From Verrucomicrobiota bacterium (GTDB lineage Bacteria; Verrucomicrobiota; Verrucomicrobiia; Palsa-1439), in assembly GCA_003152315.1 (NCBI GenBank), contig PLZV01000020.1, forward strand, positions 71,997-135,996: DNA of 64,000 bases, given 5' to 3'. Positions 1-64,000 of the stretch are shown here, piece by piece (positions within the stretch are counted from its first letter, which is position 1; every line of letters starts with the position of its first letter). The notes beneath the pieces are model-generated. The model had not been told where the DNA came from. It searched no databases and worked only from the letters and a program-made list of their open reading frames with translations. The position numbers were made by a program, and so were the translations under genes.

Positions 1-1
1 C

Positions 2-1018
2 GGCTGGGTCACCGGCCACAGCTACTCGGTGTACGGCGCGCTCGCCAACGGCGCGACCACCCTCATGTACGAAGGCGCGCCGAACTGGCCCGAGCCCGAC
101 CGTTTCTGGCGCATCATCGACAAATACAAAGTCACCATCCTCTACACCGCCCCGACCGCCATCCGCGCCTTCATGCGCTGGGGCGATCAGTGGCCGAACA
201 AACACGACCTCAGTTCCCTCCGCCTCCTCGGCACCGTCGGCGAACCGATCAATCCCGAGGCGTGGATGTGGTACCACAACGTCATCGGTCACAAACGCTG
301 CCCCATCGTCGACACCTGGTGGCAGACGGAAACCGGCTCAATCATGATCACGCCGTTGCCCGGCGCCATCCCCACCAAACCCGGCAGCGGCACGCTACCC
401 TTCTTCGGCGTCGACGCCGCTGTCGTCAACAAGGAAGGCAAGGAACTCCCGCCCAACGTCGGCGGCTATCTGGTTATCCGCCGCCCCTGGCCCGCGATGC
501 TGCGCACCATCTACGGCGACCCCGAACGCTTCCAGCGCCAGTATTGGAGCGAGATCCCGCACGTCTATTTCACCGGCGACGGTTGCCGTCGCGACAAGGA
601 CGGTTATTTCTGGATTATCGGTCGCATCGACGACGTGCTCAACGTCGCCGGCCACCGCATCGGCACCGCCGAGGTCGAAAGCGCCCTCGTCTCGCACCCG
701 AAAGTCGCCGAGGCCGCCGTGGTCGGTCGCCCCGACGCGCTGAAAGGCCAGGCCCTCGTCGCCTTCGTCACCGTTCGCAGCGACGTGAACATCTCACCCG
801 CGCTGAAAGAAGAACTCCGTGCCCACGTCGCCACGCAAATCGGTTCCATCGCCAAACCCGACGACATCCGCTTCACCGACTCCCTCCCCAAAACCCGCAG
901 CGGCAAAATCATGCGCCGCCTCTTGAAAGAAATCGCCGCCGGCGGCGAAGTCAAAGGCGACACGACAACGCTAGAAGACCTAAACGTCATCGCCAAATTG
1001 CGGGCGGATGAGGAGTAG
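2..1018 (+). CDS. acs: Acetyl-CoA synthetase, C-terminal part (5' end outside window)
   Basis: Activates acetate to acetyl-CoA through acetyl-AMP, in the cytoplasm. The reading frame is open from base 2, so about the first half of the usual ~650-residue enzyme lies outside the window. Visible family landmarks are the nucleotide-binding motif [10 protein letters not shown], the YFTGDG segment, the hinge [20 protein letters not shown], and the C-terminal [12 protein letters not shown], whose Lys is the acetylation-regulated catalytic lysine of the family. It ends in TAG just before a small membrane-protein gene. It is a normal housekeeping gene with no visible damage. Confidence 0.95.
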
Positions 1019-1023
1019 GTGCA

Positions 1024-1344
1024 ATGACAATCCAGGAGCTTTTGATCGGAATATGCTTCACTCAAGCGTTATTCTTTTCAGTTGTCGCGGGAAAACAGTC
1101 GGGAGCTATCGGAATTCTGATCGGTGTGATCGTAGGATTGGCACTGGGATTTGCTGGGCTCTTGGGAGTAAGGGCCACGTTCAACCGGGTGAACCGACAT
1201 TCGCAGCTCGGAAAGCGAAAGCCGCAATTTCTTTGGATGATCTTCTCATGGTTTCTATTTCTTGTTCTACTAGTATCAATCGTTGGCCTCGGCATTTTGG
1301 GAAAGTTTGTTACTAGATTGGTCATCCGGTATGTTGCCGCCTAG
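1024..1344 (+). CDS. Small hydrophobic membrane protein, unknown function
   Basis: A 106-residue protein starting 5 bases after the acs stop, so probably co-transcribed with it. Two to three membrane segments are visible: about residues 5-20, a Gly-rich helix at about 27-48, and a long hydrophobic stretch at about 70-100, separated by a basic loop (RVNRHSQLGKRKPQ). I recognise no family. The close spacing to acs and the clear hydrophobic pattern support a real gene; the function is open. Confidence 0.6.
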   Translation: MTIQELLIGICFTQALFFSVVAGKQSGAIGILIGVIVGLALGFAGLLGVRATFNRVNRHSQLGKRKPQFLWMIFSWFLFLVLLVSIVGLGILGKFVTRLVIRYVAA

Positions 1345-1373
1345 CGCCGCGCACTGCAATTCACATCGAACTC

Positions 1374-2444
1374 CTATTTCCCCTTCGCCCGCTCGTATTG
1401 CTTGGGCCAGGCGACGTCTTGATGCAGTTCCGCGACGGCATGTAACGGGAAATACGGGTCGCGCAGAAATTCTCGGGCCATGAGAACCAAATCTGCCTTA
1501 CCAGTGCGGATAATCTCATCGGCTTGGGCCGTCGTGGTAATGAGGCCGACCGCGCCGGTCGCAATTCCAGCTTCGCGGCGGATTCTCTCCGCAAATGGCG
1601 TCTGGTAGCCGGGTGCGGCGGGGACTTTGGCATCGGGAGCGATGCCGCCGGAAGAACAATCAATTAAGTCCACTCCCAACCCCTTCACCATCTTCGCCAG
1701 TTCCACCGACTGCTCAACCGTCCAGCCCTCCGGCTCCTTCCAATCGGTCGCGGAAATGCGGATGAAAAGCGGCTTGCTCTCCGGCCACACCTCGCGAACC
1801 GCCGCAGCGACTTCCCGCACGATTCGGGTGCGATTCTCAAAGGAACCGCCGTACGCATCCTTCCGATGGTTCGCGAGCGGCGAAAGAAATTCATCCATCA
1901 AATAACCATGCGCCGCGTGCAACTCGACAACTTCAAACCCGGCCGCCAATGCGCGCACGGCAGCTTCCCGAAATTTCCGCACAATCCGCTGGATGCGCTC
2001 GACTGTGAGTTCCTCCGGCGCAGGATCGCCGGGATTGAAAGGAATCGGGCTCGGCGCGAGCGGCGTCCAGCCGCCCTTTTCCTTCGAAACGATCCCCTCC
2101 CCTACGCGCGGAGAATACGTGCTGCCTTTGCGGCCGGCGTGCGCCAATTGAATGCCCGGCGCGCCGCCCTGCGATTTGATGAAAGCCGTGATGCGTTTCA
2201 GAAACTCAATGTGTTCGTCCTTCCACAACCCCAAATCTTCCGGTGAGATACGCCCTTCCGGTTCCACAGCAGTGGCTTCTGCAATCACCAGTGCCGCCCC
2301 GCCGCACGCCCGACTCCCCAAATGCACGAGGTGCCAATCGTTGGCGAATCCGTCCTCGCTCGAATACATGCACATCGGCGAAACAACGAGGCGGTTCTTC
2401 AGCGTCAACCCTCGCAATGTAAAAGGTTCGAATAGATGAGGCAT
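1374..2444 (-). CDS. NADH:flavin oxidoreductase (Old Yellow Enzyme, YqjM/NamA type)
   Basis: FMN-dependent ene-reductase of 356 residues, the usual length for the YqjM/NamA subgroup. It should reduce activated C=C bonds using NAD(P)H in the cytoplasm. The N-terminus MPHLFEPFTLRGLTLKNR is typical. SPMCMYS carries the Cys that tunes FMN in the YqjM class, QLAHAGRKGS and ELHAAHGYL carry the substrate and FMN-binding His residues, and the C-terminal GLITTTAQADEII...DLVLMARE is the phosphate-binding end of the TIM barrel. No signal peptide. It stands alone on the minus strand; the physiological substrate cannot be told from sequence. Confidence 0.92.
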   Translation of the reverse strand: MPHLFEPFTLRGLTLKNRLVVSPMCMYSSEDGFANDWHLVHLGSRACGGAALVIAEATAVEPEGRISPEDLGLWKDEHIEFLKRITAFIKSQGGAPGIQLAHAGRKGSTYSPRVGEGIVSKEKGGWTPLAPSPIPFNPGDPAPEELTVERIQRIVRKFREAAVRALAAGFEVVELHAAHGYLMDEFLSPLANHRKDAYGGSFENRTRIVREVAAAVREVWPESKPLFIRISATDWKEPEGWTVEQSVELAKMVKGLGVDLIDCSSGGIAPDAKVPAAPGYQTPFAERIRREAGIATGAVGLITTTAQADEIIRTGKADLVLMAREFLRDPYFPLHAVAELHQDVAWPKQYERAKGK

Positions 2445-2508
2445 GCTTCTGTTGGCCCTGTAGTCGCAGGCTTTAGCCCGCGTTCGGAGTTGTTCCTAAA
2501 TCCGCAGC

Positions 2509-3570
2509 TTACGCAACGTCTTCGACTGTCTTCTTGCCCGCCTTGCGGTCAGCGTACTGCTGCTCAATCCATTCGTACGTGGGTTTGAGACCTTTGCGGA
2601 TCGAAATGCCGGGCTCCCAGCCGAGGACCTGCTTGATAAACGTATTATCGCTATTGCGCCCCGCCACGCCTTTCGGCGCACTGAGATCGTATGTTCTCTT
2701 CAGCTTAACGCCGCCGATTTGCTCAGCGACACTCACTAGCTCATTGATCGAAATCAGTTCGCTCCGGCCAAGGTTAATCGGCGTGGCAATCAACTCGTCG
2801 GTGTGCACGATCGTATCGATGCCTTTCGTGCAATCGTCGATGTACATGAAACTGCGGGTCTGCCCGCCGTCACCCCAGATGTTGATCTCCTTCTTGCCGC
2901 TGTCCTTTGCGAGGATCACCTTCCGACAGATCGCTGCCGGGGCTTTTTCACGACCGCCATCCCACGTGCCCCACGGCCCGTAAACATTATGGAACCGCGC
3001 AATGAAAGTCTTCAACCCGCGCTCCGCCCAGTATTCCTGGCAGAACATTTCCGACACCAATTTCTCCCAACCGTACCCGCGCTCCGCGAAAGCCGGGTAG
3101 GCATCGGACTCCTTCAGCGCGCGACAATTCGGGTCTTCCTGCAGCTTGGTATTGTAAACGCAGGCCGACGACGCAAAGAAATAGCGCTCCGCCCCCGCAT
3201 TGTACGCCGCCTCGATCAGGTGCGTGTTGATCAGGATGCTTCGCAGACAGAGAATGCGGAACCGTTCGATGAATCCCATCCCGCCCATGTCGGCCGCCAA
3301 ATTGTAAACCTCCACCGCATCCCGAACCGCCACTTTGCAATTCGCTTCCTCACTGAGATCCAGGCACAGGCACTCGACACCCGGCACGCGCTGATACCAA
3401 TTCGCCAACGGCTTCTTGTCCACCGCGCGAATCCGACTAAAACCCTTGTCGTGAAAATAGCGCGCCAACGCTCCCCCGATAAACCCTCCCCCGCCCGCGA
3501 TGACAATCAAGTCATCCTCTTCCAATTTCCGTCCCTGCGTCTTTGGTGCGGCTGTCGTTGCCTGCTTCAT
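2509..3570 (-). CDS. gme: GDP-mannose 3,5-epimerase-like NAD-dependent sugar epimerase
   Basis: Short-chain dehydrogenase/epimerase of 353 residues, likely converting GDP-D-mannose to GDP-L-galactose for surface polysaccharide. The NAD motif GGGGFIGG is at residues 26-33. NLAADMGGMGF (90-100), SSACVY with Cys137, Y166-x3-K170, RFHNVYGP and the loop GGREKAPAAICRK with Lys209 match the plant GME family closely, including its Cys/Lys acid-base pair. The start is the ATG at 3570; an upstream in-frame extension is basic, low in homology and less plausible. It could act on a related GDP-hexose, but the full motif set makes GME the best call. Confidence 0.85.
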   Translation of the reverse strand: MKQATTAAPKTQGRKLEEDDLIVIAGGGGFIGGALARYFHDKGFSRIRAVDKKPLANWYQRVPGVECLCLDLSEEANCKVAVRDAVEVYNLAADMGGMGFIERFRILCLRSILINTHLIEAAYNAGAERYFFASSACVYNTKLQEDPNCRALKESDAYPAFAERGYGWEKLVSEMFCQEYWAERGLKTFIARFHNVYGPWGTWDGGREKAPAAICRKVILAKDSGKKEINIWGDGGQTRSFMYIDDCTKGIDTIVHTDELIATPINLGRSELISINELVSVAEQIGGVKLKRTYDLSAPKGVAGRNSDNTFIKQVLGWEPGISIRKGLKPTYEWIEQQYADRKAGKKTVEDVA

Positions 3571-3694
3571 AAGATTCAATCGGCTTGAGTTGCAGTCAGT
3601 CCCGGCCGCCCGACCATCGGGCCCGCCGAACACTGTCCTGTTTCGCCAAAAAATTTGGCGGAGGGGGATCCTTCTGCGCCCTTTTTGCCATTTG

Positions 3695-3910
3695 GTGCTC
3701 CGGGCCATAAGGGTGGATTCGCCACCTTGGGCCAATACGTCCCAAACCCTCTCGAAATCCCTTAAAAACTACCGCCTCCAGGCAAATCTGAGTCAGACCG
3801 CGCTTGCTGTCAAGCTCGGGGTGACCCTAAGCGCCATCGGGAGATGGGAACGGGGTCGGGCTATGCCGAATAGACGGTCATGGCCAGAGTTACGGGCGCT
3901 ACTGGCTTGA
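3695..3910 (+). CDS. Stray XRE-type helix-turn-helix ORF, possibly a fragment
   Basis: The last ~55 residues form a recognisable XRE/HTH_3 domain: LKNYRLQANLSQTALAVKLGVTLSAIGRWERG, followed by RAMPNRRSWPELRALL. Such domains bind DNA. No ATG lies close to the domain. GTG at 3695 or 3713 are the nearest in-frame starts; the only ATG further up lies inside the neighbouring epimerase. It ends about 50 bases before the decayed comM relic on the other strand. With no clear ribosome site it may be the remnant of a longer gene rather than a working regulator. Confidence 0.4.
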   Translation: MLRAIRVDSPPWANTSQTLSKSLKNYRLQANLSQTALAVKLGVTLSAIGRWERGRAMPNRRSWPELRALLA

Positions 3911-3962
3911 TTCTGACCTCCGACTCGGTACTGGCCTTTGGCTTATTCACAACCCCGTACCC

Positions 3963-5016
3963 TCACGGATTCATGGCGGCCACCAGCATTACATTCGCGG
4001 GAAAGGCCATCGTGCCGCTGGCGCGCGAGATCACGACCCGCCCTTCTTCGAGCGGCTCGCGCAACGCTTCGAGCACGTCGCGGTGGAACTCCTGCAATTC
4101 GTCGAGGAACAGCACACCGTTGTGCGCTAGGCTGATCTCGCCGGGCGTGAGATTCGCCGTGCCACCGAGCAAGCCCGCGTTGCTCGTCGTGTGATGCGGC
4201 GAGCGGAACGGACGCGTGGCGACCAACGCCTGTCTCTTGGGCAACAAACCGAGAATGCTGTGGATCTTGGTCGTCTCCAGTGCCTCGTCGAGATTCGAAT
4301 TCGGCAGCACCGTCGGCACCCGCTTCGCCAGCAACGTCTTGCCGCTACCCGGCGGACCAATCATCAAAATGTTATGGCCGCCCGCCGCCGCGTCTTCCAG
4401 CGCGCGTTTCACATGCTCCTAGCCTTTGACATCGACGAAATCGACATCGTAACTGCGTTGTTCCTGGAAAATCCTGGCGGGATCCTCGCGAAGCGGTTGC
4501 AGTTCCGTTTGCCAGCTAAAAACTCCGCAACCTCGCGCAGGTTTTTGGCGGGATACACATCAATGCCCTGGACCACCGCCGCTTCCACCGCGTTGTCCGC
4601 GGGAACGATCAGCCCGCGCTTCTTCTGGTCGCGCGCGCAAATCGCAATCGGTAACACGCCGTTGACGCTGCGGACTTCGCCGCTGAGCGCGAGTTCACCC
4701 ACGATGGCGTAGTCATCAAGGTCTTTGGCGACGATCTGTTCGCGCACAGCGAGGATTCCCACCGCAATCGGCAAATCAAAATTCGGCCCTTCCTTTTTTA
4801 CATCCACCGGCGCCAAATTCAGCGTCAGTCTACCCACTACAAACTTGAATCCACTATTCTCAATCGCGGTTTTCACCCGATCGCGGGATTCTTTGACAGC
4901 AGCATCGGGAAGACCAACAATGATGACTTGCGGTTGTCCCCAGCCAGAATTGACTTCGATTTCTATCGGGTAAGCGTCGACCCAAGAACGGCTGCAGAAT
5001 GAACTTTAGCCAGCAT
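3963..5016 (-). pseudogene. comM: Decayed comM/yifB (Mg-chelatase-like AAA+ ATPase)
   Basis: Intact YifB/ComM proteins (~510 residues) are AAA+ helicases that aid branch migration in natural transformation. From the ATG at 5016 the relic reads MLAKVHSAAVLG, then loses one G near 4982 and resumes in another frame as VDAYPIEIEVNSGWG, GLPDAAVKESRDRVKTAIE. A second one-base loss near 4509 (in an A run) shifts the frame again within AEFLAGK-TELQPL. A TAG at 4419-4421 replaces the expected Gln in DVKG(Q)EHVKRAL. The Walker A motif GPPGSGKT and the Walker B region LFLDELQEF are intact after that. The gene breaks off with a TGA right after VAAMNP, where the C-terminal third should follow. Four independent lesions make it non-functional. 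Confidence 0.88.
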
Positions 5017-5250
5017 CCAAAAAGCAATAGCGCAAAGCCTCGCTCAAGTCGAACGAGTTTTCTGCGTTCAGTGGGAACCGGTAAGTAGATCGTGACCCAC
5101 TGTGGTGAAGTTGCAGGCGTTGAGCGTATTCAGTTTGGTGGCGCCGGGCGCGGTAGATGTGAGCCGTTGGTGCCCAGTCTTTTACTCTTGTGGACGGAGG
5201 CGCCATCTTCTATTGTCATGGTCGAGCAGGTTAACTGAACTTTTCATGAT

Positions 5251-7242
5251 ATGACGCTTACCGCAAGAGCGTTCACGTACGCAATTGGCCTCTTTCTGAT
5301 CGCGACCATCAGCATTCGCCCGGCGATTGGGAAGACGGGATCCGCAGTCATCATTTCTGAAGACGATGCAAGCTACACGCTGTCCAACGGTATCGTCACG
5401 GCCCGGATAGGCAAAACCAACGGCAATCTTCTTTCACTGCAATACAATGGCATTGAAATGCTGGACTCAGCCGGGCGCGCGGCCGGCTATTGGTCGCACT
5501 CCGCCGCGGGCCCGAGCGTCAGCCATGCGATTACCATCGACCCAAAGACGAACGATGGCCGTCGTGGGGAAGTTTCTGTCAAGGGCATCTCTGGGGGCGC
5601 ATTGATGGGAAGCGGCCCGGGTGGCAGCACTGCTGCTGACATTGAGATTCGCTACACGCTCGACCGCGGAGCCTCGGGTCTTTACACGTATTCGATCTTC
5701 GAGCACAAGCCCGACTACCCGGCAACTTCCATTGGCGAGGCGCGGTTTTGCGTCAAGCTTCGCGATGAGGTGTTCGACTGGATGACCGTGGATTCCCGCC
5801 GTAATATGAAGATGATCACCGCTTACGATTGGGACCATGGCACACCGATGAACATGAAGGAAGCCCGTCGCATGAACAGCGGCACCTACAAAGGGCAAGT
5901 CGAACACAAGTATGATTACTCTGCCAACCAGTTCGATGTGTTGGCATGGGGTTGGTCCAGCACGGAAAGGCATGTCGGCATTTGGTTCATTAATCCGACC
6001 ACTGAATACTTGAGCGGCGGGCCAACCAAGTTCGAGCTTTCCGCGCACCGCGACGCCACGTTTACCGACAGCCTTACCGCTCCTGCGCCGCCGTGTCTGT
6101 TGAATTATTGGCGGGGCAGCCACTATGGGGGAAGTCAATGCGAGATCGGGCAGAGCGAGGCATGGACCAAGGTGATCGGTCCGTTCCTAATCTACTGCAA
6201 CGCTGGCGCCACTCCTCAGGCGATGTGGAATGGCGCCCTTGCGGAATCCAGGAGACAATCCGCCGCCTGGCCGTTCGACTGGGTCGCCGGCGTGGACTAT
6301 CCTCACAAGAACGAGCGGGGTACGGTTTCCGGGCAGTTGATTCTAAAAGACGCGCAAGCGCCGAAGGCCCGGACAACCAGCTTTCTCGCAGGCTTGACCC
6401 ACCCGGATTACCTGCCGCAAGGCAAAGCACGCGGAGGCGGGCAGCCGGTTGACTGGCAGCGAGACGCCAAGTATTACGAGTTTTGGGTTCGCGGCAACGC
6501 CGACGGCCGTTTCACCATTCCGAATGTTCGCCCGGGCACGTATACGCTCCACGCCATCGCCGATGGTGTTTTGGGAGAATTCACGAAGACGGACATACGG
6601 GTCGCGCCGGGCGGAGTGCTTCAGCTTGGCAAACTGGATTGGCAACCCGTTCGCCACGGCCGGCAGCTTTGGGACATCGGCATTCCTAATCGAACCGGAG
6701 CCGAGTTCTTCAAGGGTGACGACTGTTTTCATTGGGGTTGGTATCTCGAATACCCCAAACTTTTTCCTAACGATGTCAATTACGTCGTTGGGAAGAGCGA
6801 TTATCGCAAGGACTGGTTTTTCGAACAGGTTCCCCACAATGAGAACCCCGACAATACCACTGGTCAGGGTGATGGCCGCAGCACCTCGTGGACAGTGAAA
6901 TTCGACCTCCCGAAAACCCCGACCGGTACGGCAACGTTGCGGCTGGCAATTTGCGGCGTCGGAGCCAAGAGCCTTCAAATCGCGGTCAACGACAAGCCCG
7001 CGGGTGAGGTCACCGGGTTGAACTACAATGCCACGATCAACCGCGACGGTATCGGCGGGTACTGGGTCGAGAAGGATGTGTCATTTGACGCCTCGCTGAT
7101 GAACAGCGGCTCTAACGTGCTCACGCTTACTATTCCCCCCGGCGGCCTGATGAATGGCATCATTTACGATTACCTTCGACTCGAATTGGATGAGTCACCC
7201 GCCACTCCCTCCGCAAACGAAAAGTCCACGGGCGGGACCTGA
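5251..7242 (+). CDS. Secreted rhamnogalacturonan endolyase (PL4-like)
   Basis: A 663-residue lyase with an N-terminal signal peptide (hydrophobic FTYAIGLFLIATISI, then Ala-rich cleavage region ~25). It should cleave the rhamnose-galacturonate backbone of RG-I by beta-elimination outside the cytoplasm. The N-terminal catalytic beta-sandwich shows the PL4 pattern: YTLSNGIVTARIGKTNGNLLSLQYNG, then GQVEHKYDYS, VLAWGWSS, HVGIWFI and LLNYWRGSHYGGS. A middle FN3-like domain contains FTIPNVRPGTYTLHA, and a C-terminal CBM-like domain ends with DYLRLELDE, giving the three-domain PL4 layout. It runs towards the convergent symporter gene, 20 bases away. It differs clearly from the second PL4-like protein at 14238-16583. 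Confidence 0.88.
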   Translation: MTLTARAFTYAIGLFLIATISIRPAIGKTGSAVIISEDDASYTLSNGIVTARIGKTNGNLLSLQYNGIEMLDSAGRAAGYWSHSAAGPSVSHAITIDPKTNDGRRGEVSVKGISGGALMGSGPGGSTAADIEIRYTLDRGASGLYTYSIFEHKPDYPATSIGEARFCVKLRDEVFDWMTVDSRRNMKMITAYDWDHGTPMNMKEARRMNSGTYKGQVEHKYDYSANQFDVLAWGWSSTERHVGIWFINPTTEYLSGGPTKFELSAHRDATFTDSLTAPAPPCLLNYWRGSHYGGSQCEIGQSEAWTKVIGPFLIYCNAGATPQAMWNGALAESRRQSAAWPFDWVAGVDYPHKNERGTVSGQLILKDAQAPKARTTSFLAGLTHPDYLPQGKARGGGQPVDWQRDAKYYEFWVRGNADGRFTIPNVRPGTYTLHAIADGVLGEFTKTDIRVAPGGVLQLGKLDWQPVRHGRQLWDIGIPNRTGAEFFKGDDCFHWGWYLEYPKLFPNDVNYVVGKSDYRKDWFFEQVPHNENPDNTTGQGDGRSTSWTVKFDLPKTPTGTATLRLAICGVGAKSLQIAVNDKPAGEVTGLNYNATINRDGIGGYWVEKDVSFDASLMNSGSNVLTLTIPPGGLMNGIIYDYLRLELDESPATPSANEKSTGGT

Positions 7243-7262
7243 TCGCCTCATTCTGCGGGACT

Positions 7263-9377
7263 TCATCCAACGCCGACGCGCAACAGGGCCAATAGAAGCA
7301 GGAGGATGACACCGACAATGGCCCAACATCCAAAGAACCCCATCGCGTCTTGCCGCGTCCATTTGGTGAATTCCAAGTTGCTGCGCGGAAACAGTTTGAG
7401 ATGATCGAATCGATGCGGCTGCATTTTGCTCAAGGCAACCGCTTTTTCATCTTCTTCAGGCGTCGGCGCGACCGGGGTTTTCATCTTGGCGTAGAATCGA
7501 TCTGCCAGGTCCCGGTCCCCCGCCTTGAAACAGAAACTCAGTCCGATGAGCATAACAAACGGGAATAAACCATCGAATAGCCAACGGGTCGCCAGCAATC
7601 CAGCCGGGGAGAATTTCTGGACTGGAACGCCCAGGCAATGCAGGGAAAAGGTTTCCACATTAAAGCGTCCAATTCCTTCCAGGGGAGACTGTGGATTGCG
7701 AGGATCAATCCGGGCTACTCGGTCAAAGAAAACGGCTGCGGGCAGAACCAGGTGGGGCTTGCGGATCGCCTGTCCCTGTCGTTCGGCCAGCCCAGCTGCC
7801 ACATCTGCGGCAGTCGCCCCCGTGGTGATGTCGATGCTTCGCTCGGGTGTTTGAGCCGTCAGAGCCGGCAATTGTCGAAACCATTGAAACTGCGGCGACA
7901 CCCAGGGAACCAATCCAATTCCGACGACCCACACGATCAAGCCGACGACAATGGCCTGCGCGACAATTCGCCGCCAAAAGAAGATCAGGAAAACAACCGC
8001 CCCAAAGAACGTGTTGAACGTAATCAACATCGTCAACGCCTGGATCACGCCGGTGAACAGCATGGCAAACAGGATGCCCACCGAGAGCACGACAAAGATG
8101 GCCAGTTGGCCTACGCGAAAGTAATGGTCTGGAGAACGTCCTCTAACCAACGGCTCATAAAGGTTGCGAGTTGCCAGCGCGGAGACGGAGACGGAACTAA
8201 TGCCAACCGAGGGCATATGTCCCAGCAACATGCCGGACAGCATCAATCCCATCAGACCAGGACCGAGTAACATCGTGGAGAGCGAGCCCCAGGCATTGTC
8301 CGCATCGGCCAGGCCCGAGGGGAACGCCGCTACTGCCAGTAATCCGCAAAATGCCCAGCCAATAAGGACGAGGCGTTTCATAAAACCGCCCGAGATCATC
8401 CCGAACCGGGCAGTGTTCTCATTCCGTGCCGATCCACCACCGGCCATGTTGTGCATCAGGCCAAGGATTTGAACCAGGCTGGCAAACGTGATGGCGAGAA
8501 TGGTGTACCAGGTGTACTCGCTCGTCGCGACCGTACCGACAAGTTGAAATTTGTAGGGCGACACAATCTGATGCAGTCCGCGAAACCCGCCGACCCGATG
8601 AAGCCCCAAAGGGATTAGCAGGACGGACATCACCAGCACCAACATGCCCTGGATGCCGTCGGCTATGGCGGCCGCTTTCAACCCGCCCAGGCTGATGTAA
8701 ATGGCGACGACGGTCGAATAGACGATGTAGAATGGCAGCGGATGGATGTAGGTGATGAAGGAATGCAGTTCACCGCGCTTGTTCATATTGACGAGGGTGG
8801 TGAATCGCTCAACCGTTGGATCGGGCAGGGTTCCCGCCTCCTTCCGGGTCTGGAGTTCCCGATACTCGGCAAACAGGCCGACCTGCCGGCTCTCCTCTTC
8901 GGTGTAGGCCGACGGCGGCTTCACGATCATGGCGGAGGTAACTTTGAAGGCCGTAAGATTGCCAAGCCCCAGGAGGATCAACGCAATGACGATATTGAAG
9001 CACGCGTAGGCTGAAGCCAGCCCCTTACTGCCGAAACGATCCACAAACAAATCAGCCATCGTGACGAGCCGCGCCCGCCGATACCAGGGTTGGGTGAACC
9101 AGAAAAACGGCGTGATGAACAGCGTCTGGAAGCTGATCCAAAGACCGCCGATACCTTGCCGGAATACTTCACTGGACGACTGCACCGCCCCCATGGAATC
9201 CGTGGCATTCCCGAAATTCAGGAAGAACTGCAATGCCCGTCCCAGCTTCCGGCCGCCGAGATAAAAATCCGCCTGGTTCTTTACACTGCGCGAGGTGTGG
9301 ACACCGATCAGGAGAAGCGCAATCAGGAACAGGAGGATAATCGCCAGATCAAGGACATGTAGGCCCCAGATATGCAT
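7263..9377 (-). CDS. Sodium:solute symporter (SSS family)
   Basis: Integral inner-membrane transporter of 704 residues, probably bringing sugar or uronate products of the locus into the cell with Na+. The N-terminal part HVLDLAIILLFLIALLLIGV, the signature region SVKNQADFYLGGRKLGRALQFFLNFGNATDS, and about 12-14 hydrophobic segments fit the SSS family. It is longer than the ~500-residue norm because of soluble insertions around residues 150-200 and 530-610. ATG at 9377 is chosen over an upstream in-frame start because the usual N-terminus begins here. It follows the LacI regulator by 35 bases and forms the end of an oxidoreductase-oxidoreductase-regulator-transporter operon. The substrate is not visible. 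Confidence 0.9.
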   Translation of the reverse strand: MHIWGLHVLDLAIILLFLIALLLIGVHTSRSVKNQADFYLGGRKLGRALQFFLNFGNATDSMGAVQSSSEVFRQGIGGLWISFQTLFITPFFWFTQPWYRRARLVTMADLFVDRFGSKGLASAYACFNIVIALILLGLGNLTAFKVTSAMIVKPPSAYTEEESRQVGLFAEYRELQTRKEAGTLPDPTVERFTTLVNMNKRGELHSFITYIHPLPFYIVYSTVVAIYISLGGLKAAAIADGIQGMLVLVMSVLLIPLGLHRVGGFRGLHQIVSPYKFQLVGTVATSEYTWYTILAITFASLVQILGLMHNMAGGGSARNENTARFGMISGGFMKRLVLIGWAFCGLLAVAAFPSGLADADNAWGSLSTMLLGPGLMGLMLSGMLLGHMPSVGISSVSVSALATRNLYEPLVRGRSPDHYFRVGQLAIFVVLSVGILFAMLFTGVIQALTMLITFNTFFGAVVFLIFFWRRIVAQAIVVGLIVWVVGIGLVPWVSPQFQWFRQLPALTAQTPERSIDITTGATAADVAAGLAERQGQAIRKPHLVLPAAVFFDRVARIDPRNPQSPLEGIGRFNVETFSLHCLGVPVQKFSPAGLLATRWLFDGLFPFVMLIGLSFCFKAGDRDLADRFYAKMKTPVAPTPEEDEKAVALSKMQPHRFDHLKLFPRSNLEFTKWTRQDAMGFFGCWAIVGVILLLLLALLRVGVG

Positions 9378-9412
9378 GGTTCGGCAACACTGCAATCATG
9401 ATCGATGTTGCG

Positions 9413-10513
9413 TCAATACCGGGTGCTGGGGATGATCAGCGTGGGCTCAACCATCAGGGTGATTCGCGGGACATCCGGATTGGCCAGGCGCACAATCAGC
9501 GACTCAACCGCCAACCTGCCAATTTCATGACTATGAATATCGATCTTGGCCGGCTCTGGTTCCATGTGCTGGTACACGACCTCGCGGTCGCCGCAGATAT
9601 ACAGGACATCCTTCATCGGTTCGATGCCGCGGCGGCGCAAATGCTCGTGGACATAGTAACCGAGGTTGTTGGCGACGAACAATCCTTCGGGGCGCGGATC
9701 CAGTTTCAGGAACTGATCGACAAGAACTTCAGCCAGATCAAACAAACCCTGGCCGTCCGCCGGCTCATCCGTGTCCGCCCCCAGTACGATGCAGGAAACC
9801 TGACGCATTTGCGCGTGCAGTTCAAAGGCATTCGCGCGTTCGGTATGATAGCGGATTCTCTGCCAGGTTGGTCGATAGGTGATGCAACATACATTGTGGC
9901 AGTTCTTGCTCGCGAAATACTCCAGCGATTTGCGGCCCGCAGCCCGGTGGTTTGGCTGGACGCGGTCGCCCCACGCCGTCGCTCCCGACGACAATAGCCA
10001 AACCGAAGGTACCTGCCGCAGCTTTGCCGCCAGGGGTTCCTCCGGCTCGGGTCCATGGAGCACAAGCCCGTCCACCTTCTGGTTCTCAATGATCGATGGC
10101 AGGCAACCCGGGTGGTAGAGGTAATCAACTGTGAGGCTGATACGATGTTTGCGCAGCGATACCGCCACTCCCTGGAGTAGCGAGTGTCCCGTGAGCGTTT
10201 CCGCGGGTTCCTCGCCGCCCGGCCAGGAAAACGTTTCCGTCGTTTCCTTGGGCAATGCGTCGATGTTCCGCGGAAACGCCGGCTTTCCGGAGGCGGTCCA
10301 CAGGAAAGCAATGGCTCGATGCTGCAGTTGGGCGTGCAGGTGCGCTTTGGGGCCGCGACGCGAACCCGGCGGAGGCGGCTGATAGCCGATGTTCTTCATC
10401 GCCTGCCGCACTTTGGCGACGGTTGCGTCACTGACCACATCGCGCTCATTCAGAACACGCGAGACAGTCGCCGTGGAGACGCCGGCCAGCTTAGCAATTC
10501 GGACGATGGACAT
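9413..10513 (-). CDS. LacI-family transcriptional regulator
   Basis: A 366-residue DNA-binding regulator. The N-terminal HTH reads IVRIAKLAGVSTATVSRVLNERDVVSDATVAKVRQAMKNIGYQP, the classic LacI pattern with hinge helix. The remainder is a periplasmic-binding-protein-like effector domain (VDGLVLHGPEP, GLFVANNLGYYVHEHLRRRGI, VLYICGDREV). It lies between a Gfo/Idh/MocA gene (57 bases upstream) and the symporter (35 bases downstream). It probably regulates this operon in response to a pectin-derived sugar. The upstream gap contains a short palindromic AACGTT core near 10536, a possible autoregulatory site. Confidence 0.93.
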   Translation of the reverse strand: MSIVRIAKLAGVSTATVSRVLNERDVVSDATVAKVRQAMKNIGYQPPPPGSRRGPKAHLHAQLQHRAIAFLWTASGKPAFPRNIDALPKETTETFSWPGGEEPAETLTGHSLLQGVAVSLRKHRISLTVDYLYHPGCLPSIIENQKVDGLVLHGPEPEEPLAAKLRQVPSVWLLSSGATAWGDRVQPNHRAAGRKSLEYFASKNCHNVCCITYRPTWQRIRYHTERANAFELHAQMRQVSCIVLGADTDEPADGQGLFDLAEVLVDQFLKLDPRPEGLFVANNLGYYVHEHLRRRGIEPMKDVLYICGDREVVYQHMEPEPAKIDIHSHEIGRLAVESLIVRLANPDVPRITLMVEPTLIIPSTRY

Positions 10514-10570
10514 ATTCGATTACCTCCAGCATATAACGTTCGGTCATTGCCGTGTCAACCCGCATGGTGA

Positions 10571-11863
10571 TCATGACTTGCGCCCCAACGCCGCCACACC
10601 CTCCCGTGCGGCAGAATGACGAACCGGCTCCAGTGCCTTCAGCGCAGGATTCATTGGAAAGTTCATATAGTCCTTGCAGATAAACACCGGACTGGCAGAG
10701 GCCCAAGGAACGCCGATTTCAGACAATAGACGGCGTTTCGAGAAAGCCAATTCAAGGTCTTGTTCGAGCCCTTCGACGACCACCTGCTGCAGGTTCTCAG
10801 AGACGAAATTGTGTTTGAACTCCGCCGCAATGGATTTAGGTGGTCCATTGGACTCGAAAGCCGCGTTAAGGGCCACGACGTAGGGGTGGCATGCAACCGC
10901 GCCAAATGGTTGTGGTTTGCCATTGGCCAATGCATCAAGAATCGTTGTCAGCATATGGCGGCGCACAATTTTATCCTCTTCGGCTTTCGACCGGTGCGGT
11001 TTGCCGAGAATCTCCGTGCTGCCGTCCCGGTAGTGCACAACCGTTTCGGCGAAGTCCACCTGTCGCACGATCGCCTTGTCAGTCTCAATCTCCAGCAACA
11101 CGTCGCGTTGAGAGAGGGTGGCCAGCGATGCGCAGTACAGAATCTCCACCCCTTCGTCAGTAAGGATCCGCAGGCTGCTGGTGTCCTCGCTCTCGGTGTC
11201 GTTGGCACGGTACAGTTCCGCCTGCACCGAAACCGGGGTCGCGAGACCCGGCTTGGCGGTTGCCAGGAACAATTGGTGGGCGAGCAGGTGGGCAAGAGAA
11301 TTGCACACCGTTCCGTCCAAGACCCAACTATCGGCCGTGCGGAGCCGCCCGGTCCAAAAGCTGCGCTGGAAATACTGAACGGGCCGCGGCCATGCGGCAA
11401 ACGCGCGCAGTTGTCTGATTGGACCCAGGGCACCACTGGAGAGCAGCTTCTTCAGCCGCTGGTTGACGTCGGCATACAGGAACTGGAAATGAACGGCCAG
11501 CGACCGGTTCATGCGTTGCTCCAGTTTTGCAAGCGCGGCGAGTTCCTGGATCGTCGGGACCGGGGGTTTCTCCAGCAGAACGTGAAAGCCCGCTGCCAGC
11601 GCTTGCGCAGCGCAGCCGTAGTGCGAATCAATCCCCGTCGCCACTACGATCGCTTCGCAATCCTTCGGGCTTAGGGTTGTCAGAAGCGCGTCGAGGCTTG
11701 GAAACATGCGGACACCCCGTTTGACGCAGTTGATTACGCATGGGCTGTCAGGTTTGTCGAGCGTGGCCGCCGCCACAACGTGACAGAGGTCCGGCAACTC
11801 CCACAGCCGATCCATCAGGTAGCCGGCATAACCGCTCGTTCCTATGACGGCGAGGCGTATCAT
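10571..11863 (-). CDS. Gfo/Idh/MocA-family oxidoreductase
   Basis: NAD(P)-dependent sugar dehydrogenase-like protein of 430 residues. The N-terminal Rossmann fold starts MIRLAVIGTSGYAGYLMDRL, and the conserved GFHVLLEKPP region carries the EKP motif typical of the family. The start at 11863 overlaps the stop of the upstream oxidoreductase by four bases (ATGA), indicating translational coupling; a longer in-frame start exists but is unlikely. Its partner gene, the LacI regulator and the symporter follow in the same operon. The substrate is unknown; members often oxidise or epimerise sugars and inositols. Confidence 0.88.
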   Translation of the reverse strand: MIRLAVIGTSGYAGYLMDRLWELPDLCHVVAAATLDKPDSPCVINCVKRGVRMFPSLDALLTTLSPKDCEAIVVATGIDSHYGCAAQALAAGFHVLLEKPPVPTIQELAALAKLEQRMNRSLAVHFQFLYADVNQRLKKLLSSGALGPIRQLRAFAAWPRPVQYFQRSFWTGRLRTADSWVLDGTVCNSLAHLLAHQLFLATAKPGLATPVSVQAELYRANDTESEDTSSLRILTDEGVEILYCASLATLSQRDVLLEIETDKAIVRQVDFAETVVHYRDGSTEILGKPHRSKAEEDKIVRRHMLTTILDALANGKPQPFGAVACHPYVVALNAAFESNGPPKSIAAEFKHNFVSENLQQVVVEGLEQDLELAFSKRRLLSEIGVPWASASPVFICKDYMNFPMNPALKALEPVRHSAAREGVAALGRKS

Positions 11864-12915
11864 GGGACGCCTGCCTGGATGGTGGTCGCCCTGAGCCACG
11901 GCAGTGCTGGAATCTGCTCCACCACACCTGCATCGGCCGCCTCCCGGGCGCATAGGCACGCGTGGGTAAGCAGGAAAGGATCCTCCGTCCCCAGCAATTC
12001 GTCGTCGGAAATCTCTCGAAGCAGGAATGGCCGATAGAGCGGACGGACAGGATCGCAGGCAATGGTCGTGGCGTGCGCCGTGTCCTTGAGCAGGCGGACT
12101 ACGCCGTCATTGGAGCGCGCCTCGATGATCCCAAGGGTGCCGACAAGGCGGATCCAGTCGTCCCCGTGGGTAGCGGCGGCTTCCGGTCGCAGCAGATCGA
12201 CGCTGATAGTGGCGGCTCCGCCGTTGTCCAAACCCAGAAGCGCAATGACGCAGTCTTCACAATCCGGACGTTGTGGATGGGCGAAATTCCTCTGCATTGC
12301 GGCGACCGACGTGAATGTTTGGCCCGTCGTAAAATGGATCATATCCAGCGCGTGAATACCCACCCACAGCATCGTCCCGCCGTACATCTGGCGCGCGCCA
12401 AACCAGTCCGGCCGATCACCGTACTTGTAGGATTTGCGTGCGTTGACAACCACTACCTCCCCGATGGCGCCCTGTTGGAAAAGGCGACGCGCTGTCTGAA
12501 ACACGGGGTCGGCCCGCGTGCTGAGCATGGCCATTAAGCGGACGCCGTTCTCCGAAACAACTTGATGAAACTTCTGTAGCGTGGAGACGTCCAACGCTAA
12601 GGGTTTCTCGCAAATGATGTCGCACCCGGCCCGCGCCGCGTCCATGGCGATCTTCGGAATGAGATCCAACCGGCAACTGACAACCACGACGTCCGGATGC
12701 GTTTTCTTGAGCATCGCGCGGTAATCTTCGAAGACGGCGATGTCCTTGGAGGAGGCGTTGTGCGCAACGATCCCGGCCACCGATTCGCCGGACATAGCGG
12801 CCGCGACCGCCACCACCTCGACTCCGTCCAGGCCTGCAATCTCGTCAAGCACGCAACTCCAGTGCCCGAAGGAACCAATCACTACAGCCCGAGTTTTATT
12901 CTCCTTGGACCTCAT
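11860..12915 (-). CDS. Gfo/Idh/MocA-family oxidoreductase, first gene of symporter operon
   Basis: A 351-residue oxidoreductase with Rossmann fold (TRAVVIGSFGHWSCVLDEIAG) and the EKP motif in AGCDIICEKPLALD. The middle region GTMLWVGIHALDMIHFTTG fits the dimer and substrate domain of the family. ATG at 12915 (MRSKENKTRAVV) is preferred to a start 18 codons upstream. It is the first gene of the operon and is coupled to the next oxidoreductase by a four-base overlap. A long imperfect hairpin at 12955-12998 lies about 40 bases upstream of the start and may regulate the operon. The two coupled oxidoreductases are diverged from each other. Confidence 0.87.
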   Translation of the reverse strand: MRSKENKTRAVVIGSFGHWSCVLDEIAGLDGVEVVAVAAAMSGESVAGIVAHNASSKDIAVFEDYRAMLKKTHPDVVVVSCRLDLIPKIAMDAARAGCDIICEKPLALDVSTLQKFHQVVSENGVRLMAMLSTRADPVFQTARRLFQQGAIGEVVVVNARKSYKYGDRPDWFGARQMYGGTMLWVGIHALDMIHFTTGQTFTSVAAMQRNFAHPQRPDCEDCVIALLGLDNGGAATISVDLLRPEAAATHGDDWIRLVGTLGIIEARSNDGVVRLLKDTAHATTIACDPVRPLYRPFLLREISDDELLGTEDPFLLTHACLCAREAADAGVVEQIPALPWLRATTIQAGVP

Positions 12916-12954
12916 ATTCGCTGGGCCAATTGTTGGGAAATCAGTGCAACCATC

Positions 12955-12998
12955 GAGACGTTTCCCCACAGTGAAAACTGTAGTCGAAACGTGGTCTC
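12955..12998. promoter_or_regulatory. Nested hairpin/palindrome upstream of oxidoreductase operon
   Basis: Outer arms GAGAC-GTTTC and GAAAC-GTGGTCTC pair with a three-base bulge, and inside them ACAGT and ACTGT pair around a four-base centre. It sits between the pseudopilin stop (13081) and the oxidoreductase start (12915). It could be an operator, a 5'UTR hairpin, or a terminator-like structure for the upstream gene. It has no U tract, which argues against a simple terminator. Confidence 0.45.
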
Positions 12999-13080
12999 AT
13001 TGGGAAGCCCGGTTCTTGGTTGATTTGCATTTGTCGAAATTGCGTTGCCGATCTCGCTGTACGCACAGCCACGCCGCCGC

Positions 13081-13707
13081 TCAATTCGCGGAACTGTAAG
13101 TACTGGTCCAATTGGCGCTGAGATCGTTCCAGTTGAGCATTTCCACATGGCCATCGCAGAAAGCTGCATTGATCGACTTATTGTGACGGTCCAGGATGTC
13201 TTTCACGTAGCTATTTAAGTCCGCGCTACTTGACATCCACGGATTGGATGGCGTGCCATCCGCATCAAGTATCGTAATCGCTGAGGACGGTCTTCGTATG
13301 TCCGAAAGCCGGTAGCCGACGGCGACCGAGCCGTATCTCACCATCAGATAGCTGATCGATGGGCCGGTCGCAGTTGCGGGTCGATTGTCCCCTGGACAAT
13401 GTCTCCAATTCCTCCATTGGTCTAGAGTTGTCTTTGCAAAGTAAGGCTCGTACGGCGAACCCTGCGCCAACCATGTTATGGTGGAAGGTGCCAGTTTGAG
13501 GTTTACCCATTCGTCGTAATCCCCTGCGTATGTCGTAATGACTTGTCCCCATTGCCTTAGGACATTCACACAAGCGACTTGCCTGGCTCTCGTCCGAGCC
13601 TTGCCCAGCGCCGGCAACAACAACGCCGCCAAAATGCCAATGATGGCAATTACCACCAACAACTCGATAAGTGTAAAACCCCGAGTGCGGTTCCGATCCA
13701 CCGTCAT
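13081..13707 (-). CDS. Pseudopilin-like protein with H-X9-DG motif
   Basis: A 208-residue protein with a type IV prepilin/type II secretion N-terminus: short basic leader, then [25 protein letters not shown] (Gly cleaved, Phe methylated in the family, Glu+5). After the membrane helix comes a globular domain ending in [12 protein letters not shown], the H-X9-DG signature of the pseudopilin-like families abundant in planctomycetes and verrucomicrobia. No pilin assembly genes are in the window. It precedes the oxidoreductase operon and has an AT-rich upstream region with palindromic TGTAA/TTACA elements. The role is unknown; it may be a cell-surface or secretion-associated fibre subunit. Confidence 0.85.
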
Positions 13708-14237
13708 GGCTTCCTCCCTTGTATGACAGTATTCACGTGCGAAAGCTGATGAAAAAAAGTTGTCACCACGACCTCACGAGAAACCATCGGCTACTGTCCA
13801 TCGGTACAAACATGCTAGAAACCCGCCGAAATTACGATATGTAATTTACATTTTAATTACCAGAATATGTTACATATTTCACTCGCGCGGAGCAAGCAAA
13901 AACTGCCACGACAACGGTCGAATACTGTGACACCTAACCATTTTGCTGTAAATGTGAGTCCATTAACGTAAGTATTTTATAACACGATAGTTGTGCAATT
14001 CAGCACCCACTCCATGCACTTGAGTGCCCCCCTTCCATAAACGCACTCAATTCAGACTCCAGTTCTACTGCAAGATCGTGTCGCCCCGTCGAGTGAGGAT
14101 TAAGATCAGAAAGTGGCGCTGCCGACATTGCCTTCCACCACACCGCCGCCAATCCCTTCGTAGATGCCCAGACCGCGATGCACAGAAACTCAGACGGAGA
14201 TCTTTCCGAGTGATTTAGCCGTTCGGCCGAATGGTCA
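13708..14237. other. Intergenic region, AT-rich promoter area of the 13081-13707 gene
   Basis: No convincing gene is visible in these 530 bases. The stretch 13830-13990 is distinctly AT-rich against its GC-rich surroundings and holds the palindromic elements described separately. The part nearest the PL4 gene (14000-14237) contains only short, unrecognisable open frames. Confidence 0.6.
13839..13878. promoter_or_regulatory. Operator-like palindromes ATGTAATTTACAT and ATATGTTACATAT
   Basis: Two near-palindromic sites lie 13 bases apart (13839-13851 and 13865-13877), about 130-170 bases upstream of the pseudopilin start at 13707. The first is the exact reverse complement of a site at 16717-16729 upstream of the PL4-like gene. 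The flanking TTAA on the same side is also shared, giving about 19 of 22 matching positions between the two locations. They could be binding sites for one common regulator. Confidence 0.5.
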
Positions 14238-16583
14238 CTAGGGTACGAGACGCACACGATAGTAGCGCGCTGGAATATTGGTCTCGCCACCGACATCGAG
14301 GTAGTTGGTCGCGGCGTCGCCTCCGCCACTGATAATGATGGGGACACTGATGTCGGTGAAGTTGGTATTGTATCCGCCAGTCCCGTCGCCATCCGCCGCC
14401 TGCACGGCATTGGTCCTGCCGCCGGCTGTCGCCCAGATGATCAGGATGTCATTGCTCCGTGGCGAAATCGAGAGGATCCTCAATCCCGACGCGCTGTTCG
14501 TCGGATCCGTTCCCGCAAGGAATTCCGCCTGGTTGTTCTGACCGTCGCCGTCCGGGTCGGCACTGGCCGCGGCCAGCGGACAGTTCGTGCAGTTGAAATA
14601 ATCCATCTGCCATTGCTCAAACAGCGACAGAACATACGCGCTGGTCTCCGCGGAGTTGGCGCTCTCGCCGCCGGCGTTAAGCGCCGAAGCCACGTAATAA
14701 TAGGTCGTGCTGTTGACGACATTCGTATCAGTGTAGCTGGTCGTCGCCAGGTTCGAGGCGATGGTGGCGTACAACCCGCCGCTGACAAGCGAGCGCTTCA
14801 CGTTGTAACCGGTGGCCCCGGAAGAGGCGTTCCAACTCAAGACCACAGCGGTATTGCTCGTGACAGCCGTCAGGCCCGTTGGGGCGGACGGTGGACTGAG
14901 AGCAAACGGACCGTCCAATTCAACGGCATCATAGACCCAGCCGGCACTGAGCCAGGGACCTAGGTCGGCCGTGCCGCTAATTGGTGTGATCGTCAGAGCA
15001 TTTTCGCCAACCACGAAGTTGTTGGAAGGAATGTTATAGGTGAACAGGGCATTATTGCCACGATACGTTCCGATCGTGAAGCTCCGGGAGTCGGGCTGGG
15101 TCGAAGCGCTGGGGCCGCTTGTGAAACTCCCGATAGAGACTTGAGGTCTACCACTATGATAGGCGCAGGTGATGCCGATCCGGAGTGTCATATTGGTGAT
15201 CTGACTGGCGGCCAGGTTGAATTTTATAGTCGTCGGACTGTTGGTGAGCCTCATCTGAATGGAGGGAAAGGTGCTTGGCGAATTGCTCTCGACGACGTAC
15301 GTCGTCGGGCCGACCCATGGAGTCATGCGCACATCTTGAGGATGCATCGTGATAAAATTTGGCTCGATCATTGCCACAATGTTGGTCGCATTCAAGAATC
15401 CGTTGGGCGTCCCATCCCATTCCCCAATCTTAAAGACATACGACAGTGTCGACTCACCCGAGGTCAGATTCAGCGTGTTCGTGACGCCTGCACTCACGGT
15501 CGTCGAACTGGTGGTGACCCCCAGTTCACCCTTGTAAAGAGTGGCGGTGTACGTACCGGTCTTCATCAGCGGAGTCGTGTAGGTTCCGTTCGACGTCACG
15601 ACGGCGCAGTATTGCGCCGTCGTGTTGGCAAACCCAACAACACCTTGGAATCCAGCCGGGATACCCGACACGGAGCCCGTTACCGCCCCACGGCTCGCCC
15701 TTGCAACGAAGCCCGTCAGATTCAAGCCGGATGTCTCGATCCAGGAGTAGTCAATGGGGAAAGCGGGTGGAGAACCATTATTGAAGACCAGAGCGTACGG
15801 TCCGTACAACACTCCGGTTCGGTACGATTCCGTTTGGTTGTGCCCGGAATTCATGTAGTTGTAAACTTCCTGATCTCCGCCATCTTGATTCTCGATGTCC
15901 CGAAAAAAGGGGCCGCCGGCGTCGCTTTCTCGGGGATTATCAAATACCATCCAGACCCCGACGGCTGTGCCGGTGGCGCCGCAATAGGTCAGATCCATGG
16001 CGCGGTCTTTCCCATGGGTGCTGGTGTCTCCGTAGTACTTCGACCGCGTCGTACCATCGGCCATCCCCAGAATATCCGTGCTTTCAATCGCCCCCGTGTT
16101 CCCTCGCGTGTCCGAAGGAATAGGCCCAAAGGTGAGCTTGCTCGACTGTAGGCGGGTGATCCAGCGCAACTCCCCGACGGCAGGCTCCGCCGTGGCAAAA
16201 GTTCCCATGAAGATGGTGTTCAGGCCGTTGGTCACGATGAGGTAGTGGGTCAAGCTGCTGACGACGGTATTCCCGGGAGCGGTCGTACAGGTGATCCTGA
16301 TGTATTGGTTGGCAAGATTGGTGGCGGTAACGGTGGCCGTACCCAGTCCCGAAGCGATTTGTGAATTCTTGTCGGTGGCTTGGTACTGAACACCGTTATA
16401 GATGATCGACTTGATGTCGCCACTGTTCGTAGCAACCTGAAAAACCAGGCCCGCCCCGGTGTCCACAGAGAAGGTTCCGCCACCGCTGGTGAGCCCAAAT
16501 GCCCCGAACGCACGCCTGGGATTGGACAGGCACGCGACCACAACGACCACGCAGGCCACCATGAATGTAAAGGAACGTTTCAT
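14238..16583 (-). CDS. Secreted rhamnogalacturonan lyase (PL4-like) with FN3 and C-terminal YYRVRLVP module
   Basis: A 781-residue secreted protein. Signal peptide at residues 1-27 (MKRSFTFMVACVVVVVACL...AFG). The catalytic beta-sandwich is at about 28-270, with STHGKDRAMDLTYCG and VGVWMVFDNPRES. A polysaccharide-lyase middle domain follows (about 290-370). A CBM-like domain begins with KIGEWDGTPNGFLNA and contains MHPQDVRMTPW, a pattern typical of PL4 enzymes. Then come an FN3 domain (PSAPTGLTAVTSNTAVVLSWNAS...) and a C-terminal region with a thrombospondin-type-3-like DPDGDGQNNQAEFLAGTDPT, ending YYRVRLVP. The end module recurs in three other proteins here. It should cleave RG-I outside the cell. 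Upstream lies a TGTAA/TTACA palindrome. Confidence 0.82.
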   Translation of the reverse strand: MKRSFTFMVACVVVVVACLSNPRRAFGAFGLTSGGGTFSVDTGAGLVFQVATNSGDIKSIIYNGVQYQATDKNSQIASGLGTATVTATNLANQYIRITCTTAPGNTVVSSLTHYLIVTNGLNTIFMGTFATAEPAVGELRWITRLQSSKLTFGPIPSDTRGNTGAIESTDILGMADGTTRSKYYGDTSTHGKDRAMDLTYCGATGTAVGVWMVFDNPRESDAGGPFFRDIENQDGGDQEVYNYMNSGHNQTESYRTGVLYGPYALVFNNGSPPAFPIDYSWIETSGLNLTGFVARASRGAVTGSVSGIPAGFQGVVGFANTTAQYCAVVTSNGTYTTPLMKTGTYTATLYKGELGVTTSSTTVSAGVTNTLNLTSGESTLSYVFKIGEWDGTPNGFLNATNIVAMIEPNFITMHPQDVRMTPWVGPTTYVVESNSPSTFPSIQMRLTNSPTTIKFNLAASQITNMTLRIGITCAYHSGRPQVSIGSFTSGPSASTQPDSRSFTIGTYRGNNALFTYNIPSNNFVVGENALTITPISGTADLGPWLSAGWVYDAVELDGPFALSPPSAPTGLTAVTSNTAVVLSWNASSGATGYNVKRSLVSGGLYATIASNLATTSYTDTNVVNSTTYYYVASALNAGGESANSAETSAYVLSLFEQWQMDYFNCTNCPLAAASADPDGDGQNNQAEFLAGTDPTNSASGLRILSISPRSNDILIIWATAGGRTNAVQAADGDGTGGYNTNFTDISVPIIISGGGDAATNYLDVGGETNIPARYYRVRLVP

Positions 16584-16716
16584 TTACACAACATATTCCT
16601 ACCGGCAGGCGAGAAAATAGACCTCCTGAGACTACTGTCAGTGCTTGGCCACATGGTTCTCTTATGGGCTGGTAGTTTGATCACGCTCGTCGAGGCCGAC
16701 CCGTCACCCGTCCGCA

Positions 16717-16729
16717 ATGTAAATTACAT
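16717..16729. promoter_or_regulatory. Operator-like palindrome ATGTAAATTACAT
   Basis: A 13-base near-perfect palindrome about 135 bases upstream of the PL4-like start (16583), followed by TTAACTTACAC. It is the reverse complement of the site at 13839-13851, and the similarity extends into the flanks. The site fits a dimeric regulator; which regulator is unknown. Confidence 0.5.
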
Positions 16730-16804
16730 TTAACTTACACAAACCGCCGCAGAATAGCAAGACTGGATTGCGGATGAACGTGGCCAGAGTCAAGACCCGC
16801 TTCA

Positions 16805-17659
16805 TCATTTCCTCTCGACCGCCCACACCTTGAAATTGCCATAGGCGACCTTCGTAACGCCTTCCATCGAGCGCAGTCCGATGCGGCCAGCACCCAACGG
16901 GTCTTTGGAATCCTCGTATGCCAGCACCACTCTGCCATTCACTTCGATTTCAATGTGGCCGCCAACCTTGAGGATGCGGATGCGGTGAGCCCTATTCATC
17001 GGCACGGCTGTCAGGCTCTCGCCCACGGCAAGCTGGATGAAGCCGGGGTTCCGTCGCAGTCGATTGGAAGCTTTCTCTTCTTCGTTGTTCCGGCTCCAGT
17101 AGGCATCGGAATAGTTGGCCAGCGCGCCGCTGTGGTACGTCTTGTAATCACCGCGACGCGGCGGCAACGCGGGATCGAAGATGTCTTGGCCGTTCTTGCC
17201 GGTGGTACAGAAGAACACAATCGTCAGACCGTTCGTCGAGCCGCAATGGTTCACCCCGAATTCCAAGAGAAAATCGGCGGGAAACACGCGCCGGTTCCAC
17301 ACAACCATATGGGATCGCCGACTCGCATTCACCGCCTTGGGTTGCCCCACTTCGTCGAACTCCGACGGTGCCACCCAGAGTTTGCCGTCGCGTATGATGC
17401 ACCCGCCCCAACCTTCAGCGATCCACTCGGCGTCGGATGGGGGCCGTCCTGTGCGTCGCCACGCGCCGCCCGGCAAGCGCTCGATGAAATCCTCTTCACG
17501 CGAAATCTTCTGCGGCCGGCGGAAATCATTCTCATACACGGAGTGCAGTTCGTATTTCGAAAGGTCGATCGGCTGGTCGCCGGTCGCGCCCAACGCGCTC
17601 CCGGCAACCAGCCAAACCGCCGATGTGATGCGCAACACCGTTATGATTGTTGCGAACAT
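16805..17659 (-). CDS. DUF1961 family protein (YesU-like), secreted
   Basis: A 284-residue protein with a signal peptide (MFATIITVLRITSAVWLVAGSALG). It has the DUF1961 concanavalin-like pattern: YENDFRRPQ, the WRRTGRPPSDAEWIAEGWGG region, VVWNRRVFPADFLLEFGVNH, GLTIVFFCTTGKNGQDIFD and HSGALANYSDAYWSRN. Bacillus subtilis YesU, in the yes rhamnogalacturonan operon, belongs to this family, so the context here agrees. ATG at 17659 gives the signal peptide; a longer in-frame extension runs antisense-like through the GH35 gene and is rejected. It starts 13 bases after the GH35 stop, as the last gene of the PL26-oxidoreductase-GH35 operon. Its activity is not established by sequence; a carbohydrate-binding or glycan-cleaving role is plausible. 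Confidence 0.8.
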   Translation of the reverse strand: MFATIITVLRITSAVWLVAGSALGATGDQPIDLSKYELHSVYENDFRRPQKISREEDFIERLPGGAWRRTGRPPSDAEWIAEGWGGCIIRDGKLWVAPSEFDEVGQPKAVNASRRSHMVVWNRRVFPADFLLEFGVNHCGSTNGLTIVFFCTTGKNGQDIFDPALPPRRGDYKTYHSGALANYSDAYWSRNNEEEKASNRLRRNPGFIQLAVGESLTAVPMNRAHRIRILKVGGHIEIEVNGRVVLAYEDSKDPLGAGRIGLRSMEGVTKVAYGNFKVWAVERK

Positions 17660-17672
17660 TCGGTTCACCGCC

Positions 17673-20426
17673 TTACCTCCGTTCTGCGAAGTTGGCGTAC
17701 GGGGAGACTTCCGCGGCGCGTAAGTCAGCGCCCTTCTCGGTTGGGCGCAGGCAGAGCGCCAGCACGTTCGTTTTGCCTGCTCCAAAATCGAGCCAGCATT
17801 CGGGCAAATAATACTCGCGTTGCGGCCCAACGTCCCAGTAGCGCCCCAGCGCATGGCCGTTGAGATAAATAAAGCCGTTGCCCGAGCAATCCAACAACAG
17901 ACGCCACGGCACCCAGACGTCGGCTGGCGTCGGCGGCAGCGCGAATTCCATCCGATACCATGTTGCCAGCGCTTCGGGGGCGACCGATGGGGCGTTCTTG
18001 CCCTTGCGCTCAATCACTTTCTTTGTGTCCAACTCGACCTTGTTCCAACCCCTCGCCTCGGTGCCGCCCCACCAGTTCCCCACAACGCCATCGAGTTGAC
18101 GCGCAAGTTCGAGCTTCAACTCAACACCTTCGATTTTGCCGCCCATCAGGCGCACACCGCGTGTCAACCCGCCGCTGCCGACCTTGTTGCTGACAACCGC
18201 CGCGATGACATTGACACCGGGCTTCAGTTGCCGTGCAACGTCCGTGTTCAATGGCTGTTGTCCGTCCGCAGTCCTGCCGACTTGCTCACCATTGACGTAC
18301 ACCGTACTGAAACCTTCAATGGAGTCGAAGACCAGCCTGGTTCTTCCAGCCTTGATCGCCTCTCCGGTCAATTGCACCTGGGCGCGAAACACGGCGGTCG
18401 CGTTCTTCCCGAATAGAATCCGCGCGGCCGGATTTTTCGGACCGAGCGCGCCGGGCTGGTCGAGTCCCACGAAATCAGCAATCGTTTCGTCATCGAGGGC
18501 GAAACTATCCCACTTCGAATCATCGAAATCCGCAGCGATTTCGCGCTTTCCGTCGCCCGCGGCCAACAGCTTCACGCGCCATTGTTCGAGCGGCGTGCTC
18601 AGCCCGGCGCGCGACGACAGTAAGACGGAGCGAATGCCGGGCAAGTCGGCCATCCGCGACCCACTGTTGGCTTGCCCGCGGTTCTCATAAAGCGCGAGCA
18701 GGTCGTTGTCACCCGCGCGCAATGCCTGGCCCACGGCCACCAGCGGGTCGGATGACACGATAAGCTTCCCGTTGAGTTGGAGCACGACCTTGTCGGTCGT
18801 GGACAAATCGAGCGCCAGGTAGCGGAACTTTCCCAATTCCTCTGGCGCAAGTTGGAATCTCGAGCGGTATAGTACGAATCGCGAGTCGTTTACGCCCTTG
18901 TCGGGGAGTAATTCCCCCGGCTGGAGCGGAGTCCAATCGCTCCCGCCGGATTCGGAACGCTTGAGCGCTGTCTGGATTCGCACCGCAGGAGGGACCGTGG
19001 CGGGTCGTTCGGGCGCGGCCAACGGCTTCGGCAGCCATTCGCCCTTCGCAGCCTCCGTCACGCCCTTGGGAAGATACAGAATCTTGAACCCGCCGGGTGC
19101 CAGGTCGTACTCGAATTGTAACGCGTCGCCTTCGCCCGATTTTACGGTGGCGGAACCGTGATGCGCCTTCGTCCGCGATTGGTTGCGGCAAAACACGAAA
19201 GTGTCGCCTCGCGCCCCGCGGCGGATGGTAATGGCGACATCCTCGTCGGCAGGTACCGCTTCGGCAGGTACCAGACGGGAGCGTGCGAGGCTCGGGCCGT
19301 GTTGCTGGAGCATGAGACCGATGGCTTTTACGGCGAGATACTTGTCGCCGACGCCGCCCGATTCGCGGATGGGGGCGAAATAATCGTACGTGGAGAGCTG
19401 GTCGCGCGAGGCCCAATCGCCGAAGTTTGACCCGCCAAAGAGCATGTAGTAGTTGAGAATCGTCGTGCCGTCTTGAAGATTGAGTAACGTCAGGTGATTG
19501 ATCTGGACGGCATCCATACCCTCCTGGTCCTCGCTCAACTGATGGCCGACCTGCGCGAACCAGCCGCCCTGCAATTCCGGCACGATGACCGGAGCGTTGG
19601 TTTGCGCGGCGTGCAGCGCATGCAGCCGGTCTTCGACGGCCTTCATGTTCCAGCGCGGATACATGTTTGAACCATCGAAGACATTGCGCAGCCGCTCGTC
19701 GTTGCTGCCGCGGCACTGTTTCGTCCAACAGGTGAAGATTGGCACCTCGATTCCGTTGCCGGTGGCGTAATCGTAGAGAGCCCGCAAGTGATTGACGCGC
19801 GCGTCTTCGGGCATTTCGCGATACAGGTCATACTCGTTCTCGATCTGGAACAGAATGACGCCGGCCTTGCCTTTCGGTTTTCGTGTCACCTGCTCGGCGG
19901 CGACCACGGGACACACGACATCGTACCAGTGTTTCGACCAGGCGAGATAAACCGGATCATCGCTGCGCAACCATACGGGACGCTTCGGCTGCGCGGGTTT
20001 CAGGGTCAGCAGCCATCGCGGGAAACCGCCGCCGTCCCACTCGGCACAGATGTATGGCCCGGGACGGACGATGGTGTACAATCCAAACTCCTCGTGCGCC
20101 ATCCGCAGCCAGGCCTTCAGGTCGCTGAGATCGAATCGGGAGAAATCGTCCAGCCCGCGGGGCTGGTCCCGCTCGTACCAATTCCACGGCACGTAGGTCT
20201 CCACCGTGTTGAAGCCGGCCTCCTTGATCTTGCGGAACCGGTCACGCCACAACGCCGGCGGGCAGCGCGTGTAATGGAACGAACCGCTGAAGATTAGCAT
20301 GTCCTTCCCGTCGATCGTCACGCATTGCCCGTCGTAATGGATGCGGTCCGGGTGAGGGAAACTGATCGGCTCGCTGTTGACTGAGACAGCGAACAGCATC
20401 ATGGTCAGAAGATAGATGGTTTTCAT
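17673..20426 (-). CDS. GH35 beta-galactosidase, secreted
   Basis: A 917-residue retaining beta-galactosidase with a signal peptide (MKTIYLLTMMLFAVSVNS). It should remove terminal beta-galactose, for example from RG-I galactan side chains. The TIM barrel begins with IHYDGQCVTIDGKDMLIFSGSFHYTRCPPALWRDRFRKIKEAGFNTVETYVPWN (a GH35 hallmark). RPGPYICAEWDGGGFPRWLL follows, then the acid/base Glu198 in QIENEYD and the nucleophile Glu in VIVPELQGGWFAQVG. C-terminal jelly-roll domains contain the GNGFIYLNGHALGRYWDVGPQREYYLP motif. ATG at 20426 is chosen for the signal peptide. It lies in an operon after a Gfo/Idh/MocA gene and before the DUF1961 gene. Confidence 0.92.
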   Translation of the reverse strand: MKTIYLLTMMLFAVSVNSEPISFPHPDRIHYDGQCVTIDGKDMLIFSGSFHYTRCPPALWRDRFRKIKEAGFNTVETYVPWNWYERDQPRGLDDFSRFDLSDLKAWLRMAHEEFGLYTIVRPGPYICAEWDGGGFPRWLLTLKPAQPKRPVWLRSDDPVYLAWSKHWYDVVCPVVAAEQVTRKPKGKAGVILFQIENEYDLYREMPEDARVNHLRALYDYATGNGIEVPIFTCWTKQCRGSNDERLRNVFDGSNMYPRWNMKAVEDRLHALHAAQTNAPVIVPELQGGWFAQVGHQLSEDQEGMDAVQINHLTLLNLQDGTTILNYYMLFGGSNFGDWASRDQLSTYDYFAPIRESGGVGDKYLAVKAIGLMLQQHGPSLARSRLVPAEAVPADEDVAITIRRGARGDTFVFCRNQSRTKAHHGSATVKSGEGDALQFEYDLAPGGFKILYLPKGVTEAAKGEWLPKPLAAPERPATVPPAVRIQTALKRSESGGSDWTPLQPGELLPDKGVNDSRFVLYRSRFQLAPEELGKFRYLALDLSTTDKVVLQLNGKLIVSSDPLVAVGQALRAGDNDLLALYENRGQANSGSRMADLPGIRSVLLSSRAGLSTPLEQWRVKLLAAGDGKREIAADFDDSKWDSFALDDETIADFVGLDQPGALGPKNPAARILFGKNATAVFRAQVQLTGEAIKAGRTRLVFDSIEGFSTVYVNGEQVGRTADGQQPLNTDVARQLKPGVNVIAAVVSNKVGSGGLTRGVRLMGGKIEGVELKLELARQLDGVVGNWWGGTEARGWNKVELDTKKVIERKGKNAPSVAPEALATWYRMEFALPPTPADVWVPWRLLLDCSGNGFIYLNGHALGRYWDVGPQREYYLPECWLDFGAGKTNVLALCLRPTEKGADLRAAEVSPYANFAERR

Positions 20427-20464
20427 TGTTGCCGGGCAAATGCGGGTTCGTTTCGTCAATGAGA

Positions 20465-21756
<1,292 letters not shown>

Positions 21757-21760
<4 letters not shown>

Positions 21761-24411
21761 TTTGCCTCCGATACGGGTGCCTCATTTGCCGGCAGATAAT
21801 CACCAACCAGTTGCAGCAACTCGATGGCGTTCAGGCACCATTGTGACGTCTCGTTGGTGGAAATCCTGCGGATCTCATCCATCGGTGCGGGCACGTCCGC
21901 GCTGTCGATATGGCTCCAGGCGAAGCGCACCCGTCCCGGGTCGCGACCCAGGAATTCTTTCCAAGCTCGCCCGCCCAGGGCCGGATCCTTGTTTACGAAG
22001 GCTGCGTAAGCTGTCATACGCGCGAATTGGGGGCCGCGACCCGTGGTGATCGTTCCGCCCAAAGCCTTCCGTTGCTCATCGGCCGGCGCCTGCAGGTAGC
22101 GGCAATACTGCAGCCACGCCTCGTTCCACTCGCGCTGATTCATGAGCGGGGTCAATTCCATCATGAGTTCGGGGCCGCCCATCAGCGCCGCAAGATGGGG
22201 AATGTCCACATTGTCGTGGAGCTGATACAAGAGGCCGGTCTTTGGATCGTAACCGTAGTTGCCGCCGGAGAAGAGCTTTTTGGGCATCGTGGCAATGCAT
22301 TTCATGCCAACGAGGATCTTGTTGCGGTACTTCGTATCGCCCGTGCGCTCCCACGCGGCAAGCCAGTTGCCGCAGAAGGCAAACCAATCGGGACCGATGC
22401 GGACGTGGGTCGGGTATTTCTTGTCCGTTTCGATTTTGCGGAGCGGATCGACTTCCAGGAGCGCATAGTCGGCGTCGACAACTTCATTCATCAGGTCGCC
22501 GACACGCTCATCGGTCGTGAGGTAATAGTAGAAGCGCTTGAGCTGCGCCTGGCTGATGCGCGCCTCCTTGGCGCCGCAACCCCAATGGCGGACATTATGA
22601 CGCGAGCCGAGACCCGCGAAACGTCCGAGATGGTACACATCGACTTCCTGTGTTTGGCGCGTCATGGCCTCCGCCATGCGGAAGACGTCAGCACGGCCCG
22701 TTCGCAAGAAGCTGTACCAGAGCCAGAGATCGGGCACCAGTTCGGTGTTGGCCCAGGCATAGCCGCCGATATCGTAACGCCATTCGTGACGCTCATCGTC
22801 GTAGGTATGCATCACGTCGCCGTAATCCCAGAATCCATACCATCGCCGCTGCTCGATTTGCTCCTGATAGAAGGTGATCGCCCGGTCAAGGTCGTCCTCA
22901 AGCCGTTGCTTTCCCGCGGTGGAACGGTCGGGCAGACTCCAGACGCCGAACACGGGGATCGAATGGTAATATCCAGGCGCGCAAACAAGGTGGGGCGGTT
23001 GGGCGCCGGCCCTGGCAAGACTCAGAAGATCATCGTTCGCCGGCACCTCGCCAAACGGACGCAGGACCAACTCAGTCGTTCGCGCCACGCCGGTGGCCGT
23101 GCTGAAGCCGGGTTCGATATCCTCGTAGGAGGCCTCCAGGCCATGTTCCTTGATGTCGTAGTGGCGCAGGTCCATTGCCGGTGAGTCCGGTGACCATAGC
23201 CATAGCGTCAATTCCGCGGCGGCGGTGGCCGCGTTGTGAATCTCCAGTTCGGTCGGCGCGAGTTGCCAGAAGTTTTTCAAACCCAGCGCCAGCCCTCCGC
23301 TGGTGTCACCCACAAACACCAGTCCCAACGCCCGATGGCCCGCGGCGGCATTGATCCAACAACTCTTCGGGTTCGTGCGTTTTTGAATCGAGAACGAGTC
23401 GGGGGAGATTTGCACCAGCTTGTAGTCGTCCCACACGGCCATCATCTCGACGTTTTCCTTGTCGGGGAGAGCCTCAAGGTTGGGAATGGGCTTCCCTTCG
23501 ATTTGCGCCTTGTACAGGTCGGGAGCCGGGTTGCGGCGTCCCGCGATCACGCGCAACGGCTCCGCGAACATGCCCGTTTCCCCCGCCAACCGCACGTGAC
23601 GGTTATGCACCTGTTCGCGCATCGGCACGTTGAATCGAACACCCAAGCCGCGAATGAAATCCTTCTCCTGATCGCCATCGAACACGAACGAGTGCACCAT
23701 CCTGACGGTATCGACGCCCGCAAAGAAGTACAGGCGCACCACGAATGGCAACCACGCGCGGCCGGCCGCTTCCGACCAATGCTCGCCCTCGATCTTGACG
23801 ACGGCCCGCACCGGCCCCGCCTGCTCCAGCACGGCGGATCGGATGCGGCTGACGAACTCCACCTCGCGAGTCGTGTGCTGTATTTCGTAGTCTGATCGGT
23901 CTTCCAGAACGCATATCAGCCTGCCGTGTTCTCCGACGACGCGTCCACCAATGGAAATCGAATCAATAAAATGTTGCCCCTGCTTTGGAATCCGACACTT
24001 TACGTGGCCTGTATCAACTTCTATGAATTCCTTGGTTTCCGCGGCTTTCATGGGAGTCTCGGGGGCAGCCGAGTTCCCATGAGAAAGAGTCAGCGGTCCG
24101 CGCGCTTCAGGCGTGGCAGCGACGGCATGACCGGTCCACTTCAGCGACCCATCGGGCCAATAAGCCAGGGGCCAACTCTGCACCGACAGTGGTTTCCCGT
24201 CCGTATCCGAGAGGGCGAAGGTCGCGCCCTTCGTGATGGCACCTTGCGGCCAGGGCACCCCCCAACTGACACCAACTCGGGCGGGGGGAGGTGCGCGGTC
24301 AAGCCAGTCCAGCGTTACGGTTCCTTCCTTTGAGGGTGCCGCTTGAACGGAGCAAAAGGCCACGCTCGCCAGGAATAGATGCATGGGAAGGCAGTTCTTC
24401 ATTGAGGTCAT
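21757..24411 (-). CDS. Exo-rhamnogalacturonan lyase family protein (PL26/YetA-like), secreted
   Basis: A protein of about 884 residues with a signal peptide ([24 protein letters not shown]). The order of domains fits the PcRGLX/YetA family. An N-terminal barrel contains [23 protein letters not shown] and [20 protein letters not shown] central beta-sandwich follows. A C-terminal alpha/alpha toroid carries [34 protein letters not shown] and [32 protein letters not shown]. Family members release disaccharides from RG-I chain ends. ATG at 24411 has GGAGAGAAG upstream; ATG at 24402 is an alternative. It leads the operon PL26-oxidoreductase-GH35-DUF1961, a compact RG-I degradation unit. Confidence 0.85.
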
Positions 24412-24607
24412 CGCTCTTCTCTCCAGCGCGCGCCGCTTCGGTCTGTGCATTCTCACCGTAGCCCGGTAATTCGTCAATCACACGCTTCGTAGAGTCGAGA
24501 TGCCGGTCGCGAAGCGCCCGGCCGGGTTAGGTGGCTAGCGTATCCTTTCATCACAATGGTTCCGGTTTGTCGTCGCGTGAGGAAACTGGAGCGCAGCCCG
24601 CAGAGAA

Positions 24608-24625
24608 GTTCACCGAGTCGTGAAC
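24608..24625. promoter_or_regulatory. Palindrome GTTCAC-N6-GTGAAC upstream of RG operon
   Basis: A perfect 6-base inverted repeat between the stop of the beta-strand-repeat gene (24694) and the start of the PL26 operon (24411). A related sequence, with similar bases continuing about 25 nt beyond the palindrome (TTGTTGTA), is at 44374-44391, and another palindrome with one extra spacer base is at 57271-57289. Each lies about 190-240 bases upstream of a minus-strand start. It could be an operator; it lacks the U tract of a simple terminator. Confidence 0.45.
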
Positions 24626-24693
24626 GAGGCATTTGTTGTTGTACTGCCCAATAATCGCCGCGCGACTGCGCTCTTCAACTTAATGACCGTCGG

Positions 24694-27309
24694 TTACGGA
24701 ACGAGCACCCGAATCCGATAGTACCGTGACGGCTTGTTGGTCGCTCCACCGGGATCCACCATGTTGGTCAGCGTGCCGAGTCCAACCCCTCCACTAAGGA
24801 TGTTGCTTACGCCGGTGCTTGTGAAGTTGTTGCTGCTATAGCTGCCGTTGGCCGTGCCCGTGGTGAACTCCAGCACGTTCGTGCGGGACGCCATGGGTGG
24901 AGTGGTGCTGCTATCACCACTGGCTCCCAGATAGCTGACGAAGACATCGGTGTTGCCGTTCGTTTTCACGATGCCAGTGATGTGGACGTAGGCCGCAGCA
25001 TTGGTCGGATTGAATCCCGCCAGGAACTGGTTGGTGTTGCTCATCCCTTTGCCAAGCGGATCGGCGCCCGGTCCGCTGAATGCCGGATTCGCCAGTTCGC
25101 CCGCTGTGAAATACTGGTTCTGCCAGGTGGTAAATGGATCCGTAGCCGTGCAAGTGGGGCAGCCGACAACCAGATTCACCTGGTGGGGTGTCGTGATACT
25201 AATGGTGTACGTGAACGCAGGGTCCGGTACAGTGCCGATGGTCAGGATTGTCGGACTGCCATTGGTAGTCAACGTGCCGCCGTAGGTAAACAATGTATAT
25301 GTCGAATTGGTGATACCGCCCCCATCGAGAACGTTGAGTGTGCCATCCAGCGTCAGGTTGCCGCCCACCGCCGCCAAATCCGTACCGGCGCCCGCGTGAA
25401 AGCTAAGAATCGTGCCCGAGGTTATCGTCAGGTTATTACTGAAGGTGAGGGTTCCGGGCGCGGCATTGGTGCCGGGCGCCAGAGATGCCAAACTGCCCAA
25501 GGTCAGGTTGCCCTTGACGCTGCCAAAACCACGCAAGATCTGGTTAGTTACTCCTCCCCCAAGGGTCGCACCACCGCTCGTCTGACCTGAGAAGTCAAGC
25601 AGGCTGCCTGTCCCAATGGTAATGCTGGCGCTATTGGAGATCGAGCCATCTCCAGCGATTGCCAGCACACCGGCATTGACTGTCGTGGGGCTGGTGTACG
25701 TGTTGGTGCCTGTCAATGTGACTGTGCCCGTCCCGACTTTGGTAATGGCCAGCGGCCCATTGGCGGCGGCGGGATCGGTGTTTAGAATACTGCCCGAAAA
25801 CAGGCTGCTGGCATTGTTGTTGCCGACAACAATGGTTTTCGTACCGGCGCCGTTGAAGCCTTCGATGATGCCCGAACCCGAAAGGCCGTTGACATTATAT
25901 GTGCCGTTGGAATTCACGGTGCGCAGACCCACCACAGCATTTGACCCGACAAACAAATTGCCTACGCCGGGGCCGAACGGGAACCAGCCGCCAAAGTTTA
26001 CGTCGAGCGTGCCCTCGTTAATAAGCGTGTCACCCGTATAGGTGGCGTTGGTGCCCTGAACCCGGAGCGTGTACGTGGGGAAAACTTTGACGAAACTACC
26101 GGCACCAGACAACAGGCCGGAATAGGTGGTAAAGGTGCCACGATTGCTGCCGACAGTCAATGTAACGGCCTGGCCGGCGGTATTGGTCAGGCCAATGCCA
26201 GCGATCGAGGAGCCCGCGTTGCCAAGAGCACCCAGTGCACCGAAAGTAGCCGAGGTGATATTACTGAACACGACACCGCCAACGGCATTCGAGGTGGAAA
26301 CCGAGGGGCCGCTCAGCGCCAGGGAATTGGCCACAACGACTTGCCCGGAGACAACCGTCGCGAAGCCGCTGATGCCGCCGAACGTGTTGGTTCCTGTCAG
26401 AGTCAACTGTCCCGCCCCCACTTTGTTCAGGCTGAGCGTACCAGCTGTGCTGGTATTCCGGATAGTTCCCGAGAACAAGCTGCTGACATCCCCATAGCCC
26501 ACCGTCACCGTCCTCGTGTTGCCCGCCGCGCTGTTTCTGTCCACGATTCCTGAGCCGGACAAGCCGTTCATGCTCGTATTTATATTGTTGATGAACAGGG
26601 TCCCGCCGGAGTTGACGATGACGTTGCCTTTGCCCGGGCCGAATGGCAGCGGGTCAACGAATCCCGCGCCGTTAATGCCAGACTGAAGAATAGCGCCGCT
26701 ATTGATGACGGTATCGCCGGCATACGTATTTGTGGAAGCCCTGAGAATGACCGTGTAACTGCCGTTTACGATAAGACCTCCGACACCACTGACCAAGCTG
26801 GTTATGGTCAACGAGCCGGTGCCGGCACCTGTAAACGTGGTGTTGGTATTCAGGATCACCCCGCCAATGGAGAGAGTCGCATTGTTGGCGTTAAGCTTCA
26901 CCACCTGTGGGAGAGCGCCACCCGTGCTGGTGGCGAACACCAAGTTGCTGCCGAGCAATGTCGAATTCGACGCAGTTCCACTGTAGATAAGTTGGTTCAA
27001 CAGAAACCCGTTGTTGGCAGCCGTGCCGAGGTCGTTGGTGCTGTTGATATTGGCGGCGCCATCAAAGCTAATGGTGTAGTTCTGCGAGCCGCCCGCCGTT
27101 GGCGCCGCCACCGTGGCCAGATTGTTGCTCCACGTGGTGGCATCGCTCCACGGTCCATCGACCGTGTTGGTGCTGGACCAAAAAGTCTGCGCCCGCACCG
27201 GGCCCGTCAATGCCGACAGTAGTGCGACCACCACCACGGCGGCGACCCAGACGACACGCATGGACGATTCGGAAATCCCCAAGTCAAACTTCCTCGTGAT
27301 CATTGCCAT
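24694..27309 (-). CDS. Large surface protein with autotransporter-associated beta-strand repeats and C-terminal YYRIRVLVP module
   Basis: About 871 residues. A signal peptide (VVWVAAVVVVALLSALTGPVRAQ) is followed by repeated beta-strand units of the passenger-associated type, for example LNKVGAGQLTLTGTNTFGG, ITKVGTGTVTLTGTNTYTSPTTVNAGVLAIAGDG and YAGDTVINSGAILQSG. These predict a long beta-helix on the cell surface. There is no autotransporter translocator barrel. Instead the last ~145 residues form a module (DPFTTWQNQYF, GADPLGKGMSNTNQFLAGFNPT, GATNKPSRYYRIRVLVP) about four-fifths identical by eye to the end of the 57427-59922 protein. ATG at 27303, better placed after GAGGAG, is an alternative start. 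Function unknown; adhesion or polysaccharide binding is plausible. Confidence 0.8.
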   Translation of the reverse strand: MAMITRKFDLGISESSMRVVWVAAVVVVALLSALTGPVRAQTFWSSTNTVDGPWSDATTWSNNLATVAAPTAGGSQNYTISFDGAANINSTNDLGTAANNGFLLNQLIYSGTASNSTLLGSNLVFATSTGGALPQVVKLNANNATLSIGGVILNTNTTFTGAGTGSLTITSLVSGVGGLIVNGSYTVILRASTNTYAGDTVINSGAILQSGINGAGFVDPLPFGPGKGNVIVNSGGTLFINNINTSMNGLSGSGIVDRNSAAGNTRTVTVGYGDVSSLFSGTIRNTSTAGTLSLNKVGAGQLTLTGTNTFGGISGFATVVSGQVVVANSLALSGPSVSTSNAVGGVVFSNITSATFGALGALGNAGSSIAGIGLTNTAGQAVTLTVGSNRGTFTTYSGLLSGAGSFVKVFPTYTLRVQGTNATYTGDTLINEGTLDVNFGGWFPFGPGVGNLFVGSNAVVGLRTVNSNGTYNVNGLSGSGIIEGFNGAGTKTIVVGNNNASSLFSGSILNTDPAAANGPLAITKVGTGTVTLTGTNTYTSPTTVNAGVLAIAGDGSISNSASITIGTGSLLDFSGQTSGGATLGGGVTNQILRGFGSVKGNLTLGSLASLAPGTNAAPGTLTFSNNLTITSGTILSFHAGAGTDLAAVGGNLTLDGTLNVLDGGGITNSTYTLFTYGGTLTTNGSPTILTIGTVPDPAFTYTISITTPHQVNLVVGCPTCTATDPFTTWQNQYFTAGELANPAFSGPGADPLGKGMSNTNQFLAGFNPTNAAAYVHITGIVKTNGNTDVFVSYLGASGDSSTTPPMASRTNVLEFTTGTANGSYSSNNFTSTGVSNILSGGVGLGTLTNMVDPGGATNKPSRYYRIRVLVP

Positions 27310-27334
27310 TTCTCCTCGACACTCCGATTGTTCA

Positions 27335-27346
27335 TTGATCGATCAA
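27335..27346. promoter_or_regulatory. Perfect palindrome TTGATCGATCAA upstream of surface-protein gene
   Basis: A 12-base perfect palindrome 26-37 bases upstream of the start at 27309, in a 150-base gap between two minus-strand surface-protein genes. The location is suitable for an operator overlapping the promoter or 5' leader. No regulator is assignable. Confidence 0.35.
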
Positions 27347-27459
27347 CAACGTTCGCAGGCCTGCACGTCCGCGCTCCCCGTCAGACGGCTTCATTGGAGG
27401 GAGCGGCACCCTCGCGTTCCGAAGCTGGCTGCGCAATCAGGCTCTTCCCCGCCGGACGG

Positions 27460-28914
27460 TCATTTCGTGACTGGCGACCGCCGAACGCGTCGGACCAGCA
27501 TCATCAGGCCGAGGCCACCGAGCGCCAGTACCAACGAAGAAGGCTCGGGAACCACGGTCAGGACGACATCATTGCCCGTCCCGCCAAAGTAGGAGATCTG
27601 CAAGTCCGTGCCGCCCGCGACGATGATGCCACCCTCGTTTAATCCGGCAAACGTGCCCAGCACCGCGTTGCCGGTCATGTTCGTTATAATATCGAACTTG
27701 TCGCCAAGATTCGGCGTATAGCCCAGGCTGACGTCCAGCACGCTGTTGCTGACATTGATGAAACCGCTGCCACTGACGAGCGTGGAATCGTACTGGCTGC
27801 CGATGGCGAGACCGTTCAACTCCACGTTGTAGTTGGAGTTGGACGTCAGCGTTATACCCAGACCGCCGCTCAACGTTAGCAGGCCGGGGCTGTTGCCGGG
27901 CGACAGCGTGCCCCCGTTGCTGACGATCAAGCTTGCGGTCGACGCGAGTAGAATCGTCCCCGTGCCGCCGAGCGTGCCGCCAGCGTTGACAGTAAAGTTT
28001 CCCAAACCGGCCGTCTGCGTGCCGTTGAACAAGAGCGTGCCGCCATTCACATTCATGGTGCCCGTGTTGTTCATGGAGCCGCCGAGAACCTGCGTACCCG
28101 TGCCGGTCTTGATAACAGTCAGTGTCCCCGCGCTTTGGACGAGGTTCCCGGAAAAGTTGCCACTGGCGTTGTTGTTGCCCACCGTCAGTATCCTGCCGCC
28201 TGAGCCAACCTTCGTGACAGCTCCGCCGCCAGACAAGCCGTTAACACTCACACTCCCGTTGTTCATTTGGAGCGTGGCACCGTTGGCAATGGTCACGTTG
28301 CCCTTCCCGCTGCCGGACGGCAGGAAGTCACCCGTTGCGTCGAGGGTGCCGTTGCTGATTGTCGTGTCACCGGTATATGTTTGAAGAACCGTGAAGCGCA
28401 TGAGGCTGACACCAGTCTTGGTCAGGCCAAAGCTGCCCGAGATGACGCCGTTGATCAGCAGCGGGTTGCTGCCGCCAGTGTTCACCTGGAAGGTTGAATT
28501 CTGTTGCAACGAGATATTCAAATTAACTGTCTCGGTGCCGGAGTTCACGATGAACTGGGGGTTGGTACCGCCCAAGCTGATGCTGTTCCCGCTCAGGAGG
28601 AATTGACCGCCGTTGATGACGATATTGTTGAACTGTGTGCCAGCGGCGAAATCGTTCGTGGTGTTCCGGGACCCGCCAGTGACGGGAGCGTTAAAGGTCA
28701 GCGAATCGTTGGCAACCGGCGCCGTGGTGGCAACCCAGTTCAAATTCGACGACCACCAGCCATCATGGTCCGCCGTATTGCCGTTCCATACATCCTGGGC
28801 CTGTGCTCCGATGCACGACAGAAGCAGCAGTGCCATGCCCGCAACGCTGACGCCACGCCATGCGGGCGGGGACGGTTTTCGGGTTGCGATTTCATATCGT
28901 TGAAGACAGCTCAT
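27460..28914 (-). CDS. PEP-CTERM surface protein with autotransporter-associated beta-strand repeats
   Basis: A 484-residue exported protein. ATG at 28914 follows GGTGAGGAA, a good ribosome site; signal peptide through MALLLLSCIGAQAQ. The body has beta-strand repeat units (ITKTG-like GLTKTGVSLMRFTVLQTYTGDTTISNGTLDATG, VIKTGTGTQVLGGSMNNTGTMNVNGGTLLFNG). The C-terminus VVPEPSSLVLALGGLGLMMLVRRVRR is a PEP-CTERM sorting signal: VPEP, hydrophobic helix, basic tail, normally processed by an exosortase. No exosortase is in the window. It is probably released to the cell surface or matrix. It is adjacent to the related repeat protein but ends in a different sorting signal. Confidence 0.87.
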   Translation of the reverse strand: MSCLQRYEIATRKPSPPAWRGVSVAGMALLLLSCIGAQAQDVWNGNTADHDGWWSSNLNWVATTAPVANDSLTFNAPVTGGSRNTTNDFAAGTQFNNIVINGGQFLLSGNSISLGGTNPQFIVNSGTETVNLNISLQQNSTFQVNTGGSNPLLINGVISGSFGLTKTGVSLMRFTVLQTYTGDTTISNGTLDATGDFLPSGSGKGNVTIANGATLQMNNGSVSVNGLSGGGAVTKVGSGGRILTVGNNNASGNFSGNLVQSAGTLTVIKTGTGTQVLGGSMNNTGTMNVNGGTLLFNGTQTAGLGNFTVNAGGTLGGTGTILLASTASLIVSNGGTLSPGNSPGLLTLSGGLGITLTSNSNYNVELNGLAIGSQYDSTLVSGSGFINVSNSVLDVSLGYTPNLGDKFDIITNMTGNAVLGTFAGLNEGGIIVAGGTDLQISYFGGTGNDVVLTVVPEPSSLVLALGGLGLMMLVRRVRRSPVTK

Positions 28915-29303
28915 TTCCTCACCCTCCAGTCGTACTTGAGAATTCAGGGCAGTCACGGGGTTCCGGGGAAACCGCAGGCGTTGAAAATACATCCGAATTA
29001 TCCCAGACATTACGACACATGACCCGTGCTCTCGCTTGCACCTTAGTTCTCGGTTGTCTACTCGCTCGACATCCCGCCGTAGGACTAAACTACTGCCCTA
29101 CCACTGGAATCATTATGTAACAATTCCGCCCTAAGTTGTCAATGACAAATGTAAATGTAACTGAAAATTACTATGTTATTTACACTAAGAGCGTGGTTTG
29201 CCCAATCCAATCGAGAAAACATGCGTCAAGCAAAGCGACAAATACTCTCTAACTTGCTGCCAATAGGACTGTTATCCGCCATGGACGGCATGATGTTACA
29301 TAG
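28915..29303. other. Intergenic region with TGTAA-rich elements, no gene
   Basis: About 390 bases with no convincing coding sequence. It should hold the promoter of the PEP-CTERM gene (minus strand). The part at 29112-29185 is AT-rich and contains several TGTAA/TTACA elements (ATTATGTAACAATT, AAATGTAAATGTAAC, TATGTTATTTACACT), resembling those upstream of the genes at 13081 and 14238. Confidence 0.5.
29112..29185. promoter_or_regulatory. Cluster of TGTAA/TTACA operator-like elements
   Basis: Repeated TGTAA half-sites lie about 200-270 bases upstream of the PEP-CTERM gene start at 28914. They resemble the palindromes near 13839 and 16717 but do not form one perfect palindrome. The common TGTAA core upstream of three exported-protein genes suggests, but does not prove, one shared regulator. 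Confidence 0.35.
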
Positions 29304-29793
29304 TATTCCGGCACTTGCGACATTCTTCAATTCATCGAAGAACTCAAGACCTACACCCTCTCCCCAGACGAGATTAGGGCCTATCTCGACAAGGCGGATC
29401 AGGTTCTGGGCGAAAAAGTCGACTTGCTCCATACACAGGAGCATGAATCAGAGAAGACTCAGCAGGAGATCGCCCACACCTACAAGCTGTACCAAGAGGA
29501 TCAATTGGACAGCAGCGGCTTCGGTCGTTTCTACAAACCACTGGAGGAGCGGAGAAAACAACTGGAAGAGAGCTTGCCCAAGATCCAAGCGGAAATCGAC
29601 CTCTGCAAGGTCAACAACCTCTCGGCTGAGCAAGTTGCTTCGGAAGTCCAGGATCCATACCAGCATTGGCCCGGTTTGGAGCCCGAAGCGAAACGAGCCA
29701 TCGTCGAAGCAATCACAGAGAAAATCGTCATCAGCAAGGACGAGATATCCATCACCCTCTGCTACCTGCCCCTTAGTGGAGATATGGCAAAAA
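29304..29793 (+). pseudogene. C-terminal relic of a large serine recombinase
   Basis: The frame after a TAG at 29301-29303 reads DILQFIEELKTYTLSPDEIRAYLDKADQVLGEKVDLL, then a coiled-coil stretch rich in Glu, Lys and Gln (QEHESEKTQQEIAHTYKLYQEDQ... EERRKQLEESLPKIQAEID). It ends with EAITEKIVISKDEISITLCYLP, a typical tail of large serine integrases. The catalytic N-terminal resolvase domain and recombinase domain are absent, so the gene is a fragment of about 160 residues. The frame has no stop of its own and runs directly into the tRNA-Ser gene, whose 3' end is at 29797. This suggests an old integration at the tRNA 3' end, later decayed. Confidence 0.75.
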
Positions 29794-29796
29794 GTT

Positions 29797-29891
29797 TGGC
29801 GGAGGGGGAGGGATTCGAACCCTCGGTACAGGCTTTAATCCCGTACAGCGGTTTAGCAAACCGCCGCTTTAGACCACTCAGCCACCCCTCC
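29797..29891 (-). tRNA. tRNA-Ser (anticodon GCT)
   Basis: On the minus strand GGAGGGG (5') pairs with CCCCTCC (3'), followed by discriminator G and an encoded CCA. The anticodon arm GCGGT-TTGCTAA-ACCGC gives anticodon GCT, reading AGC/AGU. A long variable arm is present (TGTACGGGATTAAAGCCTGTACC, with arms TGTAC... and GTAC...), as expected for a class II tRNA. The T-arm shows GGTTCGAATCC. The total is about 95 bases with CCA. A recombinase relic abuts its 3' end. Confidence 0.96.
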
Positions 29892-30123
29892 GCTGCAATT
29901 GCAGCGCCAACATACCAGACACCCCCAACCGTGGCAATCCGTTTGTCTCGCCCCACCAACATGGCGCGTGTCACTCCCATTGGTTGCGCGACGCATGGCA
30001 AGCTTGTTTTCGCCGCAACCCACCCGCGCCAGTGGTGGACGTTGAATCCGTTCCTACTTCCGGCCCGCTTGAACATGGGAGGGACGTTACCATCGCGACT
30101 CCCCCAGTGGCTTCGTATTCTTA

Positions 30124-30220
30124 AAACGAACCCACCGAAGTTTTTGGCAATTTCCGTCGCAACAAATTTATTCATAGGTGCTTACATCAAAAACGCTGTT
30201 ACAAAACGGTGGGTTCGTTT
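30124..30220. repeat. Inverted repeat pair, MITE-like
   Basis: AAACGAACCCACCG at 30124-30137 and its perfect reverse complement at 30207-30220 bound a 97-base unit of AT-richer sequence. The size and perfect arms fit a miniature inverted-repeat element or a large cruciform. No target-site duplication is obvious. Confidence 0.45.
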
Positions 30221-30327
30221 CGCAGAAACACATGTTTTCAAGGTTCTCCCCGTCTCGCCATGGCCTTGCTGACGGCAGATCCCCCGCAATGCCCCCAAAG
30301 CCAACGGGCCAGCATGCCGTAGTGGCG

Positions 30328-30384
30328 CTCCGTCGCGTAACGGAGTGTCCTTCTGCCTTCGAGTTGAACAGGCGTCCCGCCTGT
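30328..30384. repeat. Two adjacent perfect hairpins, REP-like
   Basis: CTCCGT-CGCGTA-ACGGAG (30328-30345) and ACAGGCG-TCC-CGCCTGT (30368-30384) lie 22 bases apart in a gene-free region. Paired GC-rich hairpins of this kind resemble dispersed repetitive extragenic elements. Only one copy is visible in this window. Confidence 0.4.
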
Positions 30385-30651
30385 ACTCTCTGCGCCGCCC
30401 ACTTGCCATCCGTCGTTACGCTTCAATTCATAATTCATGCTCCCACTATACCCATACCGCAGCGCCGCGTCCAGTAAAATTATCAATTCACGATAGCGCA
30501 TACTTGTCAACCGTATGCTTTAGCGAAGGAGCATTCCCCTCCTCGGGGGGGATAAAGGGATGGATGACAAGAGGGTGGCCGGTCTCACAAAGGGTATTCA
30601 ATTCACCTTGAAGGACAACCATCGTGTGTATAGCCTGATGACAGAGAAATA

Positions 30652-32760
30652 ATGAAAATCCTATTGCTGTGTTCTCTGGCAGGCATCATCTGGCCGCTCA
30701 TGGTTTTTGCAGAGCCAAACTCCGGGTTGATTCTCTGGTATCAGCAGCCGGCCAAAAGTGCCATGAACGAGGCGCTGCCCATCGGTAATGGACGGCTCGG
30801 CGGCGTGGTGTTCGGCGGTGTCGAACACGAGCGCATCCAATTCAACGAAGACAGCCTCTGGACCGGCGATGACAATCCCAGCGGCGATGACAACACCATG
30901 GGCGCGTACCAGGCGTTCGGCGATTTGATTCTCAGCTTCGATGACGGTGTGGACGCTTCCGTACAGAACTATCGCCGCCAACTCGACCTCGCCACGGCGA
31001 CGACGCGCACCGAGTTTACCCGTAACGGCGTGCGGTACGTGCGCGAAGCGTTTGCCAGTCATCCCGCGCAAGTTATCGTTATCCGCTGGAGCGCGGACAA
31101 GCCCGGCGCGATCACCGGTCACGTCGAACTGAAAGGCACGCACGGCGAACAAACGGCAGCGGACGGAAAGACGCTGTCATTTCGCGGGACGCTCAGCAAC
31201 GGAATGAAATACGAGGCGCAAGCGCGGGTACTCGCGCGCGGCGGCACAACGGACGGTGGACAGTTCAAGGCATGTGACGAAGTCGTGGTGTTACTCACCG
31301 CCGGCACGGACTACGCGATGGACTACGCAAAGGGCTACCGGGGGGAGTTGCGGTCGTTGAACTTCCCGTCAAAGAGCTACGACGAGTTGAAGGCCGAGCA
31401 CGTGAAGGATTTTCAGTCCTTGTTCAACCGCGTCTCGCTCGATCTGGGCCGATCCGACAATTCGTTGCCGACGGACAAACGCAAACGGCAACCCGACCCC
31501 GGACTTGCGACGCTGTTGTTTCAGTACGGCCGGTACTTGTTGATCTCGTGCTCGCGACCGGGAGGCTTGCCGGCGAATCTGCAGGGACTGTGGAACGACA
31601 GCAACACGCCGCCGTGGCATAGCGATTATCACTCCAACATCAACGTCGAGATGAACTATTGGCCCGCCGAGGTCGCCAACCTGGCCGAATGTCATCTGCC
31701 CTTCTTCGATCTGGTACGTAGCCAATTGCCGGCTTGGCGCAAGGTGAGCGGCGCGAAACGCGGTTTTGCCATCCGCACCTCGCACAACATCACCGGCGGC
31801 ATGGGTTGGAAATGGGACAAGACCGCCAACGCGTGGTATTGCCAGCATTTCTGGGAGCACTATGCGTTTGGGCAGGACAAGAATTACCTGCGCGAAGTCG
31901 CTTATCCCATCATCAAGGAAACCGTCGAGTATTGGGAAGACCATTTGAAGGCGTTGCCGGAGGGCCGACTCGTTGTTCCTAACGGTTGGTCGCCCGAGCA
32001 CGGCCCGGATGAAGACGGGGTGAGCTACAATCAGCAGATCGTCGGGGATTTGTTCTCCAATTACATCGAAACTGCGAACATCCTCGGCGTGGACAGAGAA
32101 TACCGCGACAAGATTGCCGGCCTGCGCGACAAGCTCGTCGGCCCGCAAATCGGCCGCTGGGGTCAACTCCAGGAATGGATGACCGACCGCGATGATCCGA
32201 ACGACCATCATCGGCACACGTCGCATCTGTTCGCGGTTTTTCCAGGACGGCAAATCAGCGTCGCCAGGACGCCGGAGCTGGCCAGGGCGGCGAAAGTCTC
32301 GCTCGACGCGCGCGGCATCGACCCGAGCAGCGACGTGCGCGAGTGGTCGTTTGCGTGGCGCACCGCCCTCCATGCGCGTCTGCACGACGGTGAGAGCGCA
32401 TACCAGATGCTCCAACAACTATTTTCCGACCGCAACACCTGCCCGAACCTGTTTGGTCTGCATCCCCCGATGCAAATGGACGGCAACTTCGGCATCACCG
32501 CCGGCATCGCCGAGATGCTCATGCAAAGCCACGAAGGCGAAATCAACCTGCTGCCCGCCCTACCGGCGGCCTGGCCGACCGGCCGCGTGACCGGCTTGCG
32601 TGCCCGCGGCGGGTTCAACGTCGCACTGCAATGGAAGGATGGAAGATTGATCGAAGCGACAATCCGTTCGCTGACCGGTCAGCCTTGTCACTTGCGTTAT
32701 GGAACGCGCACTGAGGAGATTCCCATCCGACGAAATGAAAGCGTTACTTGGCGGCCTTGA
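30652..32760 (+). CDS. GH95 family alpha-L-fucosidase (or alpha-galactosidase), secreted
   Basis: A 702-residue protein with signal peptide MKILLLCSLAGIIWPLMVFA. The GH95 N-terminal signature LWYQQPAKSAMNEALPIGNGRLGGVVFGGVEHERIQFNEDSLWTG is clear. The (alpha/alpha)6 barrel shows HSNINVEMNYWPAE (the Asn residues that activate water in the family) and DGNFGITAGIAEMLMQSHEGEINLLPALP (conserved catalytic Asp region). It is slightly shorter than the usual ~780 residues, mainly in the linker before KSYDELKAEHVKDFQSLF. GH95 enzymes remove alpha-1,2-fucose, which decorates xyloglucan and fits the neighbouring GH31, GH44 and GH74. First gene of a four-gene plus-strand operon. Confidence 0.9.
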   Translation: MKILLLCSLAGIIWPLMVFAEPNSGLILWYQQPAKSAMNEALPIGNGRLGGVVFGGVEHERIQFNEDSLWTGDDNPSGDDNTMGAYQAFGDLILSFDDGVDASVQNYRRQLDLATATTRTEFTRNGVRYVREAFASHPAQVIVIRWSADKPGAITGHVELKGTHGEQTAADGKTLSFRGTLSNGMKYEAQARVLARGGTTDGGQFKACDEVVVLLTAGTDYAMDYAKGYRGELRSLNFPSKSYDELKAEHVKDFQSLFNRVSLDLGRSDNSLPTDKRKRQPDPGLATLLFQYGRYLLISCSRPGGLPANLQGLWNDSNTPPWHSDYHSNINVEMNYWPAEVANLAECHLPFFDLVRSQLPAWRKVSGAKRGFAIRTSHNITGGMGWKWDKTANAWYCQHFWEHYAFGQDKNYLREVAYPIIKETVEYWEDHLKALPEGRLVVPNGWSPEHGPDEDGVSYNQQIVGDLFSNYIETANILGVDREYRDKIAGLRDKLVGPQIGRWGQLQEWMTDRDDPNDHHRHTSHLFAVFPGRQISVARTPELARAAKVSLDARGIDPSSDVREWSFAWRTALHARLHDGESAYQMLQQLFSDRNTCPNLFGLHPPMQMDGNFGITAGIAEMLMQSHEGEINLLPALPAAWPTGRVTGLRARGGFNVALQWKDGRLIEATIRSLTGQPCHLRYGTRTEEIPIRRNESVTWRP

Positions 32761-32884
32761 CACATTCAGCACAATGGCAGGCCAATGGCGGCTTTGTCTT
32801 GCCGATTGCGGGCTGTCCCCGGTAGACTCGTGCTCACGGTCGTCTGCCCCGCCGCACAAGCGACGCGGGAGGACGGGAGATAAA

Positions 32885-35431
32885 ATGGTCCTACAAGTAG
32901 GAGATAAATTTCTCAAAGTCGAAGCGTGCGCGCCCAACATAATCCGGGTGGCCTGCGCGCGGCAGCGTTCGTTTTTCTCGCGACCGAGTCTGGTAGTGCT
33001 GCCGCAACGCAAACCGCCCAAATGCAAGGTCACACACGCGGCGCGCGAAACGATTTTCACGACCAGCCGCCTCCAGGTCCGTGTGAGTTCGGCGACCGGT
33101 GCCGTCACGTTCCTTGACGCCGACGGCAACGCGATACTCGCTGAACGGAGCCGCGGACGGAAGATCACGCCGGCAAAGGTGGAGGGCGAGCGGACGTTTC
33201 ACGTGCAACAACGGTGGGAAGCCAACGCCGATGAATCGCTTTACGGGCTTGGCCAGCGGCAACTGGGAATCCTCGACATCAAAGGCTACGACCTCGATCT
33301 ATGGCAACACAACACGCATGTCGCCGTCCCGGTTCTGGTATCGAGCCGCGGCTATGGCATCCTGTGGGACAACAACTCCTACACGCGGTTTGGCGATCTG
33401 CGCCCATTTGAGGCAATTCCCCCGCAATGCCTGCGCAAGGCGGGCGGCGAACTCGTTCCCCCCGTGACAGGCGATTATCAACTCCAGACATACTCCAACG
33501 GCAGCATCAAGCTCTGGCTGGATAATCGCCTGCTGATCGATCACTGGCGGCAGACGTGGCTTGCCGATTACGATCAGGTCAAGGTCCACCTCGAGGCCAA
33601 CCGTCATTACCGATTGAAGGTCGAATCCGGCGGCGAGCAGGCCACAACGATGGAGTTGCGGTGGAAGACGCCGGCACCAGATGACAGCACATCGCTCTGG
33701 TCGGAAGTTGGCGAGGGCATTGATTACTATTTTGTTTACGGGCCGGAACTGGACAAGGTCGTCGCCGGCTATCGTCGCCTCACCGGGCAGGCGACCCTAC
33801 TGCCCGGATGGGCGTTTGGCCTCTGGCAATCACGGCAGCGTTACGAAACGTCCCAACAGAGTCTCGATGTGGTCGATGAGTTTCGCCAGCGTGGCATTCC
33901 CTTCGATAACATCGTGCAGGATTGGCTGTACTGGCCGAAGGACGCGTGGGGCTCACACCAGTTCGACCCGGAACGGTTCCCCGACCCCGACGGTTGGATC
34001 AAAGCCATCCACAAGAAGCACGCGCGTCTGATGATTTCGGTCTGGGGCAAATACTACCCCGGCACCGCCAACTTTGAGGCGATGCAAACCGCCGGGTTCC
34101 TCTACCAGCCCAACCTGCGCGAAGGTCTCCGCGACTGGGTCGGTTTTCCGTACACAATGTATGACGCATTCAATCCTGCGGCGCGCAAGCTGTTCTGGTC
34201 GCAAATCAACACGGCGTTGTTCCGTAAGGGCGTTGATGCGTGGTGGATGGACGCCACCGAGCCGGAACTCACGGGGGCGCCGCTAACTCTGGAAGGCCAT
34301 CGAAGTCACATGCAACCCGTTGCCCTGGGGACCGCTTCGCGCGTCATGAATGCGTATCCCTTGATGAACAGCCGGGGCGTGTACGAAGGGCAGCGCCGCG
34401 CCGCGCCGAACCAGCGCGTCTTCATTCTCACGCGTTCCGGGTACGCCGGGACGCAACGGTATGCCACTGCCACCTGGTCGGGTGACATCACGTCCACGTG
34501 GACGGCCCTGGCGAAACAGATCCCCGCCGGACTTGGGTTCAGCATCTGCGGCCTGCCGTATTGGACGATGGATGTTGGCGGCTACACAATGCAGTCGCGT
34601 TTCTCCGCCAAAGACCAGACGCCGGAAGCCGCGGAGGAATGGGCCGAACTCAATGCGCGCTGGTTTCAATTTGGCGCATTTGTTCCGCTGTTGCGTTTGC
34701 ATGGCGAACTCCGACCGCGCGAGCCGTGGACGTTCGGCGCGGCGTACGAGACGATCGTGAAGTTCGACCGTTTGCGTTACCGGCTGATGCCGTACATTTA
34801 TTCTCTGGCCGGCGCGGTCACACACGACGGCGGCACCATGATGCGACCGCTGGTCATGGATTTTCCCGGAGACGCCACCGCGCGCAAGGTCGTGGATCAA
34901 TACCTGTTCGGCCCGGCGTTGCTCGTCGCGCCGGTTACCGAATACAAAGCACGCCGCCGATCGGTGTACTTGCCGGGGACGACGCGGTGGTACGATTTCT
35001 GGACCGGCGTGGCGCAGGCTGGGGGACAAACAATTGACGCGCCCGCGCCATACGATTCGATGCCGTTGTACGTCAGAGCTGGTTCGATCGTTCCGTTCGG
35101 CCCGGAGCTGCAGTACACCGCCGAGAAACCTGCCAACCCGATCACGCTATTTGTGTACGCCGGCGCGGACGGCGCCGTCACGCTATACGAAGATGATGGG
35201 CTGACGTACGGCTACGAGCGCGGCGCGTTCACCCGCATCCCGATTCAGTGGAACGACACGACGAAGGTCCTCACCATTGGCCGGCGCGAAGGCTCCTTTC
35301 CCGGTATGCTCGCGCAACGCACGTTCGAGGCCGTGTTGGTTTCGAAAGCCAGCCCGGTTGGCTTTTCATTCGAACCACGGGCCGATTGCGCCAAGCGTTA
35401 TCGCGGGGCAAAGGTCGAGGTTCGACTATGA
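32885..35431 (+). CDS. GH31 alpha-xylosidase-like enzyme with inserted PA14 domain
   Basis: About 848 residues. N-terminal beta-sandwich (MVLQVGDKFLKVEACAPNIIRVACARQR), interrupted at about 185-265 by a PA14 domain (VTGDYQLQTYSNGSIKLWLDNRLLIDHWRQ...YRLKVESGGEQATTMELRW). The GH31 barrel shows LPGWAFGLWQSRQRYETSQQSLDVV, the nucleophile Asp in VDAWWMDATEPEL and the acid/base Asp in ATWSGDITSTW, then WTMDVGGY. A PA14 insertion is known in alpha-xylosidases acting on xyloglucan oligosaccharides. ATG at 32885, preceded by GGGAG, is chosen; no signal peptide is visible, nor in the upstream in-frame extension, so it may be intracellular or periplasmic by another route. It lies in an operon between GH95 and GH3. 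Confidence 0.87.
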   Translation: MVLQVGDKFLKVEACAPNIIRVACARQRSFFSRPSLVVLPQRKPPKCKVTHAARETIFTTSRLQVRVSSATGAVTFLDADGNAILAERSRGRKITPAKVEGERTFHVQQRWEANADESLYGLGQRQLGILDIKGYDLDLWQHNTHVAVPVLVSSRGYGILWDNNSYTRFGDLRPFEAIPPQCLRKAGGELVPPVTGDYQLQTYSNGSIKLWLDNRLLIDHWRQTWLADYDQVKVHLEANRHYRLKVESGGEQATTMELRWKTPAPDDSTSLWSEVGEGIDYYFVYGPELDKVVAGYRRLTGQATLLPGWAFGLWQSRQRYETSQQSLDVVDEFRQRGIPFDNIVQDWLYWPKDAWGSHQFDPERFPDPDGWIKAIHKKHARLMISVWGKYYPGTANFEAMQTAGFLYQPNLREGLRDWVGFPYTMYDAFNPAARKLFWSQINTALFRKGVDAWWMDATEPELTGAPLTLEGHRSHMQPVALGTASRVMNAYPLMNSRGVYEGQRRAAPNQRVFILTRSGYAGTQRYATATWSGDITSTWTALAKQIPAGLGFSICGLPYWTMDVGGYTMQSRFSAKDQTPEAAEEWAELNARWFQFGAFVPLLRLHGELRPREPWTFGAAYETIVKFDRLRYRLMPYIYSLAGAVTHDGGTMMRPLVMDFPGDATARKVVDQYLFGPALLVAPVTEYKARRRSVYLPGTTRWYDFWTGVAQAGGQTIDAPAPYDSMPLYVRAGSIVPFGPELQYTAEKPANPITLFVYAGADGAVTLYEDDGLTYGYERGAFTRIPIQWNDTTKVLTIGRREGSFPGMLAQRTFEAVLVSKASPVGFSFEPRADCAKRYRGAKVEVRL

Positions 35432-35479
35432 TGATCAACTGCTGACCGGTGTTGGCGGTTTGTCCCGGATATCAAAGAT

Positions 35480-37519
35480 ATGACCCAGCCAATCGAAGCG
35501 CGCGTTGAAGATCTGCTGTCGCGGCTGTCGCTCGAGGAAAAGGTCGCGTTGGTGCACGCGGATTCAAAGTTCACCACGGCGGCAATTCCACGGCTCGGCA
35601 TTCCCAAACGCTGGCTGTCCGACGGACCGCACGGCGTGCGCCAGGAGGTCGGCCCGGACACGTGGAAGCCAGCGGGGCGTACCGACGATTTTGCGACGGC
35701 GATGCCGTGTGGAATCGCTTTGGCGGCGACGTGGAATCCCGACCTCGCGCAGGCCGAAGGCGCGGTGATCGGCGAAGAAGCGCTGGCACGCGGCAAGCAT
35801 ATCATGCTTGGCCCGGGCGTGAACATCATGCGCACACCATTGTGCGGCCGCAATTTTGAATACTTCGGTGAAGACCCGTTTCTCGCGTCGCGCATCGCGG
35901 TCGGTTACATCCGCGGCCAACAATCGCAAGGTGTGGCGTCGTGCGTCAAACATCTCGCCGCCAACAATCAGGAGTTGGAGCGCATGACGATCAACGTCGA
36001 AATGGACGAGCGGACGTTGCGCGAGATTTATTTGCCCGCGTTCAAGGCCGCCGTAGAAGAGGCCGGCGTCTACACCGTCATGGGCGCGTACAACAGGTTC
36101 CGCGGCCAGTTCTGTTCCCATAACGATTATTTGCTCAACAACATTCTTAAGGGCGAGTGGAATTTTCAGGGCCTGGTCGTGTCCGATTGGGCCGCCGTGC
36201 ACGACACGCGCGAAGCCTCGCTTTGCGGGCTCGACCTCGAAATGGGCACCGACAAACCGTACGACGAATTCTTTCTCGGAAGGCCGTTCCGTGAAGCAGT
36301 GCAAGGGGGTGACATTGCGTTATCGGTTCTCGACGACAAGGTGCGGCGCAATCTGCGCGTAATGATCGGTACCGGCCTGCTCGAGGGTCGGCCACCCGGC
36401 TCGCTCAACACCAAAAAGCATCAAGCCACCGCCCGCCGCGTGGCGGAGGAGGCGATGGTGTTGCTCAAGAACGATGACGGCGCATTGCCGCTCGATCCGT
36501 CCCGGATCAAGTCGCTCGCCGTCATCGGCGAGAACGCAACGCGGTTGCATGCCCATGGCGGCGACAGTTCCGGAATCAAGGCTTTCTACGAAATTGCGCC
36601 GCTGGAAGGAATCCTGCAGCGCGCGGGCAGCCAGGTGAACGTCACGTATTCAGTCGGCTATGGAAGCGACACTGGCAATGATGCCATCGAGCGCGCGGTG
36701 CAAGCGGCGAAGGCGGCGGACGTGGTGGTGTTCGTTGGCGGGTTGAATCACGACAGCAATTCCGACGTCGAAGGATCGGACCGGCTTGATATGAAATTGC
36801 CATACCGTCAAGACGAGTTGATCCAGCGCATCGTGGAGGCAAACCCGCGCACGATTGTCGTCCTCATCGCCGGCTCTCCGGTCGAAATGGGCGCATGGTT
36901 GGAGCGCGTGCCTGCCGTGTTGCTCGCGTGGTATGGCGGAATGGAAGGCGGCAACGCGCTCGCGCGGATTCTGTTTGGCGACGTCAACCCCTCCGGCAAA
37001 CTGCCCTGCACATTCCCGAAACGGCTCGCTGACTCGCCCGCGCACTCACTCAATGCTTATCCCGGCACCAACGGCACGGTCCGTTACGAAGAAGGCCTGC
37101 TTGTCGGCTATCGCTGGTTCGATACCAAAAACATCGAACCGCTGTTTTCCTTCGGGCATGGATTATCGTACACACGCTTCGAGTATTCGAATTTGCGGTT
37201 GAGCCCAGGCGCTGCCGAGTTCGACGTCGTCAATGTCGGCGAACACGAAGGCGGCGAGGTCGCGCAGCTTTACGTACACGACGCACACCCGCGTCTCGCG
37301 CGACCGGACAAGGAATTGAAGGGGTTCCGCAAGATTTTCCTCAAACCCGGCGAGAAACAGCGCGTGTCCATTCCGCTTGATCAAGGCTCCTTTGCGTTCT
37401 ACGACTCCGACCGGCGCGCCTGGGTGGCCGAGCCGGGCGAGTTCACGATTCTCGTCGGCAGTTCGTCGCGCGACATTCGCTTGCAGGACAAATTCACCCT
37501 GCGCCGACCATCGAGCTGA
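35480..37519 (+). CDS. GH3 beta-glucosidase-like enzyme, no signal peptide
   Basis: A 679-residue retaining hydrolase likely releasing glucose from beta-glucoside ends. The N-terminus MTQPIEARVEDLLSRLSLEEKVALV is typical of GH3, followed by RWLSDGPHGVR, GPGVNIMRTPLCGRNFEYFGEDPFL, CVKHLAANNQE and the nucleophile Asp in LVVSDWAAVHD. The second alpha/beta domain (VVVFVGGLNHDSNSDVEGSDR) and the C-terminal FN3-like domain (SFGHGLSYTRFEYSNL) are present. No signal peptide is seen, so it is probably cytoplasmic and handles imported oligosaccharides. It starts 48 bases after the GH31 gene and is followed at 45 bases by GH44. Confidence 0.92.
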   Translation: MTQPIEARVEDLLSRLSLEEKVALVHADSKFTTAAIPRLGIPKRWLSDGPHGVRQEVGPDTWKPAGRTDDFATAMPCGIALAATWNPDLAQAEGAVIGEEALARGKHIMLGPGVNIMRTPLCGRNFEYFGEDPFLASRIAVGYIRGQQSQGVASCVKHLAANNQELERMTINVEMDERTLREIYLPAFKAAVEEAGVYTVMGAYNRFRGQFCSHNDYLLNNILKGEWNFQGLVVSDWAAVHDTREASLCGLDLEMGTDKPYDEFFLGRPFREAVQGGDIALSVLDDKVRRNLRVMIGTGLLEGRPPGSLNTKKHQATARRVAEEAMVLLKNDDGALPLDPSRIKSLAVIGENATRLHAHGGDSSGIKAFYEIAPLEGILQRAGSQVNVTYSVGYGSDTGNDAIERAVQAAKAADVVVFVGGLNHDSNSDVEGSDRLDMKLPYRQDELIQRIVEANPRTIVVLIAGSPVEMGAWLERVPAVLLAWYGGMEGGNALARILFGDVNPSGKLPCTFPKRLADSPAHSLNAYPGTNGTVRYEEGLLVGYRWFDTKNIEPLFSFGHGLSYTRFEYSNLRLSPGAAEFDVVNVGEHEGGEVAQLYVHDAHPRLARPDKELKGFRKIFLKPGEKQRVSIPLDQGSFAFYDSDRRAWVAEPGEFTILVGSSSRDIRLQDKFTLRRPSS

Positions 37520-37564
37520 ACGCGACTTCGTGGTGTGTTACAATGGTGTATCAAAGTTCTGTCC

Positions 37565-40327
37565 ATGAAACATCGGGGTGGTATTGCACTGGTGCTCACT
37601 GCATTGCTGGTCGGTGGTTCAACGGCCACCGCGCAGACGGAGAACGTCTATCTCGATGCGCTCGGGTCCAATTGGCAGAACTGGTCATGGAGTGGCGCCT
37701 ACTACTTCACGAATGCGTCTCCCGTATACGCCGGTACCGCTTCCATCAAGATCAGCCAGCAAGCCTCGGGCGGCCTCTCGCTCCATCACGCGTCCATTGC
37801 TTCCAACGCTTACGGGTACATCGAGTTCTACATCCACGGCGGAACCACCGGTGGGCAACTGCTGCAGGTGCGGCTGGAAGACGATAATACCGGCACAGGT
37901 TCCGCGGGGCTCAATCTCGAAAACTATCTGGTCGGCGGCGGAGTTGTTGCGGCGGGCACTTGGAAACTGGTGTCGGTACCGTTCGCCGCGTTCGCGCTCA
38001 CCACGCCGAACTTCACCCGGGTGTACGTGATGGATCGATCGGGCACGGCGCAACCTTCCTACTACATCGATTCAATGACGCTCCGACAAACATCGAGCGC
38101 CCCGCCCCAACTGACTTCGGTCCGGGCGGGCGGGACACGATCCGTGGTTGCATTCTTCGATGCCGGCCTGACGACCGGTTCGGCAACCAACCCATCCAAT
38201 TACGCCTTGCAGAGCCAAAGCGACGGGCATTATGCGTCGCGCATTGCCCCCTCCGCCGCCGTCTATGATGCGACCCGGGTGCGCGTGGCGGTGAACTTTA
38301 CGAACGACTTCATCAACGGTGGCCGGTACACGCTCTACTGCAACGGGCTGACCAATCTGGGCGGAACCGCCGTGTTGCCGGATACGTCGGGTCCGTTTGG
38401 GTTCTCGAATCAGGTCTTTCAAGTCAGTCTGCTGGCGAGCAATCACGTGATCAGCCCCCTGATCTACGGCGTCGCGTGGGCGCCGTCCACCAATTACTTG
38501 CGCGACATCGGCGCGAGCGTCCATCGCTGGGGCGGCAATCGTGTTTCGACGTACAACTGGCCCGCCAACACCAGCAATTCCGGTAACGATTGGTATTTTG
38601 AAAACGCCGCGGGCATCGGCGGCGGCAGCTATCCGTCCAATGCCATCCAGTTTGCCAATGACAGCGCCGCTGCAGGCGCGGCAACATTGCTCAGCGTTCC
38701 GACATTGCCATTCGTCGCGAAGGATTCTACCTCTGTGAGTTTCTCCGTCGCCAAGTACGGCCCGCAGCAGGCCACCGATCCATACAATTCCAATGCCGGT
38801 AACGGCGTCGGCACCAACGGCCAGAATCTCGTCAACAATCCGCTCGATTCCGGCACGACCAATAGCGTCACGCTGCAAGCCCAATGGCTGCGCAACCTCT
38901 CGTCCAACTCGGTGGCCCTCCCATTTCTGGCGCTCGACAACGAAATGGACATCTGGGCGGGCACCCATCGCGACTGGCATCCGGCCCCGATGACCTACGA
39001 CGAGATGTGGCGCGTGTTCACCAATTACGCGACGATGGTCCGCGCCGAATCGCCGCAGTCGCAGATTCTCGCCCCGGTGAGTTGTTGCTGGTGGTTCTAC
39101 TGGAATAGCGATGCTGGCGGCGCCGACAAGGCAGCTCACGGCAGTGAGGATTTTCTGCCGTGGTTTCTTGACATGGCGCAAACCAACGACCTGCAAACGG
39201 GCCGGCGCCTGCTCGATGTGCTCGACATCCACTATTATCCCGATTCGTTCAGCGGCGGGACCAATGCCGCTCAGCAACTTCGTTCCACGCGCGAACTCTG
39301 GGATGCGACGTACACCAGCGAAGGCTGGATTGGCACCGATCAATACGCGACGCAAACCCAACCAAACCGGAACCAGCCCAACATCATTCCGCGCTTCAAA
39401 ACCCTGATCGCGCAACATTACCCCGGCACAAAGCTGGGGCTCACCGAATACAATTGGGGCGCAGATACCACGCTGCCAGGGGCGCTCGCTCTCGCGGACG
39501 TGCTTGGGATTTTCGGGCGCGAAGATTTGTATTTGGCGACGTACTGGACCGCTCCCGACGCTTCCACCCCGACGTACCAAATGTTCAAGCTGTACCGGAA
39601 CTACGACGCCAATGGCGCACAGTTCTTGTCCATTTCCGTCCCCACCATCTCGAACGATCCGAACCTCCTGACCGCTTACGCCGCCACCGACCCGACCAAC
39701 AACGCCCTCACGGTCATCGTCGTCAACAAGAACTCGGACTACGACTATGAGGCGCAGCTTCAGCTTGCCGGTTACGCACCGGGACCGACCGCCGCTGTCT
39801 ATCAGGTTTCCGCCGCCAACCTCAAAGCCATTATTCGGGAACCGGATGTTACCAATGCCACGGCGAACACGGCATTCGTCTTCCCGGCCTATAGCGCGAC
39901 ACTCCTGAGATTCACCGCCGTCGTCGGGCTTGCCGACGGCATCGCGCCTTGGTGGCGCATTCAGTACTTTGGCGGGGATGGCACGACCACGGACGCTTTT
40001 TCCTGCGCCAATTGCGACCCCGATGGTGACGGGATGAGCAATCTGCAGGAGTATCTGGCCGGCACCGATCCGACCCATGGCGCCTCGGCGTTCCGAATCA
40101 CAGACATTCACCGCGAAGGCAACGATATCCGCGTTACCTGGACGACGGGCACCGACAAGACCAACGCGCTTGAACGCAGCGCAGGCGGCCTCAACGGCAG
40201 TTACTCGAACAACTTCGCGCCCATCTTCACCGTCACCAATACAACCGGCACAATCACCAACCACCTTGACGTCGGGGCGGCGACGAACCTCCCACCCCTC
40301 TACTACCGCGTTCGGTTGGTTCCGTAG
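37565..40327 (+). CDS. Secreted GH44 endoglucanase/xyloglucanase with C-terminal YYRVRLVP module
   Basis: About 920 residues. Signal peptide MKHRGGIALVLTALLVGGSTATAQ. An N-terminal CBM-like beta-sandwich covers about 25-180 (YGYIEFYIHGGTTGGQLLQVRLED...). The GH44 barrel carries ASVHRWGGNRVSTYNWPANTSNSGNDWYFEN, the acid/base Glu in LALDNEMDIWAGTHRDWHP and the nucleophile Glu in GLTEYNWGAD, with DVLDIHYYPD. After the family's beta-sandwich comes a Ca-binding-like CDPDGDGMSNLQEYLAGTDPT and a C-terminal module ending YYRVRLVP. GH44 enzymes cleave cellulose, xylan and especially xyloglucan. Last gene of the plus-strand operon, convergent with the clan GH-A gene 33 bases away. Confidence 0.88.
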   Translation: MKHRGGIALVLTALLVGGSTATAQTENVYLDALGSNWQNWSWSGAYYFTNASPVYAGTASIKISQQASGGLSLHHASIASNAYGYIEFYIHGGTTGGQLLQVRLEDDNTGTGSAGLNLENYLVGGGVVAAGTWKLVSVPFAAFALTTPNFTRVYVMDRSGTAQPSYYIDSMTLRQTSSAPPQLTSVRAGGTRSVVAFFDAGLTTGSATNPSNYALQSQSDGHYASRIAPSAAVYDATRVRVAVNFTNDFINGGRYTLYCNGLTNLGGTAVLPDTSGPFGFSNQVFQVSLLASNHVISPLIYGVAWAPSTNYLRDIGASVHRWGGNRVSTYNWPANTSNSGNDWYFENAAGIGGGSYPSNAIQFANDSAAAGAATLLSVPTLPFVAKDSTSVSFSVAKYGPQQATDPYNSNAGNGVGTNGQNLVNNPLDSGTTNSVTLQAQWLRNLSSNSVALPFLALDNEMDIWAGTHRDWHPAPMTYDEMWRVFTNYATMVRAESPQSQILAPVSCCWWFYWNSDAGGADKAAHGSEDFLPWFLDMAQTNDLQTGRRLLDVLDIHYYPDSFSGGTNAAQQLRSTRELWDATYTSEGWIGTDQYATQTQPNRNQPNIIPRFKTLIAQHYPGTKLGLTEYNWGADTTLPGALALADVLGIFGREDLYLATYWTAPDASTPTYQMFKLYRNYDANGAQFLSISVPTISNDPNLLTAYAATDPTNNALTVIVVNKNSDYDYEAQLQLAGYAPGPTAAVYQVSAANLKAIIREPDVTNATANTAFVFPAYSATLLRFTAVVGLADGIAPWWRIQYFGGDGTTTDAFSCANCDPDGDGMSNLQEYLAGTDPTHGASAFRITDIHREGNDIRVTWTTGTDKTNALERSAGGLNGSYSNNFAPIFTVTNTTGTITNHLDVGAATNLPPLYYRVRLVP

Positions 40328-40359
40328 GCGCGTCCGTGCCCGTTGGGGTGCCGAGGCGG

Positions 40360-43300
40360 TTACGGCGATGCGATCCGATAGAAGCGATTCGGCGGCGGGG
40401 GATTATTCGTAAACGTTTCCGTAAAGATCACCGGATCCGCCCCAAAGGTGCCGTTGGTCAGAACACTCCACTGGTTCACCGGCAAGGTCAGGTCGCTCGT
40501 CGCGAGCACTCGGTAGTTTTGTCCGGCCTGCCCGCTGAAAGTCACCTGCGCCGTTCCCGGTTCCATGGTAGTCCCCACCACCGTCGGTGTCACCAACGGG
40601 AAGATGTTCGCAGTCAAACCCGCGGGTGGAGTCAACGTGTAATTGTCGGCGGCAGTCCCGACCAGGCTTAAGTTGCTAACGGTCACCGAGATGGCCGAGC
40701 CAGGATCCGGAGAGGCAAAGGTCGCGATATATCCGCTGGTGGACAAATTGACGTTGGTCGCATCCGCGCTCAATATCCCAGTCAGCATTACGTTGGTAGC
40801 GGTAATCGTTGCGGCGGTTGTGCCGTCATACACTTTGTTGTTCGCCGCAACCCCGGAAAGAATCGACGCTGCCAACGGATAAATCGTGCCGTTCGTGCTG
40901 GAGACAAAGGTGTAGTTATAATTGTTGCCGCTGTTGCCGTCGCTCACGATACCGGACGGTATGAGCGTCTTGCCGTTGCCCGCACTCGGGTCGGAGTAAC
41001 TCTGTGTGAAGCTGCCCGTATCCCCAAATTGAATGCTGCCGGAGGTAATGGCGGGCTGCGTGGCGCTGGCGGTCGTCCCATCATAATTCTTGCTGTCAGC
41101 CGCTGCTGTCACGGTGATGTTGGTTGGGTTGATGGTGCCGATCGCGGCGGAAGCCGAGGTGCTCGACAAGACATAATTTGTGGATGACGCGCCCAAAATG
41201 GCCAGGCCCGTAACCGTCACCGTCTTGCCAGCGCCCTGATTCCGATTATCATAGGCTCCTTTGGCTGGTTCGTTTAACGTCACCATATCGCCACTCACGA
41301 CGCCCGTCAGTGTATAGTTGCTGGCGGTCAGCGTGGCGAAGCTCGTTCCGTTGTAGGTCTTGGTGACCGTGCCTGTTAATCCCGCAGTCAACGTCGCCTG
41401 GGTCACCACTTGCGAGAGAGCTGGCGAGTTGCTGCTGGCGCCGTAGAAAGAGTCTCCTCCATACACGGCGGTGATGGACCAGGTGCCGGCGGCAAGTTGA
41501 GTAGAGGAGGTGATCAGGCTGGCGTTGCCATTGGCCTTGAAAGAGCCTGTGCCCAGTCGCGTTGACCCATTGTAGAACGTAACCGTCTCTCCCGTGATGC
41601 CGCTTAGGGGTACGCCGTTGGTCTCGACCGTGGCGGTGAATGTGACCGGGTTGCCATACGTTGACGGGTTGGTGCCGGACGCCAATGCAAGGGTCGTCGC
41701 GTTCGTGCCCGTCACCATCGGGATGGTGTACACCGCCATCGTATAGGGGGGAATGGCGACACTGAACGAATTGCCCACACCGAAAACCGTGTTTGAGGAT
41801 GGAGCGCTCGTCGGCACCTCTTGGGTGGTGCTGAAATTAGCCTGGCCGAAGATATACTGGGTACCGGTGGTTGCCAGCGGCGCATTTGCGATCACCACAT
41901 TGACCGTCTGGATTGACGAGATGCTCTCGTTGAGCAGGAGCACGCCTACGTTGCCGTTCTGCTGCCGCGTTGCCTGCACCCGAAGAGTGCTCGTGTCCGA
42001 GGTTGAGCTGACGACCACGTCGCCGGGTAGCGCCATTTGATGCAGCGTCTTGATCCCATAAAACGTTTCTCCGCGGGTGAGAGCAGAGGAGCCGCCCAGG
42101 AACGCCGTCGCGCCCATCTCAAGGAAGCAGATGTTTGTGACACCATAGCTCATCCAAGTGGAATAGGAGTCCACGTCGAAAAGCATCGTGACGGGGCCAA
42201 TGATCGGCTGCCCGTTTGCATTTGTGACCAGACTGCCGGTATATCCGAACTCGGTGATGAATATCGAAACGTTGGCGGGGTCGTTGGGCCGATACTGGTT
42301 GATCCAGTCCTTCAGACCAGAGCTGGTGCCGGTGTGCGGACTGACGCCATTGATCATCGAGGGGATGTTCGCCGCGGGTAGAGGCAACAGGCCGCTGCCG
42401 TTGTCGTTGTTGCCATTGTAAGGGTACCAGTGGGCAATGATGAAATCGATGTTGCTGGCGCACTGGGACAATACTTGCGGTGTCCAGTGCTGACCACTGA
42501 AAACGTCCCAACTGTAATCTCCCAAGGGCGTGCTGACCACAGCGCCGATCTTGATCGTGGGATCAACGGCTTTCATCGCCAGCGAAAATTGTTTGACCTG
42601 CTGCCCATACGTAGCGGGCGAAAGCGCGGAGTTGCCGGCGCGGGTGTGAGACGTGTAGGGATAGGGTACCGCGTAATTTACGGAGTATCCATTGCCACCG
42701 CCGTAGTAACCCGAGCCGAACGTTTCATTGCCAATCTCCCAATACTTGACGCCGACCGGCGTGGGATGATTGATGGCGAGGAAATTGAACGTAGAATCGT
42801 AAACCCCATTGGAGGTCGCCCAGGACTGGTATTGGGCCTGGGTCGAGGACCGCAGTTTTGCCCAGAACCCCACCGTTTTCCAGTTGTTACTCTGGGAGTC
42901 GGTGCCCAAGGCGATGTCATTCGTCGTGCCGTAAAGTGCTGCGTTGCCATTGGCGTAGGCGACCCACGCGGCGGCTTCCGGTGGTTCGGCATTGGTGGAA
43001 GGAACCACCAGTTGCGTGTGACCGGCATTCCAAAGCTGGCCGGAGCCGAAATTGATCGTGATGACCGCCTGAGATTGGGCGTTGCTGAGAAGCCCGACGA
43101 AACTTCCAAAGTCAGTGTTTGGTCCCTGATAGCCATAGTTTCCGGCTTGACCCCACCAGGGGGTCAGCTTGTTCACGGACCAGTGGAACACATCGGCATA
43201 TCCTCCGCCCGGATAACGCAGCGTATTGACGCCAGATTCAATCAGCCGGCCGGGCAAAGCGGCATTGCCATCCTGATTGTCATACACCGACGTGTGCATC

Positions 43301-43491
43301 CCGTAAGCTGTAGTGGCTATCGGGAAAAGGTTGGAGGTTACATTTACGGTAACGTTCGCGGAAAACGCGGGCAACGGACTGGACAGAAGAACGAAAAGAC
43401 CACCCACCCGGAAAAGCATGCCGACTGCGGTTTGAACAACCAAAGAGTCGCCCCCAACGCGGTTTGCCGCGTTCCCAAGCGCGGCTCTCAT
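40360..43491 (-). CDS. Secreted clan GH-A glycoside hydrolase with Ig-like and YDG repeats
   Basis: A 1043-residue secreted protein. A hydrophobic leader (TAVGMLFRVGGLFVLLSSPLPAFSA) precedes a TIM-barrel domain, about residues 55-600. That domain has VNTLRYPGGGYADVFHWSVN, putative acid/base Glu in GVKYWEIGNETFG and nucleophile Glu in IFITEFGYTG, a spacing typical of clan GH-A (GH39/51/79-like); I cannot assign a family. An Ig-like domain follows (VTFTATVETNGVPLSGITGETVTFYNG). Then come three YDG-type repeats (KTYNGTSFATLTASNYTLTG, KNYDGTTASATQPAITSG, KVYDGTTAATITATNVMLTG) and an end QNYRVLATSDLT...NRFYRIASP. Its start overlaps the stop of the family X gene by four bases, so the two are translationally coupled. 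Confidence 0.8.
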   Translation of the reverse strand: MRAALGNAANRVGGDSLVVQTAVGMLFRVGGLFVLLSSPLPAFSANVTVNVTSNLFPIATTAYGMHTSVYDNQDGNAALPGRLIESGVNTLRYPGGGYADVFHWSVNKLTPWWGQAGNYGYQGPNTDFGSFVGLLSNAQSQAVITINFGSGQLWNAGHTQLVVPSTNAEPPEAAAWVAYANGNAALYGTTNDIALGTDSQSNNWKTVGFWAKLRSSTQAQYQSWATSNGVYDSTFNFLAINHPTPVGVKYWEIGNETFGSGYYGGGNGYSVNYAVPYPYTSHTRAGNSALSPATYGQQVKQFSLAMKAVDPTIKIGAVVSTPLGDYSWDVFSGQHWTPQVLSQCASNIDFIIAHWYPYNGNNDNGSGLLPLPAANIPSMINGVSPHTGTSSGLKDWINQYRPNDPANVSIFITEFGYTGSLVTNANGQPIIGPVTMLFDVDSYSTWMSYGVTNICFLEMGATAFLGGSSALTRGETFYGIKTLHQMALPGDVVVSSTSDTSTLRVQATRQQNGNVGVLLLNESISSIQTVNVVIANAPLATTGTQYIFGQANFSTTQEVPTSAPSSNTVFGVGNSFSVAIPPYTMAVYTIPMVTGTNATTLALASGTNPSTYGNPVTFTATVETNGVPLSGITGETVTFYNGSTRLGTGSFKANGNASLITSSTQLAAGTWSITAVYGGDSFYGASSNSPALSQVVTQATLTAGLTGTVTKTYNGTSFATLTASNYTLTGVVSGDMVTLNEPAKGAYDNRNQGAGKTVTVTGLAILGASSTNYVLSSTSASAAIGTINPTNITVTAAADSKNYDGTTASATQPAITSGSIQFGDTGSFTQSYSDPSAGNGKTLIPSGIVSDGNSGNNYNYTFVSSTNGTIYPLAASILSGVAANNKVYDGTTAATITATNVMLTGILSADATNVNLSTSGYIATFASPDPGSAISVTVSNLSLVGTAADNYTLTPPAGLTANIFPLVTPTVVGTTMEPGTAQVTFSGQAGQNYRVLATSDLTLPVNQWSVLTNGTFGADPVIFTETFTNNPPPPNRFYRIASP

Positions 43492-44135
43492 GTTCCGCCT
43501 AGCTCTGACGCAGTCGCCGGGGTGATAAACGAATAATACTTGTCATACCATTCCTGTGGGGTCTTCGGTGCGTTGCTGGGTGGTGGCTTGGTAGAAGGCA
43601 GAACCGCCCCATCCAGAACTCCTTGCTCAAGAAGAGGTTGCGCAGTATCGGCATTGGCGAAACGGACGACGAACAGCTTCGGGCGCGTTGAGGGCAATTC
43701 CCGTACGTTCTGCGCGCTCAACTGGGGCGCCCCGATGAATGACACCAGCGCGGCCACTTGCCGGTACTGCCCCAATACCGAGCGATAGTTTTCGAATGTC
43801 CACGCAGTCCCGCTTCCCACGCGGACTGGGGGGACGCTGCCTTTATCAACCACGTGCAAGCCCGCCTTCTGAAGCGCCTGACACATGGCGAGGACATCCG
43901 GCGGGCCGCCAGGGTGATTTGCGTCATCACTGGGCGGACCCCACATCAACACGACAACGTCCCCATGCCCCCCGAGCAGTTTCGAGATTCTCTCCGCGGT
44001 GACCTGAGTGAAGGCTTGAGAAAGATTCTGGGTGGCTCCGTCAACGAACTTCGATCCGGTAAAGAACTTGTACAGCATCACCCCCGAAATGGCCATCGCC
44101 AGAAGCGCCCCGATCATGAGAGCTCGTTGATTCAT
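43488..44135 (-). CDS. Membrane-anchored family X protein (copy 1), coupled to clan GH-A enzyme
   Basis: A 215-residue protein with an N-terminal membrane anchor (ALMIGALLAMAISGVMLYKFF) and an extracytoplasmic domain. Fixed points are LGGHGDVVVLMWGPPSDD, GGPPDVLAMCQALQKAGLHVV, the W(T)FENYRSVLGQY segment, LVSFIGAP, RPKLFVVRFA, LLEQGVLDGAVL and PQEWYDKYYSFITPATASELGG. A second copy at 54456-55103 matches along its whole length, and a relic lies at 54012-54160. The alternating strand-helix pattern suggests a Rossmann- or periplasmic-binding-like fold, but I recognise no named family. The start at 44135 is fixed by homology and a GGGGGATAGGTTCG leader shared with copy 2. An ATGA overlap with the clan GH-A gene suggests coupled synthesis. 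Confidence 0.8.
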   Translation of the reverse strand: MNQRALMIGALLAMAISGVMLYKFFTGSKFVDGATQNLSQAFTQVTAERISKLLGGHGDVVVLMWGPPSDDANHPGGPPDVLAMCQALQKAGLHVVDKGSVPPVRVGSGTAWTFENYRSVLGQYRQVAALVSFIGAPQLSAQNVRELPSTRPKLFVVRFANADTAQPLLEQGVLDGAVLPSTKPPPSNAPKTPQEWYDKYYSFITPATASELGGT

Positions 44136-44309
44136 CGAACCTATCCCCCGCTCAAATTGCCGCACACATTCATTGAAGAAGGGGCTGTTTCACACGACTG
44201 CGCCTATCTGGCTACCTCCACGCACCTGCAGCCAGAGTTAATCCTATTTCCGTAGCTGCTAGCTGCATCGTGATGTTCGGCGAACATACTATGACCCGTC
44301 TGTGCTCCA

Positions 44310-44323
44310 TGGAAACGTTTACA
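44310..44323. promoter_or_regulatory. LacI/GalR-type operator candidate TGGAAACGTTTACA
   Basis: The palindromic core AAACGTTT with central CG fits the LacI-family operator pattern TG-N-A-N-CG-N-T-N-CA with one deviation. It is located about 175 bases upstream of family X copy 1. A similar site is at 60910-60923 before the PEP-CTERM gene. LacI regulators are encoded at 9413-10513 and 61381-62451. Confidence 0.45.
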
Positions 44324-44373
44324 TGAAAAGCGCGAAAAAAGCAATCTAAAATAAACATGGCTCGGCAGCGCAA

Positions 44374-44391
44374 GATCACTGATTCGTGAAC
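44374..44391. promoter_or_regulatory. Inverted repeat GATCAC-N6-GTGAAC
   Basis: Related to 24608-24625: besides the palindrome, the following ~25 bases share a TTGTTGTA string at nearly the same distance. It lies about 240 bases upstream of family X copy 1 on the minus strand and about 90 bases after the stop of the 44480 gene. Confidence 0.4.
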
Positions 44392-44479
44392 ACAAGTGAT
44401 TCTTGTTGTAGGACTTGCCTACGTCCATGCGATTCAAGGTGTTCCGGTTCAGGAGGGTATTCATGGTTTCAGTGGCTGG

Positions 44480-46393
44480 TCATTGTTCAGCGGCAAACAC
44501 GCTGTAACTGTGCGGCGGCACATGGACTTTGAACGCGTTGCGCTGTTCTACGGCCCGTTGCCGCCCGCGTCCGTCGTCCGCCTGTGGTTCGGCATTGAGC
44601 ACTTCGCCCGTGAGCAGGTTGCGCAGTTTGTCAAACCCGCCGAGGACGGAAACTTTCACGTCGGTTTCCGAATGCAAGTACGATTCGACGATGAACGTAT
44701 TGTTGTCATACGCGAACAGCGCGACCTGATTCGGTCCGTCGAGCCGAACGGGAAAACCGTTCATCACGTAGTCCTTCACGGCGCTCGTGACTGACGGCGG
44801 CATTCGGTAGAGATCGTTGAAACTGTCGGGGATCGTCCAGACATAGAGCACGCCCTTGGAGTAACGATCCATGAACAGGAGTGGATAACCTTTGCCGTTG
44901 GCCAGCGCGCGCACGAGCGCCCAGGCGTCGTTCGTCAGAAAGTCCACCACCGGAAACAAGGCATCGCCGGTCAGGCCGTCTCCGATAACCGTGCTGCTGC
45001 CCGCGCCGAAGCTGCTCAAGTATTCGTGCGTGAGAAACTTGCGCTCCGTGCAACGCGCCTCCACGATGTCCTCGATGCCCCTGCCCTGCAACGCGCGCAG
45101 CAAACCGGACGTGATGACGACCGATTTGCCGGCGGCCAAATGAGCTTTGATTTTGACGACGATGCCGGGATCGAAAGCCGCTGATTCGGTGAGTAGGACC
45201 AGATTGGCATTCGTCGGAAATGCCGGATGCAGGTCAATGGGAATGCCGATCATCCCGAGATAATTGTGGAGAAAATCCTCGCCGGTGGATTGATACGGTT
45301 TGTAACTCGCAATGCCGATGGGGTTGCCGAGCTTGCCGAGAAAAGTATCCACTTGTTCGAGTGAATAACCGGCGACCCGCGCCATTGTTGGCTCTGGTTC
45401 GTCCGCCGGGCCGGATTTGAACGACTTCATCATCCGGTCGTAATTGAAACTTGTGTTGAGGCTCTCCCAGTTCGAACGGTTGCCGACGGTGATGGGACGC
45501 AACATCGCCGACCACTCGAACAACGTGATTTCTGGCGCTTTCGCAAATAGGGTGTTCCACAACTGCTCGGCATAGCGGTCCAGATAGCGGATGCTGAAAG
45601 TGTCCACCCAGCCGCCGCCGTTGCGGCCCGGCGCGATGTTCTCGAAATAACGGAAAACCTGGTAGCTCTCGTACTGCTGGAGGTTCTGGTCAGTGATTTC
45701 GGGATCGCGCGTTTCCGTGCCGGTGTAAATGCCGTCGAACAGCTTCGGCTCTTTGTCGAGGTCGTAGCCCAACCCCTGAAAATGCTCATACCAGTTCGGG
45801 AACTTGATGACGCACTTGACCCTGGGATTCACCGCGCGGGCGGGTTTGAGGAGGAGGTTCTCGGCGGCCTCGCGCATCAAGCCGAGCCGGAACTGTGTCC
45901 AACTCCGGTTTCCCTTGGCCGCGATGTCCGAGTCGTACTTCGTGGTGACGAAAAAGAAATCGTCCTGGATGATTTCATCGAAATGTCGCGCCGCCAGTTC
46001 CACGGCGTTCTTGATGAACTGGCGATTTGCCGGGTCGGTGTAGCAAAACGAATGGAACTGGCCGCTGCCACCGTCAGACAACGCCATGCCGCCGGCCACC
46101 CGCACACCCTTGTCGAGAAAGAATTTCTTGACCTGCTCTAGCAGGTCGTCGCCGGCCAGATTGCGGTCGCGTTGAACTTCGATATAAACCTTGTCCACTT
46201 TCACCTGGCTGGAAATGCGCACCCATTCGTTGCTGAGCTTCCCGGAATCCCCAAAGCTCCTGACGATGTTGACCGGGATGTAAACGGCAACATCGAAGTT
46301 CGTATATTGGCCAGCCGCAGCGCAGGCGCTTGAGAGCGCGAATACGCAAATTGCTTTCCAGAAAAGCGGCTTGAAAGACGAGGTGCTTGTCAT
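44480..46393 (-). CDS. Secreted protein of unknown family, candidate glycoside hydrolase
   Basis: A 637-residue protein with a signal peptide (FKPLFWKAICVFALSSACAAAG). The first ~300 residues read like a TIM barrel: VDKVYIEVQRDRN, GVRVAGGMALSDGG, FDEIIQDDFFFVT, KCVIKFPNWYEHFQGLGYDLD, FDGIYTGTETRD and ITLFEWSAMLRPI. Conserved-looking acidic residues sit at strand ends (DEIIQDD and FEW). The region about 370-500 resembles a class-I-glutaminase-like/trimerisation domain as in GH42 (IGIPIDLHPAFPTNANLVLLTESAAFDPGIVVKIKAHLAAGKSVVITSG). The C-terminus is a small beta domain. I recognise no CAZy family. Its start overlaps the GH74 stop by four bases, so it is coupled to xyloglucan breakdown. Confidence 0.7.
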   Translation of the reverse strand: MTSTSSFKPLFWKAICVFALSSACAAAGQYTNFDVAVYIPVNIVRSFGDSGKLSNEWVRISSQVKVDKVYIEVQRDRNLAGDDLLEQVKKFFLDKGVRVAGGMALSDGGSGQFHSFCYTDPANRQFIKNAVELAARHFDEIIQDDFFFVTTKYDSDIAAKGNRSWTQFRLGLMREAAENLLLKPARAVNPRVKCVIKFPNWYEHFQGLGYDLDKEPKLFDGIYTGTETRDPEITDQNLQQYESYQVFRYFENIAPGRNGGGWVDTFSIRYLDRYAEQLWNTLFAKAPEITLFEWSAMLRPITVGNRSNWESLNTSFNYDRMMKSFKSGPADEPEPTMARVAGYSLEQVDTFLGKLGNPIGIASYKPYQSTGEDFLHNYLGMIGIPIDLHPAFPTNANLVLLTESAAFDPGIVVKIKAHLAAGKSVVITSGLLRALQGRGIEDIVEARCTERKFLTHEYLSSFGAGSSTVIGDGLTGDALFPVVDFLTNDAWALVRALANGKGYPLLFMDRYSKGVLYVWTIPDSFNDLYRMPPSVTSAVKDYVMNGFPVRLDGPNQVALFAYDNNTFIVESYLHSETDVKVSVLGGFDKLRNLLTGEVLNAEPQADDGRGRQRAVEQRNAFKVHVPPHSYSVFAAEQ

Positions 46394-48687
46394 CTTTGCC
46401 CCATTGGTTTGGATGCAGAAGTGGAGACGGGATCGCCGTAAATGATGCCGCGGCCGCCAGTGGCGAAATAGACGCGACCGTAAATGCGCGGGTCGCCGGT
46501 AACGTGGCTGACCCAGCCGTATTGGTGCTGGTCGTCATTGATGCGCAGCCACGTTGCTCCGTTGTCGTCGGAACGGAAGAGTGCCTGAACCTTGCCGACC
46601 TTGCCCGCGAGATACAACGCGGGCCAATCCCGGCCCGGCGCAGCCTTCCCAAACCCGAGCGAATAGGCTTCGTTGACCGCACTCAACTTCGTGAACGCGC
46701 TGCCCCCGTTTGTTGAGTGATAGAGACCGCCAGAGCGGAACGCGAGCCAAAGGTCGCCCTCGCAACCGGGCGTCGCATACAACACGCCGTCCGCGCCGCC
46801 GCTGCCGCCGAAACCGCCGGTGAAATCCGCTGCCTTTGGCAGTTCCGCTGCTCCCGCAACGAACGAGACGGCTCCGTTGGTGCTGGCGTAGAGCCGGCCG
46901 GTGTCTGAGTCAAAAGCATAGAATCGGGCGCGGTTGACGGAGTCGGCGACGACAGCCGGACGCGGGCCAAGTCCCAAACAGGCGACCCAGTTCGTCCCTT
47001 GGTCGGTGGAAAAGTGTGGAGTGCTGTGCCGCGGAGTCCAGACGATGGTTTTACCGTCGGCAGACAAGGCGATGCTGCCGGCCCCGCTGCTCTCGGGAGG
47101 TTCGGCGCCCAGCGCCTGCCAGCTCGTGCCGCCATCCAGCGAGATGGCCGCGCGGACGTGCTCGTTTCCGCCGTTGCCAGTACGGACAATGATTTGCGGA
47201 GTTCTCCCGGCGAAGGCGATGCTTTCGCTGTTGGGAAAGCGCGGCCCGGTGAACGTGCCCTGCTCGGGCGAGCGCGTGAGGTCATTGTGACGGAAGCCGT
47301 CCAGGTCCCCGAGCGCGCTCAGCAGGTGCGCGCCTTCGGGCGGACTAATCAATCCCAGTGGCACCGTTTCCTCAAGACCGTGATTGAAGAATTCCCAATG
47401 CGTGGGTCGCCCGGCGTCGGCGGCGGTTATGTTGCTGCAACTCCAGACACCGTAGCCGGTTGTGAACAGCACCTGATCCGGGTTGAACGGATTGATTTTG
47501 ATGTCACCCATCCAGTGCGGCGTTCGCGTCTTCGTGTAGGGTGCGCTGGAATGATCCCACTCCGTGCTTTCCTGCCAGAGTTGAGTCCAGTTCGCACCAC
47601 CGTTGGTGCTGCGGAAAATCAGGTCGTGCGGTCCCCAGTGGTAGAACGTCGTGGCCATGACCGTGGAAGGGTGCTGCGCGTCCACGGTGATGCAACCGTA
47701 ACCGAAACGCTGATCGGTGCCCGCCGGTTTGAGCGGCGTGATGTCGGTCCAGATGTTTTTCTTCGGATCGAATTTCCAAACGGCGCCGTCGGTCATGATG
47801 TTTGGGCCGGGCTCTCTGCCGTAGCTGGCGTAAATCATGCCGTCGGACGCCCGCACGAGGTGGTTGGGACGCAAACCCACCGGCTGACCCTCGACGGCCT
47901 GCCACGTGTTGCCGCCGTCGAGACTGCGGAAGGAATTTGTCGAAAACGTGGATGCGGCGGCATAAATCACGGGCGTCGGCTGGCCCGGTGTCCCGCTGGC
48001 CGGATCAAACAGAACGCAGACGATGCCCACCGGCTGCTGGCTGAAGTTGAACCGGCGGCGCGGACTTGCGGCGGCGTTGGTCGTCGCGGGTGGGGGACTG
48101 TTCGTCGGAAAGTTGGGAAAGCCTTCCGCTTTTTTCCACGTCGCGCCACGGTCGTCACTGCGCCACAGACCATCGCGCCGTGAACCGAAGAAGAGGATCT
48201 TGCCGTCGTTCGGGTCCACTGCCAGTCGTTCGCCGTTGAACCGGCCCGCCTCGTTGCCGCCCATCTTGAACGGCACGTCCGTTCGCGAGAAGGTTTTCCC
48301 GCGGTCGGATGAACGCAGGATGGCTGCGGGGCCACTGCTGTAGGTGCCGGCCGTCAGGTACACCCGGTCGACATCGGACGGATCGACGGCAAGGCTCTCG
48401 ATGCCCGTGAGGTTGACGTCTGCCATGCCAATCCAGTCGGTGATGGGTATCCATTTCGCTGCCACGGAGTCCCAGCGATACGCGCCGCCGACATCGGTAC
48501 GCGCGTACATCAAGCCCTTTTCGCGCGGGTGCATGATGATGCCGGTGACGAAGCCGCCGCCACCGATGACCACGTTCCGCCAGACGTAAGGCTCCGAACG
48601 GGGTGGGGCGGACGATTCCGCTCCGCGAGCACCAGCCAATCCGAGCGCCACAGCAGCAAGGCAAAGGAAGGAAAGTTGCGCCTTCAT
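46390..48687 (-). CDS. Secreted GH74 xyloglucanase
   Basis: A 765-residue enzyme with signal peptide MKAQLSFLCLAAVALGLAGARG, made of two seven-bladed propellers. The GH74 landmarks are VIGGGGFVTGIIMHPREKGLMYARTDVGGAYRWD (first catalytic Asp region), SLAVDPSDVDRVYLTAG, Asp-box repeats such as LRSSDRGKTFSRTDVPF and WRSDDRGATWKKAEGFP, and HWMGDIKINPFNPDQVLFTTGYGVW (second Asp region). GH74 enzymes cleave the xyloglucan backbone. This strongly supports xyloglucan as the target of the operon. It overlaps the GH2 stop and the start of the 44480 gene by four bases each, so the genes are translationally chained. Confidence 0.93.
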   Translation of the reverse strand: MKAQLSFLCLAAVALGLAGARGAESSAPPRSEPYVWRNVVIGGGGFVTGIIMHPREKGLMYARTDVGGAYRWDSVAAKWIPITDWIGMADVNLTGIESLAVDPSDVDRVYLTAGTYSSGPAAILRSSDRGKTFSRTDVPFKMGGNEAGRFNGERLAVDPNDGKILFFGSRRDGLWRSDDRGATWKKAEGFPNFPTNSPPPATTNAAASPRRRFNFSQQPVGIVCVLFDPASGTPGQPTPVIYAAASTFSTNSFRSLDGGNTWQAVEGQPVGLRPNHLVRASDGMIYASYGREPGPNIMTDGAVWKFDPKKNIWTDITPLKPAGTDQRFGYGCITVDAQHPSTVMATTFYHWGPHDLIFRSTNGGANWTQLWQESTEWDHSSAPYTKTRTPHWMGDIKINPFNPDQVLFTTGYGVWSCSNITAADAGRPTHWEFFNHGLEETVPLGLISPPEGAHLLSALGDLDGFRHNDLTRSPEQGTFTGPRFPNSESIAFAGRTPQIIVRTGNGGNEHVRAAISLDGGTSWQALGAEPPESSGAGSIALSADGKTIVWTPRHSTPHFSTDQGTNWVACLGLGPRPAVVADSVNRARFYAFDSDTGRLYASTNGAVSFVAGAAELPKAADFTGGFGGSGGADGVLYATPGCEGDLWLAFRSGGLYHSTNGGSAFTKLSAVNEAYSLGFGKAAPGRDWPALYLAGKVGKVQALFRSDDNGATWLRINDDQHQYGWVSHVTGDPRIYGRVYFATGGRGIIYGDPVSTSASKPMGQR

Positions 48688-51638
48688 CGGAGTTCGGCCC
48701 GCGATGCCGCCGGTTGCTCCTGCAGTTTCATTAAGCCGTCGGCCACACCCTGCGATTTGGCAGTGAGCGTGATTTCGCCGGGCTGACCGGTGGATTGCAC
48801 GATCACCTGCGCAAGCCCGTTGAACAGACTGCGTTTCCAGGGGGCCGGCGGAATGGTCATGCGGACCAATCCTGGACTGCCCTGGCTGCCGTCTTGTCCA
48901 CCGCGATTTCCCTGCACCCCAGCGACCACAATGGCAATCATGTTCTTGCCGGGGCGGAACGTATCGGCAGCGAGGTCGATCTCCCGATCGGCGCTTTCAC
49001 GCGAGACATCTTCCGCAATTCGCTGGCCATTGAGATAAACCGATTGCTGCTCACCGAGATTGCGCAATACCAGCTTCAATGACGTCCCTCCAGTGTCTTG
49101 CGGCCCATTGAAGTCGGCGCGATACACGGTGGTTCGTGTTGGTTGGTTGGTGTCATCGTGGTGTTCGCCACGGCGTCCATCGAACGCCGTCTGCCAACTC
49201 GTGTCGTCGAAATCAAACGCGACTTCCGCGAGGTTCGTGGCACTGTCCACGGCTTTCATGCGCCAACGGGTGAGAGGCAGCGAGCTGACGCTTTCGACGT
49301 ATTGATCCGGCTCGTGCGCTGAAGGATCGCCGTTGCCGACGCCGATGATTTTGCCCGGGCCTGTAATGTCAAACGTGATGACATTGTTGGCTGTCGGCAC
49401 CATCCGATTTTGCGCGTCGTTAACTTGCACGGTGGTGACCGAGACGTCTTCACCATCGGCCTTCAGTGTGGCTCGATGCGGCGTAAGTTGAATAGCCGTC
49501 GGTTCGCCGGTGGTTTCGACTTTCGTGGTGAGGGTTTCATTGCCGCCGGTGTAACCGCGCGCGAGCAGCGTACCGGGCGCGTATTTCACCTTCCACTCAA
49601 GGTGCGAGTTTTTCTTCATCGTCTTGCGGCCCTGGCTCTGGCCATTGAGGAAGAGTTCGACCTCCTCGCAATTACTCTGCGCCCAAACGTCAATCTCCTG
49701 TCCCTCCCTGCCCGGCCAATTCCAATGCGGCAGCAAGTGCAGAACGGGATGATCCGACCACCACGCCTGGTAATAGTAAAAATTGTCCTTGGGAAAACCG
49801 CAGGTGTCGAGGATGCCGAATTGCGAACTGATCGCCGGCCAATCGAACGGCGTCATCTCACCGCGATAATCAAACCCGGTCCACTCGAAAAGGCCTGCCA
49901 CATACGACCGGTCGGCGTAGTGGGTCCACGCCTTCTCCGCCTGCGCGCCCCAGTCGGGCTTGTTCACATCGTAAGCCGTTAAGTGTTGATGGGCGCGGTC
50001 CTCGACATAGATGCCGCGTGTCGAGAAAGTGCTCGCCTCTTCCGTGGCCACGGAGGGTTTGTTGGGAAACTGCCGATGCTGTTCGTCGGTGTCTCCGTGC
50101 GTGAAGTAGTTGAAGCCCATCACATCAACGCTGAGCGAGTTGCCCCGACCCCAGCCGCCGCTGTTGGCGACGGTGAAGCGGCGCGTGGGATCGAGGCGCT
50201 GCGCGAAGGTCTGCATCGTCTGGGTGATGCGCGTGCCTTTTTCGTTGCCTTCGATGGCCCATTCCTCGTTGCCGAGGGACCAGATGACGACGCAGGGATG
50301 ATTGCGGTCGCGGAGAATGAGCCGTTCGAGTTCGCCCAACTGGTGAGGATTGATGCCATACTCGCGGTTCTCGTCCATGACCAACATGCCGAGACGATCA
50401 CAGGCGTCGAGCAACTCCGTCGTGGGTGCGTTGTGGCTGGTGCGAAGCGCGTTCGACCCCATCTTCTTGAGTTGCTCGATGCGGAAGGTGTTGAGTTCGT
50501 CCGGCACAGCCACCCCGACGCCCGCGTGATCCTGATGACAACAAGTTCCCTTCAACTCCACCCGTTTGCCGTTCAGGAAAAACCCTTCGTTAGCGTCCCA
50601 GCGGATCGTGCGGATGCCGAAGGGCGTTTCGTAGTGGTCCACCACTTTGTCTCCCTGGCGAATCGAAGTGACGAGCTTGTGCAGATAAGGCGTTTCGACC
50701 GACCAGAGTTTCGGGTTCGACACCTTGAGGACGGAAGAAATCTCCGTCGTAGCGCCCGGCTGGAGCGAGAGATTCTTCACCCTGCCGCTGGCGACGGACT
50801 GGCCTTCGGCGTTCAGAACCGATTGCTCGACTTCAAACGAGGCGTCTTTCGCCGAATCATTGTTGACGGTGACGCGCGCCGTCACGTCGGCGGAGTCGTT
50901 CTTCACTTCAGTCGTGACAAACGTGCCCCACTTGGCGACATGCAGCGGCGCGGTCTTGGTGAGCCAGACGTGACGATAAATGCCCGCGCCTTCGTAGAAC
51001 CAGCCTTCTTCAAGCGTGGCGTCCACGCGCACGGCAATAACATTGTCGCCGCCGTAATTGAGATAATCAGTGATATTATAGCCAAACGGACTGTAACCGC
51101 TCGGCTCGCGGCCGAGGTAGAATCCGTTGACCCAAACCTGCGAGTCGCGGAACGCGCCGTCGAAATCAATCGTGATATGCCGGCCAAGATCGGTCGCGGG
51201 GATGAAAAATCTCTTGCGGTACCAGCCGACGCTCGTCTCCGGAAAGTTCTTTCCGATGGCTTTGTAACCGTGACTGCTGCTGCCGCGGCTGCTGAAGGAA
51301 ACTTCCGCGGCCCAATCGTGCGGCAGATTCAACGTGCGCCAGCCGCGGTCGTCGAAGTCTGCCGACGCCGCGCCGGCACCGTAGCCCGCCTTGGCGAGAT
51401 ACGTGAAGAAATTGTTGGACGGGTCAAAATCCTTTGCCGGATCGGTGGCGTGGCCAAACGCAAAACGCCAATTGAAATCCATCAGCAAGTGCTCCCGCCC
51501 GCCTGAGCTTTGCGAATCCTGAGCGCGTGTCCGCGGAATTGCGGCGGCGGCCAGCGCGAAAAAGAGCGCCGCGAAGGCAAAACCACTTCTGCGCGCGTGC
51601 AAAGCGCAGCGATGACTTTTGTCACCCGATGTTTTCAT
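48684..51638 (-). CDS. GH2 beta-galactosidase, secreted
   Basis: A 984-residue retaining hydrolase with an N-terminal signal containing ARRSGFAFAALFFALAAAA, a possible twin-arginine-like signal. N-terminal GH2 sugar-binding domain: LMDFNWRFAFGHATDP, RTLNLPHDWAAEVSF, GWYRKRFFIP, FDGAFRDSQVWVNGFYLGREPSGYSPF. The barrel holds the acid/base Glu in VIWSLGNEEW and the nucleophile Glu in AGLFEWTGFDYRGEMTPFDWP. C-terminal domains follow, including a jelly-roll-like one (SVYLNGQRIAEDVSRES). It likely removes beta-galactose from xyloglucan side chains. It starts 14 bases after the GH31 stop and is coupled to GH74. Confidence 0.9.
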   Translation of the reverse strand: MKTSGDKSHRCALHARRSGFAFAALFFALAAAAIPRTRAQDSQSSGGREHLLMDFNWRFAFGHATDPAKDFDPSNNFFTYLAKAGYGAGAASADFDDRGWRTLNLPHDWAAEVSFSSRGSSSHGYKAIGKNFPETSVGWYRKRFFIPATDLGRHITIDFDGAFRDSQVWVNGFYLGREPSGYSPFGYNITDYLNYGGDNVIAVRVDATLEEGWFYEGAGIYRHVWLTKTAPLHVAKWGTFVTTEVKNDSADVTARVTVNNDSAKDASFEVEQSVLNAEGQSVASGRVKNLSLQPGATTEISSVLKVSNPKLWSVETPYLHKLVTSIRQGDKVVDHYETPFGIRTIRWDANEGFFLNGKRVELKGTCCHQDHAGVGVAVPDELNTFRIEQLKKMGSNALRTSHNAPTTELLDACDRLGMLVMDENREYGINPHQLGELERLILRDRNHPCVVIWSLGNEEWAIEGNEKGTRITQTMQTFAQRLDPTRRFTVANSGGWGRGNSLSVDVMGFNYFTHGDTDEQHRQFPNKPSVATEEASTFSTRGIYVEDRAHQHLTAYDVNKPDWGAQAEKAWTHYADRSYVAGLFEWTGFDYRGEMTPFDWPAISSQFGILDTCGFPKDNFYYYQAWWSDHPVLHLLPHWNWPGREGQEIDVWAQSNCEEVELFLNGQSQGRKTMKKNSHLEWKVKYAPGTLLARGYTGGNETLTTKVETTGEPTAIQLTPHRATLKADGEDVSVTTVQVNDAQNRMVPTANNVITFDITGPGKIIGVGNGDPSAHEPDQYVESVSSLPLTRWRMKAVDSATNLAEVAFDFDDTSWQTAFDGRRGEHHDDTNQPTRTTVYRADFNGPQDTGGTSLKLVLRNLGEQQSVYLNGQRIAEDVSRESADREIDLAADTFRPGKNMIAIVVAGVQGNRGGQDGSQGSPGLVRMTIPPAPWKRSLFNGLAQVIVQSTGQPGEITLTAKSQGVADGLMKLQEQPAASRAELR

Positions 51639-51652
51639 TTTCAGCGAGAGCC

Positions 51653-54082
51653 TCAGCGGTCTTCCGAATTGTGGATTTTCCAGGTGACCTTGCCCGCGAG
51701 CGGATCGCTGACGAGCTTGAATTCGCGGCCTTGTTTTGTCAGCGAGAACAGGTGGAGCGTGTTATCCGACGGCAGGCAAACAAGTCCGTTGACCGTCCTC
51801 GCATCTTTCGCGAAAACGACGAGATCAAGTTTCGACCAGTCCATTTGCGTCGTGGATTGCGCGAGCTGGATTTGTGGAATCGCCGTGCCGTCGCGTACAA
51901 GCATCACCACGGGAAGTTTACCGGCTTCAATTTTCTGCCAGCCGCCCGGGTAATTCTTCCCGTTCTGGTAATCAATCCAGGTTCCCGGCGGCAGATAAAC
52001 CTCGCGCGCCGTGTCGGCTTCGTGCATGAGTGGCGCAACGAGAATGCTCGAACCATAAAGATATTCGTCGTCCACGAGCCAGGAGCCGGGATCGTTGGGA
52101 AATTCGATGAACAGCGCGCGCACCATCGGCAGGCCGTGTTCGGAACAATCCCTGGCCTGGGCATAAACGTAGGGCATGAGGCGATACTTCAACTCGTCAA
52201 TCGCGCGAAACTCGTTCAGGAAATCATCGCCGTAATTCCACGGTTCCTTCGGCGCAAGGCCGTGGCAGCGGCTATGGGAACTCAACATGCCGAACGCGAG
52301 CCAGCGGGCGAAGAGATCCTTGTCCATGTTCGCGACGGAGTTGGCCGTGAAACCGCCGACATCGTGGCTCCAGAAGGAAAAGCCCGAAAGACCGAAGGAC
52401 AGGCCGCCGCGCAATTCGGCGGCCATACCCTGGTCGGTGCTTTCCGCGTCCCCACCCCAATGGATCGGATAGCGCTGGCTTCCGGCCCAGGCGCTACGCG
52501 CCCAAATGATGTGTTCGCCGGTGGTTTTCAACGTGACGTCCGCGACGGCCTTGTTGTAGCGCAGCGGATACAAATTGTGTTCGTAAAAACCGGTGCGGCC
52601 ATCGGCAAAAATCCCGTTCTTCGGCGCGGCCTCGCCGAAATCCACCTTGATCGCGCCGACGCCCATCTGCAAAAGATTCGCCAGCTTGGCTTGATACCAC
52701 TCGACCGCGGCGGGATTGGAAAAATCCAAAACGGCATCTTCGTAAGGCAGATTTCCTTTCGCGTCCCGCACGACAAGGTTTTTCTCCAGGAGCTCGGGGA
52801 AAAGTTTGTTTTTCGGCACGAAGTACGGCAGTTGCCACAGCGAGATGTGGAAACCGTCGTTCTTCAAATCCGAAATCATCTTTTGCGGATCGGTGAAGCG
52901 TGAGGTGGAGAATTGATAATCGCATCGCCAGTCGGTCTCGAACCATCCGGTGTCGAGATGGATCACGTCGCAGGGGATTTTATTTTCGCGCAGTTGCGCC
53001 GCGACGTCGCGCACCTGTTTCTCGCTCGAATAGGTACACCGGCTCATCCACAAGCCAAACGACCACAGCGGCGGCGTGGGCGATTTGCCGGTAAGCGTGG
53101 TGTATTCGTCGAGGATGTCCTTGGGCGAGCCGAGAAAAACGAACAAATCGACTTCGTCATCGCCGATCATCAGCGCGTTGACGCCGCTGAAGGAATTTCC
53201 GAAATCGCAGGTGATCGGCGTCGTCGTATGTAGGAACATGCCGTAGCCACGGCTGCTCATGAAAAACGGAATCGGTTTGTACATCTCTGGATTTTGAATT
53301 CCGTTCGCGTCACCAGTCCACAGCACAATTTTTTGGCCACGTTTGTCCAGACCGCTGAACGACTCGCCGCAGCCGTAGATTTTTTCGCCGGGAGACAGCG
53401 TGAACGCGGCATTGAAGCTGCGCGAGTAATCCTCCGCGCGTCGCACGAAGGCAAACGGCAGGATCGGCGTGAACGAGGTTCTGTTATCCGACGTGTGGTC
53501 GGTCCTGGTTAGAAGTTTTCCTGTCGCGTCGCGGATTTCAATGTGCCACGGATTTTCCAAAATCGTTACGGAACCGAATTGACTGGAGTAGCGATGGCCG
53601 CCCTCGGCCTTTGAGTATTGCCATGAATCATCCTTCGGCACCGGCTCGGCGAGCATCAATGTGTCGGTCTGCTTCGCAAACTGCGGTCCGCTGGTGAGGC
53701 GAATTCGCATGGTCCTGGGGGAAACGAATTCGACGGAGAACGGCAGCAGCGGACTGGCTTCGTATTCGTTGGCGGGAAACTCGTTTGGTTCAACCGGCCT
53801 AAGGACCGCGAGCATGTTATCGAAAGCCTGCCGAGTGGAATACTGGGCGCGTTGGTAACGTATTTTGCCCGAATGTGTGGCGGGATCGAATTCAGCGAGC
53901 CGATCGGCCAGATAGTAGGTGTGTGAGAAATTCCGGAAGTCGCCACTGACATCCACCGGCTCGTTGAGCAGGGCCAGGGCCGGGCTGGCAGCAATGAGCA
54001 ACTGGAGCGCGCAGACCGGCGCGCGGAAGCGCCTGGCAAACGACTTGAACGTCCGGCGGGCCGGCAGGGTCCTTTGCATCAT
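51653..54082 (-). CDS. GH31 alpha-xylosidase (YicI-like), secreted; 5' end overlaps a family X relic
   Basis: About 809 residues. The signal peptide region MMQRTLPARRTFKSFARRFRAPVCALQLLIAASPALA is unusually Arg-rich. The GH31 core is clear: LWSFGLWMSRCTYSSEKQVRDVAAQLRENKIPCDVIHLDTGWFE, nucleophile Asp in AIKVDFGEAAP, HIIWARSAWAGSQRYPIHWGGDAESTDQG with the acid/base Asp, and FSFWSHDVGGF. The KVDFGE form matches YicI-type alpha-xylosidases rather than alpha-glucosidases. The first ATG is at 54082; an in-frame TTG at 54112 is less likely. In another frame the same DNA (54012-54160) encodes a relic of family X, so the signal-peptide region lies on recycled sequence. First gene of the GH31-GH2-GH74 operon. 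Confidence 0.88.
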   Translation of the reverse strand: MMQRTLPARRTFKSFARRFRAPVCALQLLIAASPALALLNEPVDVSGDFRNFSHTYYLADRLAEFDPATHSGKIRYQRAQYSTRQAFDNMLAVLRPVEPNEFPANEYEASPLLPFSVEFVSPRTMRIRLTSGPQFAKQTDTLMLAEPVPKDDSWQYSKAEGGHRYSSQFGSVTILENPWHIEIRDATGKLLTRTDHTSDNRTSFTPILPFAFVRRAEDYSRSFNAAFTLSPGEKIYGCGESFSGLDKRGQKIVLWTGDANGIQNPEMYKPIPFFMSSRGYGMFLHTTTPITCDFGNSFSGVNALMIGDDEVDLFVFLGSPKDILDEYTTLTGKSPTPPLWSFGLWMSRCTYSSEKQVRDVAAQLRENKIPCDVIHLDTGWFETDWRCDYQFSTSRFTDPQKMISDLKNDGFHISLWQLPYFVPKNKLFPELLEKNLVVRDAKGNLPYEDAVLDFSNPAAVEWYQAKLANLLQMGVGAIKVDFGEAAPKNGIFADGRTGFYEHNLYPLRYNKAVADVTLKTTGEHIIWARSAWAGSQRYPIHWGGDAESTDQGMAAELRGGLSFGLSGFSFWSHDVGGFTANSVANMDKDLFARWLAFGMLSSHSRCHGLAPKEPWNYGDDFLNEFRAIDELKYRLMPYVYAQARDCSEHGLPMVRALFIEFPNDPGSWLVDDEYLYGSSILVAPLMHEADTAREVYLPPGTWIDYQNGKNYPGGWQKIEAGKLPVVMLVRDGTAIPQIQLAQSTTQMDWSKLDLVVFAKDARTVNGLVCLPSDNTLHLFSLTKQGREFKLVSDPLAGKVTWKIHNSEDR

Positions 54083-54160
54083 CAGCGGGCCGACCCCACA
54101 TTCGCATGACAATATTCGATCCGAAGAATGGCCGCTCGCTGAAGAGCTTGACGGCTCGTC
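54012..54160 (-). pseudogene. Relic of a third family X gene, overlapped by GH31 signal peptide
   Basis: In the frame not used by GH31, minus-strand DNA reads AVKLF...GSNIVMRMWGRPADDAKDPAGPPDVQVVCQALPRAGL. It aligns with the family X core (MWGPPSDD...GGPPDVLAMCQAL.KAGL) at about half of the positions. The N-terminal anchor is lost, and nothing recognisable follows the CQAL...GL segment. The GH31 ATG at 54082 lies inside this relic. Confidence 0.72.
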
Positions 54161-54217
54161 AAACCCGTCCGGCCCAAATTGCCGAAACCGTTCATGGGAG
54201 GTGTTGCCACGGGCGCG

Positions 54218-54448
54218 TTAATTGTCACTCGCCGTTGGCGTCCACATGCCAAACGGCTGTCCCGGCGTCCCGCCGACCTTCTTGGTTTTGCCGAGAGTCT
54301 GCCGCGGTGTGAGCCATTGCACGTGGCCGTCAACAGAAGCGCCGCCAAAATGCCGACTAATAGCGATCACTACCAGTAGTTCGATCAGTGTGAACCCTGT
54401 ACGAGTGTTTCGAACTCCCCTGATTGGATTTCGCATATTCAACCTCAT
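54218..54448 (-). pseudogene. Internally deleted pseudopilin gene
   Basis: The 76-residue frame joins a normal prepilin N-terminus ([15 protein letters not shown]) to the last part of the neighbouring pseudopilins ([15 protein letters not shown]...[17 protein letters not shown]). The full copy at 55138-55959 has about 220 residues between these parts. At the joint an extra G shifts IIGILAA into ISRHFGGAS before the frame is restored at VDGHV. The His of H-X9-DG is missing, so it is most likely dead, though still open. Confidence 0.8.
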
Positions 54449-54455
54449 TTATGTC

Positions 54456-55103
54456 TTATCCGCCCAGCTCTGACACAGTCTCCGGGGTGACAAACAAATA
54501 ATACTTGTCAAACCATTCCTGAGTCGTCTTTGGTGGACGGTTGTTCGAGGCCGATGCGTCAGGAGACAAAATCGCCCCATCCAGAACTCCCTCTTTAAGA
54601 AGTGGCTGCGCGGTCTCTGCTTCGGCGAAACGGACGACGATCAATTTTGGGCGCCGTTTGGGTAATTCCCGGATGTTATCCGCGTTCAACCGGGGGGAGC
54701 CGATAAATGATATCAGGGCGTCCACCTGCGGATAATGTTCCAGTACCGCGCGATAGTTCTCGGCCGTCCATATAAGCCTGCCTGGTACGCGGACCGGAGG
54801 AACACTGTTCTTTTCCACTACGTGCAGTCCGTCCTTCTCAAACGCCTGACACATGGCTAGAACATCCGGCGGGCCGCCAATGTGAAGTGCGTCATCGCTG
54901 GGTGGACCCCACATTAACACAACAACGTTCCCGTGCCCTCCCAGCTGATGTGAAACTTTCTCCGCTGTGCCCTGAATGTAGGCTTGGAATAAACTCTGAA
55001 CGGAGCTGTCAACGAACTTCGGCGCAGTGAAGAACTTGTACAGCATCACTCCCGAAAGGGCGATCGCCAGAAGCACCCCGATCATGAGACGTCGTTGGCT
55101 CAT
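54456..55103 (-). CDS. Membrane-anchored family X protein (copy 2)
   Basis: A 215-residue protein, collinear with copy 1 (43488-44135). Anchor LMIGVLLAIALSGVMLYKFF, then LGGHGNVVVLMWGPPSDDALHIGGPPDVLAMCQAFEKDGLHVV, the LIWTAENYRAVLEHY segment, ALISFIGSPRLNADNIRELP, RPKLIVVRFAEAETAQPLLKEGVLDGAIL, and QEWFDKYYLFVTPETVSELGG. Roughly 60 percent of positions agree with copy 1 by eye. The SD-like GGAGG is nine bases before ATG. It starts 34 bases after the pseudopilin stop (55138) and ends just before the deleted pseudopilin. Family and function unknown; outward-facing location is inferred from the anchor. Confidence 0.82.
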   Translation of the reverse strand: MSQRRLMIGVLLAIALSGVMLYKFFTAPKFVDSSVQSLFQAYIQGTAEKVSHQLGGHGNVVVLMWGPPSDDALHIGGPPDVLAMCQAFEKDGLHVVEKNSVPPVRVPGRLIWTAENYRAVLEHYPQVDALISFIGSPRLNADNIRELPKRRPKLIVVRFAEAETAQPLLKEGVLDGAILSPDASASNNRPPKTTQEWFDKYYLFVTPETVSELGG

Positions 55104-55137
55104 CGAACCTGGCCTCCGCTCGAATTACCGCAGGCCC

Positions 55138-55959
55138 TCATTGGGTATTATCGCTTGCTGTTGGCGTCCACATGCCAAACGGTTGTCCCGGCGTCCCCAA
55201 GGTCTTCCCAGCTTTACCGAGCGTCTGCCAAATGGTGAGCCATTGCACATGTCCATCAACAAACAGATAATTCCAGCCTCCCGAATGCCATGGGCGGGAA
55301 TACGGGTCACCGCTCTGCGTCTGGCCAAACGGAAATCCGTTATTGCAGTACGGACTATAAGGCCCCACCGTCGAGTCCGGGCAGCCACAATCAGAGGCAG
55401 CCTGATATCCGTAATTGTTGGACAGGTTGGGATGTTCGGCGACCGCGATCGTACCCGACGGATCGCCAATGGCCGCCAGACTGACTCCCAAGCCGAGTCC
55501 TCCCGATAGTGGTGTCATCATTTTTAGATATCCTGAATCATCCAAGTCGATGTTGATCGAGTACGACCGGGGCGAGGCGGGCTGATTGTTATGCGTCTTC
55601 ATATCCATGGGACACTGCCAGACTTTGGCCCACCTGGTATCATTTACCGCGGCAGCACTGGAAACATTCCTGCCGGCCATGTAGGGCGATAGCAGACTAT
55701 CAAACGATGGCGTGGTGCCGTCGGCCCATTTCGCCGTCGCCGGCGGGAACCAGTCATTAAAATCGGACGAGTACATCTCCAACGCGATGCCGATCTGCTT
55801 CAGGTTGCTGACACAAAGCGCCGCCCGCCCTTTGTCCCGCGCTTTGTTCAGGGCCGGCAACAGCATCGCCGCCAAAATGCCGATGATGGCGATCACCACC
55901 AACAGTTCAATGAGGGTGAAAGCGGCTCGCGCGTTTCGACTGCCAGACTCCATACGCAT
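55138..55959 (-). CDS. Pseudopilin-like protein with H-X9-DG motif (copy 2)
   Basis: About 273 residues. [60 protein letters not shown] gives a prepilin leader, processing site and helix. The globular part contains [38 protein letters not shown], a Cys-rich CGCPD and [19 protein letters not shown] (H-X9-DG). It is closely related to the next gene upstream (56159-57076), even in the segment before [10 protein letters not shown] at 55959 or 55953 are the likely starts; the homologous upstream segment has no ATG here. Its role may be as a minor fibre or secretion pseudopilin; no assembly genes are nearby. Confidence 0.82.
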
Positions 55960-56075
55960 GCCCAAACGTGAACCCCGAACTTCACACTCCCGCGGACTGG
56001 CGGTCGGTTGAAGTTCAAGCTCTGGCGGGTTGGGGATAAACGAGGCGGTTTCAGGTCGCGATGGCGTTCCATTCC

Positions 56076-56136
56076 CGCAGACGCGGTAGTGCCGCGCGGG
56101 TTTATTCGTCGCGCCGACGGTATTCACCATGTTCAT
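56076..56136 (-). pseudogene. Relic of the C-terminal YYRVR module between two pseudopilin genes
   Basis: Minus-strand DNA reads [22 protein letters not shown], matching [24 protein letters not shown] at the end of the 57427-59922 protein at both protein and base level (most of 60 bases agree). No other part of such a protein is present here. It suggests that a surface-protein gene once preceded the 55138 pseudopilin, as 57427-59922 still precedes the 56159 pseudopilin. Confidence 0.7.
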
Positions 56137-56158
56137 TAAACTCCTTGTACCCATTGCG

Positions 56159-57076
56159 CTAATCGCCCGCTTGCGGGGTCCACATGCCATAAGGTTTCCC
56201 CGGCGTCCCCGGAGGTATTTTTCCCTTTCCAGGGCCGAGCGTCTGCCAGGGTGTGAGCCATTGCACATGGCCATCCACGAACAGATAATTCCAGCCTCCC
56301 GAGTGCCACGGCGGATAAAGCCCGCTTTTATCCTGGTCATAAGCCTCTACGCCCATGCAAAAGTCATCCGGAGACACCAACCCGTCCGGGCACCCACAGC
56401 CAGACTCAGCGTCATAACCGTAGTCGTTCCATTGGCTGGGATGTTCGCAGACCATGATCGTCCCCGATGGATCATCGATGCGCCCCAGACTGACTCCCAA
56501 GCTCCCATAACCCGGCGTTCCCCATCCGGAGGTCACGCCTCGAAATCCTGTAAAATTATCCAGCCGGATGTTTATCGAATAGGATCGCGGAGGGACGGCA
56601 AGATTGAGGCGTGGTATGCGGTCGGTGGGACACTTCCAGATTCCGACCGACACACTATTGCTGGGACTGGTCACGGACGAGGCGTTGTTTATGTGAAGCA
56701 TATACGGCGCAAGTATCCGGTCAAACGACGCGCCATCCGAATTCATCCGGGCTGCCGGTGGCAACCAGTCATCATAATCCGAGCTGTACAGTTGCATCGC
56801 AATGCCGATTTGTTTCAGGTTGCCGATACACGCTGCTGCCTGCCCCTTCGCGCGCGCTTTGGACAAGGCCGGCAATATCATCCCTGCCAAAATGCCGATG
56901 ATGGCGATCACCACCAACAGTTCAATGAGGGTGAAGGCGGCCCGCGGGTTTCGACTGCCAGACTCCATACGCCCGCACAAACGCGAACCCCGAACTTCAC
57001 GCTCCTGTGGACTGGCGGTCGCCTGGAGTTCAAACTCTGGCCGGTCCGGGATTAATGAGTCCGTTTCGGATCGCAT
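56159..57076 (-). CDS. Pseudopilin-like protein with H-X9-DG motif (copy 1)
   Basis: About 305 residues. An unusually long leader ([19 protein letters not shown]...SGSRNPRAA) precedes [47 protein letters not shown]. The globular domain has [43 protein letters not shown] and [25 protein letters not shown] (H-X9-DG), ending [16 protein letters not shown] at 57076 has GGGA six bases upstream; ATG at 57088 and the internal MESGSRN are alternatives. It is most similar to 55138-55959, and the two form a tandem duplication. Confidence 0.82.
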
Positions 57077-57148
57077 AAGTATTCCCATCCCTTCGTGGTG
57101 TCAGCCGATACCAATTTCGCTCTGCACCAGAAGCTATTCATACTGATA

Positions 57149-57250
57149 CCATGGCGAGCACCCCCGACGCAACTCTAATGTAATCGATTCCACCTTCGGT
57201 AAAAACGATCTTCGCCATGGCGAGCACCCCCGACGCAACTCTAATGTAAT
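57149..57250. repeat. Two identical 36-base direct repeats separated by 30 bases
   Basis: 57149-57184 and 57215-57250 are identical, starting CCATGGCGAGC and ending CTCTAATGTAAT, with a unique 30-base spacer between them. The geometry resembles one CRISPR repeat-spacer-repeat unit, but there is no third repeat and no cas gene. A duplicated regulatory element for the pseudopilin gene is equally possible. Confidence 0.75.
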
Positions 57251-57270
57251 AGGGAGCACAGCCATCACAA

Positions 57271-57289
57271 GTTCACCCACGTAGTGAAC
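57271..57289. promoter_or_regulatory. Palindrome GTTCAC-N7-GTGAAC
   Basis: A perfect 6-base inverted repeat about 195-215 bases upstream of the pseudopilin start at 57076. It is related to the palindromes at 24608 and 44374 but has one more spacer base. Confidence 0.4.
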
Positions 57290-57377
57290 GCAGGCAAGCA
57301 CACTGCTCGTCATGCCCGCTACTGCGTTTGCTCAACCAACGCCTTGTTCCAGCCACCCCGACACTATCAAAGAGATA

Positions 57378-57401
57378 TGCCCTGCCACGCCCGACAGGGC
57401 A
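57378..57401 (-). terminator. Stem-loop after the P-domain surface-protein gene
   Basis: TGCCCTG and CAGGGCA form a 7-base-pair stem with a 10-base loop, 26 bases after the stop of the 57427-59922 gene, followed on the minus strand by TATCTCTTTG. It is plausible as a weak intrinsic terminator. Confidence 0.4.
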
Positions 57402-57426
57402 CGCCCCTTAAAAGGCAACTAGTTCT

Positions 57427-59922
57427 TCAAGGCACCAACACGCGGACGCGGTAGTACCGCGCTGGTTTATTCGTCGCGCCGCCGGGATCGACCATGTTGG
57501 TCAACGTACCGAGCCCAGCACCGCCACTGAGAATGTCAGTCACGCCAGTACTTGCGAAGTTGTTACTGCTGTAGCTGCCGTTAGCCGTGCCCGAGGTGAA
57601 CTCCAGCACGTTGGTGCGGGACAACAAGGGCCCCGGCAGCGTGCGGCTGCTATCACCGCTGGCGCCCAGGTAGTCCACCCGGATGTCAGTACCACTGTTC
57701 GTCTTGGAAATGCTGGTGATATGGACGTACGCCGCCGCATTGGTGGGATTGAATCCCGCCAGGAACTGGTTGGTATTGCTCATCCCCTTGCCAAACGGAT
57801 CGGCGCCCGGCCCACTAAACGATGGGCTACCCAATTCGGAGAGCGTGAAATACTGGCTCTGCCAGGCCGTGAAGGGATCCGTAGGCGAGCTGCCGGCACA
57901 GCAGGCGAACGGCTGATAGGCGATTTTCAGTTGCCAACAAAACAGCGTGCCGACATCCCCCGGGCCGGTGTCCTCGATATAAATCTTCCACGTACCCAGA
58001 GCCGGTTTACCATTGAAGGTCGACAAATGTTGCCAGGGCACGTACGAGCCGTTGAAGGGCGAGCTACCGCCGGCAATCGGAACGGACGCTGAATCGTCGA
58101 ACACTGTGAACGTGCCGTTGCAATCAGTAGAACCGCTGCCAAAATTCGCGCCGCCGTCGCCGGGATTGGCCTGTATGAGCCCGACTTGTGTACCGTCCGG
58201 ACCAATGAGATACATCTGCAGGTCTCCGTCGTAGGTATGATTGACACGAACGCTGACGGTGACGTGCGACACGGCGCCGGTTACGGTTACCGCGATCGAA
58301 TTCGTAATGCCGACCGGGTTATTATCGGGGATAGCGATCGCCTCGCCGCCGCTACTGAAGATGTTCGTCGTCGGTGCGCCCAGCGCGCCGAGTGTGAAGC
58401 TGTAGGGAACGGTGCGGTAGAACACCGAGTTGGTTTGAAGTTGCAGCGTGCCGACAAGGTTGCCGCCGCAGGTGCCCTCGGCGGTGAACGTGAACGAATT
58501 CGTCACCGCTGCGCCATTGGCCACGAGCGTGCCGTAGGATTGCGCGGTGCTCGGCAAGACGACGCCGCTGCTGGACAGCAATGTGGCGACGACGTTCGAG
58601 GCGTCGGCGGAGCCGGTATTTTGCAGCGCGAACTGAACGCCCACAGTCTCGCCGGGATCGATAGCGTTGTTAGTCGGTGAACAGCCTTCGGAGGCAACAG
58701 TCGAGCTGGCGGGGATGATGTAGGCCCCCGTCGCATTCGTGGTCGCCGTGATGTTGTCCACCTGGAACGGTGTGGTGCCCGGATTGTAATCGGAGTTCCA
58801 GACGATCCCAAGTTGGAAATAAGTGAACCCGCCGCCGTTGGACGACTGAGCGGTAAGAAGCGCCTGAGCAACCGCAGTCCAGTTGATGTTTGCGCGCGTA
58901 ACCCCGTTGCTCACAGCAGCGGTGCTCGCGGGAAAGACGTTCGTTTGCACGCCCTGGCAGTTGACCGTGATGCCCGCCTGAAAATAGGTGCCTGTTCCCG
59001 CGGTCGGGGTGGTGTAGTCGAAAGACAAAGACGAAGCCTTCTCCAGCATGGTAATCAACGCCGTGTTGGCGTTTTCGGCTGGACTGTATGAGACGACGCC
59101 GAAGTTGTTCGATGCATGGGTTATATTGAGTGAACCTCCAGTCCCCAATGCTCCTGGGGCTGTCGTGTTACCGATGCCGTTGGTTGTGCTGCCGTCCAGG
59201 TCAAAATTGGTTGGTCCAACGTTACTGAAACCCACTTCCGTGGTCCAGCCTGTGAAATCGTTCGTTGTTGTAAACAACTTAACCGGACCACTGCGCATCG
59301 TGATATTGTCGATGTAATATGGCGTGGTGGGGCTGTAATCGGAGTTATAAGTAAGCTGAAACTGGAAATAACCGAACGAGTTGCTGTTGGCCGCCTGTGC
59401 GGCTTGGAGCGCTTGAGCTTCCGCACCCCAGTCGATGATGGCGCGCATCCAACCGCCGCCCAAGGGAATGGTGGGGGTGGAGGCCGAAGCACCGAGTGTG
59501 TCATACCGGCCCGAGCAGTTGACCACGATGCCTACCTGAAAATAGTGGTTTGATCCCGGGGGCACAGGGGGCGGGAGGTAGTCGATCGTCATGACCATCC
59601 CGGGCTGCTCCACTGCCGGAAAGAAATTCGTAAAACCTTGCTCGCCCGGACTGGCTGTAGCAGCTAAGACGTAGAAGGCTCCTCCCTGCGGCCATTGAAC
59701 GCTGAGCGATCCGCCTGCGCCGGCTCCACCGGGGGCATTCGTATTTCCAAGGCCATTGACGGGACTGCCGTCTGAATCCGGGTACGTTACCGGCCCCTGA
59801 GCGAAGCCACTCAACGTCTGCCACATTGCGAAATCGTTCGTTGTGGTAAACAGCACCTGGGCGGACGAACTTTGCACAAGCAGCATCGCAATGCCGATTA
59901 TTGTCAGGGAGATTCTCTTCAT
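57427..59922 (-). CDS. Secreted surface protein with CBM-like domains, P-domain and C-terminal YYRVRVLVP module
   Basis: An 831-residue protein; strong ribosome site GAGGTGG before ATG at 59922; signal peptide MKRISLTIIGIAMLLVQSSSAQ. Two tandem CBM-like domains (about 25-210 and 215-395) are homologous to each other: each starts FTTTNDF..W and ends TPYYIDNITM or TPFQVDNITA. A CARDB-like domain follows (about 400-510: NAIDPGETVGVQFALQNTGSADASNVVATL). Then comes a proprotein-convertase P-domain (AIPDNNPVGITNSIAVTVTG...VNHTYDGDLQMYLIGPDGTQ...GTWKIYIEDTGPGDVGTLFCWQL). The last ~145 residues nearly repeat the end of the 24694-27309 protein. There is no protease domain, so it is probably an adhesin or binding protein. 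Confidence 0.83.
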   Translation of the reverse strand: MKRISLTIIGIAMLLVQSSSAQVLFTTTNDFAMWQTLSGFAQGPVTYPDSDGSPVNGLGNTNAPGGAGAGGSLSVQWPQGGAFYVLAATASPGEQGFTNFFPAVEQPGMVMTIDYLPPPVPPGSNHYFQVGIVVNCSGRYDTLGASASTPTIPLGGGWMRAIIDWGAEAQALQAAQAANSNSFGYFQFQLTYNSDYSPTTPYYIDNITMRSGPVKLFTTTNDFTGWTTEVGFSNVGPTNFDLDGSTTNGIGNTTAPGALGTGGSLNITHASNNFGVVSYSPAENANTALITMLEKASSLSFDYTTPTAGTGTYFQAGITVNCQGVQTNVFPASTAAVSNGVTRANINWTAVAQALLTAQSSNGGGFTYFQLGIVWNSDYNPGTTPFQVDNITATTNATGAYIIPASSTVASEGCSPTNNAIDPGETVGVQFALQNTGSADASNVVATLLSSSGVVLPSTAQSYGTLVANGAAVTNSFTFTAEGTCGGNLVGTLQLQTNSVFYRTVPYSFTLGALGAPTTNIFSSGGEAIAIPDNNPVGITNSIAVTVTGAVSHVTVSVRVNHTYDGDLQMYLIGPDGTQVGLIQANPGDGGANFGSGSTDCNGTFTVFDDSASVPIAGGSSPFNGSYVPWQHLSTFNGKPALGTWKIYIEDTGPGDVGTLFCWQLKIAYQPFACCAGSSPTDPFTAWQSQYFTLSELGSPSFSGPGADPFGKGMSNTNQFLAGFNPTNAAAYVHITSISKTNSGTDIRVDYLGASGDSSRTLPGPLLSRTNVLEFTSGTANGSYSSNNFASTGVTDILSGGAGLGTLTNMVDPGGATNKPARYYRVRVLVP

Positions 59923-60021
59923 AATACCACCTCGTTAATTTTGCATGTGGGCCCGTCGAACCTTAGTTGGGAGGATAACGCCTATTCTATCCGTTTTCAA
60001 ATTGCAACCTCCTCCGTCAAA

Positions 60022-60053
60022 GGGCATGTCGCAAAGCTAATCACGACATGCCC
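60022..60053 (-). terminator. Intrinsic terminator-like stem-loop after PEP-CTERM gene
   Basis: GGGCATGTCG and CGACATGCCC form a perfect 10-base-pair stem with a 12-base loop, followed on the minus strand by TTTGA, 34 bases after the stop of the 60087-60770 gene. The short T tract makes it a moderate candidate. Confidence 0.6.
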
Positions 60054-60086
60054 CTCTCCGAAGGGATGGAGGTCGTACAGTGCTAC

Positions 60087-60770
60087 TCAGCTTGCGCGAC
60101 GGCGCATCACACCAAGAAGACCGACCAAGCCCAAACCCAGCAACGCAACCGTGGAGGGTTCAGGAACCCCATTGACTCGCAGATTGTCGAGGTACATCGT
60201 GTCATTCCCACCCGTGTAGCCACCGCCGATTTGAATCGCGATTTGCGTCGCATTCGTCGAAGCCAACAGTTCTGCCTGGAGGGTCGGAGAAATCGGAACT
60301 GTGATCGTCGTTTCAACGCCGATAACCGTCGATGGATAGCTATAGCCATCAAGCGATTGGAAGCCGGTGTCTGCGTTATTTATGTCAATGTCGAATTGCA
60401 GGTAGTAGCCGAACGACCCTGGGGGTGTGTAGACGTCGAGCATTAAGTTACTGCTGCTGCCCAATGCCGCAGTCCACGCCGGCACATAAGAACTCAGCAG
60501 CATCTGGCCATAGTTAGGTCCTCCCGCTCCAGCGTTCTGAAGCGCCAGACTGTAAGTTCCATCGGTGACGCCAAGTTTCGTACTGAAAGCAGACGTGAAA
60601 TAACCTGCGCCTTGTGGAACCGTCCATCCGTCCAACGTGTTCTCCCAAGACTCAAGCGTGATAGTTTGAGCGGATGCGCTCTGCAAGAGCAACATCATCG
60701 CCGATGCCACGACCAGTCCTCCCAAACAGCGAACATGGTTCGTGACCGTATTGATCCGTGGTAGTTTCAT
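60087..60770 (-). CDS. PEP-CTERM exported protein
   Basis: A 227-residue protein. ATG at 60770 follows AGAGGTGAGG, a strong ribosome site; an in-frame GTG three codons upstream is less likely. A signal peptide with helix LGGLVVASAMMLLLQSASAQ is followed by a CBM-like beta-sandwich (TITLESWENTLDGWTV...GYYLQFDIDINNADTGFQSLDGYSYPS...TQIAIQIGGGYTGGNDTMYLDNLRV). The C-terminus VPEPSTVALLGLGLVGLLGVMRRRAS is a canonical PEP-CTERM signal for exosortase processing. Function is probably surface or matrix carbohydrate binding. A LacI-type operator candidate is 140 bases upstream. Confidence 0.9.
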   Translation of the reverse strand: MKLPRINTVTNHVRCLGGLVVASAMMLLLQSASAQTITLESWENTLDGWTVPQGAGYFTSAFSTKLGVTDGTYSLALQNAGAGGPNYGQMLLSSYVPAWTAALGSSSNLMLDVYTPPGSFGYYLQFDIDINNADTGFQSLDGYSYPSTVIGVETTITVPISPTLQAELLASTNATQIAIQIGGGYTGGNDTMYLDNLRVNGVPEPSTVALLGLGLVGLLGVMRRRAS

Positions 60771-60909
60771 CTTCCTCACCTCTATACCCTTTCTCGCATT
60801 GGTTTTCCCGTCGCCTGACTGAATTTGCAGGCGCTCTCTCGCATGGGGCTGAAGCTGAACTTACTCGCTAAGCTCACTTCGGCCGCGTCTCGACATCGCA
60901 AAGCTACGA

Positions 60910-60923
60910 TGTGAACGTTTACA
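60910..60923. promoter_or_regulatory. LacI/CcpA-type operator candidate TGTGAACGTTTACA
   Basis: The 14 bases fit the general LacI-family palindrome TGWNANCGNTNWCA at every defined position. It is located about 140 bases upstream of the PEP-CTERM start (60770) and 460 bases before the LacI gene at 61381. It is similar to the site at 44310-44323. Confidence 0.5.
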
Positions 60924-60970
60924 TAAAGCTTGGGCCGATGTCAAGAAGATACGTGCGCGCTGCGTCGTTT

Positions 60971-61053
60971 GTTGATAGCAACATGTTGATAGAAACATTG
61001 ATAGCAACATATTGATAGCAACATATTGATAGCAAGGTTGATAGTAACATATT
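60971..61053. repeat. Tandem array of six ~14-base units (TTGATAGCAACATA-like)
   Basis: Six consecutive units of 12-14 bases, each built on TTGATAG-N-AACA, with small length changes. The unit is itself imperfectly palindromic (GTTGATAGCAAC). It lies between the divergent PEP-CTERM and LacI genes. It could be an iteron-like regulator-binding array or a simple repeat prone to slippage. Confidence 0.75.
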
Positions 61054-61380
61054 GCATGGTATCGGTGCTCTCTTCGTGGGCGAAATTGGTAAAATTAAAC
61101 ACGACCAGCTACCGACTGCTGCCCGTCTTTGAGCTTGAAACTATGACCCTGCCGGAGCAGGTCCCGGCTCCCCGAAGGTAATCATGACCTGGTAGAGCTG
61201 GTAATTAACGCCGACGCGCGATCCGCGCGGACCACAAGCTCTGGACAAACCGTAAAGCTCCCAGTCACACTTGCGGTTATGGTCTAGTTCGCACAAAGCA
61301 GATCGACGGATGATTTCTCTTTGCGCGACGGGACATTTTTGAGGTTGGAAAATGGTGGTGTTTGAGCATAATCAGCGACT

Positions 61381-62451
61381 ATGAGTCCAACGAAAAGCTC
61401 CGCTGTGAGGCTTAAAGACATCGCGGAAAAGCTAAACGTTTCCGTGACGACCGTGTGGCGGGCACTGGGCACGAAGGAGAGCGATCTGGTGGCCCCCGAG
61501 TTGCGGAAGAAGATCCGCGAAATGGCCTCGCGGGGGCGCTATGTTCCCCATTCGGCAGCGCGGTTGATGCGCAAACCGAACGTCCATCTCATCACGGTTC
61601 TGCTGCCACTCGATAGCGGGGTCTTCTTGAGCGATTATTATGGAACGGTGCTTTCCGGTGTGATCTCGGCCTCGCGCGACCTGGGAATGGAGACGAGGGT
61701 CGCGTTAATCGGCGGCAAAGAGTTGGATGGGGACATCGCGGAGCACATGCAACGCGTAGCTATTGGCGCGGGCGGATTGTTCTACACGGCCGCGCCGCTG
61801 GACGCGGAGGATTTAGCGAAAGTCGAGGCTCTTGGCCGTCCCCTAGTGGTCATCGGTGGATGCCTGCCGCCAGGCGTCGATTTGTCTTCGATCCATGTCG
61901 ACACGGTTGGGGCGGACAACGTCACAGGATCCTACGAGGTCACAAAGTACCTTCTCCGGCTCGGACATCGGGGGATTGGGTTTATCAACGGCCCGGCGAC
62001 GTCTCGCGACGCCTGCGAACGTGAGGAAGGCTTCCTGAGGGCGATGAAGGAGCATGACGCGATCGTGGATCCGAGAGCCATGGTGCGCGGGGAGTTTTCG
62101 GCGGACACGGGAAGGCTGGGCTGGCAACAAATCAAACGATGTGCCCCGCTTTCGACCGCTGTGATATGTGGGAACGACGGGATCGCGTTTGGAGTATTGG
62201 AATCGCTCGCGCTGGACAAAGTGAATTGCCCCGGGCAGATATCGGTGGTGGGGTTCGATGATTCGCCGGCCGCCGTGCACGTCATACCGAAGCTGACGAC
62301 GGTGCGCCAACCCATTGCTCAACTGGGGCGGGCGGCGACCGAGCTATTAATCCGGCGATTACAATCGCAAGACGAGCCCACGGTGCAGCACTTGGTGTTC
62401 CCGATGGAGGTCATTCATCGCCAGTCAACAGCCCCGCCCGGCAAACCGTAG
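61381..62451 (+). CDS. LacI-family transcriptional regulator
   Basis: A 356-residue regulator. HTH region AVRLKDIAEKLNVSVTTVWRALGTKESDLVAPELRKKIREMASRGRYVPHSAARLMR carries the LacI fold with a slightly divergent recognition helix (VTTVWRAL instead of the usual TVSRAL). The effector domain is complete: VSVVGFDDSPAAVHVIPKLTTVRQPIAQLGRAATELLIRRL is the typical end. It is the only plus-strand gene in its area, transcribed convergently towards the GH27/GH4 genes. It could regulate those or the divergent PEP-CTERM gene, whose upstream region holds a LacI-type site. Confidence 0.93.
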   Translation: MSPTKSSAVRLKDIAEKLNVSVTTVWRALGTKESDLVAPELRKKIREMASRGRYVPHSAARLMRKPNVHLITVLLPLDSGVFLSDYYGTVLSGVISASRDLGMETRVALIGGKELDGDIAEHMQRVAIGAGGLFYTAAPLDAEDLAKVEALGRPLVVIGGCLPPGVDLSSIHVDTVGADNVTGSYEVTKYLLRLGHRGIGFINGPATSRDACEREEGFLRAMKEHDAIVDPRAMVRGEFSADTGRLGWQQIKRCAPLSTAVICGNDGIAFGVLESLALDKVNCPGQISVVGFDDSPAAVHVIPKLTTVRQPIAQLGRAATELLIRRLQSQDEPTVQHLVFPMEVIHRQSTAPPGKP

Positions 62452-62518
62452 CAGTCTGTTATTGCGTCTGACGAGGTCGCGAGTTGGTGGCGTCGGGCGT
62501 GCATACGCCGGGCATAGG

Positions 62519-63709
62519 CTAGGGCGACACTTTCACCGCGACAACGCCGTGGGAAGGAACCGAAGCGCTAAACCTACCGATGAATTTGCCAAGATTGTTC
62601 TTCGCCCATAAGTCCCGCACGGAGATAGACAGGCCGTCCGGATATCCGAGTTCTTCCCAAGCCACGGTGATTTTCTCCTCCGACGTCCCGCGATTGAGCA
62701 AGGCGACGGCTCGACTGCCATCCTTCAATGGTTTCACCCAGATCTCCTGATGTTCATTTTTCCGCAGCCGCCGACCCTGCTTCCCCAAGGTGTCCTGATC
62801 GATGGCGATGAGTTCGCGATTCGTCAGGATGTCCTTGATTTCAAGCGGCATGTTCCGCAGGTCATTTCCGGCGATCAATGGCGCCGCCAGGATGCACCAG
62901 AGAGTGAAATGCGATTTGTATTCCGTGGTGCTCATGCCACCATTGCCTACTTCGAGCATGTCAGGGTCGTTCCAATGTCCCGGCCCGGCGAACGACTCGA
63001 GGCCGTTCTGTTGATCGAGAATCCGTGTCCACCCCGTCCAGTATTGTTCCTTACAATCCCAGCAATCATGAATGTCGCCGGTCGTTCGCCAGAGGTTGCC
63101 GACGTTTCCGGCCCAGAGCCACGGCTTGCTGGTTCCCCACTCGCAAATGCTGAAGACCATGGGACGCCCCGCCTGCTTCAACGCGTCGCGCATGGTGCCA
63201 TAGGCCACCCGTGCGCTCTCGTTGCCGTGGTTACACCAGTCGTACTTCAGGTAATCGACTCCCCAGGCGGCGTACTGAATCGCATCCTGGGATTCGTGCC
63301 CGCGACTGCCCGGGCGTCCGGCGCAAGTGTTGGTGCCGGCGCAGGAGTAGATGCCAAATTTCAAACCCTTCGCGTGCACATAATCAGCCAGCGCCTTGAT
63401 TCCCGAGGGAAACCGTTTTGGGTCCGCCACGATGTTGCCGGCGGAATCGCGGCTCACCTGCCAACAGTCGTCGATGATTACGTATCGGTAACCGGCGTCT
63501 TTCATGCCGGTGCTCACCATTGCATCCGCCGCGGACTTGATGAGGTCTTCGCTGACATTGCACCCGAACTTGTTCCAACTGTTCCAGCCCATGGGCGGCG
63601 TCAATGCGAGCCCATTGTCCAACGCGACCACCCGCGACGAAGTTGCCAGTAACATTCCCACGCAAACCATCCAGCCAACGGAAGCGAACTGATGCAGCGG
63701 TTTTTTCAT
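62519..63709 (-). CDS. GH27 alpha-galactosidase, secreted
   Basis: A 396-residue retaining alpha-galactosidase with a signal peptide (FASVGWMVCVGMLLATSSRVVA). It should release terminal alpha-galactose from galactomannan, raffinose-type sugars or pectic side chains. Signature residues: LALTPPMGWNSWNKFGCNVSEDLIKSAADAMV, YVIIDDCWQ, FGIYSCAGTNTCAGRPGS, nucleophile Asp157 in VDYLKYDWCN, and the acid/base Asp in GHWNDPDMLEVGN. The C-terminal beta domain ends HGVVAVKVSP. ATG at 63709 is selected for the signal peptide; a longer in-frame start is rejected. It follows the GH4-like gene by 83 bases on the same strand. Confidence 0.94.
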   Translation of the reverse strand: MKKPLHQFASVGWMVCVGMLLATSSRVVALDNGLALTPPMGWNSWNKFGCNVSEDLIKSAADAMVSTGMKDAGYRYVIIDDCWQVSRDSAGNIVADPKRFPSGIKALADYVHAKGLKFGIYSCAGTNTCAGRPGSRGHESQDAIQYAAWGVDYLKYDWCNHGNESARVAYGTMRDALKQAGRPMVFSICEWGTSKPWLWAGNVGNLWRTTGDIHDCWDCKEQYWTGWTRILDQQNGLESFAGPGHWNDPDMLEVGNGGMSTTEYKSHFTLWCILAAPLIAGNDLRNMPLEIKDILTNRELIAIDQDTLGKQGRRLRKNEHQEIWVKPLKDGSRAVALLNRGTSEEKITVAWEELGYPDGLSISVRDLWAKNNLGKFIGRFSASVPSHGVVAVKVSP

Positions 63710-63792
63710 GCGAGATTTCCAGTATGAACTTGCGCCCCGCAACCATCGCGGGTCGTTCGATCTCAAGTCGCAGGCGATGTAGTGATGGACGT

Positions 63793-64000
63793 TCATTTGT
63801 AGCCCTTGAGGAATTTTGCTTCGGCCTTGAACAACTCCAGAGTCAACTGCTTGATCTCGGCTGGCGAGCAGCACGCGGCCGTGAGGGGGTCGAGCATCAA
63901 GGCGTGGATGGCAGCTTCCTTGTTTTTTTCAATGGCGGCAGTGGCGGCGAGATCGAACATGCGCATGTTCGAATCACAGAGCGCCGCCACCAGCGCCGGC
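63793..64000 (-). CDS. C-terminal end of a GH4-like glycosidase (5' part outside window)
   Basis: Only the last ~69 codons are present. ALVAALCDSNMRMFDLAATAAIEKNKEAAIHALMLDPLTAACCSPAEIKQLTLELFKAEAKFLKGYK matches the usual C-terminus of GH4 NAD-dependent glycosidases (N-M-R, ALxLDPLT, then a helix before the end). GH4 includes alpha-galactosidases and alpha-galacturonidases, both sensible next to GH27 and a pectin locus. The active-site region is outside the window, so the substrate cannot be told. Confidence 0.65.
   Translation of the reverse strand, partial: PALVAALCDSNMRMFDLAATAAIEKNKEAAIHALMLDPLTAACCSPAEIKQLTLELFKAEAKFLKGYK

Follow-up and report, generated by a model that had tools for sequence, protein, structure and literature searches.

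Family X of Verrucomicrobiota, a membrane-anchored protein related to one lobe of sugar-binding proteins and encoded beside pseudopilins

Two genes within a 64,000-nucleotide stretch of a Verrucomicrobiota genome (the window, that is, the whole stretch of DNA analyzed) encode related proteins of 215 amino acids that we refer to as family X. Several lines of computation support the view that family X derives from a type I sugar periplasmic-binding protein (PBP), of which it retains lobe 2, at the C-terminal end, anchored in the membrane by an N-terminal helix. The first lobe of the ancestral protein is absent and its ligand-contacting residues have been lost. In many genomes the gene lies just downstream of a pseudopilin gene, and in the window the two have been duplicated as a cassette. 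We propose, at about even chances, that each family X protein serves a dedicated pseudopilin of type II (H-X9-DG/DUF1559), the product of the gene just upstream, as its partner in docking or assembly.

Two copies and a relic cassette in the window

Copy 1 (43488-44135, minus strand) comprises, according to its translation and an AlphaFold model, a transmembrane (TM) helix at residues 3-26 followed by a single PBP-type lobe. Copy 2 (54456-55103, minus strand), also 215 amino acids long, is identical to it at 147 of 215 residues (68%, E 2e-110). Translation of the plus strand at the coordinates of the copies is interrupted by stops. These two full copies had been reported in a preliminary description of this DNA, and all of the motifs quoted there occur in both. 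No third full-length copy was found in the 4.9-Mb genome, and in a tree of the family the pair from the window stands apart on a long branch.

The gene that follows copy 1 (40360-43491, minus strand) overlaps it in operon-like fashion by the four bases ATGA, as had been noticed earlier, and encodes a secreted, arabinofuranosidase-like enzyme of 1043 amino acids with Big_3_5 and YDG domains. The N-terminal half of this enzyme had no match in Pfam at 1e-3; a weak match to the arabinofuranosidase ArfA (E 7e-4, far under the cut-off), together with motifs, points to a putative place in clan GH-A. Upstream of copy 1, a weakly scoring segment at 44216-44299 (minus strand) may be a pseudopilin remnant, with 2 of 1000 dinucleotide shuffles scoring equally high. 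Copy 2 has a pseudopilin gene 34 bp upstream (55138-56340, minus strand), with N_methyl (ORF residues 135-161), DUF1559/SBP_bac_10 and H-X9-DG-CTERM domains and a true start probably near 55960. A tandem paralog with the same domains (56159-57088, minus strand) shares approximately 70% DNA identity with it. We considered and rejected an assignment of these neighbors to the "Verru_Chthon cassette" pilins (TIGR02596), as the prepilin motif alone scored, far under the cut-off. Several filament-assembly ATPases are encoded in the source genome. Elsewhere in the window, a gene for a YifB/ComM-like Mg-chelatase ATPase (3963-4876, minus strand) is apparently broken into two ORFs that overlap, and its 3′ part seems to be cut short.

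A relic of family X corresponding to residues 59-117 (53928-54116, minus strand; E 6e-15) overlaps the start of a gene for a GH31 enzyme (51653-54112, minus strand) in a different frame. The preliminary description had recognized this relic as the remnant of a third copy, and it is real, but more than family X has decayed here. Just upstream of it, at 54221-54445 (minus strand), lies a relic pseudopilin in which a prepilin N-terminus is fused by an internal deletion to a C-terminal end reading DGHVQWL... Read from copy 2 towards the GH31 gene, the DNA thus carries both ends of a pseudopilin gene, first 5′ and then 3′, followed by residues 59-117 of family X, which indicates that the decayed unit was a pseudopilin-plus-X cassette rather than family X alone. 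The probable signal-peptide start of the GH31 enzyme, an ATG near 54082, falls on the X relic. The DNA of this probable start and n-region (MMQRTLPARRTFKSF..., 54026-54112, minus strand) is 78% identical to that of family X, in another frame. Apparently, a relic gene supplied the start for a new one.

Fold, ancestry and membrane anchor

Neither of the two proteins of the window had a family above the cut-off in Pfam, NCBIfam or PADLOC scans, a search of the PDB with a single sequence gave no match, and a viral fold library returned nothing at E ≤ 0.001. The family was to this extent rightly called unrecognized, as no curated family covers it, but its fold is recognizable. When the Pfam search was extended across the family, 18 of 29 members matched Peripla_BP_4 (PF13407), with a best E-value of 6e-7, whereas the family member P0001 alone stayed under the Pfam cut-off (E 0.24). 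The match is limited to profile positions after ~103 of 258. In agreement with this, a profile of the family matched type I sugar PBPs in the PDB over chain residues ~110-270, which is the C-terminal lobe (5hqj with the best E-value, 7e-8; 2ioy, E 1e-6).

Structure prediction and fold comparison of the 215-residue protein, which had been suggested at the outset, led to the same lobe. AlphaFold2, run on a 64-sequence alignment, gave a pLDDT of 91.2 and a pTM of 0.82 for the full-length protein, and 90.9 and 0.88 for its soluble part. In the model, the TM helix (3-26) and a second, long one (33-53) precede an alpha/beta lobe, in agreement with the single anchor and Rossmann-like domain of the preliminary description. 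A Foldseek search of the PDB with this model placed type I sugar PBPs at the top and, lower down, mGlu and taste receptors, which contain the same kind of domain. The query-normalized TM-scores were only ~0.5 with a large rmsd, probably because the alignment spreads across a two-lobed target. The two-lobed, hinged Venus flytrap architecture itself is not present in family X, whose reading frames are mostly 200-300 amino acids long and in which the TM helix takes the place of lobe 1.

To follow the ligand-binding residues, we mapped RbsB onto family X through the 2ioy alignment from the PDB profile search, using an RbsB sequence and lobe-2 ribose contacts that we take to be R141, F164, N190, D215 and Q235. 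In copy 1 these positions are occupied by P, P, A, A and P, so that none of the five is kept, and each contact is retained in at most 5 of ~80 family members. What family X conserves instead is an SFxGxP motif, a PR pair at the former hinge and a C-terminal FxxxYxxxT. The idea that the old ligand cleft might have become a conserved protein-docking face found no overall support, as the cleft loops taken together are no better conserved than the rest of the protein; within them, only the GxP and PR positions stand out. Family X is likely no longer a sugar-binding protein, given that it has one lobe, that the contacts are lost and that ribose is not bound by isolated halves of the ribose-binding protein (RBP; PMC10601554). 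The preliminary description had named a strong match to a family such as an ABC-transporter component as a result that would speak against its reading. This result was obtained by half: fold and ancestry are those of a solute-binding protein, but with lobe 1 and the sugar contacts gone no transporter function follows.

Near the N-terminus, 60 of 83 members have one hydrophobic segment and 21 have two. Lysine and arginine residues are more numerous on the N side of the segment in 51 members and fewer in 22, and this preponderance of positive charge on the N side favors a periplasmic position of the lobe. We infer from the charge bias that the lobe would face the periplasm.

Distribution and gene neighborhoods

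A search with a single protein detected family X in 11 of 57 genomes. With a profile built from 29 sequences, we found it in 33 of the 286 genomes sampled from the class, in 4 of 11 genomes of the family and, in a phylum-wide draw, in 41 of 195 genomes, with a maximum of 17 matches (one of them weak) in a single genome. Two tandem X-like genes with different N-terminal membrane segments occur in housekeeping surroundings in other genomes of the phylum (L140, L141, and L142). Both of the further genomes from the genus of the source genome lack family X. Since these same-genus genomes have 23-38 prepilin-motif genes, pseudopilins do not need family X.

A pseudopilin gene on the same strand lies within 300 bp upstream of 32 of 83 X genes, compared with 6 of 569 other genes at the same loci (p = 8e-26, Fisher test with genes treated as independent). 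Within the class of the source genome, an upstream pseudopilin was found for 29 of 57 X genes within 300 bp and for 34 of 57 within 1 kb. Prepilin-motif genes number 12-80 per genome in the 12 genomes counted, and family X must therefore go with only a subset of pseudopilins. Distances between X proteins correlated with those between their linked pilins (r 0.68, 37 pairs), although species relatedness contributes to this overall value; within genome G007 the correlation was r 0.43 (p 0.004), and within G026 there was none (r 0.04, 6 pairs). The "pilin-linked" label is clustered on the X tree, requiring 19 changes as against ~28 when shuffled. The linkage is not universal: fifteen members from other classes, whose membrane segments differ, form a well-supported clade with no pseudopilin nearby, and several X genes of Verrucomicrobiia are found among housekeeping genes.

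The genes downstream of family X are diverse (GH116, NAGPA, BNR, P450, and PhyH), and some are on the opposite strand. The coupling to a glycoside hydrolase described earlier is therefore a local feature, and we rejected it as a general rule: the recurrent partner is the upstream pseudopilin, while the downstream genes vary and include the cytoplasmic families P450 and PhyH. One clade (L155, L156, L158-L163) has a more elaborate arrangement, in which a pseudopilin, family X and another pseudopilin-like protein, one in which no prepilin motif scored, are followed by a protein of 650-970 amino acids, which is an NAGPA phosphodiester glycosidase where scanned (L160). Three cassettes of G026 (L048, L054, and L056) have a LacI-type regulator immediately upstream, in the order LacI-type regulator, pseudopilin, X. 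ABC transporter genes are not recurrent beside family X; sugar ABC genes were seen at L052 only, on the other strand.

Possible roles of family X and comparison with known systems

The genetic linkage leads us to propose that family X is a docking or assembly partner of its upstream pseudopilin, a reading to which we assign roughly even chances. The joint decay of pseudopilin and X in the relic cassette and the filament-assembly ATPases of the source genome also speak for it. Against it speak the X genes that have no pseudopilin nearby, the missing correlation in G026, the lack of overall conservation in the former cleft and the same-genus genomes that have prepilin-motif genes but not family X. 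In this proposal, family X would be held in the inner membrane close to where the filament is assembled, and there its lobe, presumably periplasmic, would bind the globular domain of the pseudopilin, or cargo brought along with it, in place of a sugar. Such binding may contribute to assembling the filament, or to export, when polysaccharides are used. More tentatively, half of a PBP may have been repurposed in Verrucomicrobiota as an anchored docking unit matched to individual pseudopilins, each pair forming a duplicable, locus-specific cassette that would tune a type II-like filament to its polysaccharide locus; this broader proposal is possible rather than probable.

The main rival is that family X is an anchored, substrate-specific chaperone or escort of the adjacent secreted enzyme, in the manner of LipB/CpaB, with the link to pseudopilins reflecting only a shared type II export. 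This reading is strongest for copy 1, which overlaps its secreted enzyme gene by 4 bp, and it gains from the precedent of T2SS chaperones that have one TM anchor and are encoded beside their substrate (PMC4713064), as well as from the glycosidase-like nature of some downstream genes (GH116, NAGPA, and BNR). Family X has the single N-terminal TM segment of such chaperones, its periplasmic side being judged from the charge bias. Overall we consider it rather unlikely, as the recurrent neighbor of family X is encoded upstream and is a pseudopilin, and the downstream genes range from glycosidases to cytoplasmic P450 and PhyH or are on the opposite strand.

Alternatively, family X may be a PBP-derived envelope sensor of sugars or oligosaccharides that signals to regulators of polysaccharide loci. 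Its descent from sugar PBPs, the LacI-type gene just upstream in some cassettes (L048, L054, and L056) and the pairing of PBPs with membrane sensors elsewhere (5xsj, XylFII-LytS, is among its structural matches) are consistent with this idea. We nevertheless regard it as improbable for a single lobe in which all five lobe-2 ribose contacts are replaced and which has no cytoplasmic signaling domain, its N-terminus ahead of the TM helix being short; the failure of isolated RBP halves to bind ribose (PMC10601554) also argues against it. There is similarly little likelihood in a third view, by which family X is a degenerate half of a PBP that fills some general role in the inner membrane apart from pseudopilins, as in the single-copy clade of other classes, and its linkage in Verrucomicrobiia reflects hitchhiking in amplified cassettes. 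The 15 members of that clade do lie in housekeeping surroundings with no pseudopilin nearby, but the linkage recurs in many families of the class that have a single copy of family X, which is poorly explained by one hitchhiking event.

A partner for a subset of pseudopilins would matter because genomes of Verrucomicrobiota and Planctomycetes carry dozens of unexplained DUF1559/H-X9-DG pseudopilin paralogs. In a planctomycete, DUF1559 proteins were amplified to 68 paralogs (PMC10632474), and 67 homologs of pulG-like pseudopilins were reported in a verrucomicrobium (PMC13274419), in both cases without a mechanism. A recurrent partner with a recognizable fold offers a concrete handle on what some of them do. 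Our searches of open-access papers, in which absence is a weak argument, turned up no account of a single-lobe family that is anchored and has a link to pseudopilins.

The DUF1559/H-X9-DG-CTERM pseudopilins (PF07596, TIGR04294) are the genetic partner of family X, which itself has no prepilin motif (GFxxxE), no Gsp/Pil homology and no Pfam or NCBIfam match above the cut-off. Copy 1 resembles the T2SS chaperones LipB/Lif and CpaB (PMC4713064) in having one N-terminal TM segment, a domain that is probably periplasmic and a secreted enzyme as neighbor; however, the folds differ, and a pseudopilin is a more regular neighbor of family X than a substrate is. With type I sugar PBPs (PF13407; ribose-binding 2ioy and arabinose-binding AraP, 6sw4), family X has the C-terminal lobe in common, in sequence profile as well as in fold, but it lacks lobe 1, adds a membrane helix, replaces the ribose contacts and has no recurrent ABC genes. 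The closest parallel to a lobe on its own comes from the ribose-binding protein of Thermotoga maritima, the isolated lobes of which (RBP-N and RBP-Trunc) fold alone (PMC10601554, PMC2630998), RBP-Trunc being the same lobe as family X. Whereas these halves were made in the laboratory or may arise as an artefact of translation, and combine with their counterpart into a heterodimer that binds sugar again, family X is natural, anchored and has lost the binding residues. As a phylum-wide family of single PBP lobes, it bears on the question of whether such lobes function alone.
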